35,935 nucleotides of DNA from a virus. Position numbers and translations under genes: made by a program. Shown piece by piece: positions 1-35,935 of the stretch. Below the pieces are notes generated by a model, which was not told where the DNA came from, did not search any database, and worked only from the letters and a program-made list of their open reading frames with translations. The stretch is taken from IMG/VR virus record IMGVR_UViG_3300009378_000025, positions 1 to 35,935 of that record. One strand, given 5' to 3'. Position 1 is the first letter of the stretch; each line of letters opens with the position of its first letter.

Positions 1-1
1 C

Positions 2-220
2 AAGATGAAAAACTCTACTAATACTAATTTATTAATATTGGATGAAACATTTGATTCAAGTTTAGATACAGATGGTGTGGATAACCTTATGAAGATACTA
101 TATGCATTAGACTCTAATACTAATACTTTTGTTATCTCTCATAAGCCTGACCTATTGGAATCTAAACTAGATTCAAAGATAACCTTTAAGAAGATTAATA
201 ACTTCTCTGCCATTACTTAA
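2..220 (+). CDS. 46: gp46 recombination endonuclease subunit, C-terminal end (partial)
   Basis: The reading frame is open from the window edge and ends at the TAA at 218-220, so only about 72 residues are visible. They hold the end of an SbcC/Rad50-type ABC ATPase: a Walker B with the catalytic Glu (LLILDETFD), a D-loop-like SSLD and an H-loop (FVISHK). In T4, gp46 pairs with gp47 to resect DNA ends for recombination-dependent replication. The T4 neighbourhood (46 close to 45) agrees with gp45 lying 4 kb downstream. The length of the missing N-terminal part cannot be judged here. Confidence 0.85.
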   Translation, partial: KMKNSTNTNLLILDETFDSSLDTDGVDNLMKILYALDSNTNTFVISHKPDLLESKLDSKITFKKINNFSAIT

Positions 221-304
221 TACTAAGGTTCCCAGATAACCCTTAGGATTTAATAGTATGTATAATATAATTATACAAAAAACAAGCAAAAACTAAACTA
301 ATTT

Positions 305-329
305 GGTATCCATTAAGGGATACCTTTTT
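305..329 (+). terminator. Rho-independent terminator after gp46
   Basis: A 7-bp stem GGTATCC / GGATACC (305-311 and 318-324) with a 6-nt loop is followed directly by five T residues (325-329). It lies 85 nt after the gp46 stop and just before the cobT promoter, so it probably ends the gp46 transcript. Confidence 0.7.
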
Positions 330-354
330 GTATCCCCATTCTTTTTGAATTTAG

Positions 355-384
355 TTGCAAGTAGCGCGCTAGTTATGATATAAT
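355..384 (+). promoter_or_regulatory. Sigma70-type early promoter for cobT-like gene
   Basis: The -35 candidate is TTGCAA (355-360), with an 18-bp spacer and a perfect TATAAT (379-384) followed by ATACTATATAC. The predicted start is near 391. The cobT-like ATG at 418 has a GAGGA ribosome site in between. It resembles the promoters at 2525 and 23649 more than the TTTACTTTT group. Confidence 0.65.
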
Positions 385-417
385 ATACTATATACAATAA
401 AAAAAGAGGAAATATCT

Positions 418-2475
418 ATGAATTTTAAATCACAAGATTATTTAGCCAAACTATTAGCCAAGGAGAACTTAGAAGTTCAACATGGTAATTATCAAACAGC
501 ATCATTCGATGTTGAAAATAGAGTGTTAAGACTACCATTATGGCAGGCCAAGGGTAAAGCTGTTTATGATTTACTTGTAGGTCATGAAGTTGGACATGCT
601 TTATATACGCCAGTTGATGGCTGGCATAACTCTGATAAAGTTATCCCGGGTGTTCCAAAATCAATGATTAATATTATTGAAGATATTAGAATTGAAAAGA
701 AGATTCAAAACACATACCCGGGCATTATAAGAGCTTTTAAACAAGGTTATAAAGTACTATTTGATGATAACTTATTTGGTACTGTTGGTAAAGATCTTGC
801 GTCATATAATTTTATGGATAGATTAAATATTCATTCTAAAGGTAGAGGTTATGCCCCAGTTGAATTTGATAAAACAGAACAATTATTTGTTGATTTGGCA
901 ATGGGTGTTGAAACTTGGGAAGATGTTCTTAAGACATGTCAAGAGATTAGTGATTGGTTAAAAAACAAAGAGGATTATGAAGAACCTCAAACTACTATAA
1001 ATGGAGATGAAAATGGAAACACAGAAAATGAACAAGGCACTGGCCAGTCTAATTGCATGGAAGAAGGTGGACAAAACAATAGCCAGAATGAAGGAATTAG
1101 AGAAGAAGAGGATTCAGAAGAAAGCTTAACTGATAAAGCCCAAAGAGAAAATGAGGGTGATCTATTAGATAAAGATGAGGAAGGTAAACAACCTCTTTAT
1201 TCTGCTGGTATGTCTGATGATACGATTGAAAAAGTTATCGTATCATATAATGAATTAAAACAAACTAGATTAAATGAAAATAGAAGTGTTTATGATCACC
1301 CAGAATTACCGGGTCTTTATAAAGAGGCATTATCATCAGGTATTACAAAAACTGTTAATCTTATGGCAAAAGAATTTGAACGTAAAAAGGCTGCTTGGGA
1401 ATACTCAAGATCAACTGAAGCTAAAAAAGGTTCATTAAATACTAATAAGCTACACCAATATCAATACTCAGAAGATATCTTTCTTACTGTTAATCGCTTG
1501 GCCACTGCTAAGTCTCACGGCATGTTTATGTTAATTGATTTTTCTGGTTCAATGGCTGGTATCCTAGCTGATGTGATTAAACAAACCATTACAATTGCTT
1601 TATTTTGTAAAAAAGTTGGTATTCCATTTGAGGCTTATTCATTTACAACTAGACCTTCATATGAAAACGGTCCATTCAATATTAAAGAAAATGAAATTGA
1701 AAATGTTGATTCCGTAAAATTGGTAAATATTATTTCATCTTCTCTTAAGAAAAATGATTTTAATGAAGCATTAATGCATTTATATGGTGTTGGTGAAAAT
1801 CGTGATTATGCATCTTCACTTCATTGGGTGGGTCTTTCATACTACGACCGTATGGGTGGAACACCTCTTATTCAATCTATTATTGCGAGTGAAAAACTTA
1901 TCAATAAGCTTAGAGCCAAAACAGGTGTTCAAAATATGAATGTTATGATTTTAACTGATGGTATGGGTGACTGGATCCAAACTAAAAATTACTATGATAT
2001 ACTTTCAGGTGATACTGATGTTAACAAGAATAAAATGCGAATTAAATTTGGTAATAAAATGATTGTGGGTGATACATCTGAAGAAGTTCAGGAAAGTGCC
2101 CTTAAAGTGTTGGGTGAACTTACTGGAGCTAAGGTTCTTGGCTTTTTCCTTTGTGGAACTAAATCAGACTTTTGGCATGGATATAAAATTGCTTCAAATG
2201 AGGAATATGTATATTCACATGAGGAACCATATAAAAAGGCTCATTCTGAATGGGCTAAGAATGGTGTAGTTACTTATAAAGATGCTGGTGGATATGATGA
2301 ATTTTTCATTGTTAAAGTTGGTACTAAAAATGTACCTACCGAGTTTGAAGTTGAAGATAAAAAAGGTACTGGTATTGCCATTAAAGATATTAAACGTGAA
2401 TTTAGAAAATTCAATAAGAATACTAATAAGGCTAAAATGCTTGTTAATAAGATCACTGATGCTGTTGCAGCTTAG
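418..2475 (+). CDS. cobT-like: CobT-like VWA/metallopeptidase-like protein
   Basis: This 685-residue protein combines an N-terminal zinc-peptidase-like helix (GHEVGHALY, about residues 54-62), a long acidic low-complexity linker (about 195-260) and a C-terminal von Willebrand A domain. The VWA domain has a MIDAS motif DFSGSMAG (about 372-379) and a later acidic TDGMGD. This is the CobT/VWA architecture that partners MoxR-type AAA+ ATPases, and the CobS-like ATPase follows immediately. Many marine T4-like phages carry this pair. Despite the names, a role in cobalamin cobaltochelation is unproven in phages, and a chaperone or remodelling role is equally plausible. The start is supported by GAGGA 8 nt upstream. 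Confidence 0.8.
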   Translation: MNFKSQDYLAKLLAKENLEVQHGNYQTASFDVENRVLRLPLWQAKGKAVYDLLVGHEVGHALYTPVDGWHNSDKVIPGVPKSMINIIEDIRIEKKIQNTYPGIIRAFKQGYKVLFDDNLFGTVGKDLASYNFMDRLNIHSKGRGYAPVEFDKTEQLFVDLAMGVETWEDVLKTCQEISDWLKNKEDYEEPQTTINGDENGNTENEQGTGQSNCMEEGGQNNSQNEGIREEEDSEESLTDKAQRENEGDLLDKDEEGKQPLYSAGMSDDTIEKVIVSYNELKQTRLNENRSVYDHPELPGLYKEALSSGITKTVNLMAKEFERKKAAWEYSRSTEAKKGSLNTNKLHQYQYSEDIFLTVNRLATAKSHGMFMLIDFSGSMAGILADVIKQTITIALFCKKVGIPFEAYSFTTRPSYENGPFNIKENEIENVDSVKLVNIISSSLKKNDFNEALMHLYGVGENRDYASSLHWVGLSYYDRMGGTPLIQSIIASEKLINKLRAKTGVQNMNVMILTDGMGDWIQTKNYYDILSGDTDVNKNKMRIKFGNKMIVGDTSEEVQESALKVLGELTGAKVLGFFLCGTKSDFWHGYKIASNEEYVYSHEEPYKKAHSEWAKNGVVTYKDAGGYDEFFIVKVGTKNVPTEFEVEDKKGTGIAIKDIKREFRKFNKNTNKAKMLVNKITDAVAA

Positions 2476-2483
2476 GTATCACT

Positions 2484-2510
2484 ATGGGGATACAAAAAGG
2501 TATCCCCATT
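2484..2510 (+). terminator. Hairpin terminator between cobT-like and cobS-like
   Basis: A perfect 10-bp stem ATGGGGATAC / GTATCCCCAT (2484-2493, 2500-2509) carries a 6-nt A-rich loop. Only a short T-rich tail follows, so termination may be partial. The sequence is related to the terminator at 305-329. Confidence 0.6.
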
Positions 2511-2524
2511 TAGTTCGAATTTAG

Positions 2525-2554
2525 TTAACACTTTTGAGCTAAGTATGTTATAAT
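2525..2554 (+). promoter_or_regulatory. Sigma70-type early promoter for cobS-like gene
   Basis: TTAACA (2525-2530), 18-bp spacer, extended -10 TGTTATAAT (TATAAT 2549-2554). The cobS-like ATG at 2588 follows with AAGGAG 8 nt upstream of it. Confidence 0.7.
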
Positions 2555-2587
2555 ATACATATACAAAATAAAAAAAGGAGTAATAAT

Positions 2588-3706
2588 ATGAATAAAAAAA
2601 TAATCGAACAATTACAAAAGAACTACCCAGACACTACTGAATTTTTACCTAGCCAGGTAATTGCTTCCGCGGCTCAAGTAGGTATCGACGAAACTGGAAT
2701 TTATAAAGAAATGCAAAGTTTCCCTAAAGTTCGTAGAGGTGTTTATGATATGGCTGGTGTAGTTACACCATTTAAAGCTAAAGCTAAAAATGTTGTTGAA
2801 AACATTGGTGTATCTTCTGTTGCAAACAATGAAGTTTATATCCCTACACCGGATTCTACATTTGTTGAATGGGGTAACTTTAGAGATGTATTTAAAATTA
2901 TTAAATCTCAAATGTTTTATCCAACATTTGTTACTGGTTTATCTGGTAATGGTAAAACATTTATGATTGAACAAGCCTGTGCTAAAGCTGGCCGTGAATA
3001 TGTTCGTGTTCAAATATCACCTGAGACTGACGAGGATGATCTAATTGGTGGTTTTCGTTTATTAAACGGTGAAACTGTTTTCCAAAAAGGTCCTGTTATT
3101 AAAGCCATGGAAGCTGGTGCAGTGTTATTAATTGATGAGATTGATAGAGGCACAAATAAAATTATGTGTCTACAAGGTGTGCTGGAAGGTAAGCCTGTTT
3201 TAATTAAGAAGACCGGTGAGGTTGTAACACCTGCAAAAGGGTTTAATGTTCTTGCCACAGCCAATACTAAAGGTAAAGGATCTGATGATGGTAGATTTAC
3301 CGCGGCGACAATTCTTGATGAAGCTTTCCTTGAAAGATTTACAATTACTGTTGAACAAAGTTACCCATCAGCTGTTACTGAAAAGAAAATCATTATGAAG
3401 CATATGGAAAAATTTGAAAAGATTGATACTGAATTTAGTGAATTGCTTGTAGGTTGGGCAGACACAATTAGAAAGACTTTTGAAGATGGTGGTGTTGATG
3501 AGATTGTTTCTACTCGTAGATTATGTCACATTGTACAGACGTATTCAATCTTTGGTAAGAGAGACAAGGCAATTGCTTTATGTGTTAACAGATTTGATGA
3601 TGACACTAAAGAGGCTTTCCTTGATTTATACACAAAGGTAGATGCTACTGTGTCAGGAACAGGTGAATACCCAAATGCATCTTCAACTGATGACTTTAAT
3701 ATTTAA
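2588..3706 (+). CDS. cobS: CobS-like MoxR-family AAA+ ATPase
   Basis: This 372-residue AAA+ ATPase has Walker A GLSGNGKT (about residues 117-124), Walker B LLIDEIDRG (about 178-186), a sensor-1 type Asn in NVLATANT and an arginine-rich STRRL segment near 310. It resembles CobS, the ATPase subunit of aerobic cobaltochelatase, and the wider MoxR group that acts on VWA partners. The partner is the preceding gene. The CobN chelatase subunit is not in the window, so a cobalamin role is only inferred from the name. It has its own promoter and a strong AAGGAG ribosome site. Confidence 0.85.
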   Translation: MNKKIIEQLQKNYPDTTEFLPSQVIASAAQVGIDETGIYKEMQSFPKVRRGVYDMAGVVTPFKAKAKNVVENIGVSSVANNEVYIPTPDSTFVEWGNFRDVFKIIKSQMFYPTFVTGLSGNGKTFMIEQACAKAGREYVRVQISPETDEDDLIGGFRLLNGETVFQKGPVIKAMEAGAVLLIDEIDRGTNKIMCLQGVLEGKPVLIKKTGEVVTPAKGFNVLATANTKGKGSDDGRFTAATILDEAFLERFTITVEQSYPSAVTEKKIIMKHMEKFEKIDTEFSELLVGWADTIRKTFEDGGVDEIVSTRRLCHIVQTYSIFGKRDKAIALCVNRFDDDTKEAFLDLYTKVDATVSGTGEYPNASSTDDFNI

Positions 3707-3735
3707 ACTAATTTGAAAAATAATCCGTTTAGGGG

Positions 3736-3764
3736 TTTACTTTTGCTCCTAAATGTGTTATAAT
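3736..3764 (+). promoter_or_regulatory. Early promoter, TTTACTTTT class, ATG at +1
   Basis: TTTACT (3736-3741), exactly 17-bp spacer, extended -10 TGTTATAAT (TATAAT 3759-3764). The expected +1, seven bases after the hexamer, is position 3771, which is the A of the next gene's ATG. Confidence 0.8.
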
Positions 3765-3770
3765 ATACAT

Positions 3771-4073
3771 ATGAACGAAATAAATTACAAATACAATGAA
3801 GATAAACTACTTAACGAATTTATCTTATATATAAATAAAACGTACGGTGAGCACTATGCTTCTGAAGATGGTGTACAAACGATGGATTTAATATCATCGA
3901 CGAATAAAGGCCTAGACTATAGTTTAGGTAACGTCATTAAATATGCTGCACGATATGGCAAGAAGGCTGGTTACAACCGGAAAGATCTTGTCAAGATTAT
4001 GCACTATGCTTTATTGGCATTGAATGAACATGATTTAAATAATGAAAAGGAGTTAGTGAATGAAACTAAGTAA
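3771..4073 (+). CDS. DUF3310-like small protein
   Basis: This 100-residue protein has a C-terminal half LGNVIKYAARYGKK...DLVKIMHYALLAL, the pattern of DUF3310 proteins common in phages. These are sometimes labelled nucleotide-kinase-like, but their function is not established. A longer frame opening in the promoter (3753) is rejected because it would run through the -10 box; the ATG at 3771 sits at the predicted transcription start with no ribosome site, suggesting leaderless translation. The end overlaps gp45 by 14 nt. Confidence 0.7.
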   Translation: MNEINYKYNEDKLLNEFILYINKTYGEHYASEDGVQTMDLISSTNKGLDYSLGNVIKYAARYGKKAGYNRKDLVKIMHYALLALNEHDLNNEKELVNETK

Positions 4074-4743
4074 TAATACAATTGAAGTCTTAAAAAACTT
4101 CTCGGCAATCAATAGCAATATTGCTTTTGGTACTGAATCAAAAGTGCTACGTACAGTGGCAATTTCAAAAAATCTGATGGCAAAATCAAATGTGGAAGAA
4201 GATTTTCCATATAAATTTGGTGTATATGACCTACCACAATTCTTAAGTTGTCTTGGTATGTTTGAAAATCCTGATTTAGAATTTGATGATTCTCAAAAGT
4301 TTGCTCTTATCTCGGATGGTAATTCTACAATTAAATATTACTTCTCTGATATTGAGAACTTGGTTACAACAGATAAAGATCTAAATATGCCAAACATTGA
4401 TGTAACATTTACAATCACTGACTCTCAGTTAGGTGCAATTAGAAAAGCCTCAGGTGCATTAAGTGGTGATAATCTTGTTATTACTAAGAAAGATGATGGT
4501 AACATTAAGCTTACTGTAACCGACATTGATGATCCAACATCAAATGAATATAGTTTAGATATTACTGATTGTAATATTGATACTGAAGCAACATTTGAAT
4601 TTATCTTTAACATTGGTAACTTCAAATTTAACACAGCAGATAAATATGTCTTTGGAATTTCTTCCAAGATGATTTCATCTGTGGTGGCAGGTGATACCAA
4701 TTACTGGGTTGCCTTAGATAAAAATTCTAAATACGGAGTATAA
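4060..4743 (+). CDS. 45: Sliding clamp gp45
   Basis: This 227-residue protein matches T4 gp45 in length (228) and pattern: an N-terminal LSNNTIEVLKNFSAINSNI and a two-domain beta-rich clamp fold with the YKFGVYDLPQFLSCLGMF segment. Three copies form a ring around DNA and tether polymerase gp43; in T4 the clamp also activates late transcription. AGGAG lies 7 nt before the ATG, inside the end of the preceding gene, so the two are probably translationally coupled. The loader genes 44 and 62 lie 1.7 kb downstream. Confidence 0.93.
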   Translation: MKLSNNTIEVLKNFSAINSNIAFGTESKVLRTVAISKNLMAKSNVEEDFPYKFGVYDLPQFLSCLGMFENPDLEFDDSQKFALISDGNSTIKYYFSDIENLVTTDKDLNMPNIDVTFTITDSQLGAIRKASGALSGDNLVITKKDDGNIKLTVTDIDDPTSNEYSLDITDCNIDTEATFEFIFNIGNFKFNTADKYVFGISSKMISSVVAGDTNYWVALDKNSKYGV

Positions 4744-4745
4744 AA

Positions 4746-4970
4746 ATGAGTGAAAAAGTAAAAGAAGCAGTAACAGAAGAAGCACCAGGTATTGGTTTAC
4801 AGGACATCGCGGCTTGTGTACAAATTATTGACATTGTAACCAAACGTGGAGCATTTGAAGGTGCTGAATTAGGTGATGTTGGTACTATTCGCAATCGTCT
4901 TTCAGCATTCTTAGAGGCTAATAAGCCAGCGGAAGAAGCTACAGATGGCGGAGATGCTAGTGATGATTGA
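4746..4970 (+). CDS. Small conserved hypothetical protein
   Basis: A 74-residue acidic protein starts two bases after gp45. Its centre (about residues 18-55) looks helical with alternating hydrophobics (IAACVQIIDIVTKRG...VGTIRNRLSAFLEA), and the tail is Glu/Ala/Asp-rich and probably disordered. It has no recognised domain. The position directly behind the clamp gene, where T4 has the RNA-polymerase-binding protein RpbA, is suggestive, but I see no sequence resemblance. Confidence 0.65.
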   Translation: MSEKVKEAVTEEAPGIGLQDIAACVQIIDIVTKRGAFEGAELGDVGTIRNRLSAFLEANKPAEEATDGGDASDD

Positions 4971-5154
4971 TAATAACGAGAAGTGGAAGTTCGTTATCCA
5001 CCAGAACGAAAATGGTTTATATCATGTTGCTGAAGAGTACTATGATGATAACAATGCAGTTACTGGTTGGAGTGAAGGTGAAATTTTAATTACTACCGAG
5101 AAAGATGACCTTATTCCTTTATTGGAAAAAGCTCTTAATGATCTTAGAGGCTAG
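4963..5154 (+). CDS. Small conserved hypothetical protein
   Basis: A 63-residue acidic protein (MIDNNEKWKF start) is rich in aromatic and beta-type residues (KWKFVIHQNENGLYHVAEEYY). The ATG at 4963 is preferred over 4945 because GGAG at about 4949-4952 lies at a workable distance. It overlaps the previous gene by 8 nt, which suggests coupling. No family is recognised. It ends just ahead of the tRNA pair. Confidence 0.6.
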   Translation: MIDNNEKWKFVIHQNENGLYHVAEEYYDDNNAVTGWSEGEILITTEKDDLIPLLEKALNDLRG

Positions 5155-5162
5155 TTAGACTC

Positions 5163-5238
5163 GGGCCTGTAGCATAACGGTTAATGCAGTGAACTCATAA
5201 TTCATTGAGTCCTGGTTCAAATCCAGGCAGGCCCACCA
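5163..5238 (+). tRNA. tRNA with CAU anticodon (Met or lysidine-modified Ile2)
   Basis: A full cloverleaf is visible: acceptor GGGCCTG / CAGGCCC, D stem GCAT/ATGC, anticodon stem GTGAA/TTCAT with loop CTCATAA, T stem CCTGG/CCAGG with loop TTCAAAT, discriminator A and encoded CCA. The paired G1-C72 excludes an initiator tRNA. CAU can be elongator Met, or Ile reading AUA after lysidine modification. The Ile2 reading would suit this AT-rich genome, but sequence alone does not decide. Confidence 0.93.
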
Positions 5239-5239
5239 A

Positions 5240-5316
5240 GTCTCGGTAGCTCAACTGGATAGAGCAACGGCCTTCTAAGCCGTAGGTTAAAGGTTCAAGT
5301 CCTCTCCGGGACACCA
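5240..5316 (+). tRNA. tRNA-Arg (UCU)
   Basis: Acceptor GTCTCGG / CCGGGAC, D stem GCTC/GAGC, anticodon stem ACGGC/GCCGT with loop CTTCTAA (anticodon TCT), T arm AAAGG/CCTCT with one A-C mismatch, and encoded CCA. It reads AGA, a dominant arginine codon in these genes. It starts one base after the first tRNA, so they are surely cotranscribed. Confidence 0.93.
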
Positions 5317-5338
5317 AATTTTATTAAAGGATTATATT

Positions 5339-5578
5339 ATGTTAGAAAGTGAAGTGAAAGATGTAAAAAGTGTTATGCAAGATGTTTTAGATTCAATGAT
5401 TAGAATTGACTCTGAAAAAGATTTTATTAAAGAAACTATTAATGCGCTTGCCGAGAAATATACACTAGACAAAAAGGTACTTAAAAAGGTAGCATCTATT
5501 TTGTATAAATCAAACATGGCAGAAGTTCAAGCCAACAATAATGATGTTGAAGAACTTTATGAAGATTTAACGAAATAG
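5339..5578 (+). CDS. dsbA: DsbA-like late-promoter DNA-binding protein (tentative)
   Basis: A 79-residue helical protein whose C-terminal half (LAEKYTLDKKVLKKVASILYKSN...DVEELYEDLTK) follows the T4 DsbA pattern: helix, LY(H)K, acidic linker, then V-ELYD/E at the very end. T4 DsbA (89 residues) binds double-stranded DNA near late promoters and boosts late transcription. The match is by eye and the protein is small, so this is a probable rather than firm call. AAGGA lies just before the ATG, and the gene directly follows the two tRNAs. Confidence 0.55.
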   Translation: MLESEVKDVKSVMQDVLDSMIRIDSEKDFIKETINALAEKYTLDKKVLKKVASILYKSNMAEVQANNNDVEELYEDLTK

Positions 5579-5581
5579 GGG

Positions 5582-5610
5582 TTTACTTTTGGCCTGTTTT
5601 GTGTTATAAT
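5582..5610 (+). promoter_or_regulatory. Early promoter, TTTACTTTT class, for the gp44 operon
   Basis: TTTACT (5582-5587), 17-bp spacer, extended -10 TGTTATAAT (TATAAT 5605-5610). The predicted +1 is 5617, again the A of an ATG, giving a 106-nt transcript leader before gp44. Confidence 0.8.
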
Positions 5611-5616
5611 AGTATT

Positions 5617-5722
5617 ATGAAGCACGGGTTAACTGATTAATATTTTAATCACCTCCGCCTTTTTAGCACTCCGGGAGTAGTGTGTGCGAAAACTCCCCCT
5701 AATTTAAATAATGGAGACGTAA
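5617..5722 (+). promoter_or_regulatory. Structured gp44 leader with a 7-codon leaderless ORF
   Basis: The leader opens with ATG AAG CAC GGG TTA ACT GAT TAA (peptide MKHGLTD) starting at the predicted +1. Its stop codon lies inside hairpin 1, GATTAA-TATT-TTAATC (5635-5650). A second stem, GGGAGT / ACTCCC (5673-5678, 5692-5697), precedes the GGAG ribosome site of gp44. This could be translation-coupled control of clamp-loader expression, or simply a leader. The structure is seen; the regulatory role is inferred. Confidence 0.4.
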
Positions 5723-6655
5723 ATGAGAAATGACTTTTTATGGGTAGAAAAATATCGCCCAACCACTGTAAACGATTGTATTTTAGATACATCATTAAAA
5801 GATACATTTAATGAGATAATCAAAGGTGGAGAGTTACCTAATATGATGTTTACTGGTACTGCAGGTGTAGGAAAAACAACTGTTGCCAGAGCATTATGTA
5901 ATGAATTAGGACTCGATCATATTATCATTAACGGTTCCGAGGATGGCAACATCGATACCCTTAGGGGTAAAATTAAACAGTTCGCTTCGACTGTTTCACT
6001 TATGGGAGGATATAAAGTAGTCATTCTTGATGAAGCAGACTACCTAAACCCCCAATCAACTCAACCAGCGTTACGTGGTTTCATTGAAGAGTTTTCTAAC
6101 AATTGTCGATTCATTCTAACTTGTAACTTCAAGAATAGAATCATTGAACCATTACACTCTAGATGTTCTGTGTATGAATTCAATGTTGGCTCAAAGGCTA
6201 CTCTTGCAGGCCAGTTTATGGAAAGGTTACAATTTATCCTATCAGAGGAAAAAGTAACTGCGGAACCAGCAGTGTTAGCCGAATTGATTATGAAGTATAT
6301 CCCTGACTGGCGTAGAGTTATTAACGAATGCCAACGATATGGTATTGGTGGTTCTATTGACTCGGGTATTCTTACTACACTATCAGAGACATCTATTAAA
6401 GAACTTATGGAAGACTTAAAGAAAAAGAACTTTAAAGGTATGCGTAAATGGGTAACTAATAATATTGATATGGAATCTGCTAAACTATTTAGAATGATTT
6501 ATGATAATATGTTAGAATATGTAGAGCCTAATTATATCCCTCAACTGGTAATGACTCTTGCTGACTACTCATATAAAGATGCATTCGTCGCAGATCATGA
6601 ACTTAACACTGTTGCTTGTCTCACGGAGATTATGGCACAAGGTAGCTTCAAATGA
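5723..6655 (+). CDS. 44: Clamp loader large subunit gp44
   Basis: A 310-residue AAA+ ATPase of the replication-factor-C type: N-terminal FLWVEKYRP signature, Walker A GTAGVGKTT (about 46-54), Walker B VVILDEADYL (about 99-108) and the SRC motif HSRCSVYEF (about 149). Length is close to T4 gp44 (319). Four gp44 plus one gp62 open and load the gp45 ring. GGAG lies before the ATG. It overlaps the next gene by 4 nt (ATGA). Confidence 0.94.
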   Translation: MRNDFLWVEKYRPTTVNDCILDTSLKDTFNEIIKGGELPNMMFTGTAGVGKTTVARALCNELGLDHIIINGSEDGNIDTLRGKIKQFASTVSLMGGYKVVILDEADYLNPQSTQPALRGFIEEFSNNCRFILTCNFKNRIIEPLHSRCSVYEFNVGSKATLAGQFMERLQFILSEEKVTAEPAVLAELIMKYIPDWRRVINECQRYGIGGSIDSGILTTLSETSIKELMEDLKKKNFKGMRKWVTNNIDMESAKLFRMIYDNMLEYVEPNYIPQLVMTLADYSYKDAFVADHELNTVACLTEIMAQGSFK

Positions 6656-7242
6656 TGGATTCATTTATCTTTGACTTTGAAACATTAGGTACCGACGTAC
6701 AAAAGTTACCTGTTCTTTCTATTGCTTGTTATGCTTTCGACACAAAACGCTTTAAGGATAATCCATACACAATGGGTGAGATTATTAAAGATGCAAAGTT
6801 TATGAAATTTGATGTTGCAGACCAGGTAAAGAATTACAATAGAGTTATTGATCCGTCTACACTTGAATGGTGGAATTCACTAGGCCCAGAAATTGTAGAG
6901 GCTAATTTGAAGCCTACTGAAAATGATAAGCCACTTGTTGATCTTCATAATTTAATTGTTGCTGAATATCCTGCCAATGCATATGTATATACAAGAGGTA
7001 ATACATTTGATCCTATGATTATCACAGCATTATGTAAGCAACTTAATATGGTTGAACCATACCCTTGGTGGAAAGTTAGAGATATGAGATCACTTATTGA
7101 TGGTCTTACTTGGGGGTATGATGTAAATACTTCTTTCATTCCGGATGGAGTCGATGAAGCATCATTACAATTACATGACCCAAGAACAGATATTGCTCTT
7201 GACATTATTAGATTCCAATCAATCATTCAAGCAACAACATGA
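6652..7242 (+). CDS. dexA: DexA-like 3'-5' exonuclease (DEDDh family)
   Basis: This 196-residue protein has an RNase-T/DexA-type exonuclease layout: motif I FIFDFETLG (about 5-13), a central RGNTFDPMIITALC segment (the second catalytic Asp is probably here), and motif III HDPRTDIALDI near residue 176 with the His-x4-Asp spacing. T4 DexA is 227 residues and degrades DNA ends. In T4, dexA lies elsewhere, so its insertion between genes 44 and 62 is a rearranged order. The start is ATGATG overlapping the gp44 stop; either ATG is possible. Confidence 0.75.
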   Translation: MMDSFIFDFETLGTDVQKLPVLSIACYAFDTKRFKDNPYTMGEIIKDAKFMKFDVADQVKNYNRVIDPSTLEWWNSLGPEIVEANLKPTENDKPLVDLHNLIVAEYPANAYVYTRGNTFDPMIITALCKQLNMVEPYPWWKVRDMRSLIDGLTWGYDVNTSFIPDGVDEASLQLHDPRTDIALDIIRFQSIIQATT

Positions 7243-7616
7243 GTAAAAATCCATTCGACTATTTAAACTCGATTAATAATACAAAGAAACATATCCTGGA
7301 AGAGGAAAAGAATTATGCACCATTTATGATTAACCGTGGTCTTTCTTACTTCCCAGATACGGTCTTATTCGCCAATGAAATGAATATCAACCACCATTTG
7401 GATAACGAGCTCCAGTATAATTTTCTTATAAATATTGTTAGGAAACGAAAACGTTTCTCGAAGTGGAACAAAGTTTCTGAATCCGATGATATTAATGCCA
7501 TCAAAAAGTACTATGGCTATTCTAATGAAAAGGCCAGAGATGTTCTTTCGCTTCTTACTAATAATGAATTGAAGCAAATTAAGGAAAGAATAGATCATGG
7601 TGGAAACAAACGATGA
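7239..7616 (+). CDS. 62: Clamp loader small subunit gp62
   Basis: A 125-residue protein with the gp62 pattern PFDYLNSINNTKKHIL...YAPFMINRGLSYFPDTVLFANEMN near the N terminus. It is much shorter than T4 gp62 (187), as expected for the compact marine forms. It is the non-ATPase subunit of the clamp loader, acting with gp44. The end (to residue 125) overlaps regA by 20 nt, and the start overlaps the exonuclease gene by 4 nt, so the three genes are probably translationally coupled. Confidence 0.85.
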   Translation: MSKNPFDYLNSINNTKKHILEEEKNYAPFMINRGLSYFPDTVLFANEMNINHHLDNELQYNFLINIVRKRKRFSKWNKVSESDDINAIKKYYGYSNEKARDVLSLLTNNELKQIKERIDHGGNKR

Positions 7617-8007
7617 ACTGGTAGATTGGAACCCTGATATGATGTTAGAGGTTATTTTAGGTCAACCAGATGACTTCTTAAAGATCAGAGAAACCCTAAC
7701 GAGAATGGGTGTGGCATCTAAAAAAGACTCAAAATTATATCAATCTTGCCACATATTACATAAGCAAGGTAGATATTTCATAACACATTTTAAAGAATTA
7801 TTTTTATTGGATGGTAAGCCTTCCAATTTAACTACTAATGATTTAGGTAGACGAAATACAATTGTCCAGTTAATGAGCGATTGGGGTTTATTAGAAACCG
7901 TAACATCAATAGGCGAGACTGCTCCATTAAATCAAATTAAAATAATTTCACATAAGGATAAACATAACTGGGAATTATGTCCTAAGTATAATATTGGTGT
8001 AAAATGA
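7597..8007 (+). CDS. regA: Translational repressor RegA
   Basis: A 136-residue protein with the RegA core DDFLKIRETLTRMGVASKKD, LYQSCHILHKQGRYFITHFKE and a terminal PKYNIG. T4 RegA (122 residues) represses translation of early mRNAs, including 44, 45 and 62, by binding near their start codons. Alignment to T4 begins at Met16 (7642), so the start at 7597 adds a 15-residue N-terminal extension. It is kept because AAGGAAAG lies 9-10 nt upstream, while 7642 has no clear ribosome site. Either start may be real. Confidence 0.9.
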   Translation: MVETNDELVDWNPDMMLEVILGQPDDFLKIRETLTRMGVASKKDSKLYQSCHILHKQGRYFITHFKELFLLDGKPSNLTTNDLGRRNTIVQLMSDWGLLETVTSIGETAPLNQIKIISHKDKHNWELCPKYNIGVK

Positions 8008-8711
8008 ATATATTTAAAAGCCCTTGGCACTTCGATAAATTTAAAGAAGATAAAGAAGGTGAATATGTAAAAGTAGTTGGAAGATTTTCTAATGATGTAT
8101 CTGATGAAATTAAATTATTAAGATCAGGTCTTAAAGATAAATTTACTTCTAAAACATATAATACACAAGGTTATGGCCATGCCGCTAATAAACCGAGTGA
8201 AGGCCATGAGAAAGAGGATGCATTAAATCCTGATGGTGATCCATCAGCAAAGATTTTTAGTCATTTCAAATTTAAAGGTTTTGAAGATCAACTTCCTATT
8301 ATACAAAAAATGACAGACTTCTTTGAATTTAATATGGATAAACCATTTACAAAGAAGTTGGATGATCAAATGCCTAATGATCAATTGATGTGGCATATAG
8401 ATAATTATCCGGGTAATCCAACAAAAGAAGTTGTACATAGTCCTGATTTTAAATATCAAGACAATGATAAAATTAGATTTTTAATTATGTTAGAGGACCA
8501 TCAACCCGGTCAGATTATACAATTTGGTAATATAGTATATACCCAATGGAAAGCTGGTACAATATATACTTGGGATTGGTCGACTTTACCACATGTTACA
8601 TGGAATGGAAGTTGGCATAAAAGAATGGCATTACAATTAACTGGGTCTGGAAGTAAAAAAACTTGGGATATAGTTAAGAAAGGAAGTAAAGAAAAGATAT
8701 ATATACTATAA
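8004..8711 (+). CDS. 2OG-Fe(II) oxygenase-like protein
   Basis: A 235-residue protein with features of the double-stranded beta-helix oxygenases: an iron-binding HxD in MWHIDNYPG (about residue 131-133) and a distal His followed by Arg in LPHVTWNGSWHKRMALQLTG (about 195-214), where His would bind iron and Arg the 2-oxoglutarate. Strand-rich segments lie between (IRFLIMLEDHQPGQIIQFG). The substrate is unknown. It could act on protein or nucleic acid; a link to the glycosyltransferase at 16252 is only a hypothesis. It overlaps regA by 4 nt (ATGA), so it is expressed with the clamp-loader operon. Confidence 0.6.
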   Translation: MNIFKSPWHFDKFKEDKEGEYVKVVGRFSNDVSDEIKLLRSGLKDKFTSKTYNTQGYGHAANKPSEGHEKEDALNPDGDPSAKIFSHFKFKGFEDQLPIIQKMTDFFEFNMDKPFTKKLDDQMPNDQLMWHIDNYPGNPTKEVVHSPDFKYQDNDKIRFLIMLEDHQPGQIIQFGNIVYTQWKAGTIYTWDWSTLPHVTWNGSWHKRMALQLTGSGSKKTWDIVKKGSKEKIYIL

Positions 8712-8732
8712 CATTTACATTATTTTTATATT

Positions 8733-10190
8733 ATGGATTTTGATTTAAACGCAATACTGGCTTTATTGTCCGGTACTATCTATGGATTAATAGTTGGTAT
8801 TATCCCGGGTGCTGGTGCAACAACAGGCCTAATTGCAATATATGGATTCATTTACATGTTTCCAGATCCCTACTTAGCAGTAATCTTTTGTATGGCGGTA
8901 GTAGCTGCTTCAACCACTGCTGACACCTATACATCAGTTTTATTGGGAATTCCTGGAGCTAATTCTGCAGCGGCAACAATGGTAGATGGCTTTCCTCTTG
9001 CCCAACAAGGTAAAGCAACATATGCAATCTCTGCAGCAATAACAACATCAACCATTAATGGTTTATTATGGGGAATTCCGGTATTCTTGTTCTTCCCATA
9101 TTACGCAGAAATAATGCTATTCTTTGGTACACCTGAATTGTGGATGTTTACTATTTTAGCTATGGCAACAGTAGTATTTGTATCAAATAGACATTTTGTT
9201 AGAGGCATAATTGCTTTAGCTACTGGTATCTTTATTGGATTAATTGGTATTGATCCTCAAACAGCTACAGATCGATATACATTTGGCTGGGACTACTTAG
9301 CAGATGGGGTACAATTAATTACATTAGTGGCAGGATTATTTGCTGTTCCTGAAATGTTAGATGGTCTTAGAGATTCGCAAGTAAGGGCAAAGGCTAGTAA
9401 AGATGGATATAAACAAACAATAGATGGTATAAAGGCTGTTTGGAAACATAGATGGTTAGCCTTAAGAGGTGGTATAATTGGAGCATTAGTTGGAGCTTTA
9501 CCTGGACTAGGAGGTGCAGTATCTGATTGGATGGCTTATGGTCAAGCAGTAGCAACTACTAAGAACCCTAAACCAGAATTTGGTAAAGGTAATATCATTG
9601 GAGTTATTGGGCCGGAGGGATCTAATAATGCTCAGAAAGCAACAAGCATGGTACCTACAGTTTTATTTGGAATTCCCGGTGCATCTTTTGCTGCTATCTT
9701 ACTCGGGTTATTTGGAATGCTTGATTTTGAACTTGGGTCTATGGATCTATTAGCAGATACAAAGTTCTTTGAAAGTATGACTTATGGATTTTTATGGGCA
9801 ACTGTACTAATAGCTATTATTGGTTTCTTCATCACGAAGTACGTCACAGCTGTTGTCAATGTCCCATATAAATATTATTTTCCTATACTACTTACTATTA
9901 TTGTAGCAGCTTCTGTGCAATATACTGGTGGTTGGGAGGATTATGCAATGTTTATCATTGCAACAATCTTGGGTGTTTCTTGTAAGCATTTCAAGTTTAA
10001 CAGAGCGGCTTTACTCATAGGTTTTATATTAGCTGAACGGGTAGAAGCTTTAACTTTGCAAACGTTTTCATTATATAATGTTGGTGATTTATTTACTAGG
10101 GTTACATTTGATATACTATTTGCTATGACCGTCGTAGTTTTAGTTTACGGCATTAAAAAGGGGTGGAACTCAAAACTTGAGTTCTCTTAA
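8733..10190 (+). CDS. tctA-like: TctA-family tripartite tricarboxylate transporter permease
   Basis: A 485-residue integral membrane protein of about 11-12 hydrophobic segments with the TctA signature near the N terminus (GTIYGLIVGIIPGAGATTGL; SVLLGIPGANSAAATMVDG) repeated in the second half (LPGLGGAVSDWMAYGQA; TVLFGIPGASFAAILLG). The internal repeat and length are normal for TctA. The family is the large permease of periplasmic-binding-protein-dependent, ion-coupled carboxylate importers. The binding protein follows; a classical TctB is absent. The ATG at 8733 has no visible ribosome site, so expression may rely on read-through from upstream genes. This is host-derived metabolic cargo. Confidence 0.9.
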   Translation: MDFDLNAILALLSGTIYGLIVGIIPGAGATTGLIAIYGFIYMFPDPYLAVIFCMAVVAASTTADTYTSVLLGIPGANSAAATMVDGFPLAQQGKATYAISAAITTSTINGLLWGIPVFLFFPYYAEIMLFFGTPELWMFTILAMATVVFVSNRHFVRGIIALATGIFIGLIGIDPQTATDRYTFGWDYLADGVQLITLVAGLFAVPEMLDGLRDSQVRAKASKDGYKQTIDGIKAVWKHRWLALRGGIIGALVGALPGLGGAVSDWMAYGQAVATTKNPKPEFGKGNIIGVIGPEGSNNAQKATSMVPTVLFGIPGASFAAILLGLFGMLDFELGSMDLLADTKFFESMTYGFLWATVLIAIIGFFITKYVTAVVNVPYKYYFPILLTIIVAASVQYTGGWEDYAMFIIATILGVSCKHFKFNRAALLIGFILAERVEALTLQTFSLYNVGDLFTRVTFDILFAMTVVVLVYGIKKGWNSKLEFS

Positions 10191-10215
10191 ACAATTATTC
10201 TATATAAGGAAAAAA

Positions 10216-11292
10216 ATGAATAAAAAAATAATTGCATTAGGTTTAATGCTATCATCGTCAATTGCATTAGCAGACACTTTTACATTTATCTCGCCACAGA
10301 AGCCAGGTTCTGGTACATCTCAGTGGACTGATATTGTTGTTAAGGAGTTAAGAAAGCATATGCCAGGAGATACTTTAAATGTACGTTACTTCCCAGGAGC
10401 TAGAGATATTCCTGCAATTAACGCATTTCAAGAAGAGCTTAGATATGATAACAATAACATCGTAGTATCACATGGCGGTAATGGTGTTAGTTTCTTACAA
10501 GAACCTACAGCCAAATACAAGTATGGTGATTGGGATTCAATTGGTATGATGAATTTAAATATTATTAATGCTAAATCAAAGGACTTTAATCCATATGAAA
10601 AGAGTTTCTGGTCTAGTAATAAAGTAAAATTTGCTGCTTCATCTGGTAGAGTTCCAGATGCAATGGGTATGACATTATTACTTTGTGGTCCTGGTAAATC
10701 AGTTGAAGAATACGGTGCTTGCTTCAAAGAGAATGTTAATTGGGTTAAGGGTATGAAGAACGGTGAACGTCGTTTAGCTTTTAAGAGAGGCGAGTTAAAT
10801 GCTGATAGAGAAAATCCAGCAGCATACAAAAAACATATTATGCCTAATGAAAAATCTGAACTATGGTTCCATCATGGTATCCTTCAAGCAGATGGCTCAC
10901 ATGGTGATGATATTAACTTCCCAGGTTATCAAGTAGAAATTCTATTCGAAAAGATGTATGGGGTTAAACCAGAAGGTGATTTTTACAATGCATATAAGCT
11001 AGTTAAATCATTTAGAGATTCACTACAAAAAGCAATGTGGGTAAATAAAAATAACCCTAATCGTGATAAGTTAGTGGCGGCTCTTACTAAGATGTCAAAT
11101 GACGCGGAAAGTATTAAGGCTATTCAGAAGAAAGTTGGTAAATATGATTGGGTAATTGGTGATGCTGGTAATAAGCAACGTGATACTCTAATGTCATTTA
11201 TCACTGAAGATGCCTTAACAGATCTAGTTAAATTCTCTAAAGAAACATTAGATGTTAATGCAACCGTGAAATCTGATCTTATCAATAAGTAA
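10216..11292 (+). CDS. tctC-like: TctC-like periplasmic substrate-binding protein
   Basis: A 358-residue protein with a clear Sec signal peptide (MNKKIIALGLMLSSSIALA, cut before DTFTF). The start at 10216 is chosen over 10177 because it has AAGGA 5-7 nt upstream and gives a clean signal sequence. The mature N terminus FISPQKPGSGTSQWTDIVVKEL resembles the TctC/Bug opening in which a PxxPGGGTD loop binds the carboxylate, though it is divergent and somewhat longer than usual. With the adjacent TctA it would deliver an organic acid from the periplasm; the substrate cannot be read. Confidence 0.7.
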   Translation: MNKKIIALGLMLSSSIALADTFTFISPQKPGSGTSQWTDIVVKELRKHMPGDTLNVRYFPGARDIPAINAFQEELRYDNNNIVVSHGGNGVSFLQEPTAKYKYGDWDSIGMMNLNIINAKSKDFNPYEKSFWSSNKVKFAASSGRVPDAMGMTLLLCGPGKSVEEYGACFKENVNWVKGMKNGERRLAFKRGELNADRENPAAYKKHIMPNEKSELWFHHGILQADGSHGDDINFPGYQVEILFEKMYGVKPEGDFYNAYKLVKSFRDSLQKAMWVNKNNPNRDKLVAALTKMSNDAESIKAIQKKVGKYDWVIGDAGNKQRDTLMSFITEDALTDLVKFSKETLDVNATVKSDLINK

Positions 11293-11958
11293 ATGACTCC
11301 GAAGATTTTACTAATTACCGGGCCGCAAGGCTCGGGAAATCATGTATTTTCTAAGATCATGGCCCTCCATCCAGAAGTAAATGGGTGGGAGGCCCTTAAC
11401 AGAGAATATTGGGTTAATCATGAATTAGAACCATTTAAAGATATTTGGTCAAATCCTGAATTAATTTCTCAAATTGATTGGTCTGAAAATGAATATTGGG
11501 TTATTAGTATTAGTAGTCCCTATGTTGATTTTTGTAGAGAAGGTACTAAAACTTTTTACCCAAAATACAAAGAGGTAATTGCTGAGTTAAAAGAACAATG
11601 TCAAGTTCAGGTTGGTATTATTGGAAGAGATACTACAATAATGTCGATGGAACAATTGAGAAAAAGAGGGGTTAAAAGCTACCACAATTTCTTAAATAAG
11701 ATAGAAGATATAACAGGGGATAATGATGTTGTATTTTTAAGTCAGGAATTACTATTTTTATATAGGCATGAATATTTAAAGAATATCAATAATCAACTAA
11801 TTGTTCCTATTGACTATAACAACAATAAATTGCATTATATTCTAAATGAAGATTATAATGAAAAATTTATACAGTATATAGATCAGTCTTGGTTGGACAC
11901 AAGAATAGGACCTGATGGTAAATTAAAGGATGGATCTTTACCGCATGACATTGACTAA
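11293..11958 (+). CDS. P-loop protein, sulfotransferase-like
   Basis: This 221-residue protein opens with a P-loop-like LLITGPQGSGNHVFSKIMALHPEV (about residues 5-28), followed by GWEALNREYW. The glycine-rich loop then Asn-His and the ALHPEV segment recall sulfotransferase 5'-phosphosulfate loops, but a nucleotide kinase-like NTPase is possible. The middle (QVGIIGRDTTIMSMEQLRKRG) could hold the second nucleotide-contact region. It starts directly after the tctC stop with no gap and overlaps the next gene by 14 nt, so it belongs to the transporter unit. Its role there is unknown. Confidence 0.5.
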   Translation: MTPKILLITGPQGSGNHVFSKIMALHPEVNGWEALNREYWVNHELEPFKDIWSNPELISQIDWSENEYWVISISSPYVDFCREGTKTFYPKYKEVIAELKEQCQVQVGIIGRDTTIMSMEQLRKRGVKSYHNFLNKIEDITGDNDVVFLSQELLFLYRHEYLKNINNQLIVPIDYNNNKLHYILNEDYNEKFIQYIDQSWLDTRIGPDGKLKDGSLPHDID

Positions 11959-12175
11959 ACGTGATCATGTCTGGTATGTAAAATACCTAAGCGCCATAGT
12001 AATTCTTATTGCCATGGTGTTTCATGTTAAAGGCTGGACTCCCTACAACAGTTACATACAGATTATAGGGGCTTTAGGCTGGATATATGTAGGATACAAA
12101 TGGGATGAAAGGTCCCTAATACTTAATTTTTTACCTCAACTTTTTATTATAGGAATAGTGTTATGGACGAGCTAA
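11945..12175 (+). CDS. Small three-helix membrane protein
   Basis: A 76-residue protein with a short basic N terminus (MTLTKRDHVWYVKY) and three hydrophobic spans: LSAIVILIAMVFHV, YIQIIGALGWIYVGY and NFLPQLFIIGIVLW. The start at 11945 is preferred to 11930 because it yields this natural N terminus. It sits where a TctB subunit would be expected in a tct operon, but it is half the size of TctB and shows no TctB pattern. It may be a functional substitute or an unrelated membrane protein. Confidence 0.6.
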   Translation: MTLTKRDHVWYVKYLSAIVILIAMVFHVKGWTPYNSYIQIIGALGWIYVGYKWDERSLILNFLPQLFIIGIVLWTS

Positions 12176-12190
12176 GACCGAGTGAATATA

Positions 12191-12775
12191 ATGATTCATA
12201 ATTTAGCTTTTTCAGGTGGTGTTGATTCATCTTTATTATTATATCTTTTAGCAGAGCAGGCCAGTGATGGTATAATTATTAATACTCGGACCATTGACGT
12301 AAAAAGAAGACCAGCTGTTAAAATGCAGGTTGAAAAAATTATTGAATTTATATTAAATGAATTTCCCAATGCAACTATTTTAAGCTCATTTAAAGAGATT
12401 CCCAATGAATTAGATTTATCTCAGAAAGAATTTCAGAAGGCTAAAGCTATATTATCGAAAGAATATTTTAAAGGGTGTTTGTCCGGTATAACTAACCAAA
12501 TGCCTAAAGATTATTATATAGGTAGATACCATCCCAAGTCTGATATGACATATGCTGAAGATGCAGTTATGTCTTTAAGAAAGAATATTAAAGGTGTTTA
12601 TGCTAATATGGATAAAAGGGATATTGCTTTAATATATAAAGAAAGAGGCTTATTACAGACTTTATTTCCTTTAACTATATCATGCACATTCCCTATTAAT
12701 TTAACTGATCCTTGTAACAAATGCATTGGTTGTAAAGAAACTTACGCGGCTTTTTATGACTACCTATATAAATAA
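12191..12775 (+). CDS. PP-loop ATP pyrophosphatase, QueC-like
   Basis: A 194-residue protein with an N-terminal PP-loop SGGVDSSLLLYLL (about 7-19) and a C-terminal Cys cluster SCTFPINLTDPCNKCIGCKE (spacing C-x9-C-x2-C-x2-C), which matches the zinc site of QueC-type 7-cyano-7-deazaguanine synthases. QueC uses ATP to convert carboxy-deazaguanine to preQ0, for tRNA queuosine or for DNA deazaguanine modification. It is shorter than QueC (about 220-230), and no queD, queE or folE lies in the window, so another adenylating role is possible. The start could also be the GTG at 12182. The last codons contain a late promoter. Confidence 0.6.
   Translation: MIHNLAFSGGVDSSLLLYLLAEQASDGIIINTRTIDVKRRPAVKMQVEKIIEFILNEFPNATILSSFKEIPNELDLSQKEFQKAKAILSKEYFKGCLSGITNQMPKDYYIGRYHPKSDMTYAEDAVMSLRKNIKGVYANMDKRDIALIYKERGLLQTLFPLTISCTFPINLTDPCNKCIGCKETYAAFYDYLYK
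12767..12774 (+). promoter_or_regulatory. T4-type late promoter for hsp20
   Basis: A perfect TATAAATA octamer, the T4 late consensus read by gp55 with gp33 and the gp45 clamp. It overlaps the end of the PP-loop gene and lies 86 nt before the hsp20 ATG. Confidence 0.6.
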
Positions 12776-12806
12776 ATATGTAAGTGCTTCGGGCTTATAA
12801 ACAGGA

Positions 12807-12826
12807 AGTGATCCAAGAGGATCACT
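12807..12826 (+). other. Perfect hairpin in the hsp20 leader
   Basis: AGTGATCC / GGATCACT with an AAGA loop forms a perfect 8-bp stem between the late promoter and the hsp20 ribosome site (AGGAG at 12847). No T-run follows, so it is probably not a terminator for late mRNA; an mRNA-stability or thermosensitive role is possible. Confidence 0.4.
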
Positions 12827-12859
12827 ATAATTACAACTCGCTTAACAGGAGAAAACACT

Positions 12860-13291
12860 ATGGCAAACTTTAATCAAGATTTGTTCTTCGGCTTCGATTC
12901 ATTATTTGATTCGATCAATCAACCTCAAAAACAACAGTCGTACCCACCATATAACGTAATCAAGAAAGGTGATAATCATTACTTTATTGAAATCGCAGTG
13001 GCTGGCTTTAAATCAGAACATATCAATTTGACTTTAGAGAAGGGTATATTAACAGTAGAAGGTACAAGACCTCTTACTGATGAAGCAACGGACTATGTTC
13101 ATAAGGGCATTTCAACAAGAGACTTTACAAGATCATTTACATTAGCAGAAACCATTAAAGTGGTTGGCGCAGATATTGTGGATGGATTGTTATTGATTGG
13201 TCTTGAAAATGAAGTACCAGAGGCAGAAAAGCCACAAACTATTAACCTTGGTGAATTTAGTAAAAAAGCTAAAGAACTACTACTAGGTTAA
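12860..13291 (+). CDS. hsp20: Small heat-shock protein, Hsp20/IbpA family
   Basis: A 143-residue alpha-crystallin-domain chaperone: after an N-terminal segment LFFGFDSLFDSI, the domain runs YNVIKKGDNHYFIEIAVAGFKSEHINLTLEKGILTVEGTR and DFTRSFTLAETIKVVGADIVDGLLLIGLENEVPEAEKP, with the conserved G-L-L region and a terminal P-x-x-I-N-L. Hsp20 is a regular member of marine T4-like genomes and may protect phage proteins during assembly. It is preceded by AGGAG and a late promoter, suggesting late expression. Confidence 0.93.
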   Translation: MANFNQDLFFGFDSLFDSINQPQKQQSYPPYNVIKKGDNHYFIEIAVAGFKSEHINLTLEKGILTVEGTRPLTDEATDYVHKGISTRDFTRSFTLAETIKVVGADIVDGLLLIGLENEVPEAEKPQTINLGEFSKKAKELLLG

Positions 13292-13300
13292 ATTTGTAAT

Positions 13301-13330
13301 ATACAGTATACATTAACACGTGTACTGTAT
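13301..13330 (+). repeat. Inverted repeat between hsp20 and the Lsm-like gene
   Basis: ATACAGTA (13301-13308) and TACTGTAT (13323-13330) form a perfect 8-bp stem around a 14-nt loop. No T-run follows. It may be a weak terminator, an mRNA end or an operator. Confidence 0.4.
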
Positions 13331-13354
13331 ACCACACTATACAATGGAGACATT

Positions 13355-13642
13355 ATGATACAACTAGTAAGATTAACAACAGGTGAAGAAATTCTTTGCA
13401 AAATTGAAAAGGACACTGCAACACTAATTACTGTTACAGATCCGGTCCAACTTATTCCAACCCAAGAAGGCACTATTGCTTTTGCTCCTTATATGGCTTA
13501 TTGTGAAATTGATAAGTTACATATTAAGGTAGAACATATTATGTTTATTGTCCAGCCTGAGCCGGGTTTGGTAGATAAGTATAAATCTATGATTGGTGAT
13601 GCACCAACTATTGATACTGGAGAGCAAAAAATAATCGTATAA
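13355..13642 (+). CDS. Lsm/Sm-like small protein (tentative)
   Basis: A 95-residue protein starting MIQLVRLTTGEEILCKIEKD, then strand-like VTDPVQLIPTQ...APYMAYCEIDKLHIKVEHIMFIVQPEPGLVDKYKSMIG. The opening hydrophobic-L-TGEEI pattern and run of short beta strands resemble Sm/Lsm folds, which bind RNA or form rings, but there is no diagnostic residue I can fix. GGAG lies 6 nt before the ATG. It lies between hsp20 and the polymerase and ends 4 nt before the gp43 promoter -35 box. Confidence 0.5.
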   Translation: MIQLVRLTTGEEILCKIEKDTATLITVTDPVQLIPTQEGTIAFAPYMAYCEIDKLHIKVEHIMFIVQPEPGLVDKYKSMIGDAPTIDTGEQKIIV

Positions 13643-13646
13643 AGGG

Positions 13647-13675
13647 TTTACTTTTGGTGCTAAGTATGTTATAAT
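13647..13675 (+). promoter_or_regulatory. Early promoter, TTTACTTTT class, ATG of gp43 at +1
   Basis: TTTACT (13647-13652), 17-bp spacer, extended -10 TGTTATAAT (TATAAT 13670-13675). Six bases later, the A at 13682 is both the expected +1 and the first base of the gp43 start codon. Confidence 0.82.
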
Positions 13676-13681
13676 ATACTT

Positions 13682-16186
13682 ATGAATCAAAAAATGTATA
13701 CGAATGCCTATCGGTTTGGCAAAAATATCCGATACCTTGGTTATGAAAATGGGAAGCGTGTGCAACGCACAATTCCTTTTAAACCAACACTTTATGTCAC
13801 CTCCCAAGATCCTAAGTCTACCTGGAAATCTCTAGAAGGATCACCCGTGGAACCAATTGTCTTTGGCTCTATGAGGGAGGCTTCTGACTTCTCAAAGCAA
13901 TATGCTAATGTCAATAAGTTTAAGATATATGGTAACACCAACTATGTTGCTCAATATCTTAATCAGGAGTTCCCCGGAAAAATTAAGTGGGATCCGAAAC
14001 ATATTAACATAACATCTGTCGATATTGAAACTAAATTCGATGATGGCTTTCCATATCCGGAAGTTGCTGACCAAGAAGTAACTGCCATTACATGTAAGAA
14101 TAACATTGATGATATTTACTATGTCTTTGGGTGTGGTGAATATGATGTAGAAAAATCTATCATGCAAGATAATCAGGTGAAGTATATCAAATGTAATGAT
14201 GAAAAGGAGTTGTTACTTCGTTATACATTACATATGCAAACCGTGGATATTATTACTGGCTGGAATGTCCGCTTCTTTGATATACCATACCTTGTTAATA
14301 GAATTGAAAAGATATGTGGTAAAGAGATAATGAAAAAGTTATCTCCTTGGGGTGATGTAACATTAAGAGAAATTGAATCATTTGGATCTAAAAAGCAAAC
14401 ATTCAATCTTAAAGGTGTTGCTATATTAGACTACATTGAGTTATATAAGAAATTTACATACACTGCCCAAGAATCATATAAGTTAGATCATATTGCACAC
14501 GTTGAATTAGGTGATAGTAAAATATCATATGAAGAACATGGTGACCTTATGGATCTATATACTAATGACTACCAAAAGTTTATTGACTACAATATTAAAG
14601 ACGTAGAGATTGTGGATAGACTCGAAGATAAAATGGGTCTTATTACTCTCGCAATGACTATGGCTTACAAAGGTGGTGTAAATTTTGAGGAAGTACTAGG
14701 CACTGTGGCTATTTGGGACTCAATTATTTACCGAGATCTATCAGACGGTCATGTGGCAATCCCACAAAACAATGAGTCGGTAAAGGGTGATTATCCTGGT
14801 GGTTATGTTAAGGATCCTATGGTAGGAATGCATGATTGGGTTGTATCCTTTGACTTAAACTCACTATATCCATCTCTTATTATGCAATACAATATGTCTC
14901 CTGAGACTATTCTATCTAATACTGAGGTTGGTGTAACACCCGATGGCATTTTAAATGAGACAATCACTAATAAAGTCCCAGACACTGCTATGGCTGCTAA
15001 TGGTGTTAGGTTTGATACTAAAAAGATTGGAGTACTACCTAGAATTGTAGAAGAACTATATGCTGAACGTGTAGGTGTTAAAGAGGAGATGTTGAAGGCC
15101 CAACAGGAAATGGAAGGGGCTAAAGATAAATCTAAAACAGAACAATACGCTATTGAAAAACGAATAGCAATTGCCAAGAACAAACAAATGGCTATTAAGA
15201 TTCTACTCAACTCTTTGTATGGTGCAATGGGAAACAAATGGTTTAGGTACTTTGATATGAGGATTGCCGAGGGTATCACATTATCCGGCCAGACTACTAT
15301 TAAGTGGGCAGAGAAACATCTTAATAAATTTTTAAATAAAACTCTGGAGAGTGATGGAAACACTGATTATGTCATTGCTATTGATACTGATTCTGTTTAT
15401 GTTAACTTGGGTCCTCTTATACATAAGCTTAACCCTAATAAACCTATTGATTTTCTTGATCAAGTTTGTGGTACAACATTGGAAGATGTCCTTACTAACG
15501 CTTATGATGATTTATACAATAGGTTGGGTGGCAGATCTAATAAAATGGTCATGGGTAGAGAAGTTATTGCTGATCGAGGTATTTGGACAGCTAAGAAACG
15601 GTATATCTTAAATGTACATGATAATGAGGGAGTTAGATATACTAAACCTAAGTTAAAGATTATGGGTATTGAAGCAATCAAATCCTCGACTCCAGCGATA
15701 TGCAGACAAGCTCTTAAGGATATGTTTACTACAATTATTACTAAGAATGAAAGTGCTGTTCAGGATGAAATAGCATCATTTAAAGATATATTTCTAAAGT
15801 CATCAGCAGAGGAAGTATCATTTCCTAGGGGAATACATGAACTCAAAAAGTGGGAAGATGAAAAGACTATATACTCTAAAGGAACACCAATTCATGTTAG
15901 AGGTGCTATAATGCATAACCATGCTGTTAAAGAAAAGAAACTATCGAGAAAGATTAATGCTATTGAGTCAGGAGATAAAGTAAAATTTACATATCTTAAA
16001 ATGCCTAATCCAATAAAGAGTAACGTTATCTCGTTTGTGGATTATCTTCCCAGACAGTTTAAATTAGATGACTATATAGATTATAATACACAATTTGAAA
16101 AGACTTTTGTATCTGTTATTAAACCTATATTAACATCTATTGGATGGGAAATAGAAAAGACTGTATCTCTTGAAGACTTTTTTTAA
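13682..16186 (+). CDS. 43: DNA polymerase gp43 (family B)
   Basis: An 834-residue family B polymerase with intact proofreading and polymerase motifs: Exo I SVDIETKFDDGFP (about 112-124), Exo II ITGWNVRFFDIPYL, Exo III YNIKDVEIVDRLE, Pol A FDLNSLYPSLIMQYN (about 390), Pol B KILLNSLYGAMGN and Pol C AIDTDSVYVNL (about 566). The terminal SLEDFF is a clamp-binding peptide like that of T4 gp43. Length is somewhat below T4 (898). The N terminus aligns with marine gp43 proteins from Met1. No ribosome site exists; the ATG is at the predicted transcription start. No intron or split is seen. Confidence 0.96.
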   Translation: MNQKMYTNAYRFGKNIRYLGYENGKRVQRTIPFKPTLYVTSQDPKSTWKSLEGSPVEPIVFGSMREASDFSKQYANVNKFKIYGNTNYVAQYLNQEFPGKIKWDPKHINITSVDIETKFDDGFPYPEVADQEVTAITCKNNIDDIYYVFGCGEYDVEKSIMQDNQVKYIKCNDEKELLLRYTLHMQTVDIITGWNVRFFDIPYLVNRIEKICGKEIMKKLSPWGDVTLREIESFGSKKQTFNLKGVAILDYIELYKKFTYTAQESYKLDHIAHVELGDSKISYEEHGDLMDLYTNDYQKFIDYNIKDVEIVDRLEDKMGLITLAMTMAYKGGVNFEEVLGTVAIWDSIIYRDLSDGHVAIPQNNESVKGDYPGGYVKDPMVGMHDWVVSFDLNSLYPSLIMQYNMSPETILSNTEVGVTPDGILNETITNKVPDTAMAANGVRFDTKKIGVLPRIVEELYAERVGVKEEMLKAQQEMEGAKDKSKTEQYAIEKRIAIAKNKQMAIKILLNSLYGAMGNKWFRYFDMRIAEGITLSGQTTIKWAEKHLNKFLNKTLESDGNTDYVIAIDTDSVYVNLGPLIHKLNPNKPIDFLDQVCGTTLEDVLTNAYDDLYNRLGGRSNKMVMGREVIADRGIWTAKKRYILNVHDNEGVRYTKPKLKIMGIEAIKSSTPAICRQALKDMFTTIITKNESAVQDEIASFKDIFLKSSAEEVSFPRGIHELKKWEDEKTIYSKGTPIHVRGAIMHNHAVKEKKLSRKINAIESGDKVKFTYLKMPNPIKSNVISFVDYLPRQFKLDDYIDYNTQFEKTFVSVIKPILTSIGWEIEKTVSLEDFF

Positions 16187-16195
16187 TAAAAAGGG

Positions 16196-16224
16196 TTTAC
16201 TTTTGACAAGAAATGTGTTATAAT
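16196..16224 (+). promoter_or_regulatory. Early promoter, TTTACTTTT class, for the glycosyltransferase unit
   Basis: TTTACT (16196-16201), 17-bp spacer, extended -10 TGTTATAAT (TATAAT 16219-16224). It is followed by a 21-nt leader with AGGA before the ATG at 16252. Confidence 0.8.
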
Positions 16225-16251
16225 ATATTATATAAATCAGGAAAATAAATT

Positions 16252-17139
16252 ATGAATCCAAAATATCCAGTTTACATCATCTCGAAAGGCAGAGCTGATA
16301 GTAGAATGACTTCCAAGACTCTAGAAGAGATTGGAGTGCCTTATAGAATTGTTATTGAAAAATCAGAGTATGAAGACTACGCTGCTGTAATTGACCCGGC
16401 TAAAATTCTAACTCTCCCAGAAGGATTTAGAGATGATCCAGAGCTTGCCTTCCCAGATGTAGATGGAAGACTTGGTGGTTCTATTCCAGTTCGTAATTGG
16501 GTTTGGAAACACTCTATGGAAGAAGGACATAAGAAGCATTGGATTTTAGATGATAACATTCGTCACTTCTATAGACTAAATAGAAATTTAAAGGTACGTG
16601 TAACATCAGGAACTACTTTTAGACTATGTGAAATTTTTACTGACAGATATAAAGACATTGGAATGTCTGGTATGAACTATGCGTTCTTTGCTCCTAGGTC
16701 TCAAAAGAAAGCTCCATTCTATGTTAATACTAGAATTTATTCATGTATCCTTATTAACAATGAGGTTGAACATAGATGGAGAGGCAAGTACAATGAGGAT
16801 ACAGATTTAAGTTTACGAGTACTTAAGTCTGGGTATAGAACTATTCTATTCAATGCTTATTTATGTGGTAAAGCAGCAACTCACTCGATGAAGGGTGGTA
16901 ATACGGAAGAAGTATATGAAGTTAAAGATGGCCAAAGCTCTGATAACCGTAGAGAGTTTGCTGAGTCTCTTAAGGCTCAACACCCAGATGTGGTTGAAGT
17001 AATTATGAGATGGGGAAGATGCCATCACTTAGTTAACTATCGAGTCTTTAAGCAACCACTCGAATATAAAGATGACTATATACCTAAGTATGGTGTAAAC
17101 GAATACGGATTAAAAATGATAACAATGGAGGAAGAATAA
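16252..17139 (+). CDS. TET-associated-type DNA glycosyltransferase (TAGT/GREB1 family)
   Basis: A 295-residue GT-A glycosyltransferase with the TAGT pattern: N-terminal YPVYIISKGRADSRMTSKTL, the nucleotide-sugar/metal site KKHWILDDNIRHF (about 94-106), MSGMNYAFF, and the catalytic acidic RGKYNEDTDLSLRVL (about 179-193) followed by LFNAYL and SMKGGNTEE. TAGT enzymes add sugars to hydroxymethylated pyrimidines in phage DNA. The gene stands next to gp43 and upstream of an SDR epimerase and a UDP-glucose dehydrogenase that could supply the sugar donor. No hydroxymethylating enzyme is certain in the window. GGA lies 9 nt before the ATG. Confidence 0.82.
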   Translation: MNPKYPVYIISKGRADSRMTSKTLEEIGVPYRIVIEKSEYEDYAAVIDPAKILTLPEGFRDDPELAFPDVDGRLGGSIPVRNWVWKHSMEEGHKKHWILDDNIRHFYRLNRNLKVRVTSGTTFRLCEIFTDRYKDIGMSGMNYAFFAPRSQKKAPFYVNTRIYSCILINNEVEHRWRGKYNEDTDLSLRVLKSGYRTILFNAYLCGKAATHSMKGGNTEEVYEVKDGQSSDNRREFAESLKAQHPDVVEVIMRWGRCHHLVNYRVFKQPLEYKDDYIPKYGVNEYGLKMITMEEE

Positions 17140-17408
17140 TGAGTGATAATTTATTTGTAATTACCGAACAAGAAGAAGAAAGAAATAAGTGGGATGGTTG
17201 GGAAGATATGCCTGAGTATGTCCAGGAAAATGATGAAGCATATCATATGATGAAGGTGAGATTTAGAAACGATGAAGACATTGCAGAGTTTGCTAAGTTA
17301 ATTGGACAACCTCACATCACTAAGAAGTCTAAGTACACTTGGTTCCCTCGAGTAGATACTACCGAAAATACACTTTTAAGATGGATTGATGAAGATGATC
17401 AAAAATAA
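17139..17408 (+). CDS. Conserved hypothetical protein downstream of the glycosyltransferase
   Basis: An 89-residue acidic protein with the core HMMKVRFRNDEDIAEFAKLIGQ followed by TKKSKYTWFPR. The basic-aromatic stretch could contact nucleic acid or nucleotide. No named family is recognised. It starts on the base where the glycosyltransferase gene ends and has GAGGAAG 7 nt upstream, so it is cotranslated with it. It overlaps the SDR gene by 14 nt. Confidence 0.6.
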   Translation: MSDNLFVITEQEEERNKWDGWEDMPEYVQENDEAYHMMKVRFRNDEDIAEFAKLIGQPHITKKSKYTWFPRVDTTENTLLRWIDEDDQK

Positions 17409-18273
17409 AACTATACTTGTCACCGGAGGTGCCGGTTTTATTGGGAGTCATTTATGTGAGGAACTAGTAAAGAATAATATTGTGTGGAGTTTAGATAATT
17501 ATTTTACTGGTTCTGTAATGAATCATGTTACAGGTGTTAATTACGTTAAAGGCCATACAAAAGATATAGAAGATCGAATTGCTATTATTCCAGATATTGT
17601 ATACCACCTTGGTGAATACTCTCGTGTTGAACAAAGCTTTGATGATATTATGACTGTGTGGGATTCAAATAAGAATGGTACATTTGCCGTACTTGAATTT
17701 GTTAGAAAGACTGGTGCAAAACTAATTTACTCTGGTTCATCTACTAAGTTTGCCGATGATGGTATTGGTAAAAATCAAAGTCCCTATGCTTGGACTAAAT
17801 CAACCAATACAGAACTTGTTAATAATTATTCTAACTGGTTTGGTCTCAACTTTGCAATTACATATTTCTATAATGTGTATGGAGATAGAGAAATATCTAC
17901 TGGTAAGTATGCAACTCTTATTGCTCTTTTTAAAGAAAAGCTTAAGAATAAAGAACCATTCACGGTAGTTTCTCCTGGCACACAACACAGAAACTTTACA
18001 CATATTAAAGATATTATTAATGGTCTATTAATTGTTGGTGAAAAAGGTGAGGGTGATGGTTTTGGTATTGGAGCTCAACAGAGTTACTCTATCAATGAAG
18101 TTGCAGAGATGTTTGCAACTAAAGCTCATTTGTCAACCATTAAATATTTACCTGAACGACCTGGTAATAGAATGGGTGGTACTGTTCTATCTGATAAAAC
18201 AAAAGAACTTGGTTGGAAAGAAGAACACAATTTGAAGGATTATATCAATGAACTATTCATTAACACTCTTTAA
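17395..18273 (+). CDS. NAD-dependent epimerase/dehydratase (SDR, nucleotide-sugar type)
   Basis: A 292-residue extended SDR: Rossmann TVTGGAGFIGSH-type loop seen as LVTGGAGFIGSHLCEEL (about 6-22), catalytic YAWTK preceded by SGSSTKFADDG, and the late HRNFTHIKDIINGLL and RPGNRMGGTVLS segments. It resembles UDP-glucose 4-epimerase and UDP-glucuronate decarboxylase enzymes. With the UDP-glucose dehydrogenase downstream, a UDP-glucuronate or UDP-xylose-type product is plausible. ATG 17395 is used; TTG 17386 and ATG 17389 are alternatives. It overlaps the following gene by 26 nt. Confidence 0.85.
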   Translation: MIKNKTILVTGGAGFIGSHLCEELVKNNIVWSLDNYFTGSVMNHVTGVNYVKGHTKDIEDRIAIIPDIVYHLGEYSRVEQSFDDIMTVWDSNKNGTFAVLEFVRKTGAKLIYSGSSTKFADDGIGKNQSPYAWTKSTNTELVNNYSNWFGLNFAITYFYNVYGDREISTGKYATLIALFKEKLKNKEPFTVVSPGTQHRNFTHIKDIINGLLIVGEKGEGDGFGIGAQQSYSINEVAEMFATKAHLSTIKYLPERPGNRMGGTVLSDKTKELGWKEEHNLKDYINELFINTL

Positions 18274-19174
18274 ATCTCTATACGATAATAAGACTAACAA
18301 GACAATGACCTTTGATGATTTTCAAGGGCTTGAGGATCTTCTATATAGTTTAGCCAAAGAGCCTAAAGAAACAAAGAAGGATGCTCAACTAATTTCCCCT
18401 GCTTCATATAAGAAAGGTACAACACGTGCTAATCTAAATGTAACTGCCTGGGAAGGATGGGCTGCGGTGGATGTAGATTCTCATAAGTTTGAAGGTGATT
18501 TACAGGCAGAATTGAAGGCTAGATATGGTAAGTATTACTTTGTATGTTACTCAACAGCTTCCTCTACGGTAGAACATCCTAAGTTTAGACTTGTGTTCCC
18601 TCTAACGAATGAAGTATTAACGGAGAAGATATCTCATTTTTGGTTTGCTTTAAATACTGAGCTTGGCGAGATTGGAGACATTCAAACAAAGGATTTAAGT
18701 AGGATGTTCTATATTCCAGGTAAGTATAAAGATGCATACAACTTTATTTTTACTAATGAAGCTGAATATATGAATCCATTTGATTTAATAAATAAACATC
18801 CATACGTTGAAAAGTCAAAGAGTTTATTTGATAATTTACCACCGGCTATACGTGATGCAATTGTTAAAGAGAGAAAGGCTAAGTTGACCAATACAGATAT
18901 CTCTTGGACTAACTATACAGATTGTCCATTCGTATCTAAGAAGATGATAAAAGATTATAATAGCATCTCTGATACTGGGTGGTATCATAAGATGTATCAG
19001 ATTATGGTATCGATTGCGTATGCTGCAACTAAAATGAATTATCCTATTTCCGTATTGGAGATAGTAAGACTATGTAAAGACATAGATCAGGCCACGGGTG
19101 ACTGGTATAAGAAACGACCCCTTGAAACTGAAGCCGCTAGAGCTTTAGAATATGTAATGAATAATAATTTATAG
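18248..19174 (+). CDS. Candidate AEP-type primase (gp61 replacement)
   Basis: A 308-residue protein whose centre looks like an archaeo-eukaryotic primase catalytic core: a DxD in WAAVDVDSHK (about residues 72-79), a strand YYFVCYSTASST, then HPKFRLVFPL (about 111-120), where the basic residue and following strand fit AEP motifs II-III. A helical C-terminal part (about 225-308) with WYHKMYQIMVSIAYAA could be the accessory domain. No zinc finger or Toprim (ExxxxxDxD) of T4 gp61 is visible. It sits upstream of uvsX and helicase gp41, where a primase is needed. AGGA precedes the ATG. The call rests on motif reading and position. Confidence 0.55.
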   Translation: MNYSLTLFKSLYDNKTNKTMTFDDFQGLEDLLYSLAKEPKETKKDAQLISPASYKKGTTRANLNVTAWEGWAAVDVDSHKFEGDLQAELKARYGKYYFVCYSTASSTVEHPKFRLVFPLTNEVLTEKISHFWFALNTELGEIGDIQTKDLSRMFYIPGKYKDAYNFIFTNEAEYMNPFDLINKHPYVEKSKSLFDNLPPAIRDAIVKERKAKLTNTDISWTNYTDCPFVSKKMIKDYNSISDTGWYHKMYQIMVSIAYAATKMNYPISVLEIVRLCKDIDQATGDWYKKRPLETEAARALEYVMNNNL

Positions 19175-19182
19175 GAATAGAT

Positions 19183-20007
19183 ATGAAAAAGATAAAAGTT
19201 GGAATAATTGGATATGGTTTTGTTGGTAAAGCAGCAGCCTATGGTTTTACTACGGATGATAATGAAATTATTATCTCAGACCCACTATTGGGAACTACTA
19301 CACAGGACGTCATAGATGCTGAGCCAGCAGTGACTTTCATTTGTGTGCCTACTCCTATGGGTAATGATGGAGCAATTGATGCATCAATCGTTAAGACTGT
19401 GATGGATGAGATTAATGGTAAATATAAGACTATTACTGTACTTAAATCAACTGTGACTCCTGCTATTGTGGATGAACTATATAAATCACATAACAATTTT
19501 GTATATAACCCAGAGTTCTTAACAGAGGCTAATGCCAAGCATGACTTTGAATATGCAACACATCATGTATTTGGTGGTGATATAAAAGATACAAAAGAGC
19601 TTGAGCAATACTATTTAAATAATTCAATTTGTAAACCTGCACCAAAGTTTCATATGACACCAAAGGAAGCTTCATTTGTTAAGTATGGTATGAATTCTTT
19701 CCTTGCTACTAAAGTATTATTCTTTAATCAATTCTATGATATGTGTAAAAATCATGGAGTATCATTTAATAATATTACACAAGCTATTGGTGCTGACCCA
19801 CGAATTACATATTCACATATGCAGGTTCCAGGACCAGATGGTAGACGAGGTTATGGTGGTGCATGTTTCCCTAAGGATACTACTGCTTTACTTGATTTTT
19901 CAAAGGGTAAATTTACTCAATTAGATACTACAATCAAAGCTAATAATGCATATAGATCTTTATATGAATTAGATGCCAGAGAAAAAGAACAAAAAGTTCA
20001 ATTTTAG
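19183..20007 (+). CDS. UDP-glucose 6-dehydrogenase-like, short form
   Basis: A 274-residue protein with the NAD-binding GIIGYGFVGKA (about 7-17), FICVPTPMGNDG, the conserved VYNPEFLTEANA segment and the catalytic-Cys loop GYGGACFPKD (Cys near 227). These are the hallmarks of UDP-glucose/GDP-mannose dehydrogenases, which oxidise the C6 alcohol of the sugar to an acid in two steps. It ends about 100 residues short of the usual family length, lacking most of the C-terminal UDP-binding domain, yet the frame is clean and the catalytic Cys is kept. It could be active with altered substrate binding. Confidence 0.8.
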   Translation: MKKIKVGIIGYGFVGKAAAYGFTTDDNEIIISDPLLGTTTQDVIDAEPAVTFICVPTPMGNDGAIDASIVKTVMDEINGKYKTITVLKSTVTPAIVDELYKSHNNFVYNPEFLTEANAKHDFEYATHHVFGGDIKDTKELEQYYLNNSICKPAPKFHMTPKEASFVKYGMNSFLATKVLFFNQFYDMCKNHGVSFNNITQAIGADPRITYSHMQVPGPDGRRGYGGACFPKDTTALLDFSKGKFTQLDTTIKANNAYRSLYELDAREKEQKVQF

Positions 20008-20009
20008 GG

Positions 20010-20038
20010 TTTACTTTTGACAAGAAATATGTTATAAT
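20010..20038 (+). promoter_or_regulatory. Early promoter, TTTACTTTT class, for mazG-uvsX-41
   Basis: TTTACT (20010-20015) begins 3 nt after the previous stop; 17-bp spacer; TATAAT 20033-20038. The predicted +1 (20045) is the A of an ATG that opens a 9-codon leader ORF. Confidence 0.82.
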
Positions 20039-20044
20039 ATACAT

Positions 20045-20074
20045 ATGTATTTAATATTATGGAGAAATAAATGA
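20045..20074 (+). CDS. Possible 9-codon leader peptide coupled to mazG
   Basis: ATG at the predicted +1 opens MYLILWRNK, whose TGA overlaps the mazG start codon as ATGA (20071-20074). The mazG ribosome site GGAG lies inside this mini-ORF. The arrangement would allow a ribosome that starts on the leaderless end to terminate and restart on mazG. Short enough to be chance; listed because the same +1 ATG appears at three other promoters. Confidence 0.3.
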   Translation: MYLILWRNK

Positions 20075-20370
20075 GCAATAAAAATATGCATATTGATAAG
20101 TGGTTTGATGATAGAGGCATTACTGAAAATGGTAAACCAATGGCTCAAGCAATTAAGACATTAGAAGAAGTTACTGAACTCTTTGATGCTTTAAATAAGA
20201 ATGATGAGCATGAAGTAATGGATGCTATTGGTGATATTTATGTAACATTAAGAGGGGTTTGTTTAACGTATGGTATCAAAATGGAAGATTGTATCGATCA
20301 AGCATATAATGAAATTAAAGACCGGAAAGGGCATTTGACTCCTGAAGGAACATTTGTGAAGGAGAAGTAA
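20071..20370 (+). CDS. mazG: MazG-like nucleotide pyrophosphohydrolase
   Basis: A 99-residue all-helical protein with the MazG metal-binding pattern: LEEVTELFDAL (E-E-x-x-E, about 31-41) and later EVMDAIGDIYVTL (E-x2-D-x3-D region, about 50-62). It would hydrolyse NTPs or dNTPs to monophosphates; in marine phages, roles in nucleotide-pool or alarmone control have been proposed. GGAG lies 8 nt before the ATG. It is the first full gene of a transcription unit with uvsX and gp41. Confidence 0.82.
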   Translation: MSNKNMHIDKWFDDRGITENGKPMAQAIKTLEEVTELFDALNKNDEHEVMDAIGDIYVTLRGVCLTYGIKMEDCIDQAYNEIKDRKGHLTPEGTFVKEK

Positions 20371-21405
20371 ATGAGCATAATGGATAAATTAAAGAAGAAT
20401 AGTAGAATTAAAGATACAGCAATTCTATCTAAATCTAAACTATTCTCTGGTAAGGATATGGTACCCACAAAGGTACCGATGATTAACGTTGCATTATCAG
20501 GTGATCCTGATGGTGGACTAAGTTCCGGACTAACAGTGCTAGCAGGGCCTTCGAAGCATTTTAAGACTTCGTTTGCCTTACTAATGGCCGCAGCCTACTT
20601 AGATAAGTATGAAGATGCTGTTTTGTTATTCTATGACTCAGAGTTTGGTTCTCCGCAACAATATTTTCAAAGCTTTGGTATTGATACCAATCGTGTACTT
20701 CATACACCTATTAAGAATGTAGAAGAACTTAAGTTTGATGTTATTAATCAAATGGAGAATATCGAAAAAGATGAAAAAGTAATTGTTGTTATTGACTCTA
20801 TTGGTAACCTTGCTTCTAAGAAAGAATTAGATGATGCAATGGCAGAGAAATCTGTTGCTGATATGACACGTGCTAAAGCCCTTAAAGGTTTATTTAGAAT
20901 GGTTACACCTTATTTAACTATGAGTGATATCCCACTTATTGCTATTAATCATACTTACCAAGAAATTGGATTATTCCCTAAGGCTATTGTATCAGGTGGA
21001 ACAGGAATTTACTATTCAGCCGACAATATCTGGATTCTTGGTAGACAACAAGAGAAGAAAGGTACTGAGATTAAAGGTTATAACTTTATTATCAATGTAG
21101 AGAAGTCAAGATTTGTTAAAGAGAAGAGTAAGATTCCAATTTCTGTAACTTGGGAAGGTGGTATTGCCCCTTACTCTGGGCTACTCGGCGCTGCTATGGA
21201 AGGTGGGTTTGTTGTTAAGCCTACAATGGGTTGGTATGCAAGAGTTGATACAAGCACAGGTGAAGTTGAAGATCAAAAAGTTAGGGAAAAGGATACTCTT
21301 ACTAAAGAATTCTGGGAACCTGTATTTAATAATACTGGATTTAAAGATTATTTAAAGGAGAAGTACCAAGTAGGCCATGCTGAAATGATTAAGGGCACTG
21401 AATGA
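20371..21405 (+). CDS. uvsX: UvsX RecA-like recombinase
   Basis: A 344-residue RecA-family recombinase with the UvsX-type Walker A GPSKHFKTSF (about 59-68), a catalytic Glu region LLFYDSEFGSP, Walker B VIVVIDSIGNL (about 137-147) and the L2-region PKAIVSGGTGIYYS. Length is close to T4 UvsX (about 390), slightly short. It forms filaments on single-stranded DNA for strand exchange and recombination-dependent replication together with gp46/47. GGAGAAG precedes the ATG, directly after the mazG stop; the end overlaps gp41 by 4 nt. Confidence 0.94.
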   Translation: MSIMDKLKKNSRIKDTAILSKSKLFSGKDMVPTKVPMINVALSGDPDGGLSSGLTVLAGPSKHFKTSFALLMAAAYLDKYEDAVLLFYDSEFGSPQQYFQSFGIDTNRVLHTPIKNVEELKFDVINQMENIEKDEKVIVVIDSIGNLASKKELDDAMAEKSVADMTRAKALKGLFRMVTPYLTMSDIPLIAINHTYQEIGLFPKAIVSGGTGIYYSADNIWILGRQQEKKGTEIKGYNFIINVEKSRFVKEKSKIPISVTWEGGIAPYSGLLGAAMEGGFVVKPTMGWYARVDTSTGEVEDQKVREKDTLTKEFWEPVFNNTGFKDYLKEKYQVGHAEMIKGTE

Positions 21406-22760
21406 ATTTAGAGACTTTAATATTACGTAACTTAATTCATGATGACAATTATACAAGTACTGTAATACCACATTTAAAGCCTCATTATTTTGATGTCCCT
21501 CATAGGATAATCTTTAAAGAGATTGTCAATTTTGTGGCTCAATATGAGAAACTTCCTAATTCTGAAGCATTATCTATTGAACTTCAAAAGAATACGGATA
21601 TACCTCAAGCATCAGTTGGGGAAGTGTTTTCTATTGTAGGTACTTTAAATGATGATATTAAGGATACCAATAAGGATTGGTTAATTGCTCAAACAGAGAA
21701 GTGGTGCCAGGATAGATCTATCTATTTGGCTATCATGGAATCAATTGAAATTATTGATGGTAAGCATGATACACTTCAAAAGAATGCATTACCTGAGTTA
21801 TTGAGTGATGCTTTATCTGTGTCATTTGATACTAATATTGGTCATGACTATATTGATAACTCTGATGAGCGATATGACTTCTACCATAGAGAAGAAGAAC
21901 ATTTACCATTTGACCTAGAAATGTTTAATAAGATCACTAAAGGTGGATTAGTCAATAAGAGTTTAAATATTGCTCTTGCTGGCACAGGTGTTGGTAAATC
22001 TCTCTTTATGTGTCATGTTGCAGCAGGTGCTTTAACACAGATGAAAAATGTGTTATATATATCTATGGAAATGTCTGAAGAAAGAGTAGCAGAGCGTATT
22101 GATGCTAATCTAATGAATGTTCCTATTGACCAACTTGAAAACTTAAGTAAAGATATGTTTGATAAGAAACTTCATAAGATAACAAATGGTGGTATTGGTA
22201 AGTTAATTGTTAAAGAATACCCTACTGGGGCTGCTAATGCATCTCACTTTAGGGCATTGCTTAATGAGTTAAAGTTAAAGAAGGACTTTGTGCCTGAATT
22301 AATTTGTGTAGACTATTTAAATATTTGTGCATCTAGTAGAATGAAAGCAGATGGTGCTGGTGGTTCTTATCAATATGTTAAGGCAATTGCTGAAGAGTTA
22401 CGAGGCTTGGCTATTGAGAATAACCTACCTATCCTATCAGCAACTCAAACAACAAGAGGTGGTTATGGTAACTCTGATGTAGGACTCGAAGATACTTCTG
22501 AGTCATTTGGTTTACCTGCCACGGCTGACTTAATGTTTGCTCTTATTTCTACCGAGGAGTTAGAAAATATGAACCAGATGATGGTGAAACAATTGAAGAA
22601 TAGATATAATGATCCAACAGGAGCTACTAAAAAGTTTGTCGTTGGAATTGACAGAGCCAAGATGAGACTATATGATGTTGAAGACTCTGCCCAGTCTCTA
22701 AACTTAGGCACTACAACAGGTAGTAACAATGATAATAATTTTGAAGGATTTAGTGTATAA
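21402..22760 (+). CDS. 41: Replicative helicase gp41 (DnaB family)
   Basis: A 452-residue DnaB-type hexameric helicase: an N-terminal helical domain (first 150 residues), then Walker A ALAGTGVGKSLFMCH (about 190-204), VLYISMEMSEERVAERID, Walker B LICVDYLNICAS (about 303-314), the LPILSATQTTRGG region and an arginine finger near KNRYNDP. T4 gp41 (475) unwinds the fork with primase gp61 and loader gp59. It overlaps uvsX and thyX by 4 and 1 nt, so it is part of one operon. Confidence 0.95.
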   Translation: MNLETLILRNLIHDDNYTSTVIPHLKPHYFDVPHRIIFKEIVNFVAQYEKLPNSEALSIELQKNTDIPQASVGEVFSIVGTLNDDIKDTNKDWLIAQTEKWCQDRSIYLAIMESIEIIDGKHDTLQKNALPELLSDALSVSFDTNIGHDYIDNSDERYDFYHREEEHLPFDLEMFNKITKGGLVNKSLNIALAGTGVGKSLFMCHVAAGALTQMKNVLYISMEMSEERVAERIDANLMNVPIDQLENLSKDMFDKKLHKITNGGIGKLIVKEYPTGAANASHFRALLNELKLKKDFVPELICVDYLNICASSRMKADGAGGSYQYVKAIAEELRGLAIENNLPILSATQTTRGGYGNSDVGLEDTSESFGLPATADLMFALISTEELENMNQMMVKQLKNRYNDPTGATKKFVVGIDRAKMRLYDVEDSAQSLNLGTTTGSNNDNNFEGFSV

Positions 22761-23470
22761 TGAAAAGTAATAATATAAAAGGAAGTGTGAAGAACCCAAG
22801 TGTAGAACATCAGGATTCTTTTACCAGGGCTAGATTGGTTAGTTTCTCTCAACCAAGTGATGAATTTAAAGATGAAGGTCTTGATGATGTAATGGATTTA
22901 GTAGCATTCTGTGCTAGGGTAAGTAATCCATCGAATCAGTTTAATAAAGAAACTGCCGAGCAGCTTATTAAGTATTTGGTAAAACATCAACATTGGTCTC
23001 CTCTTGAAATGGCAAGTGCTTGCATTGAAATTGAAACAACAAGAGATATTGCTCGTCAAATCTTAAGACACCGATCATTTTCTTTCCAAGAGTTCTCTCA
23101 ACGATATGCTGATCCTACTAAGGACTTATCATTTATGTTACGTGAGGCAAGGTTACAAGATACAAAGAATAGACAAAACTCTATTGAAAATGATGATGAA
23201 ACATTAAGTGCTATGTGGAGAATTAAGCAAGAGAAGGTTATTAAAGCTGCTCTTGAAGCTTATGACTTTGCCATTAATAATGGTATTGCCAAGGAACAAG
23301 CTAGATGTGTGCTCCCAGAAGGTAACACTATGTCAAGAATGTATATGAATGGAACCATCAGAAGCTGGATTCACTATATTGATTTAAGAAGTTCACACGG
23401 AACCCAAAAAGAACATATTGAAGTTGCTCGTGAATGTGCTAAAGCTATTGCGGAGATTTTTAAGTTATGA
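22760..23470 (+). CDS. thyX: FAD-dependent thymidylate synthase ThyX
   Basis: A 236-residue ThyX: the signature is RHRSFSFQEFSQRYAD (about 103-118), a version of RHRxxSxxExSxRY, followed by the terminal RMYMNGTIRSWIHYIDLRSSHGTQKEHIEVA with the catalytic Arg/Ser. It converts dUMP to dTMP using methylenetetrahydrofolate and NADPH, supplying thymidine for an AT-rich genome. This replaces the ThyA-type enzyme of T4. It starts on the last base of gp41 and overlaps the next micro-gene by 4 nt. Confidence 0.94.
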   Translation: MKSNNIKGSVKNPSVEHQDSFTRARLVSFSQPSDEFKDEGLDDVMDLVAFCARVSNPSNQFNKETAEQLIKYLVKHQHWSPLEMASACIEIETTRDIARQILRHRSFSFQEFSQRYADPTKDLSFMLREARLQDTKNRQNSIENDDETLSAMWRIKQEKVIKAALEAYDFAINNGIAKEQARCVLPEGNTMSRMYMNGTIRSWIHYIDLRSSHGTQKEHIEVARECAKAIAEIFKL

Positions 23471-23634
23471 ATATTATTGGTAAATATAAAGAAAAGGTAA
23501 AATCATTATTAAAACCTAAGCCTGATTATGAAAAAATGTATAATGAAGAAAGAAAGAATGCTGAACACTGGGAGTTTAAATACAATAAGCTATATAGACA
23601 ATTAGGTGCTATCATTAAAGAAAGTAATCAATAA
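23467..23634 (+). CDS. Micro-protein downstream of thyX
   Basis: A 55-residue, Lys/Glu-rich protein (MNIIGKYKEKVKSLLKPKPD start) with a C-terminal helical stretch of coiled-coil character (YEKMYNEERKNAEHWEFKYNKLYRQLGAI). It begins with ATGA overlapping the thyX stop, a common coupling sign. No family is recognised. It is the last gene before the promoter at 23649. Confidence 0.6.
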   Translation: MNIIGKYKEKVKSLLKPKPDYEKMYNEERKNAEHWEFKYNKLYRQLGAIIKESNQ

Positions 23635-23648
23635 TTATTGCAAAATGG

Positions 23649-23678
23649 TTAACATATTCCTGCTAGTTGTGTTATAAT
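23649..23678 (+). promoter_or_regulatory. Early promoter for the lipoprotein unit
   Basis: TTAACA (23649-23654), 18-bp spacer, extended -10 TGTTATAAT (TATAAT 23673-23678). The lipoprotein ATG at 23709 follows with AGGAG 8 nt upstream. It matches the promoter at 2525. Confidence 0.75.
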
Positions 23679-23708
23679 ATACATATAAACAATAAAAAGG
23701 AGTTAAAA

Positions 23709-24539
23709 ATGAAAAAACTAATATTATTAACATCAATTGCTTTACTAGCATCTTGTAGTTCAACTGGTGGCAATTATTATGCAACTGATAACTATGGTTT
23801 AATTAGCAATGTTGGTAATTCATTAAGTGCCAATAAGTCTTATTCATATCAACATGTTGAAATGGATGGTGAGTTAGTAGAGAGATTTGAATTAAGACAT
23901 GGTGATTGTGGTACTGATTATAAATCTGACTATACTGATTGTGGTAGAGGCAAGGGTAGACAAGAAGTAGACACCCAAACAACCGAACATGAAGTTATTG
24001 AAGTATTAGACTATACAAAACCTAATATAGTATGGTATTCATACTCAATTTACTTCCCTAAAGATTATGAAAATTATCAAAGGGATTATAATGGAATATC
24101 CACTATTTATGGTCAGGTTAAGTTGTATGGATGGGATATGCCAATGTGGAGTGTAAAGGGTGTGGAAGATGGACTTATGTTTGAAGCAGATACCTCAGGT
24201 GGTACATGTATCATTGCCCCTTGGGAAGAGGTTAAAGGAAGATGGACTAATATTACAGTAAGGGCAGATTATGATACTAAACATCGTGTTAATGCTCCTA
24301 ACGGGTATATGTTTGATCCAAAAACAGACTATTCATATGCTGATGTTTGGGTAAATGGTGAACAAGTACCGGGGTGTATTACCTTTCAACCACTACTCAA
24401 TAGTTGGACTCCAGGTCAATCCAGAAAACCTGATATGAGCAATAGAGTTCACTTTAAGCATGGTATCTATAGTACATTTGCTGATAAATATTTTCCACCA
24501 CAAGTGGTGTATTACAAGGATATTAAAATACATAAATGA
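23709..24539 (+). CDS. Lipoprotein with polysaccharide-lyase-like fold
   Basis: A 276-residue protein with a lipoprotein signal MKKLILLTSIALLASCSST: the lipobox LASC puts Cys16 as the lipidated residue, so it would be membrane-anchored and exposed in the periplasm or outer surface. The body has the beta-rich jelly-roll pattern of polysaccharide lyase families: WYSYSIYFPKDY, a central WTNITVRADYD, DVWVNGEQVPG and a terminal GIYS...QVVYYKDIKI. This recalls heparin-lyase-type PF14099 proteins. Catalytic residues are not assigned. A start at 23667 is rejected because it would translate through the -10 box. Confidence 0.65.
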   Translation: MKKLILLTSIALLASCSSTGGNYYATDNYGLISNVGNSLSANKSYSYQHVEMDGELVERFELRHGDCGTDYKSDYTDCGRGKGRQEVDTQTTEHEVIEVLDYTKPNIVWYSYSIYFPKDYENYQRDYNGISTIYGQVKLYGWDMPMWSVKGVEDGLMFEADTSGGTCIIAPWEEVKGRWTNITVRADYDTKHRVNAPNGYMFDPKTDYSYADVWVNGEQVPGCITFQPLLNSWTPGQSRKPDMSNRVHFKHGIYSTFADKYFPPQVVYYKDIKIHK

Positions 24540-24667
24540 TAATGAAACAATGGTGTGTGTTATTCCATGATGGCTCAGGTAAAGTTGTCTTGGGTCATTC
24601 AAAAGAACATATTAGACAAAAATTTAACAACGTGAAAAGCGTATTTGAAATGGGAAGGAAAACATGA
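24536..24667 (+). CDS. Micro-protein (43 aa)
   Basis: ATGA overlaps the lipoprotein stop. The 43 residues (MIMKQWCVLFHDGSGKVVLG start) form a beta-like first half and a helical basic second half (HIRQKFNNVKSVFEM). No known family. The start could also be the in-frame ATG at 24542. The end overlaps the next micro-gene by 4 nt, part of a chain of coupled small genes. Confidence 0.5.
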   Translation: MIMKQWCVLFHDGSGKVVLGHSKEHIRQKFNNVKSVFEMGRKT

Positions 24668-24807
24668 GCAAAACAATGATTGATGGCATCGTATCAAGAG
24701 GCCAAAAGAGTAGAGATTTGAATGGTAATAGAATTGTAAAGAAATCTATGTCGCACGGTACATATAGATGTAAGCGACATCCAAATTCAAAAAGATGTCA
24801 GAGTTAG
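24664..24807 (+). CDS. Micro-protein, strongly basic (47 aa)
   Basis: A 47-residue Arg/Lys/Ser-rich protein (MSKTMIDGIVSRGQKSRDLN start; C-terminal YRCKRHPNSKRCQS with two Cys and a His). It has GGGAAGG 7-9 nt upstream and ATGA coupling to the gene before. The charge suggests nucleic-acid binding; there is no recognised domain. Confidence 0.5.
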   Translation: MSKTMIDGIVSRGQKSRDLNGNRIVKKSMSHGTYRCKRHPNSKRCQS

Positions 24808-24950
24808 TTGATTGGTTAAACATTATTGCAATTATTATACTACTTGGTATAGTAGGTATAGTAATGGCAGTATTTATTTTATTATGGACACCATTTCTTT
24901 TATTAGGAATGGCATTGGATTATTATGACAGCAGAAAAACTATACGATAA
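24795..24950 (+). CDS. Single- or double-span membrane micro-protein (51 aa)
   Basis: MSELVDWLN followed by an almost unbroken hydrophobic stretch (about residues 10-40: IAIIILLGIVGIVMAVFILL, then WTPFLLLGMAL) and a charged tail YYDSRKTIR. It could cross the membrane once or twice. It overlaps both neighbours (13 and 26 nt) in other frames. Function is unknown; an early-expressed inhibitor or envelope modifier is possible. Confidence 0.5.
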   Translation: MSELVDWLNIIAIIILLGIVGIVMAVFILLWTPFLLLGMALDYYDSRKTIR

Positions 24951-25245
24951 GTGGTCATTCGTAGAAAAAGATTTAGATCAAGACCAGTGGTATGTTAAAT
25001 TAACCGGTGGTAAATATCATGGGGTTGTATATAACTATAACTCTATTAAAGCAAATGAAACCACAGAGTCAATTGACTTTGATTATGAAGTTGTTGATTG
25101 GTTAGATGATAACCCTCACGGTGAACCTGAGTTTAATCAAGTAGCAGGTGATATACTTCAACTTGTGTTGAAAGATGCAATGGAAGCAGGTGATTATGTA
25201 TTAGGTGATAAAGGTGAATCAAGAAGCACTGATAATACTAGCTGA
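24925..25245 (+). CDS. Conserved hypothetical protein (106 aa)
   Basis: A 106-residue acidic protein: MTAEKLYDKWSFVEKDLDQD, then strand-like WYVKLTGGKYHGVVYNYNSIKAN, then acidic helix DILQLVLKDAMEAGDY. It has a possible small alpha-beta fold. No family is recognised. Its end overlaps the MazG-like gene in another frame by about 30 nt. Confidence 0.6.
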   Translation: MTAEKLYDKWSFVEKDLDQDQWYVKLTGGKYHGVVYNYNSIKANETTESIDFDYEVVDWLDDNPHGEPEFNQVAGDILQLVLKDAMEAGDYVLGDKGESRSTDNTS

Positions 25246-25480
25246 AGAGTGTGCTGAAATCCAGCAAGCCGTTGCTAAGATTCAGCGATTTGGTGATGAT
25301 GACAAGAACGTTAGACAATTAGAAAATGAAATTGGTGATGTTCTTGCCATGATTGCTATTCTTGGTCATGAACATGATATAGACCATGACGTAGTTCTGC
25401 GACGTGTTCCTGCTAAACTTCGTAAATTAAAGAAATGGAGTTCCATTAATGATCTTGATGACATAATCAAAAGTTTATAA
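25214..25480 (+). CDS. Second MazG-like nucleotide pyrophosphohydrolase
   Basis: An 88-residue protein with LAEECAEIQQAVAKIQRFG and, later, LENEIGDVLAMIAILG: the E-E-x-x-E and E-x2-D metal ligands of the MazG/dUTPase-like all-alpha family. It differs in sequence from the MazG at 20071. GTG at 25214 is chosen because AGGTG lies 6 nt upstream; GTG 25205 is an alternative adding three residues. The stop codon is embedded in a late promoter (25476-25483). Confidence 0.7.
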   Translation: MNQEALIILAEECAEIQQAVAKIQRFGDDDKNVRQLENEIGDVLAMIAILGHEHDIDHDVVLRRVPAKLRKLKKWSSINDLDDIIKSL

Positions 25481-25483
25481 ATA
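25476..25483 (+). promoter_or_regulatory. T4-type late promoter for the capsid-targeted block
   Basis: A perfect TATAAATA octamer, 28 nt before the ATG at 25511 and overlapping the MazG-like stop codon. It opens the run of proteins with capsid-targeting N termini. Confidence 0.7.
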
Positions 25484-25510
25484 ACACTATAAGTATTAAT
25501 AATAAAATAT

Positions 25511-26581
25511 ATGAAATCATTTAAGCATCATTATTTAACCGAAGGTAATACATCAAAGGCCTTTGATATGGAGCATGTAATTGTTTCTAGTGCTGGAGGC
25601 CCTTCATTTAAATCTAAATCTATTAAACCTGAGATTGGCGATAAGATTGTTAGCTCTTTGAAATTAATAGGTAAAGGATCATTCCCTGCCAATAGTTATC
25701 CGGCATCTAAAAGATGGAATGAACATTTCCCATCAGGTGCAAAAGGGTCAACACTCACACCAAAGACTGATTTTATTATTGGTAAGAAAAAGATATCTTT
25801 AAAAACAGGTGATGCACAACTAATGAGTGGTGGGAAAAATGAAGCATCAGCTACATTTTCTGTTGCGGCAGAAATGTCAGGTACTCAATTAGATAAAGCC
25901 ATTATGGATATGCAAAAGCATATCGAAAATTTATTACCTAATACTGATATGACTAAATTAGATATTAAAGGTAGTAAAACAGAATTAACAAAGAAAGGTA
26001 TGTTTAAAGACATTGATATTCTTAAAAAAGCTGATGATGCACATCATGCGTTTAAAAATGATTTAAGAAAATTATTTGCTTCTAATGCAGCATTTGCAAA
26101 TGCTTTTGTATTTGAAGCAATGACTGGCCAAGTTAAATTTGGTAATAATCCAGGTACTGCAGATAACTTTTTAGTTACAGACTATGATGGTAATGCTACT
26201 ATACATACTGTAACATCGATGGGGGATTCATATGTTAAGAAGATAGCCAAACAGGTTAAGCCTGATGTTAAATTCAAATCATCTCAAAAGACTGCATCTG
26301 CTCATAAATCAATTGAAAACCCTAAAGGTAAGACTGGATATTATACATTTTGGAGTGCTGTAGGTATTGGTATCAATATGGTAGTTAATGAAGCACTTGA
26401 GGATAGTAAAGATGATATGTTAACTGAAGGTTGGATTAAAGATGTAGTATCTAAAATTAAGAATTGGTTTAAGAAATTCTGGGCTAACATTAAGAAACAA
26501 ATTGGGGACTCCTGGAGTAATCTAATGGAGTTCGCTGGGGTGTTACCAGAAGTTACTTTTAACAATACACCAAAATGGTAA
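25511..26581 (+). CDS. Capsid-targeted internal protein, possible nuclease with cationic C-terminal segment
   Basis: A 356-residue protein. Residues 1-11, MKSFKHHYLTE, match the T4 internal-protein capsid-targeting pattern ending in a gp21-type L-x-E cleavage site. The body has KTDFIIGKKKISLKTGDAQLMSGG (about 83-106), whose D...SxK order resembles the PD-(D/E)xK nuclease core, though weakly. A second L-T-E at residues 304-306 would free a 50-residue Lys/Trp-rich amphipathic tail (WIKDVVSKIKNWFKKFWANI and beyond) that looks membrane-active. Late promoter just upstream. Function is inferred from these features only. Confidence 0.65.
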   Translation: MKSFKHHYLTEGNTSKAFDMEHVIVSSAGGPSFKSKSIKPEIGDKIVSSLKLIGKGSFPANSYPASKRWNEHFPSGAKGSTLTPKTDFIIGKKKISLKTGDAQLMSGGKNEASATFSVAAEMSGTQLDKAIMDMQKHIENLLPNTDMTKLDIKGSKTELTKKGMFKDIDILKKADDAHHAFKNDLRKLFASNAAFANAFVFEAMTGQVKFGNNPGTADNFLVTDYDGNATIHTVTSMGDSYVKKIAKQVKPDVKFKSSQKTASAHKSIENPKGKTGYYTFWSAVGIGINMVVNEALEDSKDDMLTEGWIKDVVSKIKNWFKKFWANIKKQIGDSWSNLMEFAGVLPEVTFNNTPKW

Positions 26582-27228
26582 CATTTAAATCATACATTAC
26601 AGAAGGTAAAAACGACAAGGCCATATTCCATGTTGTCTTTATGGCAGGTGGCCCTGGTTCTGGTAAGTCTTATATCAATAAGAAACTAGGCCTTAGAGCT
26701 TTAAACTTTGTTGATATTAACTCAGATTCTGCATTTGAACATGCCATGAAGAAATCCCTATTAGACCTTAACATGCCGAAAGGCCAAGACTATGCTAGGG
26801 ATATTGTTAGGGGCCTTGCTAAGAAAACTACAATGAAAAAGAAAGGTCACGCACTCGATGGTAGACTAGGTATGGTCATCGATGGTACTGGTGCAAAGGC
26901 TAATAAGATTCAACAAATGGTTGATGACTTTACTAAGTTAGGTTATGAATGTGCCATGGTGTTTGTAGATACTGATCAACAAACTGCTCTTGATAGAAAT
27001 AACCAAAGGGAAAGATCATTAAGGGCTTCTCTTGTTACTAAGATGTGGAAGGAAGTACAAGACAATAAGCCAACTTTTAAGAAATTATTCAAGGAACATT
27101 TTTATATTATTGATAATTCAGATGGTGCAGACGGCACAGATATAAATAAAGTTTATTCTAAACTAGCTACTTGGTCTAAGAAGTTACCAAACAATCCTCA
27201 AGTTAAAGCTTGGATGGACGCAAACTAA
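26575..27228 (+). CDS. Capsid-targeted P-loop kinase (zeta-toxin/polynucleotide-kinase-like)
   Basis: A 217-residue protein beginning MVTFKSYITE, a capsid-targeting-like peptide with I-x-E cleavage after residue 10. It then has VVFMAGGPGSGKSYINKKL (P-loop about 22-31), a mid-protein VIDGTGAKANKI and VFVDTDQQTALDRNNQRERSLRASLV with the Arg-rich lid of small kinases. Polynucleotide 5'-kinases and zeta-type kinases share this layout; the substrate is not decided. The start overlaps the previous stop by 7 nt and the last base is shared with the next start. Confidence 0.75.
   Translation: MVTFKSYITEGKNDKAIFHVVFMAGGPGSGKSYINKKLGLRALNFVDINSDSAFEHAMKKSLLDLNMPKGQDYARDIVRGLAKKTTMKKKGHALDGRLGMVIDGTGAKANKIQQMVDDFTKLGYECAMVFVDTDQQTALDRNNQRERSLRASLVTKMWKEVQDNKPTFKKLFKEHFYIIDNSDGADGTDINKVYSKLATWSKKLPNNPQVKAWMDAN
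27141..27148 (+). promoter_or_regulatory. Candidate T4-type late promoter inside the kinase gene
   Basis: TATAAATA lies within the kinase coding region (Asp-Ile-Asn-Lys codons), 79 nt before the ATG at 27228. It could add late transcripts of the downstream genes; chance occurrence in AT-rich coding sequence cannot be excluded. Confidence 0.35.
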
Positions 27229-27494
27229 TGAAATCATTTAAAGAACACTTAAACGAAAATGCACCGGCCCTTAGGTTTAAAGATTTATTACCTAAGAAGA
27301 TTAAACATAAGCTTAACTTATTACTTAAGAAAGATAAGTATAAGGCAGCAATTAAAATGAAACATGAGATACATCGAAAGTATCCAGATTATTCAGAGGC
27401 TAAGATACTGCGAATAGTTTCTGATTTTACCCACATTAAACTTAAAGAACTTAAAGCTGTATTAAATAGAAAAACCAGATATGAAGAAGTTTAA
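27228..27494 (+). CDS. Small basic capsid-targeted internal protein
   Basis: An 88-residue, strongly Lys-rich helical protein starting MKSFKEHLNE, with a predicted L-x-E cleavage after residue 10, then LRFKDLLPKKIKHKLNLLLK. It resembles T4 internal proteins IPI-IPIII in size, charge and leader. Such proteins are packed with the DNA and injected. ATG 27228 is used, not 27210, because it shares its first base with the previous stop and gives the targeting peptide at the exact N terminus. It overlaps the next gene by 14 nt. Confidence 0.65.
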   Translation: MKSFKEHLNENAPALRFKDLLPKKIKHKLNLLLKKDKYKAAIKMKHEIHRKYPDYSEAKILRIVSDFTHIKLKELKAVLNRKTRYEEV

Positions 27495-28713
27495 AAGCTA
27501 TATTACAGAAGCTAAGAATACCCACATGGGTCATATTGAAGATGCTGTTATCGATGGTGGTGTTGACGGTACTAGAGCAGCTATTAACGCATTAAGAGAC
27601 TTGAGGAATATGTTAGGAGGTCATACAAATGACACAAAAGCAGTCACAGTTAAATGGGATGGAGCCCCTGCAGTATTCTGTGGAATCGACCCGAGCGACG
27701 GAGAGTTTTTTGTCGCGAAAAAGGGAATTTTTAACAAAGAACCTAAAGTGTATAAGTCATTTAATGATATTGATGATGATACTTCAGGTGACTTATCTGA
27801 TAAGCTTAAAGTTGCTTATACTGAATTAAAGAAGTTAGGTATTAAGAAAGGTGTATATCAAGGTGATATTATGTTCACCAAAAATGATTTAAAGAAGGCT
27901 ACTATTGATGGAGAGAAATACATAACATTCCATCCAAATACTATTGTATATGCAGTACCAGTAGCTGATGCTAAAGAGATAACACAAGCTAAGATTGGTG
28001 TTGTATGGCATACGAAGTACACAGGGGCAACCTTTGATACTATGTCTGCTTCATTTGGAGTTAAAGGAAATGAGTTTAAAAAGGTATCATCAGTATGGAG
28101 TAAGAGTGCTGACCTTCCTGAAGTACCTATGGCAACACTCACAAAGAAAGAAACTGATGCAATATCTAAACACATTTCTCTTGCAGGTAAGATATTTCAA
28201 AAGATATCAAGTGGTGTACTTAAGGATGTTTCAACCAATAAAGAGATTAATCTATATATTAATACATTTAGAAATACTAAGGTTAGAGCTCAATCAGAAA
28301 TTAAGAACACAACAACCCACGTTAAGGAATTGATGACTTGGATACATAATAGGTACGATAAAGAAATTGATAAACTTAAATCTGACAAGGGTAAAGCACG
28401 TAAGAATGCTAAGAAGATTGAAGCACTTGAATGGTTCAATAAAGAAAATACAAAGAATTTAATTCTTATGTTCGATATGCAAAATCATTTGGTTGATGCC
28501 AAAAGAGAATTACTTAAGCATCTTAATAAGATGGATAGTATAAATACCTTTGTGAAAACAAAAGATGGTTATAAGGTTACCGGTGCTGAAGGTTATGTTG
28601 CAATTGATCATTTAACCAATGGTGCTGTTAAAATCGTTGATCGAATGGAGTTTAGTTTTAATAACTTCTCTAAGGATATAATTAAAGGGTGGGAGTCCGA
28701 GTCAAGAGGATGA
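27481..28713 (+). CDS. Capsid-targeted ligase-like nucleotidyltransferase
   Basis: A 410-residue protein with leader MKKFKSYITE (I-x-E cleavage after residue 10). It carries a covalent-nucleotidyltransferase motif I, VTVKWDGAPAVF (KxDG, Lys about 58), then GVYQGDIMF (about 124-132, motif III-like), ITFHPNTIVYAVP and AKIGVVWHTKY, which fit motifs IV-V of the ATP-dependent DNA/RNA ligase and capping superfamily. The C-terminal half (about 235-400) is helical and basic, with no domain recognised. It is probably a nucleic-acid ligase; whether the target is RNA or DNA is open. Confidence 0.65.
   Translation: MKKFKSYITEAKNTHMGHIEDAVIDGGVDGTRAAINALRDLRNMLGGHTNDTKAVTVKWDGAPAVFCGIDPSDGEFFVAKKGIFNKEPKVYKSFNDIDDDTSGDLSDKLKVAYTELKKLGIKKGVYQGDIMFTKNDLKKATIDGEKYITFHPNTIVYAVPVADAKEITQAKIGVVWHTKYTGATFDTMSASFGVKGNEFKKVSSVWSKSADLPEVPMATLTKKETDAISKHISLAGKIFQKISSGVLKDVSTNKEINLYINTFRNTKVRAQSEIKNTTTHVKELMTWIHNRYDKEIDKLKSDKGKARKNAKKIEALEWFNKENTKNLILMFDMQNHLVDAKRELLKHLNKMDSINTFVKTKDGYKVTGAEGYVAIDHLTNGAVKIVDRMEFSFNNFSKDIIKGWESESRG
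28539..28546 (+). promoter_or_regulatory. Candidate T4-type late promoter inside the ligase-like gene
   Basis: TATAAATA within coding sequence, 164 nt before the nucleotidyltransferase start at 28710. It is plausible by analogy with the neighbouring late promoters but not proven. Confidence 0.3.
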
Positions 28714-29543
28714 TTAAAGGTTTTAAGGAACATTATTTAAAAGAAGCAGCTTCTGAAGAGATTATTATTACGTTTGGTAGATTTAATCCACCAACGAATG
28801 GTCATGAGAAATTACTCGATGTGCTTGCTAAAAACTCTAAGGGTTCCAAGTATAGAGTATATGCTTCTCAATCAGAAGACAAGAAAAAGAATCCATTAGC
28901 CTTTACTGATAAGATTAAATTTATGAGAAAGATGTTTCCTAAACACGCAAGGGCTATTATATTAGATAAGAAGGTACGTAACTTCTTTGATGCACTTGTT
29001 ATTGCATACAATGATGGGTATAAGAAATGTACTATTGTTGTTGGTTCGGATAGAGTATCTGAATTTGATAAGGTATTAAATAAGTATAATGGGAAGAAGG
29101 CCGGCCATGGTTTTTATGACTTCGATGGTGGAGTTAATGTAGTCTCGGCTGGTGAACGCGACCCTGACTCTGATGATGTATCAGGTATGTCTGCTTCTAA
29201 ACTGAGAGCAGCTGCGAAGGACAATGACCTTATTACATTTACAAAGGGTATGCCTAAAGGATTCAAAGGCGCCGAGGCGTTAATGAATGCGGTTAGATCC
29301 GGTATGGGTCTTAAAGAACACTTCTCTTTCAGAAAAGATATTAAATTAGGTAGAACATCATACATCAGAGAGAAATATATTGATGGTGATCTATTTAACT
29401 TAGAAGATAATGTAGTGGTTGTTGAAACATGTGAGACAGGCACTATAAATAAACTATGTAGCAATTATGTAGAAGTTAAATTGGATGAATCAAAAGAAAC
29501 AAAGAACTTTTGGCTCTCCGATATTTGTTTAAATAAGGAATAA
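28710..29543 (+). CDS. Capsid-targeted cytidylyltransferase-like protein
   Basis: A 277-residue protein with leader MIKGFKEHYLKE (L-x-E cleavage after residue 12), then the HxGH-type nucleotidyltransferase core ITFGRFNPPTNGHEKLL (about 21-37), TIVVGSDRV and the ISSTxxR-like GMSASKLRAAAKD (about 161-173). The family includes cytidylyltransferases and NMN adenylyltransferases. Residues about 205-277 form an extra beta-rich domain ending NFWLSDICLN. ATG 28710 overlaps the previous stop (ATGA) and is chosen over GTG 28689 because it exposes the targeting peptide. Confidence 0.75.
   Translation: MIKGFKEHYLKEAASEEIIITFGRFNPPTNGHEKLLDVLAKNSKGSKYRVYASQSEDKKKNPLAFTDKIKFMRKMFPKHARAIILDKKVRNFFDALVIAYNDGYKKCTIVVGSDRVSEFDKVLNKYNGKKAGHGFYDFDGGVNVVSAGERDPDSDDVSGMSASKLRAAAKDNDLITFTKGMPKGFKGAEALMNAVRSGMGLKEHFSFRKDIKLGRTSYIREKYIDGDLFNLEDNVVVVETCETGTINKLCSNYVEVKLDESKETKNFWLSDICLNKE
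29444..29451 (+). promoter_or_regulatory. T4-type late promoter
   Basis: TATAAATA near the end of the nucleotidyltransferase gene, 97 nt before the ATG at 29548. It probably drives the three conserved small genes that follow. Confidence 0.5.
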
Positions 29544-29547
29544 GAAT

Positions 29548-29724
29548 ATGGCACATACAAGAGTAGGTTGGTTAGCAAACGCAACAATGAAGGACAATGG
29601 TATCTTCGCAGACAATGGTGAAATGTTAGTATCAGGTAAGTTTGATTCTGATGCACAAGCAGCATTTAATCCAAAAGCAGCTAAAAAAGAAACTAAGAAA
29701 GCAAAGAAAAAATCTGAAGACTAA
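29548..29724 (+). CDS. Small Lys-rich-tailed protein (58 aa)
   Basis: A 58-residue protein: MAHTRVGWLANATMKDNGIF, then DNGEMLVSGKFDSDAQAAFNP and a tail of alternating Lys/Ala (KAAKKETKKAKKKSED). AAGGAA lies 5-7 nt before the ATG. The basic tail suggests binding to DNA or to an acidic partner. It falls in the late region, so a virion or prohead role is possible. No family is recognised. Confidence 0.65.
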   Translation: MAHTRVGWLANATMKDNGIFADNGEMLVSGKFDSDAQAAFNPKAAKKETKKAKKKSED

Positions 29725-29743
29725 TACATTATGAGATTATATT

Positions 29744-30100
29744 ATGAAATTAACAAAAGACAACTTTGAGCTATATGCTTCTAAGCACTATCAAAGAAGT
29801 AAATGGGTAACGACTGAAGAATTTAAAGGTGATTTAGCTCGTTTCAAATATGTTAATAGATTGATTAATAGATATTATAGGGATGATGATTTAAAAGAAA
29901 GACTTATACTTAATCATATTATTATTTTGGCTAATGGATTTGGCCCAGGGCCAACTGCAAAGATGTTAATGATTAAAATGGATGATTGTTTAAAGCCAAT
30001 TATTAAATCTTTCTTAATTTATCTTAACTATTTACCAGATGAACTATATGTTGATATTCCATTAGATTCAACTATTATTAATGTATTAAGAAAACTATGA
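29744..30100 (+). CDS. Conserved T4-like hypothetical protein (DUF7207-like)
   Basis: A 118-residue helical protein: MKLTKDNFELYASKHYQRSK, FKGDLARFKYVNRLINRYYRDDDLKERLILNHIIILANGFGPGPTAKMLMIK and KSFLIYLNYLPDE. The LKERLILNHIIIL...FG..AT/AKMLM pattern is one I associate with a widespread but uncharacterised T4-like family. Function is unknown. The stop overlaps the next start by 4 nt. Confidence 0.65.
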   Translation: MKLTKDNFELYASKHYQRSKWVTTEEFKGDLARFKYVNRLINRYYRDDDLKERLILNHIIILANGFGPGPTAKMLMIKMDDCLKPIIKSFLIYLNYLPDELYVDIPLDSTIINVLRKL

Positions 30101-30615
30101 GTAAAGCAGTAGATTTATATTTTAGCTTTAGATTTTTAAAGTTATTAACAACCAAATGGAAAGATACAGATGCTTTCTCTGAAGGTGTTATAGACTCTAA
30201 AGGTAAGCTACTTATTAAAGTAAAAGATCTTGAAACAACTGCTCAGAAGGATTCATACTCTGTATTCCATAGATTGGTCTTTAACATTAAGAGACTTATT
30301 GAAAGGGTTCCATTTGGATCATCACAAATTAAATCATACGCCGCGGCTCTATTCTTAATCAGAGAAGAAACTGGTATGGATGAGGAAAATATCTTATCTA
30401 TTTTATCAGAATTAGGTGTTGATACCGACCTATATATCACTGAAGACTCTGAGCTCTTTGAAGTAGGTGATTATATATTGAATGAAGATATATATGGAGC
30501 TTCAAAGGGCACACCAATCACCATTAGTGATACAACAAGTGTGGGTTTCTTCTCTGGAATCCCTATATATAAAACTACAAACAACTTATATATTACCTCA
30601 AATAATATTAAATAA
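30097..30615 (+). CDS. Conserved T4-like hypothetical protein (possible virion component)
   Basis: A 172-residue protein: a helical N-terminal half (MSKAVDLYFSFRFLKLLTTKWKDT, then YSVFHRLVFNIKRLIERVP, FLIREETGMDEENILSILSELG) and a beta-rich C-terminal part (GDYILNEDIYGASKGTPITI). It resembles a family shared by marine T4-like phages that accompanies the previous gene. Function is unknown; the late context suggests a structural role. Confidence 0.6.
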   Translation: MSKAVDLYFSFRFLKLLTTKWKDTDAFSEGVIDSKGKLLIKVKDLETTAQKDSYSVFHRLVFNIKRLIERVPFGSSQIKSYAAALFLIREETGMDEENILSILSELGVDTDLYITEDSELFEVGDYILNEDIYGASKGTPITISDTTSVGFFSGIPIYKTTNNLYITSNNIK

Positions 30616-30618
30616 GGG

Positions 30619-30647
30619 TTTACTTTTAACCTAAAATGTGATATAAT
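30619..30647 (+). promoter_or_regulatory. Early promoter, TTTACTTTT class, for nrdA
   Basis: TTTACT (30619-30624), 17-bp spacer, extended -10 TGATATAAT (TATAAT 30642-30647). A 28-nt leader without an obvious ribosome site leads to nrdA at 30682. Confidence 0.78.
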
Positions 30648-30681
30648 ATAACTATATTACTTGAATTATAGACTATAAATT

Positions 30682-32931
30682 ATGAACCTAGAAGTGACAA
30701 AAAGGGATGGTCATAAAGAACCATTTCACCTATCAAAAATCCACAGAGTCCTAGACTGGGCATGTGAAGGTATTACAGGTGTATCAGTATCAGAAATTGA
30801 GCTTAAAGCAAATGTTCAATTATATGATAACATGGATACAGACCACATCCACGAGTTACTTATTAAAAGCTCGGCTGATTTAATATCAGAACAAACTCCA
30901 AATTACCAATTCGTCGCGGCACGCCTAGTTAATTATAAGCTTCGTAAGCATGTGTATGGTCAATTCGAACCTACCGATGTATGTTCGCATATTGAAAATA
31001 ACATTGCCCTTGGTGTATATGATGATGATATTCTTAACCATTATACCAAAGCAGAATTACAGTATGTAACTGATGAAGTTATTAAGCATGAGAGAGACAT
31101 GGACTTTACTTATGTTGGGATGGAACAATTCAGAGGTAAATACCTAGTTCAAAATAGAACAACAGGTAAGATTTATGAAACACCACAAATGTTATATGCT
31201 ATGATTGCTTTAACATTGTTTGCTTCTTATAATGGTAAACGTATGAAGTATGTAAAAGACTTCTATAATGCCATTTCACAATTTTACATTTCGTTACCAA
31301 CTCCCATCATGGCTGGGGTGCGTACACCGACAAGACAATTTTCATCTTGTGTGGTACTTGAGTCTGATGACTCATTAAACTCTATTAATGCCACAGCTTC
31401 ATCTATTGTCCAATACATTTCAAAGAAGGCTGGTATTGGTATCAATGCGGGTAAAATTAGAGCTGTTGGTTCACATATTGGAGATGGTTCTATTGCCCAC
31501 ACAGGAGTGATACCATTCTTAAAGTATTTTAAAGCAGCTGTTAAATCATGTTCTCAAGGTGGTGTAAGAGGTGGGGCCGCAACAGTATATTTCCCGCTAT
31601 GGCATTTAGAGTTTGAAGACCTTGTTGTATTAAAGAACAATAAGGGTACAGAGGAAACTCGTGTACGTGAACTTGACTACTGTTTCCAATTCAATAAGTT
31701 AATGTATGAAAGACTATTGACTGGTGGTAATATTACGTTCTTCTCTCCAGATGAAGTACCTGGTTTATATGAAGCCTTTGCTGAAGATCAAGATGAGTTC
31801 AAACGCTTATATGAGAAGTATGAAAAGAAAAGAAACATTCGTAAAAAGACATTGCCAGCCCTTGAAGTATTTTCTAAGTTCTTAACAGAAAGAAAAGAGA
31901 CCGGAAGAATATACTTACAGAATATAGATCATGCAAACACTCATGGTTCATTCGATGAAGCAGAAGCTCCTATTAAACAAAGTAACTTATGTTGTGAGAT
32001 TAATCTTCCAGCCTCAGGCCTTGATGATTATAATGATGATGAGAGTGGTGAAATTTCTTTATGTACATTAGCAGCAATCAATTGGGGTATGATTAATGAT
32101 CCTAAAGACTTTGAAAAGTATTGTGACCTATCAGTAAGAGCATTAGATGCATTACTTGATTATCAAAGCTATCCTGTTAAGGCAGCAAAAACATCTACCT
32201 TTAATAGAAGACCTCTTGGTGTAGGTATCATTAACTTTGCTTACTTCCTTGCGAAGAGAGGTCTTAAGTATAATGATGAAGCATTAGAAACTGTCGATGA
32301 ATATGCAGAGGCTTGGTCATATTATCTTATTAAGGCTTCTAATAAATTGGCACAAGATAAAGAAGCATGTCCTAAGTCATGGCAAACAAAATACTCTGAA
32401 GGAGTATTGGCAATTGACACATATAAGAAAGAAGTTGATGAATTGGTTAAGCCACAGGAAAGAATGGATTGGGGTTCGCTTAGAGAAGATTTAAAAGAGT
32501 TTGGCATTCGTAACTCAACTCTTATGGCTCTTATGCCAGCAGAGACAAGTGCTCAAATATCCAATAGTACAAATGGTATTGAACCACCAAGAGCTTTAGT
32601 AAGTTATAAACAAAGTAAAGATGGTGTTATGGCTCAAGTAGTACCTGGTATTCATAACCTTAAAAACAAATATGATCTTCTTTGGGACCAAGAGAGCCCG
32701 GAAGGTTATTTAAAAATTATGGCAGTGCTTCAGAAGTATATCGATCAAGGTATCTCTGTTAACACCAGTTATAATCCGGAACATTATGAAGATAATAAAA
32801 TCCCTATGAGTGTAATGCTTAAGGATCTTATTACATTTTATAAGTACGGTGGGAAACAACTATATTATTTTAATACGAATGATATGGCTGGTGATGTGAG
32901 TGACGATGATTGTACATCATGTAAAATTTAG
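30682..32931 (+). CDS. nrdA: Ribonucleotide reductase large subunit NrdA
   Basis: A 749-residue class I reductase alpha subunit: an N-terminal ATP-cone-like region (first 90 residues, VTKRDGHKEPFHLSKIHR), RQFSSCVVLESDDSLNSI, the active-site SNLCCEINLPA (about 434-444) and the C-terminal redox pair in DDDCTSCKI. T4 NrdA is 754 residues. With NrdB it reduces ribonucleoside diphosphates to dNDPs in the cytoplasm. It is separated from nrdB by the tusE-like gene, a small membrane protein and the tmRNA. Confidence 0.96.
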   Translation: MNLEVTKRDGHKEPFHLSKIHRVLDWACEGITGVSVSEIELKANVQLYDNMDTDHIHELLIKSSADLISEQTPNYQFVAARLVNYKLRKHVYGQFEPTDVCSHIENNIALGVYDDDILNHYTKAELQYVTDEVIKHERDMDFTYVGMEQFRGKYLVQNRTTGKIYETPQMLYAMIALTLFASYNGKRMKYVKDFYNAISQFYISLPTPIMAGVRTPTRQFSSCVVLESDDSLNSINATASSIVQYISKKAGIGINAGKIRAVGSHIGDGSIAHTGVIPFLKYFKAAVKSCSQGGVRGGAATVYFPLWHLEFEDLVVLKNNKGTEETRVRELDYCFQFNKLMYERLLTGGNITFFSPDEVPGLYEAFAEDQDEFKRLYEKYEKKRNIRKKTLPALEVFSKFLTERKETGRIYLQNIDHANTHGSFDEAEAPIKQSNLCCEINLPASGLDDYNDDESGEISLCTLAAINWGMINDPKDFEKYCDLSVRALDALLDYQSYPVKAAKTSTFNRRPLGVGIINFAYFLAKRGLKYNDEALETVDEYAEAWSYYLIKASNKLAQDKEACPKSWQTKYSEGVLAIDTYKKEVDELVKPQERMDWGSLREDLKEFGIRNSTLMALMPAETSAQISNSTNGIEPPRALVSYKQSKDGVMAQVVPGIHNLKNKYDLLWDQESPEGYLKIMAVLQKYIDQGISVNTSYNPEHYEDNKIPMSVMLKDLITFYKYGGKQLYYFNTNDMAGDVSDDDCTSCKI

Positions 32932-32943
32932 GAGAAATATATT

Positions 32944-33231
32944 ATGTTAGAAAGAACAAGTAACGGGTATTTAGTAGACCCATCAATTTGGTCAGAAGAG
33001 ATCATGCATGAAATGGCAAAGGAAGATGATATTGTATTAACTGAATCTATGGTTAATCAAATCTTAAAGGCTAGAGAGTATTTTGATGAGAATTCAAGTG
33101 TACCACCAATTAGAACATTTTCTAAATACGTTGGTATTGATAAGAAGATTCTATTCAAAGAATGGTTAACTGGCCCTATGAAGCCTATTACAAAGTATGG
33201 TGGAATGCCCCAACCGACGGGTTGTGTGTAA
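32944..33231 (+). CDS. tusE-like: TusE/DsrC-family sulfur-relay protein
   Basis: A 95-residue protein of the TusE/DsrC family: N-terminal NGYLVDPSIWSEEIMHEMAKEDDIVLTESM, middle REYFDENSSVPPIRTFSKYVG and terminal GGMPQPTGCV, whose penultimate Cys carries the persulfide. The second, upstream Cys of true DsrC is absent (ITKYGGMP), so it is TusE-like rather than DsrC-like. TusE passes sulfur to MnmA for 2-thiouridine in tRNA wobble positions. GGAG lies 8 nt before the ATG, directly behind nrdA. Another possible role is redox support of NrdA. Confidence 0.85.
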   Translation: MLERTSNGYLVDPSIWSEEIMHEMAKEDDIVLTESMVNQILKAREYFDENSSVPPIRTFSKYVGIDKKILFKEWLTGPMKPITKYGGMPQPTGCV

Positions 33232-33239
33232 AATAAGGG

Positions 33240-33268
33240 TTTACTTTTGAACGAAAATGTGTTATAAT
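33240..33268 (+). promoter_or_regulatory. Early promoter, TTTACTTTT class, upstream of the small membrane protein
   Basis: TTTACT (33240-33245), 17-bp spacer, extended -10 TGTTATAAT (TATAAT 33263-33268). A late promoter follows 15 nt downstream, so the unit may be transcribed both early and late. Confidence 0.8.
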
Positions 33269-33283
33269 ATATTATATAAACAC

Positions 33284-33291
33284 TATAAATA
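33284..33291 (+). promoter_or_regulatory. T4-type late promoter in tandem with an early promoter
   Basis: A perfect TATAAATA octamer in an intergenic gap, 105 nt before the ATG at 33389. Expected late start is just at the base of the hairpin 33297-33313. Confidence 0.65.
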
Positions 33292-33296
33292 AATTA

Positions 33297-33372
33297 GCTA
33301 TTCATTGAATAGCAATGTTTTTCAACAATGGGAGTTGAGAACATCCGAAATGATGTTAAACTATTTTTTAAC
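33297..33372 (+). promoter_or_regulatory. Structured 5' leader with two hairpins
   Basis: Hairpin 1: GCTATTC / GAATAGC with a 3-nt loop (33297-33313), followed by TTTTT at 33318, so it could end early transcripts or protect the 5' end of late mRNA. Hairpin 2: GTTAAA / TTTAAC (33355-33360, 33367-33372). AGGAGA then precedes the ATG at 33389. Confidence 0.45.
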
Positions 33373-33388
33373 AATATAGGAGAAATCT

Positions 33389-33607
33389 ATGTTAGATAAA
33401 GTTGTAGGCTGGATCAAGGCCGGAACTGAAGCAGGTGTAGCATTAATTGCTTTTGCAATTGTATTACAAGTAATCTTCGGTGGAACTGTACCGTTTGTTG
33501 GTGGTGATATCATCGCTACTATTACTGGTATCGTTGCTCAACTTGGTGCTCAAGGTCTAGTTGGTCTTGTTGCGGCTGCTGTACTATACAAGATCTTCGA
33601 TAAGTAA
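33389..33607 (+). CDS. Small two-helix membrane protein
   Basis: A 72-residue protein: MLDKVVGWIKAGTEAGVALI, two hydrophobic spans (about residues 16-32, AGVALIAFAIVLQVIFG, and about 38-67, rich in Ile/Ala/Gly/Val) and a terminal YKIFDK. It has no Cys. The even spacing of Gly and Ala suggests packing of helices in oligomers, as in holins or channel peptides, but it could be another membrane or virion peptide. AGGAGA is 6-7 nt before the ATG, and tandem early and late promoters lie upstream. No family recognised. Confidence 0.65.
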   Translation: MLDKVVGWIKAGTEAGVALIAFAIVLQVIFGGTVPFVGGDIIATITGIVAQLGAQGLVGLVAAAVLYKIFDK

Positions 33608-33712
33608 GATGTGAGAAATCCGTTGAAATATACGGGTCAGTTTTATTAGTTTTTCTGCATAACCCAAAGAACTAAGAACCACTTTCAGACTGAGGATCCT
33701 CGGTCGCTATAA

Positions 33713-34030
33713 TGGAAGATAAGGATTGGCTAAAGTCGATTGAGTGCTTCCACCTAATTTGGTATAAGGCGTGGGTTATAACCATAGCCTTTACCATTTA
33801 CTCTTTATTGGAGTTATGTAGGACACGAGTTCAATTCTCGTCGACTCCACCAATGAAGGCATTGTTCCCCGCAGTGTCTTCTTTAGTGGGGTTGCTAGGT
33901 TTCGACTAGGTAACAGAAGATTTAGAGTTGTAAGACCAAGTAAACGCAAACGCAAATACTTACAGTTTAGCTGCTTAGGACCGGCTAATGGGGATTTAGG
34001 CAGGGTGTTCCTTATTATCAAAACACCCTC
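33713..34030 (+). ncRNA. ssrA: Circularly permuted two-piece tmRNA
   Basis: The tRNA-like 3' end comes first: T arm ACGAG-TTCAATT-CTCGT (33825-33841), acceptor strand CGACTCC, then ACCA ending 33852. After a 35-nt intervening segment, the 5' end GGGGTTG (33888-33894) pairs with CGACTCC and creates the G3-U70 wobble that marks alanine acceptors. D-loop-like TTTCGACTAGG follows. Pairing between the two pieces is seen: GTAAC/GTTAT, AGAGT/ACTCT, GTAA/TTAC. The tag frame lies at 33946-33978. An 8-bp stem AGGGTGTT / AACACCCT (34002-34029) ends the unit. A TATAAT at 33708 and a stem TGGAAG / CTTCCA (33713-33752) stand at the upstream side. Outer boundaries are estimates. This fills the 447-nt gap before nrdB. 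Confidence 0.85.
33946..33978 (+). other. tmRNA proteolysis-tag reading frame
   Basis: GCA resume codon followed by codons for NANTYSLAA and TAG: tag ANANTYSLAA. The bases before the resume codon (AGTAAAC) resemble those of E. coli tmRNA, whose tag is ANDENYALAA. The terminal LAA is the usual ClpXP-recognised ending. Confidence 0.85.
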
Positions 34031-34054
34031 CAACAAATTATAGGGGATTATATT

Positions 34055-35128
34055 ATGCATTCAGTATTTCAAATTAATACTAAAGACTATTTAACTAAAA
34101 CAATGTTCTTTGATGAACCGGTTGATATCGCTCGATACGACCAAGTTAAATATCCACATATCCAAAAGTTACAGGAGAAAATGTCTTCATTCTTTTGGAC
34201 ACCAGATGAGATTGATGTTACAAAGGATAAGATTGACTTTAATAAGTTAACCGAGTCTGAACAACATATCTTTACTGCTAATCTTAAAAGGCAAATACTA
34301 CTTGACTCTGTTCAAGGTAGATCCCCTAACATTGCATTACTTCCGATTTGTTCTTTACCAGAGGTAGAGTTACTTATTGAAACGTGGGCATTCTTTGAGA
34401 CGATTCATTCTAAATCATATACACATTTAATTAGAAATGTATACCCTAATCCATCAATGGTATTTGATGAAATGGTAACCATTAAAGAGATTGTAGAATG
34501 TGGAGATGATGTAAGTAAACACTATGATGCTCTTATTAATTTTAAAGGGAAGTATGGGTCATACGAACATAAGAAAGCTTTATATTTAACAATGATGTCT
34601 ATCTTTATTTTAGAAGGTATCAGATTCTATGTTTCATTCGCATGCTCTTGGGCCTTTGCAGAACTTAAGAAAATGGAAGGCAACGCTAAGATTATTAAGA
34701 TGATTGCAAGAGATGAGAATACTCACTTGTCTGCCTCTATACATATTATCAAAGGTCTTATGAAAGAAGATGAAGACTATGTTAAGATCAAAGATGAAAC
34801 TGAAGATGAAGTGATGGGTATGTTTGCCTCAGCAATTGAACAAGAAAGAGATTGGTGTGACTACCTATTTCAAGGTGGTTCAATGATTGGTCTTAACTCT
34901 AGTTTATTAAAAGAATATATAGAATGGATTGCATCAAAAAGAATTAAAACTGTGGGTTACTCTGTACCTTTTCATGTTAGTAAAGCTAACCCATTACCAT
35001 TTACTGAAAAATGGATTGGTGGTGGTAATGTACAGGTAGCACCCCAAGAAACTGAAATCACCTCTTATGTAATTGGTGGTGTTAAACAAGACGTAGAAGA
35101 AAATACTTTAAAAGGATTAAGTTTATGA
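34055..35128 (+). CDS. nrdB: Ribonucleotide reductase small subunit NrdB
   Basis: A 357-residue beta subunit carrying the di-iron ligands in ETWAFFETIHSKSYTHLI (about 109-126) and IARDENTHLSASIHI, and a Tyr-bearing segment typical of class I. T4 NrdB is 388 residues, in a gene split by an intron; here no intron is present. It supplies the radical to NrdA. AGGGGA lies before the ATG, and the end overlaps glutaredoxin by 4 nt. Confidence 0.95.
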   Translation: MHSVFQINTKDYLTKTMFFDEPVDIARYDQVKYPHIQKLQEKMSSFFWTPDEIDVTKDKIDFNKLTESEQHIFTANLKRQILLDSVQGRSPNIALLPICSLPEVELLIETWAFFETIHSKSYTHLIRNVYPNPSMVFDEMVTIKEIVECGDDVSKHYDALINFKGKYGSYEHKKALYLTMMSIFILEGIRFYVSFACSWAFAELKKMEGNAKIIKMIARDENTHLSASIHIIKGLMKEDEDYVKIKDETEDEVMGMFASAIEQERDWCDYLFQGGSMIGLNSSLLKEYIEWIASKRIKTVGYSVPFHVSKANPLPFTEKWIGGGNVQVAPQETEITSYVIGGVKQDVEENTLKGLSL

Positions 35129-35376
35129 AGAATATTATATGGACAACTAAGTACTGTCCATTTTGCGATAAAGCAAAGAAGATGATGGAAGACAGAGGGA
35201 TGACATTTGAAACTAGATTAGTTGATGGCGAAATGTGGACCTTAGATAATTTATTAACCTATGCACCAGATGCTAGGACCTATCCTCAAGTATGGTTAGG
35301 CGAAAAACATATTGGTGGATGTGATGACCTTGAAGCCCACTTTGCATTACAGGAGATGGGAATAAATGGTTTGTGA
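35125..35376 (+). CDS. nrdC: Glutaredoxin (NrdC-like)
   Basis: An 83-residue thioredoxin-fold protein with active site KYCPFCDKAKKMM (Cys about 11 and 14) and the cis-Pro loop TYPQVWLGEKHIGGCDDL. It would reduce the C-terminal Cys pair of NrdA. ATGA overlap with nrdB confirms a reductase operon. The terminal segment overlaps the zinc-ribbon gene by 11 nt. Confidence 0.9.
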   Translation: MKNIIWTTKYCPFCDKAKKMMEDRGMTFETRLVDGEMWTLDNLLTYAPDARTYPQVWLGEKHIGGCDDLEAHFALQEMGINGL

Positions 35377-35527
35377 ACAATGTAATTCAGAATATGAAAT
35401 TCTGGTTGATGTTGATGGCAAAGAGATGGTATCAGCGCCTGAAATGGAGATTGAAACTCCTTATTGCCCGTTTTGTGGATGTGAATGTGAGGACTGGCGA
35501 GATGGATTCGACGAAGTGGACGTATGA
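35366..35527 (+). CDS. Zinc-ribbon micro-protein (53 aa)
   Basis: MVCEQCNSEYEILVDVDGKE at the start and TPYCPFCGCECED further on give two Cys-x2-Cys knuckles (residues 3/6 and 34/37) typical of a zinc ribbon; the remainder is acidic. It starts inside the glutaredoxin end and ends inside the next gene, both overlaps pointing to coupled translation. A small zinc ribbon of this type may bind nucleic acid or a polymerase; its function is unknown. Confidence 0.7.
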   Translation: MVCEQCNSEYEILVDVDGKEMVSAPEMEIETPYCPFCGCECEDWRDGFDEVDV

Positions 35528-35935
35528 AGGTAAAGAATTTACCTCAGATGATATCAACGAGTATTATGGTTTTATTTACCGTATCACTAATTTGGATAAT
35601 GGCCATGATTATATTGGACGTAAGTACTTCAAGAGTAAACGAAAGCTTAAACCACTTAAAGGAAAAAAGAATAAGCGATCTAAAATTGTTGAAACCGACT
35701 GGCAAGATTATTATGGCTCAAGTAAAAGATTATTAGAAGACATCGAGTTATTAGGTAAAGAAAACTTTAAGAGAGAAATAATTGAGTTGTGCTTGACACG
35801 GGGCAACACAAATTATGCTGAATTAGTATGGCAAGTGAAGGAAGATGTATTATTAAGAGAAGACAACTACAATGGTATTATTGCTATTAAGATAGGTGTT
35901 GGATCAGTGAAGAATTATATAATGGAGAATAAAGA
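35502..35935 (+). CDS. GIY-YIG family nuclease, cut by the window edge
   Basis: The frame from ATG 35502 is open to the end (144 codons seen). It shows YGFIYRITNLDNGHDYIGRKYF (about 21-42), the GIY-YIG catalytic opening with G-F-I-Y and Y-I-G, then basic KSKRKLKPLKGKKNKRSK, DWQDYYGSSKRLLEDIELLGKENFKREIIELC and a Glu-bearing YAELVWQVK, which could hold the metal ligand. This type occurs in phages as free-standing homing-like or repair nucleases. It overlaps the zinc-ribbon gene by 26 nt. The C terminus is not visible. Confidence 0.75.
   Translation, partial: MDSTKWTYEGKEFTSDDINEYYGFIYRITNLDNGHDYIGRKYFKSKRKLKPLKGKKNKRSKIVETDWQDYYGSSKRLLEDIELLGKENFKREIIELCLTRGNTNYAELVWQVKEDVLLREDNYNGIIAIKIGVGSVKNYIMENK

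Follow-up and report, generated by a model that had tools for sequence, protein, structure and literature searches.

Among bacteria, permuted tmRNAs are known from alphaproteobacteria, betaproteobacteria and cyanobacteria (PMC9004378, PMC11915505). With three bacterial lineages as well as marine phages having the permuted form, it is not the alphaproteobacterial hallmark that an initial annotation of the present DNA had taken it for. The two-piece tmRNA of phage Melnitz was described by Buchholz et al. 2022 (PMC9004378), and 53 such structures have been reported among 18,146 phage genomes (PMC9004378), marine or aquatic phages accounting for 50 of them; 79 phage sequences are listed in the tmRNA database. 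Two-piece tmRNA genes are, in other words, already known in marine phages, and the gene analysed here is a further example. It is located in the window, i.e. the complete stretch of 35,935 nt of IMG/VR record IMGVR_UViG_3300009378_000025, for which no direct DNA match was found in the phage collection. A pattern scan of IMG/VR returned at least 120 stretches; of the loci among the matches listed, ARAGORN called most permuted. With a probability of roughly 85%, the locus is best explained as a circularly permuted tmRNA gene that is functional and belongs to a T4-like marine phage.

Anatomy of the two-piece gene

The gene occupies positions 33759-34029 (+ strand) of what is a T4-like phage fragment, in line with its earlier description as phage-encoded. 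ARAGORN calls a single tmRNA in the window, which is permuted (33760-34069, tag ANANTYSLAA), and when the whole window was searched with all Rfam families, tmRNA_permuted (RF04321) matched at 33800-33978 with 70.5 bits (E 8.9e-12; curated cut-off 47 bits); both confirm the permuted tmRNA that had been proposed. The acceptor (CCA) half lies 5' of the GGGG half with a short spacer between them, as is characteristic of a permuted tmRNA, and the details given in the initial annotation hold as well: the CCA end is at 33852, separated by a 35-nt spacer from GGGG, which starts at 33888, the 7-bp acceptor stem has the G-U wobble for alanine as its third pair (G33890.U33846, i.e. G3.U70), and the tag frame encodes ANANTYSLAA with its degron-like LAA end. 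Of the extent proposed at the time (33713-34030), the gene itself stands and the start does not, since 33713 is the final base of a TATAAT box (33708-33713), so that the RNA must begin farther downstream; conserved tmRNA structure runs from near 33759 to near 34029. The features of the locus are as follows.

33389-33607, + strand: sp72, gene for a 72-aa hydrophobic (membrane) protein that travels with the tmRNA
33684-33713, + strand: weak candidate for a sigma-70-like promoter upstream of the tmRNA, TTCAGA-18-TATAAT
33759-33852, + strand: acceptor piece, encoded first; the 5' limit is the approximate onset of conserved structure
33761-33795, + strand: hairpin near the 5' end of the acceptor piece; compensating changes keep the pairing in L364
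33813-33821, + strand: P2, 3' strand, pairing with 33906-33914
33825-33841, + strand: T arm of 5 bp with loop TTCAATT; double-sided changes in 4 of 5 pairs, pairing 100%
33842-33852, + strand: acceptor 3' strand CGACTCC (33842-33848), discriminator A (33849) and CCA (33850-33852)
33853-33887, + strand: intervening segment of exactly 35 nt, predicted to be removed in processing
33855-33881, + strand: 11-bp hairpin in the 35-nt spacer; in close relatives the stem sequence is invariant and the loop variable
33888-34029, + strand: coding piece, encoded second, with 5' end GGGGTTG (33888-33894); the 3' end is placed by the conserved hairpin
33906-33914, + strand: P2, 5' strand, pairing with 33813-33821
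33927-33936, + strand: mini-hairpin GUU-GUAA-GAC where PK1 would be; short form in most close relatives
33946-33978, + strand: tag frame GCA AAC GCA AAT ACT TAC AGT TTA GCT GCT TAG (ANANTYSLAA)
33967-33988, + strand: P5, formed by the last tag codons and the sequence 3' of the stop
34002-34029, + strand: 3' hairpin with conserved loop CCUUAUNAYCAAA, ending just 5' of the nrdB ribosome-binding site
34055-35128, + strand: nrdB, ribonucleotide reductase small subunit, downstream of the tmRNA

The promoter candidate is considered weak because such sites are no more numerous in the region than expected by chance. In the window, the 3' hairpin has no T run and nrdB comes directly after it. A T run does follow the tmRNA 3' hairpin in L012, L020, L023 and others, which means that there the hairpin could double as a terminator.

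Conservation and proposed function

Structural conservation was assessed on an alignment of 17 phage homologues (including the window), located upstream of genes related to the adjacent nrdB. Among these, 20 of the 32 base pairs changed on both sides, compared to 7.6 in shuffles, and pairing was kept in 90.8% of the alignment cells (81.7% in shuffles); none of 500 shuffles and none of six slid controls matched the observed covariation and pairing. The G3.U70 pair is G.U in all 17, and the window RNA folds 3.15 sd below shuffles. The tags of the homologues vary (ANANTYSLAA, ANANTYAIAA, ANDNVYALAA, GNQNDYLLAA, GKNDYLLAA, DNNVYLLAA), while every one of them ends in LAA or IAA, with codons there that differ synonymously. 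The tmRNA gene thus looks to be under selection rather than a relic.

Some features of the window copy could nevertheless be read as those of a decayed remnant without function: its RF04321 score is below that of the close relative L002 (70.5 versus 106.1 bits), some relatives have no tmRNA downstream of sp72, and PK1 is shortened, the stretch from P2 to the tag being ~22 nt shorter than in L002. However, changes in the T stem, P2, P5 and the 3' hairpin are compensated (for the T stem, P2 and the 3' hairpin also in the direct comparison with L002) and the tag is intact. The short form of PK1, moreover, is kept in several phages and is in fact common to most close relatives, some of which have GUC-GUAA-GAC. 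In E. coli tmRNA a hairpin can substitute for PK1, so that the short PK1 of the window need not abolish function, though it counts as a caveat. The DNA identity between the window and L002 is 80% for the tmRNA, 84% for nrdB and 81% for nrdA. A long tree branch had suggested faster decay of the window copy, which was ruled out by an even relative-rate count: the window tmRNA evolves no faster than the L002 copy, at a rate similar to that of nrdA and nrdB. Loss of function is, all in all, very improbable.

The gene order, the tRNA-like domain, the helices joining the two pieces, the tag frame and the selection on structure and tag can be read from the DNA itself. From these we infer processing, charging, tagging and a benefit to the phage. 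One precursor transcript, initiated at the TATAAT box (33708) or farther upstream, would be cleaved by host RNase P before GGGG (33888) and trimmed to CCA (33852) by host 3' processing enzymes, with loss of the 35-nt hairpin spacer, and the two tmRNA pieces would remain paired by helices. The CCA end would then be charged by host alanyl-tRNA synthetase, host SmpB would bring the tmRNA to ribosomes stalled on broken mRNA, and ANANTYSLAA would be added to the stalled product, which proteases of the ClpXP type would then degrade. The phage would probably benefit by keeping ribosomes usable during host mRNA degradation. The ribosome-rescue role put forward in the initial annotation is plausible.

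Alternatively, the RNA could act as a decoy, tying up host SmpB, AlaRS or ribosomes and thereby blocking host trans-translation. A phage precedent is the tag-less tmRNA of mycobacteriophage DS6A, cited in PMC11915505, and the reduced PK1 would be compatible with such a use. Unlike in DS6A, however, the tag is retained and its LAA/IAA end is conserved across relatives; since a pure decoy has no need of a tag, this counts against a decoy, which seems a most unlikely use. For a functional tmRNA, SmpB must be borrowed from the host and must fit, as eight related phage records yielded no smpB. The gene is missing at this place in some close relatives, so that the tmRNA may be dispensable or located elsewhere.

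Lineage, neighbourhood and host

According to the initial annotation, the tmRNA was probably taken from the host lineage, with SAR11 ssrA named for comparison; an alphaproteobacterial (SAR11) origin is not borne out by model score, T arm or tree. In its sharper form, by which this phage recently acquired a SAR11-like, alphaproteobacterial ssrA from its host, the idea draws on the permuted form, on related marine phage groups infecting SAR11 (PMC9004378) and on the relative L433, which has the same tag as L002 and exceeds the cut-off of the alpha model. The covariance search with that model (alpha_tmRNA, RF01849), proposed at the time as a check, nevertheless gave only 23.9 bits on part of the window gene, below the cut-off of 50. 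The beta_tmRNA model (RF01850) matched at full length with 58.1 bits, short of its cut-off of 84, which L002 and L013 exceed (100.1 and 107.8 bits); cellular alpha-type genes, too, score about 70 bits with it. Since relatives that have one tag in common can pass the beta model in one case and the alpha model in another, the covariance models do not settle the donor, and a firm betaproteobacterial origin was not adopted on account of this split and of the scores of alpha-type genes with the beta model.

About 400 Pseudomonadota genomes yielded 33 cellular alpha-type tmRNA genes ('alpha' being assigned from the sequence type); most of the genes that the pattern scan of cellular genomes returned were one-piece tmRNAs that happened to have a GGGG downstream. 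All 33 have an altered T arm (GGGGGCGGUACCC type), a signature absent from the window and its phage relatives, the window having the standard loop TTCAATT. In the tree, the phage group of the window is monophyletic (support 0.99) and falls outside the alpha-type clade (support 1.0). The gene has therefore long been resident in phages. In addition, the tmRNA is common to phages with NrdB diverged to 72-76%. A recent SAR11-like capture is therefore highly improbable; the gene is a member of an old phage lineage that moves, along with sp72, between diverged phages.

The gene order in the NrdB-related phages is nrdA - (dsrC) - sp72 - tmRNA - nrdB - grx. The sp72 product had no match in Pfam or PHROG. 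A search with sp72 alone returned 80 loci, in 42 of which ARAGORN found a permuted tmRNA downstream. In L364-L368 and L374 the sp72-tmRNA pair is located between a clamp-loader gene and hsp20/DNA polymerase, with identities of 55-56% for the clamp loader, 44-48% for the polymerase and 90-93% for sp72, and in L370 and L371 it sits between a diverged nrdB (36-38%) and grx. The occurrence of the pair at different places in diverged T4-like phages (comparison of the window with L364-L376 and L379-L458) suggests that the two genes tend to move together. In some relatives, sp72 is only 104-136 nt from nrdB, with no tmRNA there.

With respect to the host, the window has a DsrC/TusE-like gene (32944-33231) whose product ends in PTGCV and has, of the cysteines in the DsrC motif, the penultimate one alone. 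The gene is absent from HTVC008M, Mosig, Melnitz and C48C1, and dsrC/tusE has been reported in phages of SUP05-type gammaproteobacterial sulfur oxidizers and others. It may be taken as a hint against SAR11 as the host and is no proof of another host; no feature of the phage points to SAR11. Unusually for a phage, the window also has a TctA-type tricarboxylate transporter gene (8733-10190; PF01970, E 8e-98), followed by a gene for a secreted protein (10177-11292) that is TctC-like by eye and has no Pfam match; a TctA-based search for hosts in cellular genome contigs gave no match. Further observations are a polysaccharide-lyase-like protein (PF14099) with a lipoprotein-like start (23667-24539) and a pair of neighbouring tRNA genes (5163-5316; anticodons CAT and TCT).

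Spacer reading frames and comparison with known two-piece tmRNAs

In the window's own spacer, a candidate for a conserved mini-ORF (MKALFPAVSSLVGLLGFD) was rejected, its frame being lost in L364 and L370. In relatives, conserved protein genes very probably do sit in the spacers of permuted tmRNAs, as judged from two unrelated cases:

Zinc-ribbon gene in tmRNA spacer, examples: L332 1494-1626; L023 4273-4703
Second spacer gene: Melnitz MZ577097.1, within tmRNA 45984-46436; L343-L355 and L358-L360

The zinc-ribbon protein (MKEIIWHFSCK.C.GWWSIAV.D.WQPKKLFCPHCGKPYIYD) is encoded in a 133-nt tmRNA spacer in six contigs (L332-L337) that belong to the window's own tmRNA family, its frame crossing GGGG in frame and stopping in the D arm. 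A homologue in L338 (1501-1650) stands alone between tmRNA and nrdB, relatives in L339-L342 are apart from any tmRNA, and dN is far below dS in these genes (e.g. 0.05 versus 0.56). The second protein (MFKWL...VVIT.DYF.ER.RKADAKIPKYLSG) has its gene in the tmRNA spacers of sixteen IMG/VR contigs and of Melnitz, for which the GenBank annotation gives the tmRNA alone and not the spacer gene. The gene has a GGAG ribosome-binding site, some contigs have an in-frame 24-nt insertion, and the Melnitz-type spacers are 142, 166 or 186 nt long. In L358-L360 the stop lies within the spacer; in most spacer genes the frame continues through GGGG to a stop inside the coding piece. Since the frame then spans the RNase P site, cleavage would yield a non-stop mRNA whose end coincides with a codon boundary. 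The tmRNA might then tag the product of its own spacer, as a self-regulating loop comparable to ArfA, although such a loop seems unlikely. A literature search found no report of protein genes in tmRNA spacers. Small hydrophobic reading frames are also seen in the spacers (159 and 98 nt) of the permuted phage tmRNAs L130 1793-2262 and L174 4261-4661, the L130 start being preceded by AAAGGAG.

The methylophage Melnitz (MZ577097) and the pelagiphages Mosig (MT647606) and HTVC008M (KC465899) are T4-like marine phages that likewise have a permuted tmRNA, with RF04321 scores of 113.4, 93.6 and 90.6 bits (window 70.5), and they rely on host SmpB, as the window phage would. Their tags (ANDNYVPVDYALAA, GEDNFALAA and ANFNEYALAA, respectively) differ from ANANTYSLAA and end in ALAA, the window tag likewise ending in LAA, whereas their 3' hairpin motif differs from that of the window. 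The tmRNA of Melnitz lies upstream of a late-transcription coactivator gene, that of the window at a different genomic place. A glutamine riboswitch, as reported for Melnitz (PMC9004378), was rejected for the window, which gave no match. The window gene adds to the evidence that a two-piece tmRNA of the phages' own is common in marine T4-like phages.

Compared to the bacterial forms, the phage group has the standard T loop in common with the betaproteobacterial tmRNA (RF01850) and a nearly identical 3' hairpin loop (CCUUGUNACCMAA in RF01850), but the window gene is low in G+C, shorter, has another tag and is not nested with the sampled betaproteobacterial genes in the tree. With the alphaproteobacterial form (RF01849) it shares the permuted order and the tRNA-like core, while the T arm and 3' hairpin motif of that form do not fit it and the score is below the cut-off. 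The window gene corrects the assumption that phage tmRNA genes come from the present host, and with its 10-codon tag and minimal PK1 it is a compact natural variant of the two-piece tmRNA.
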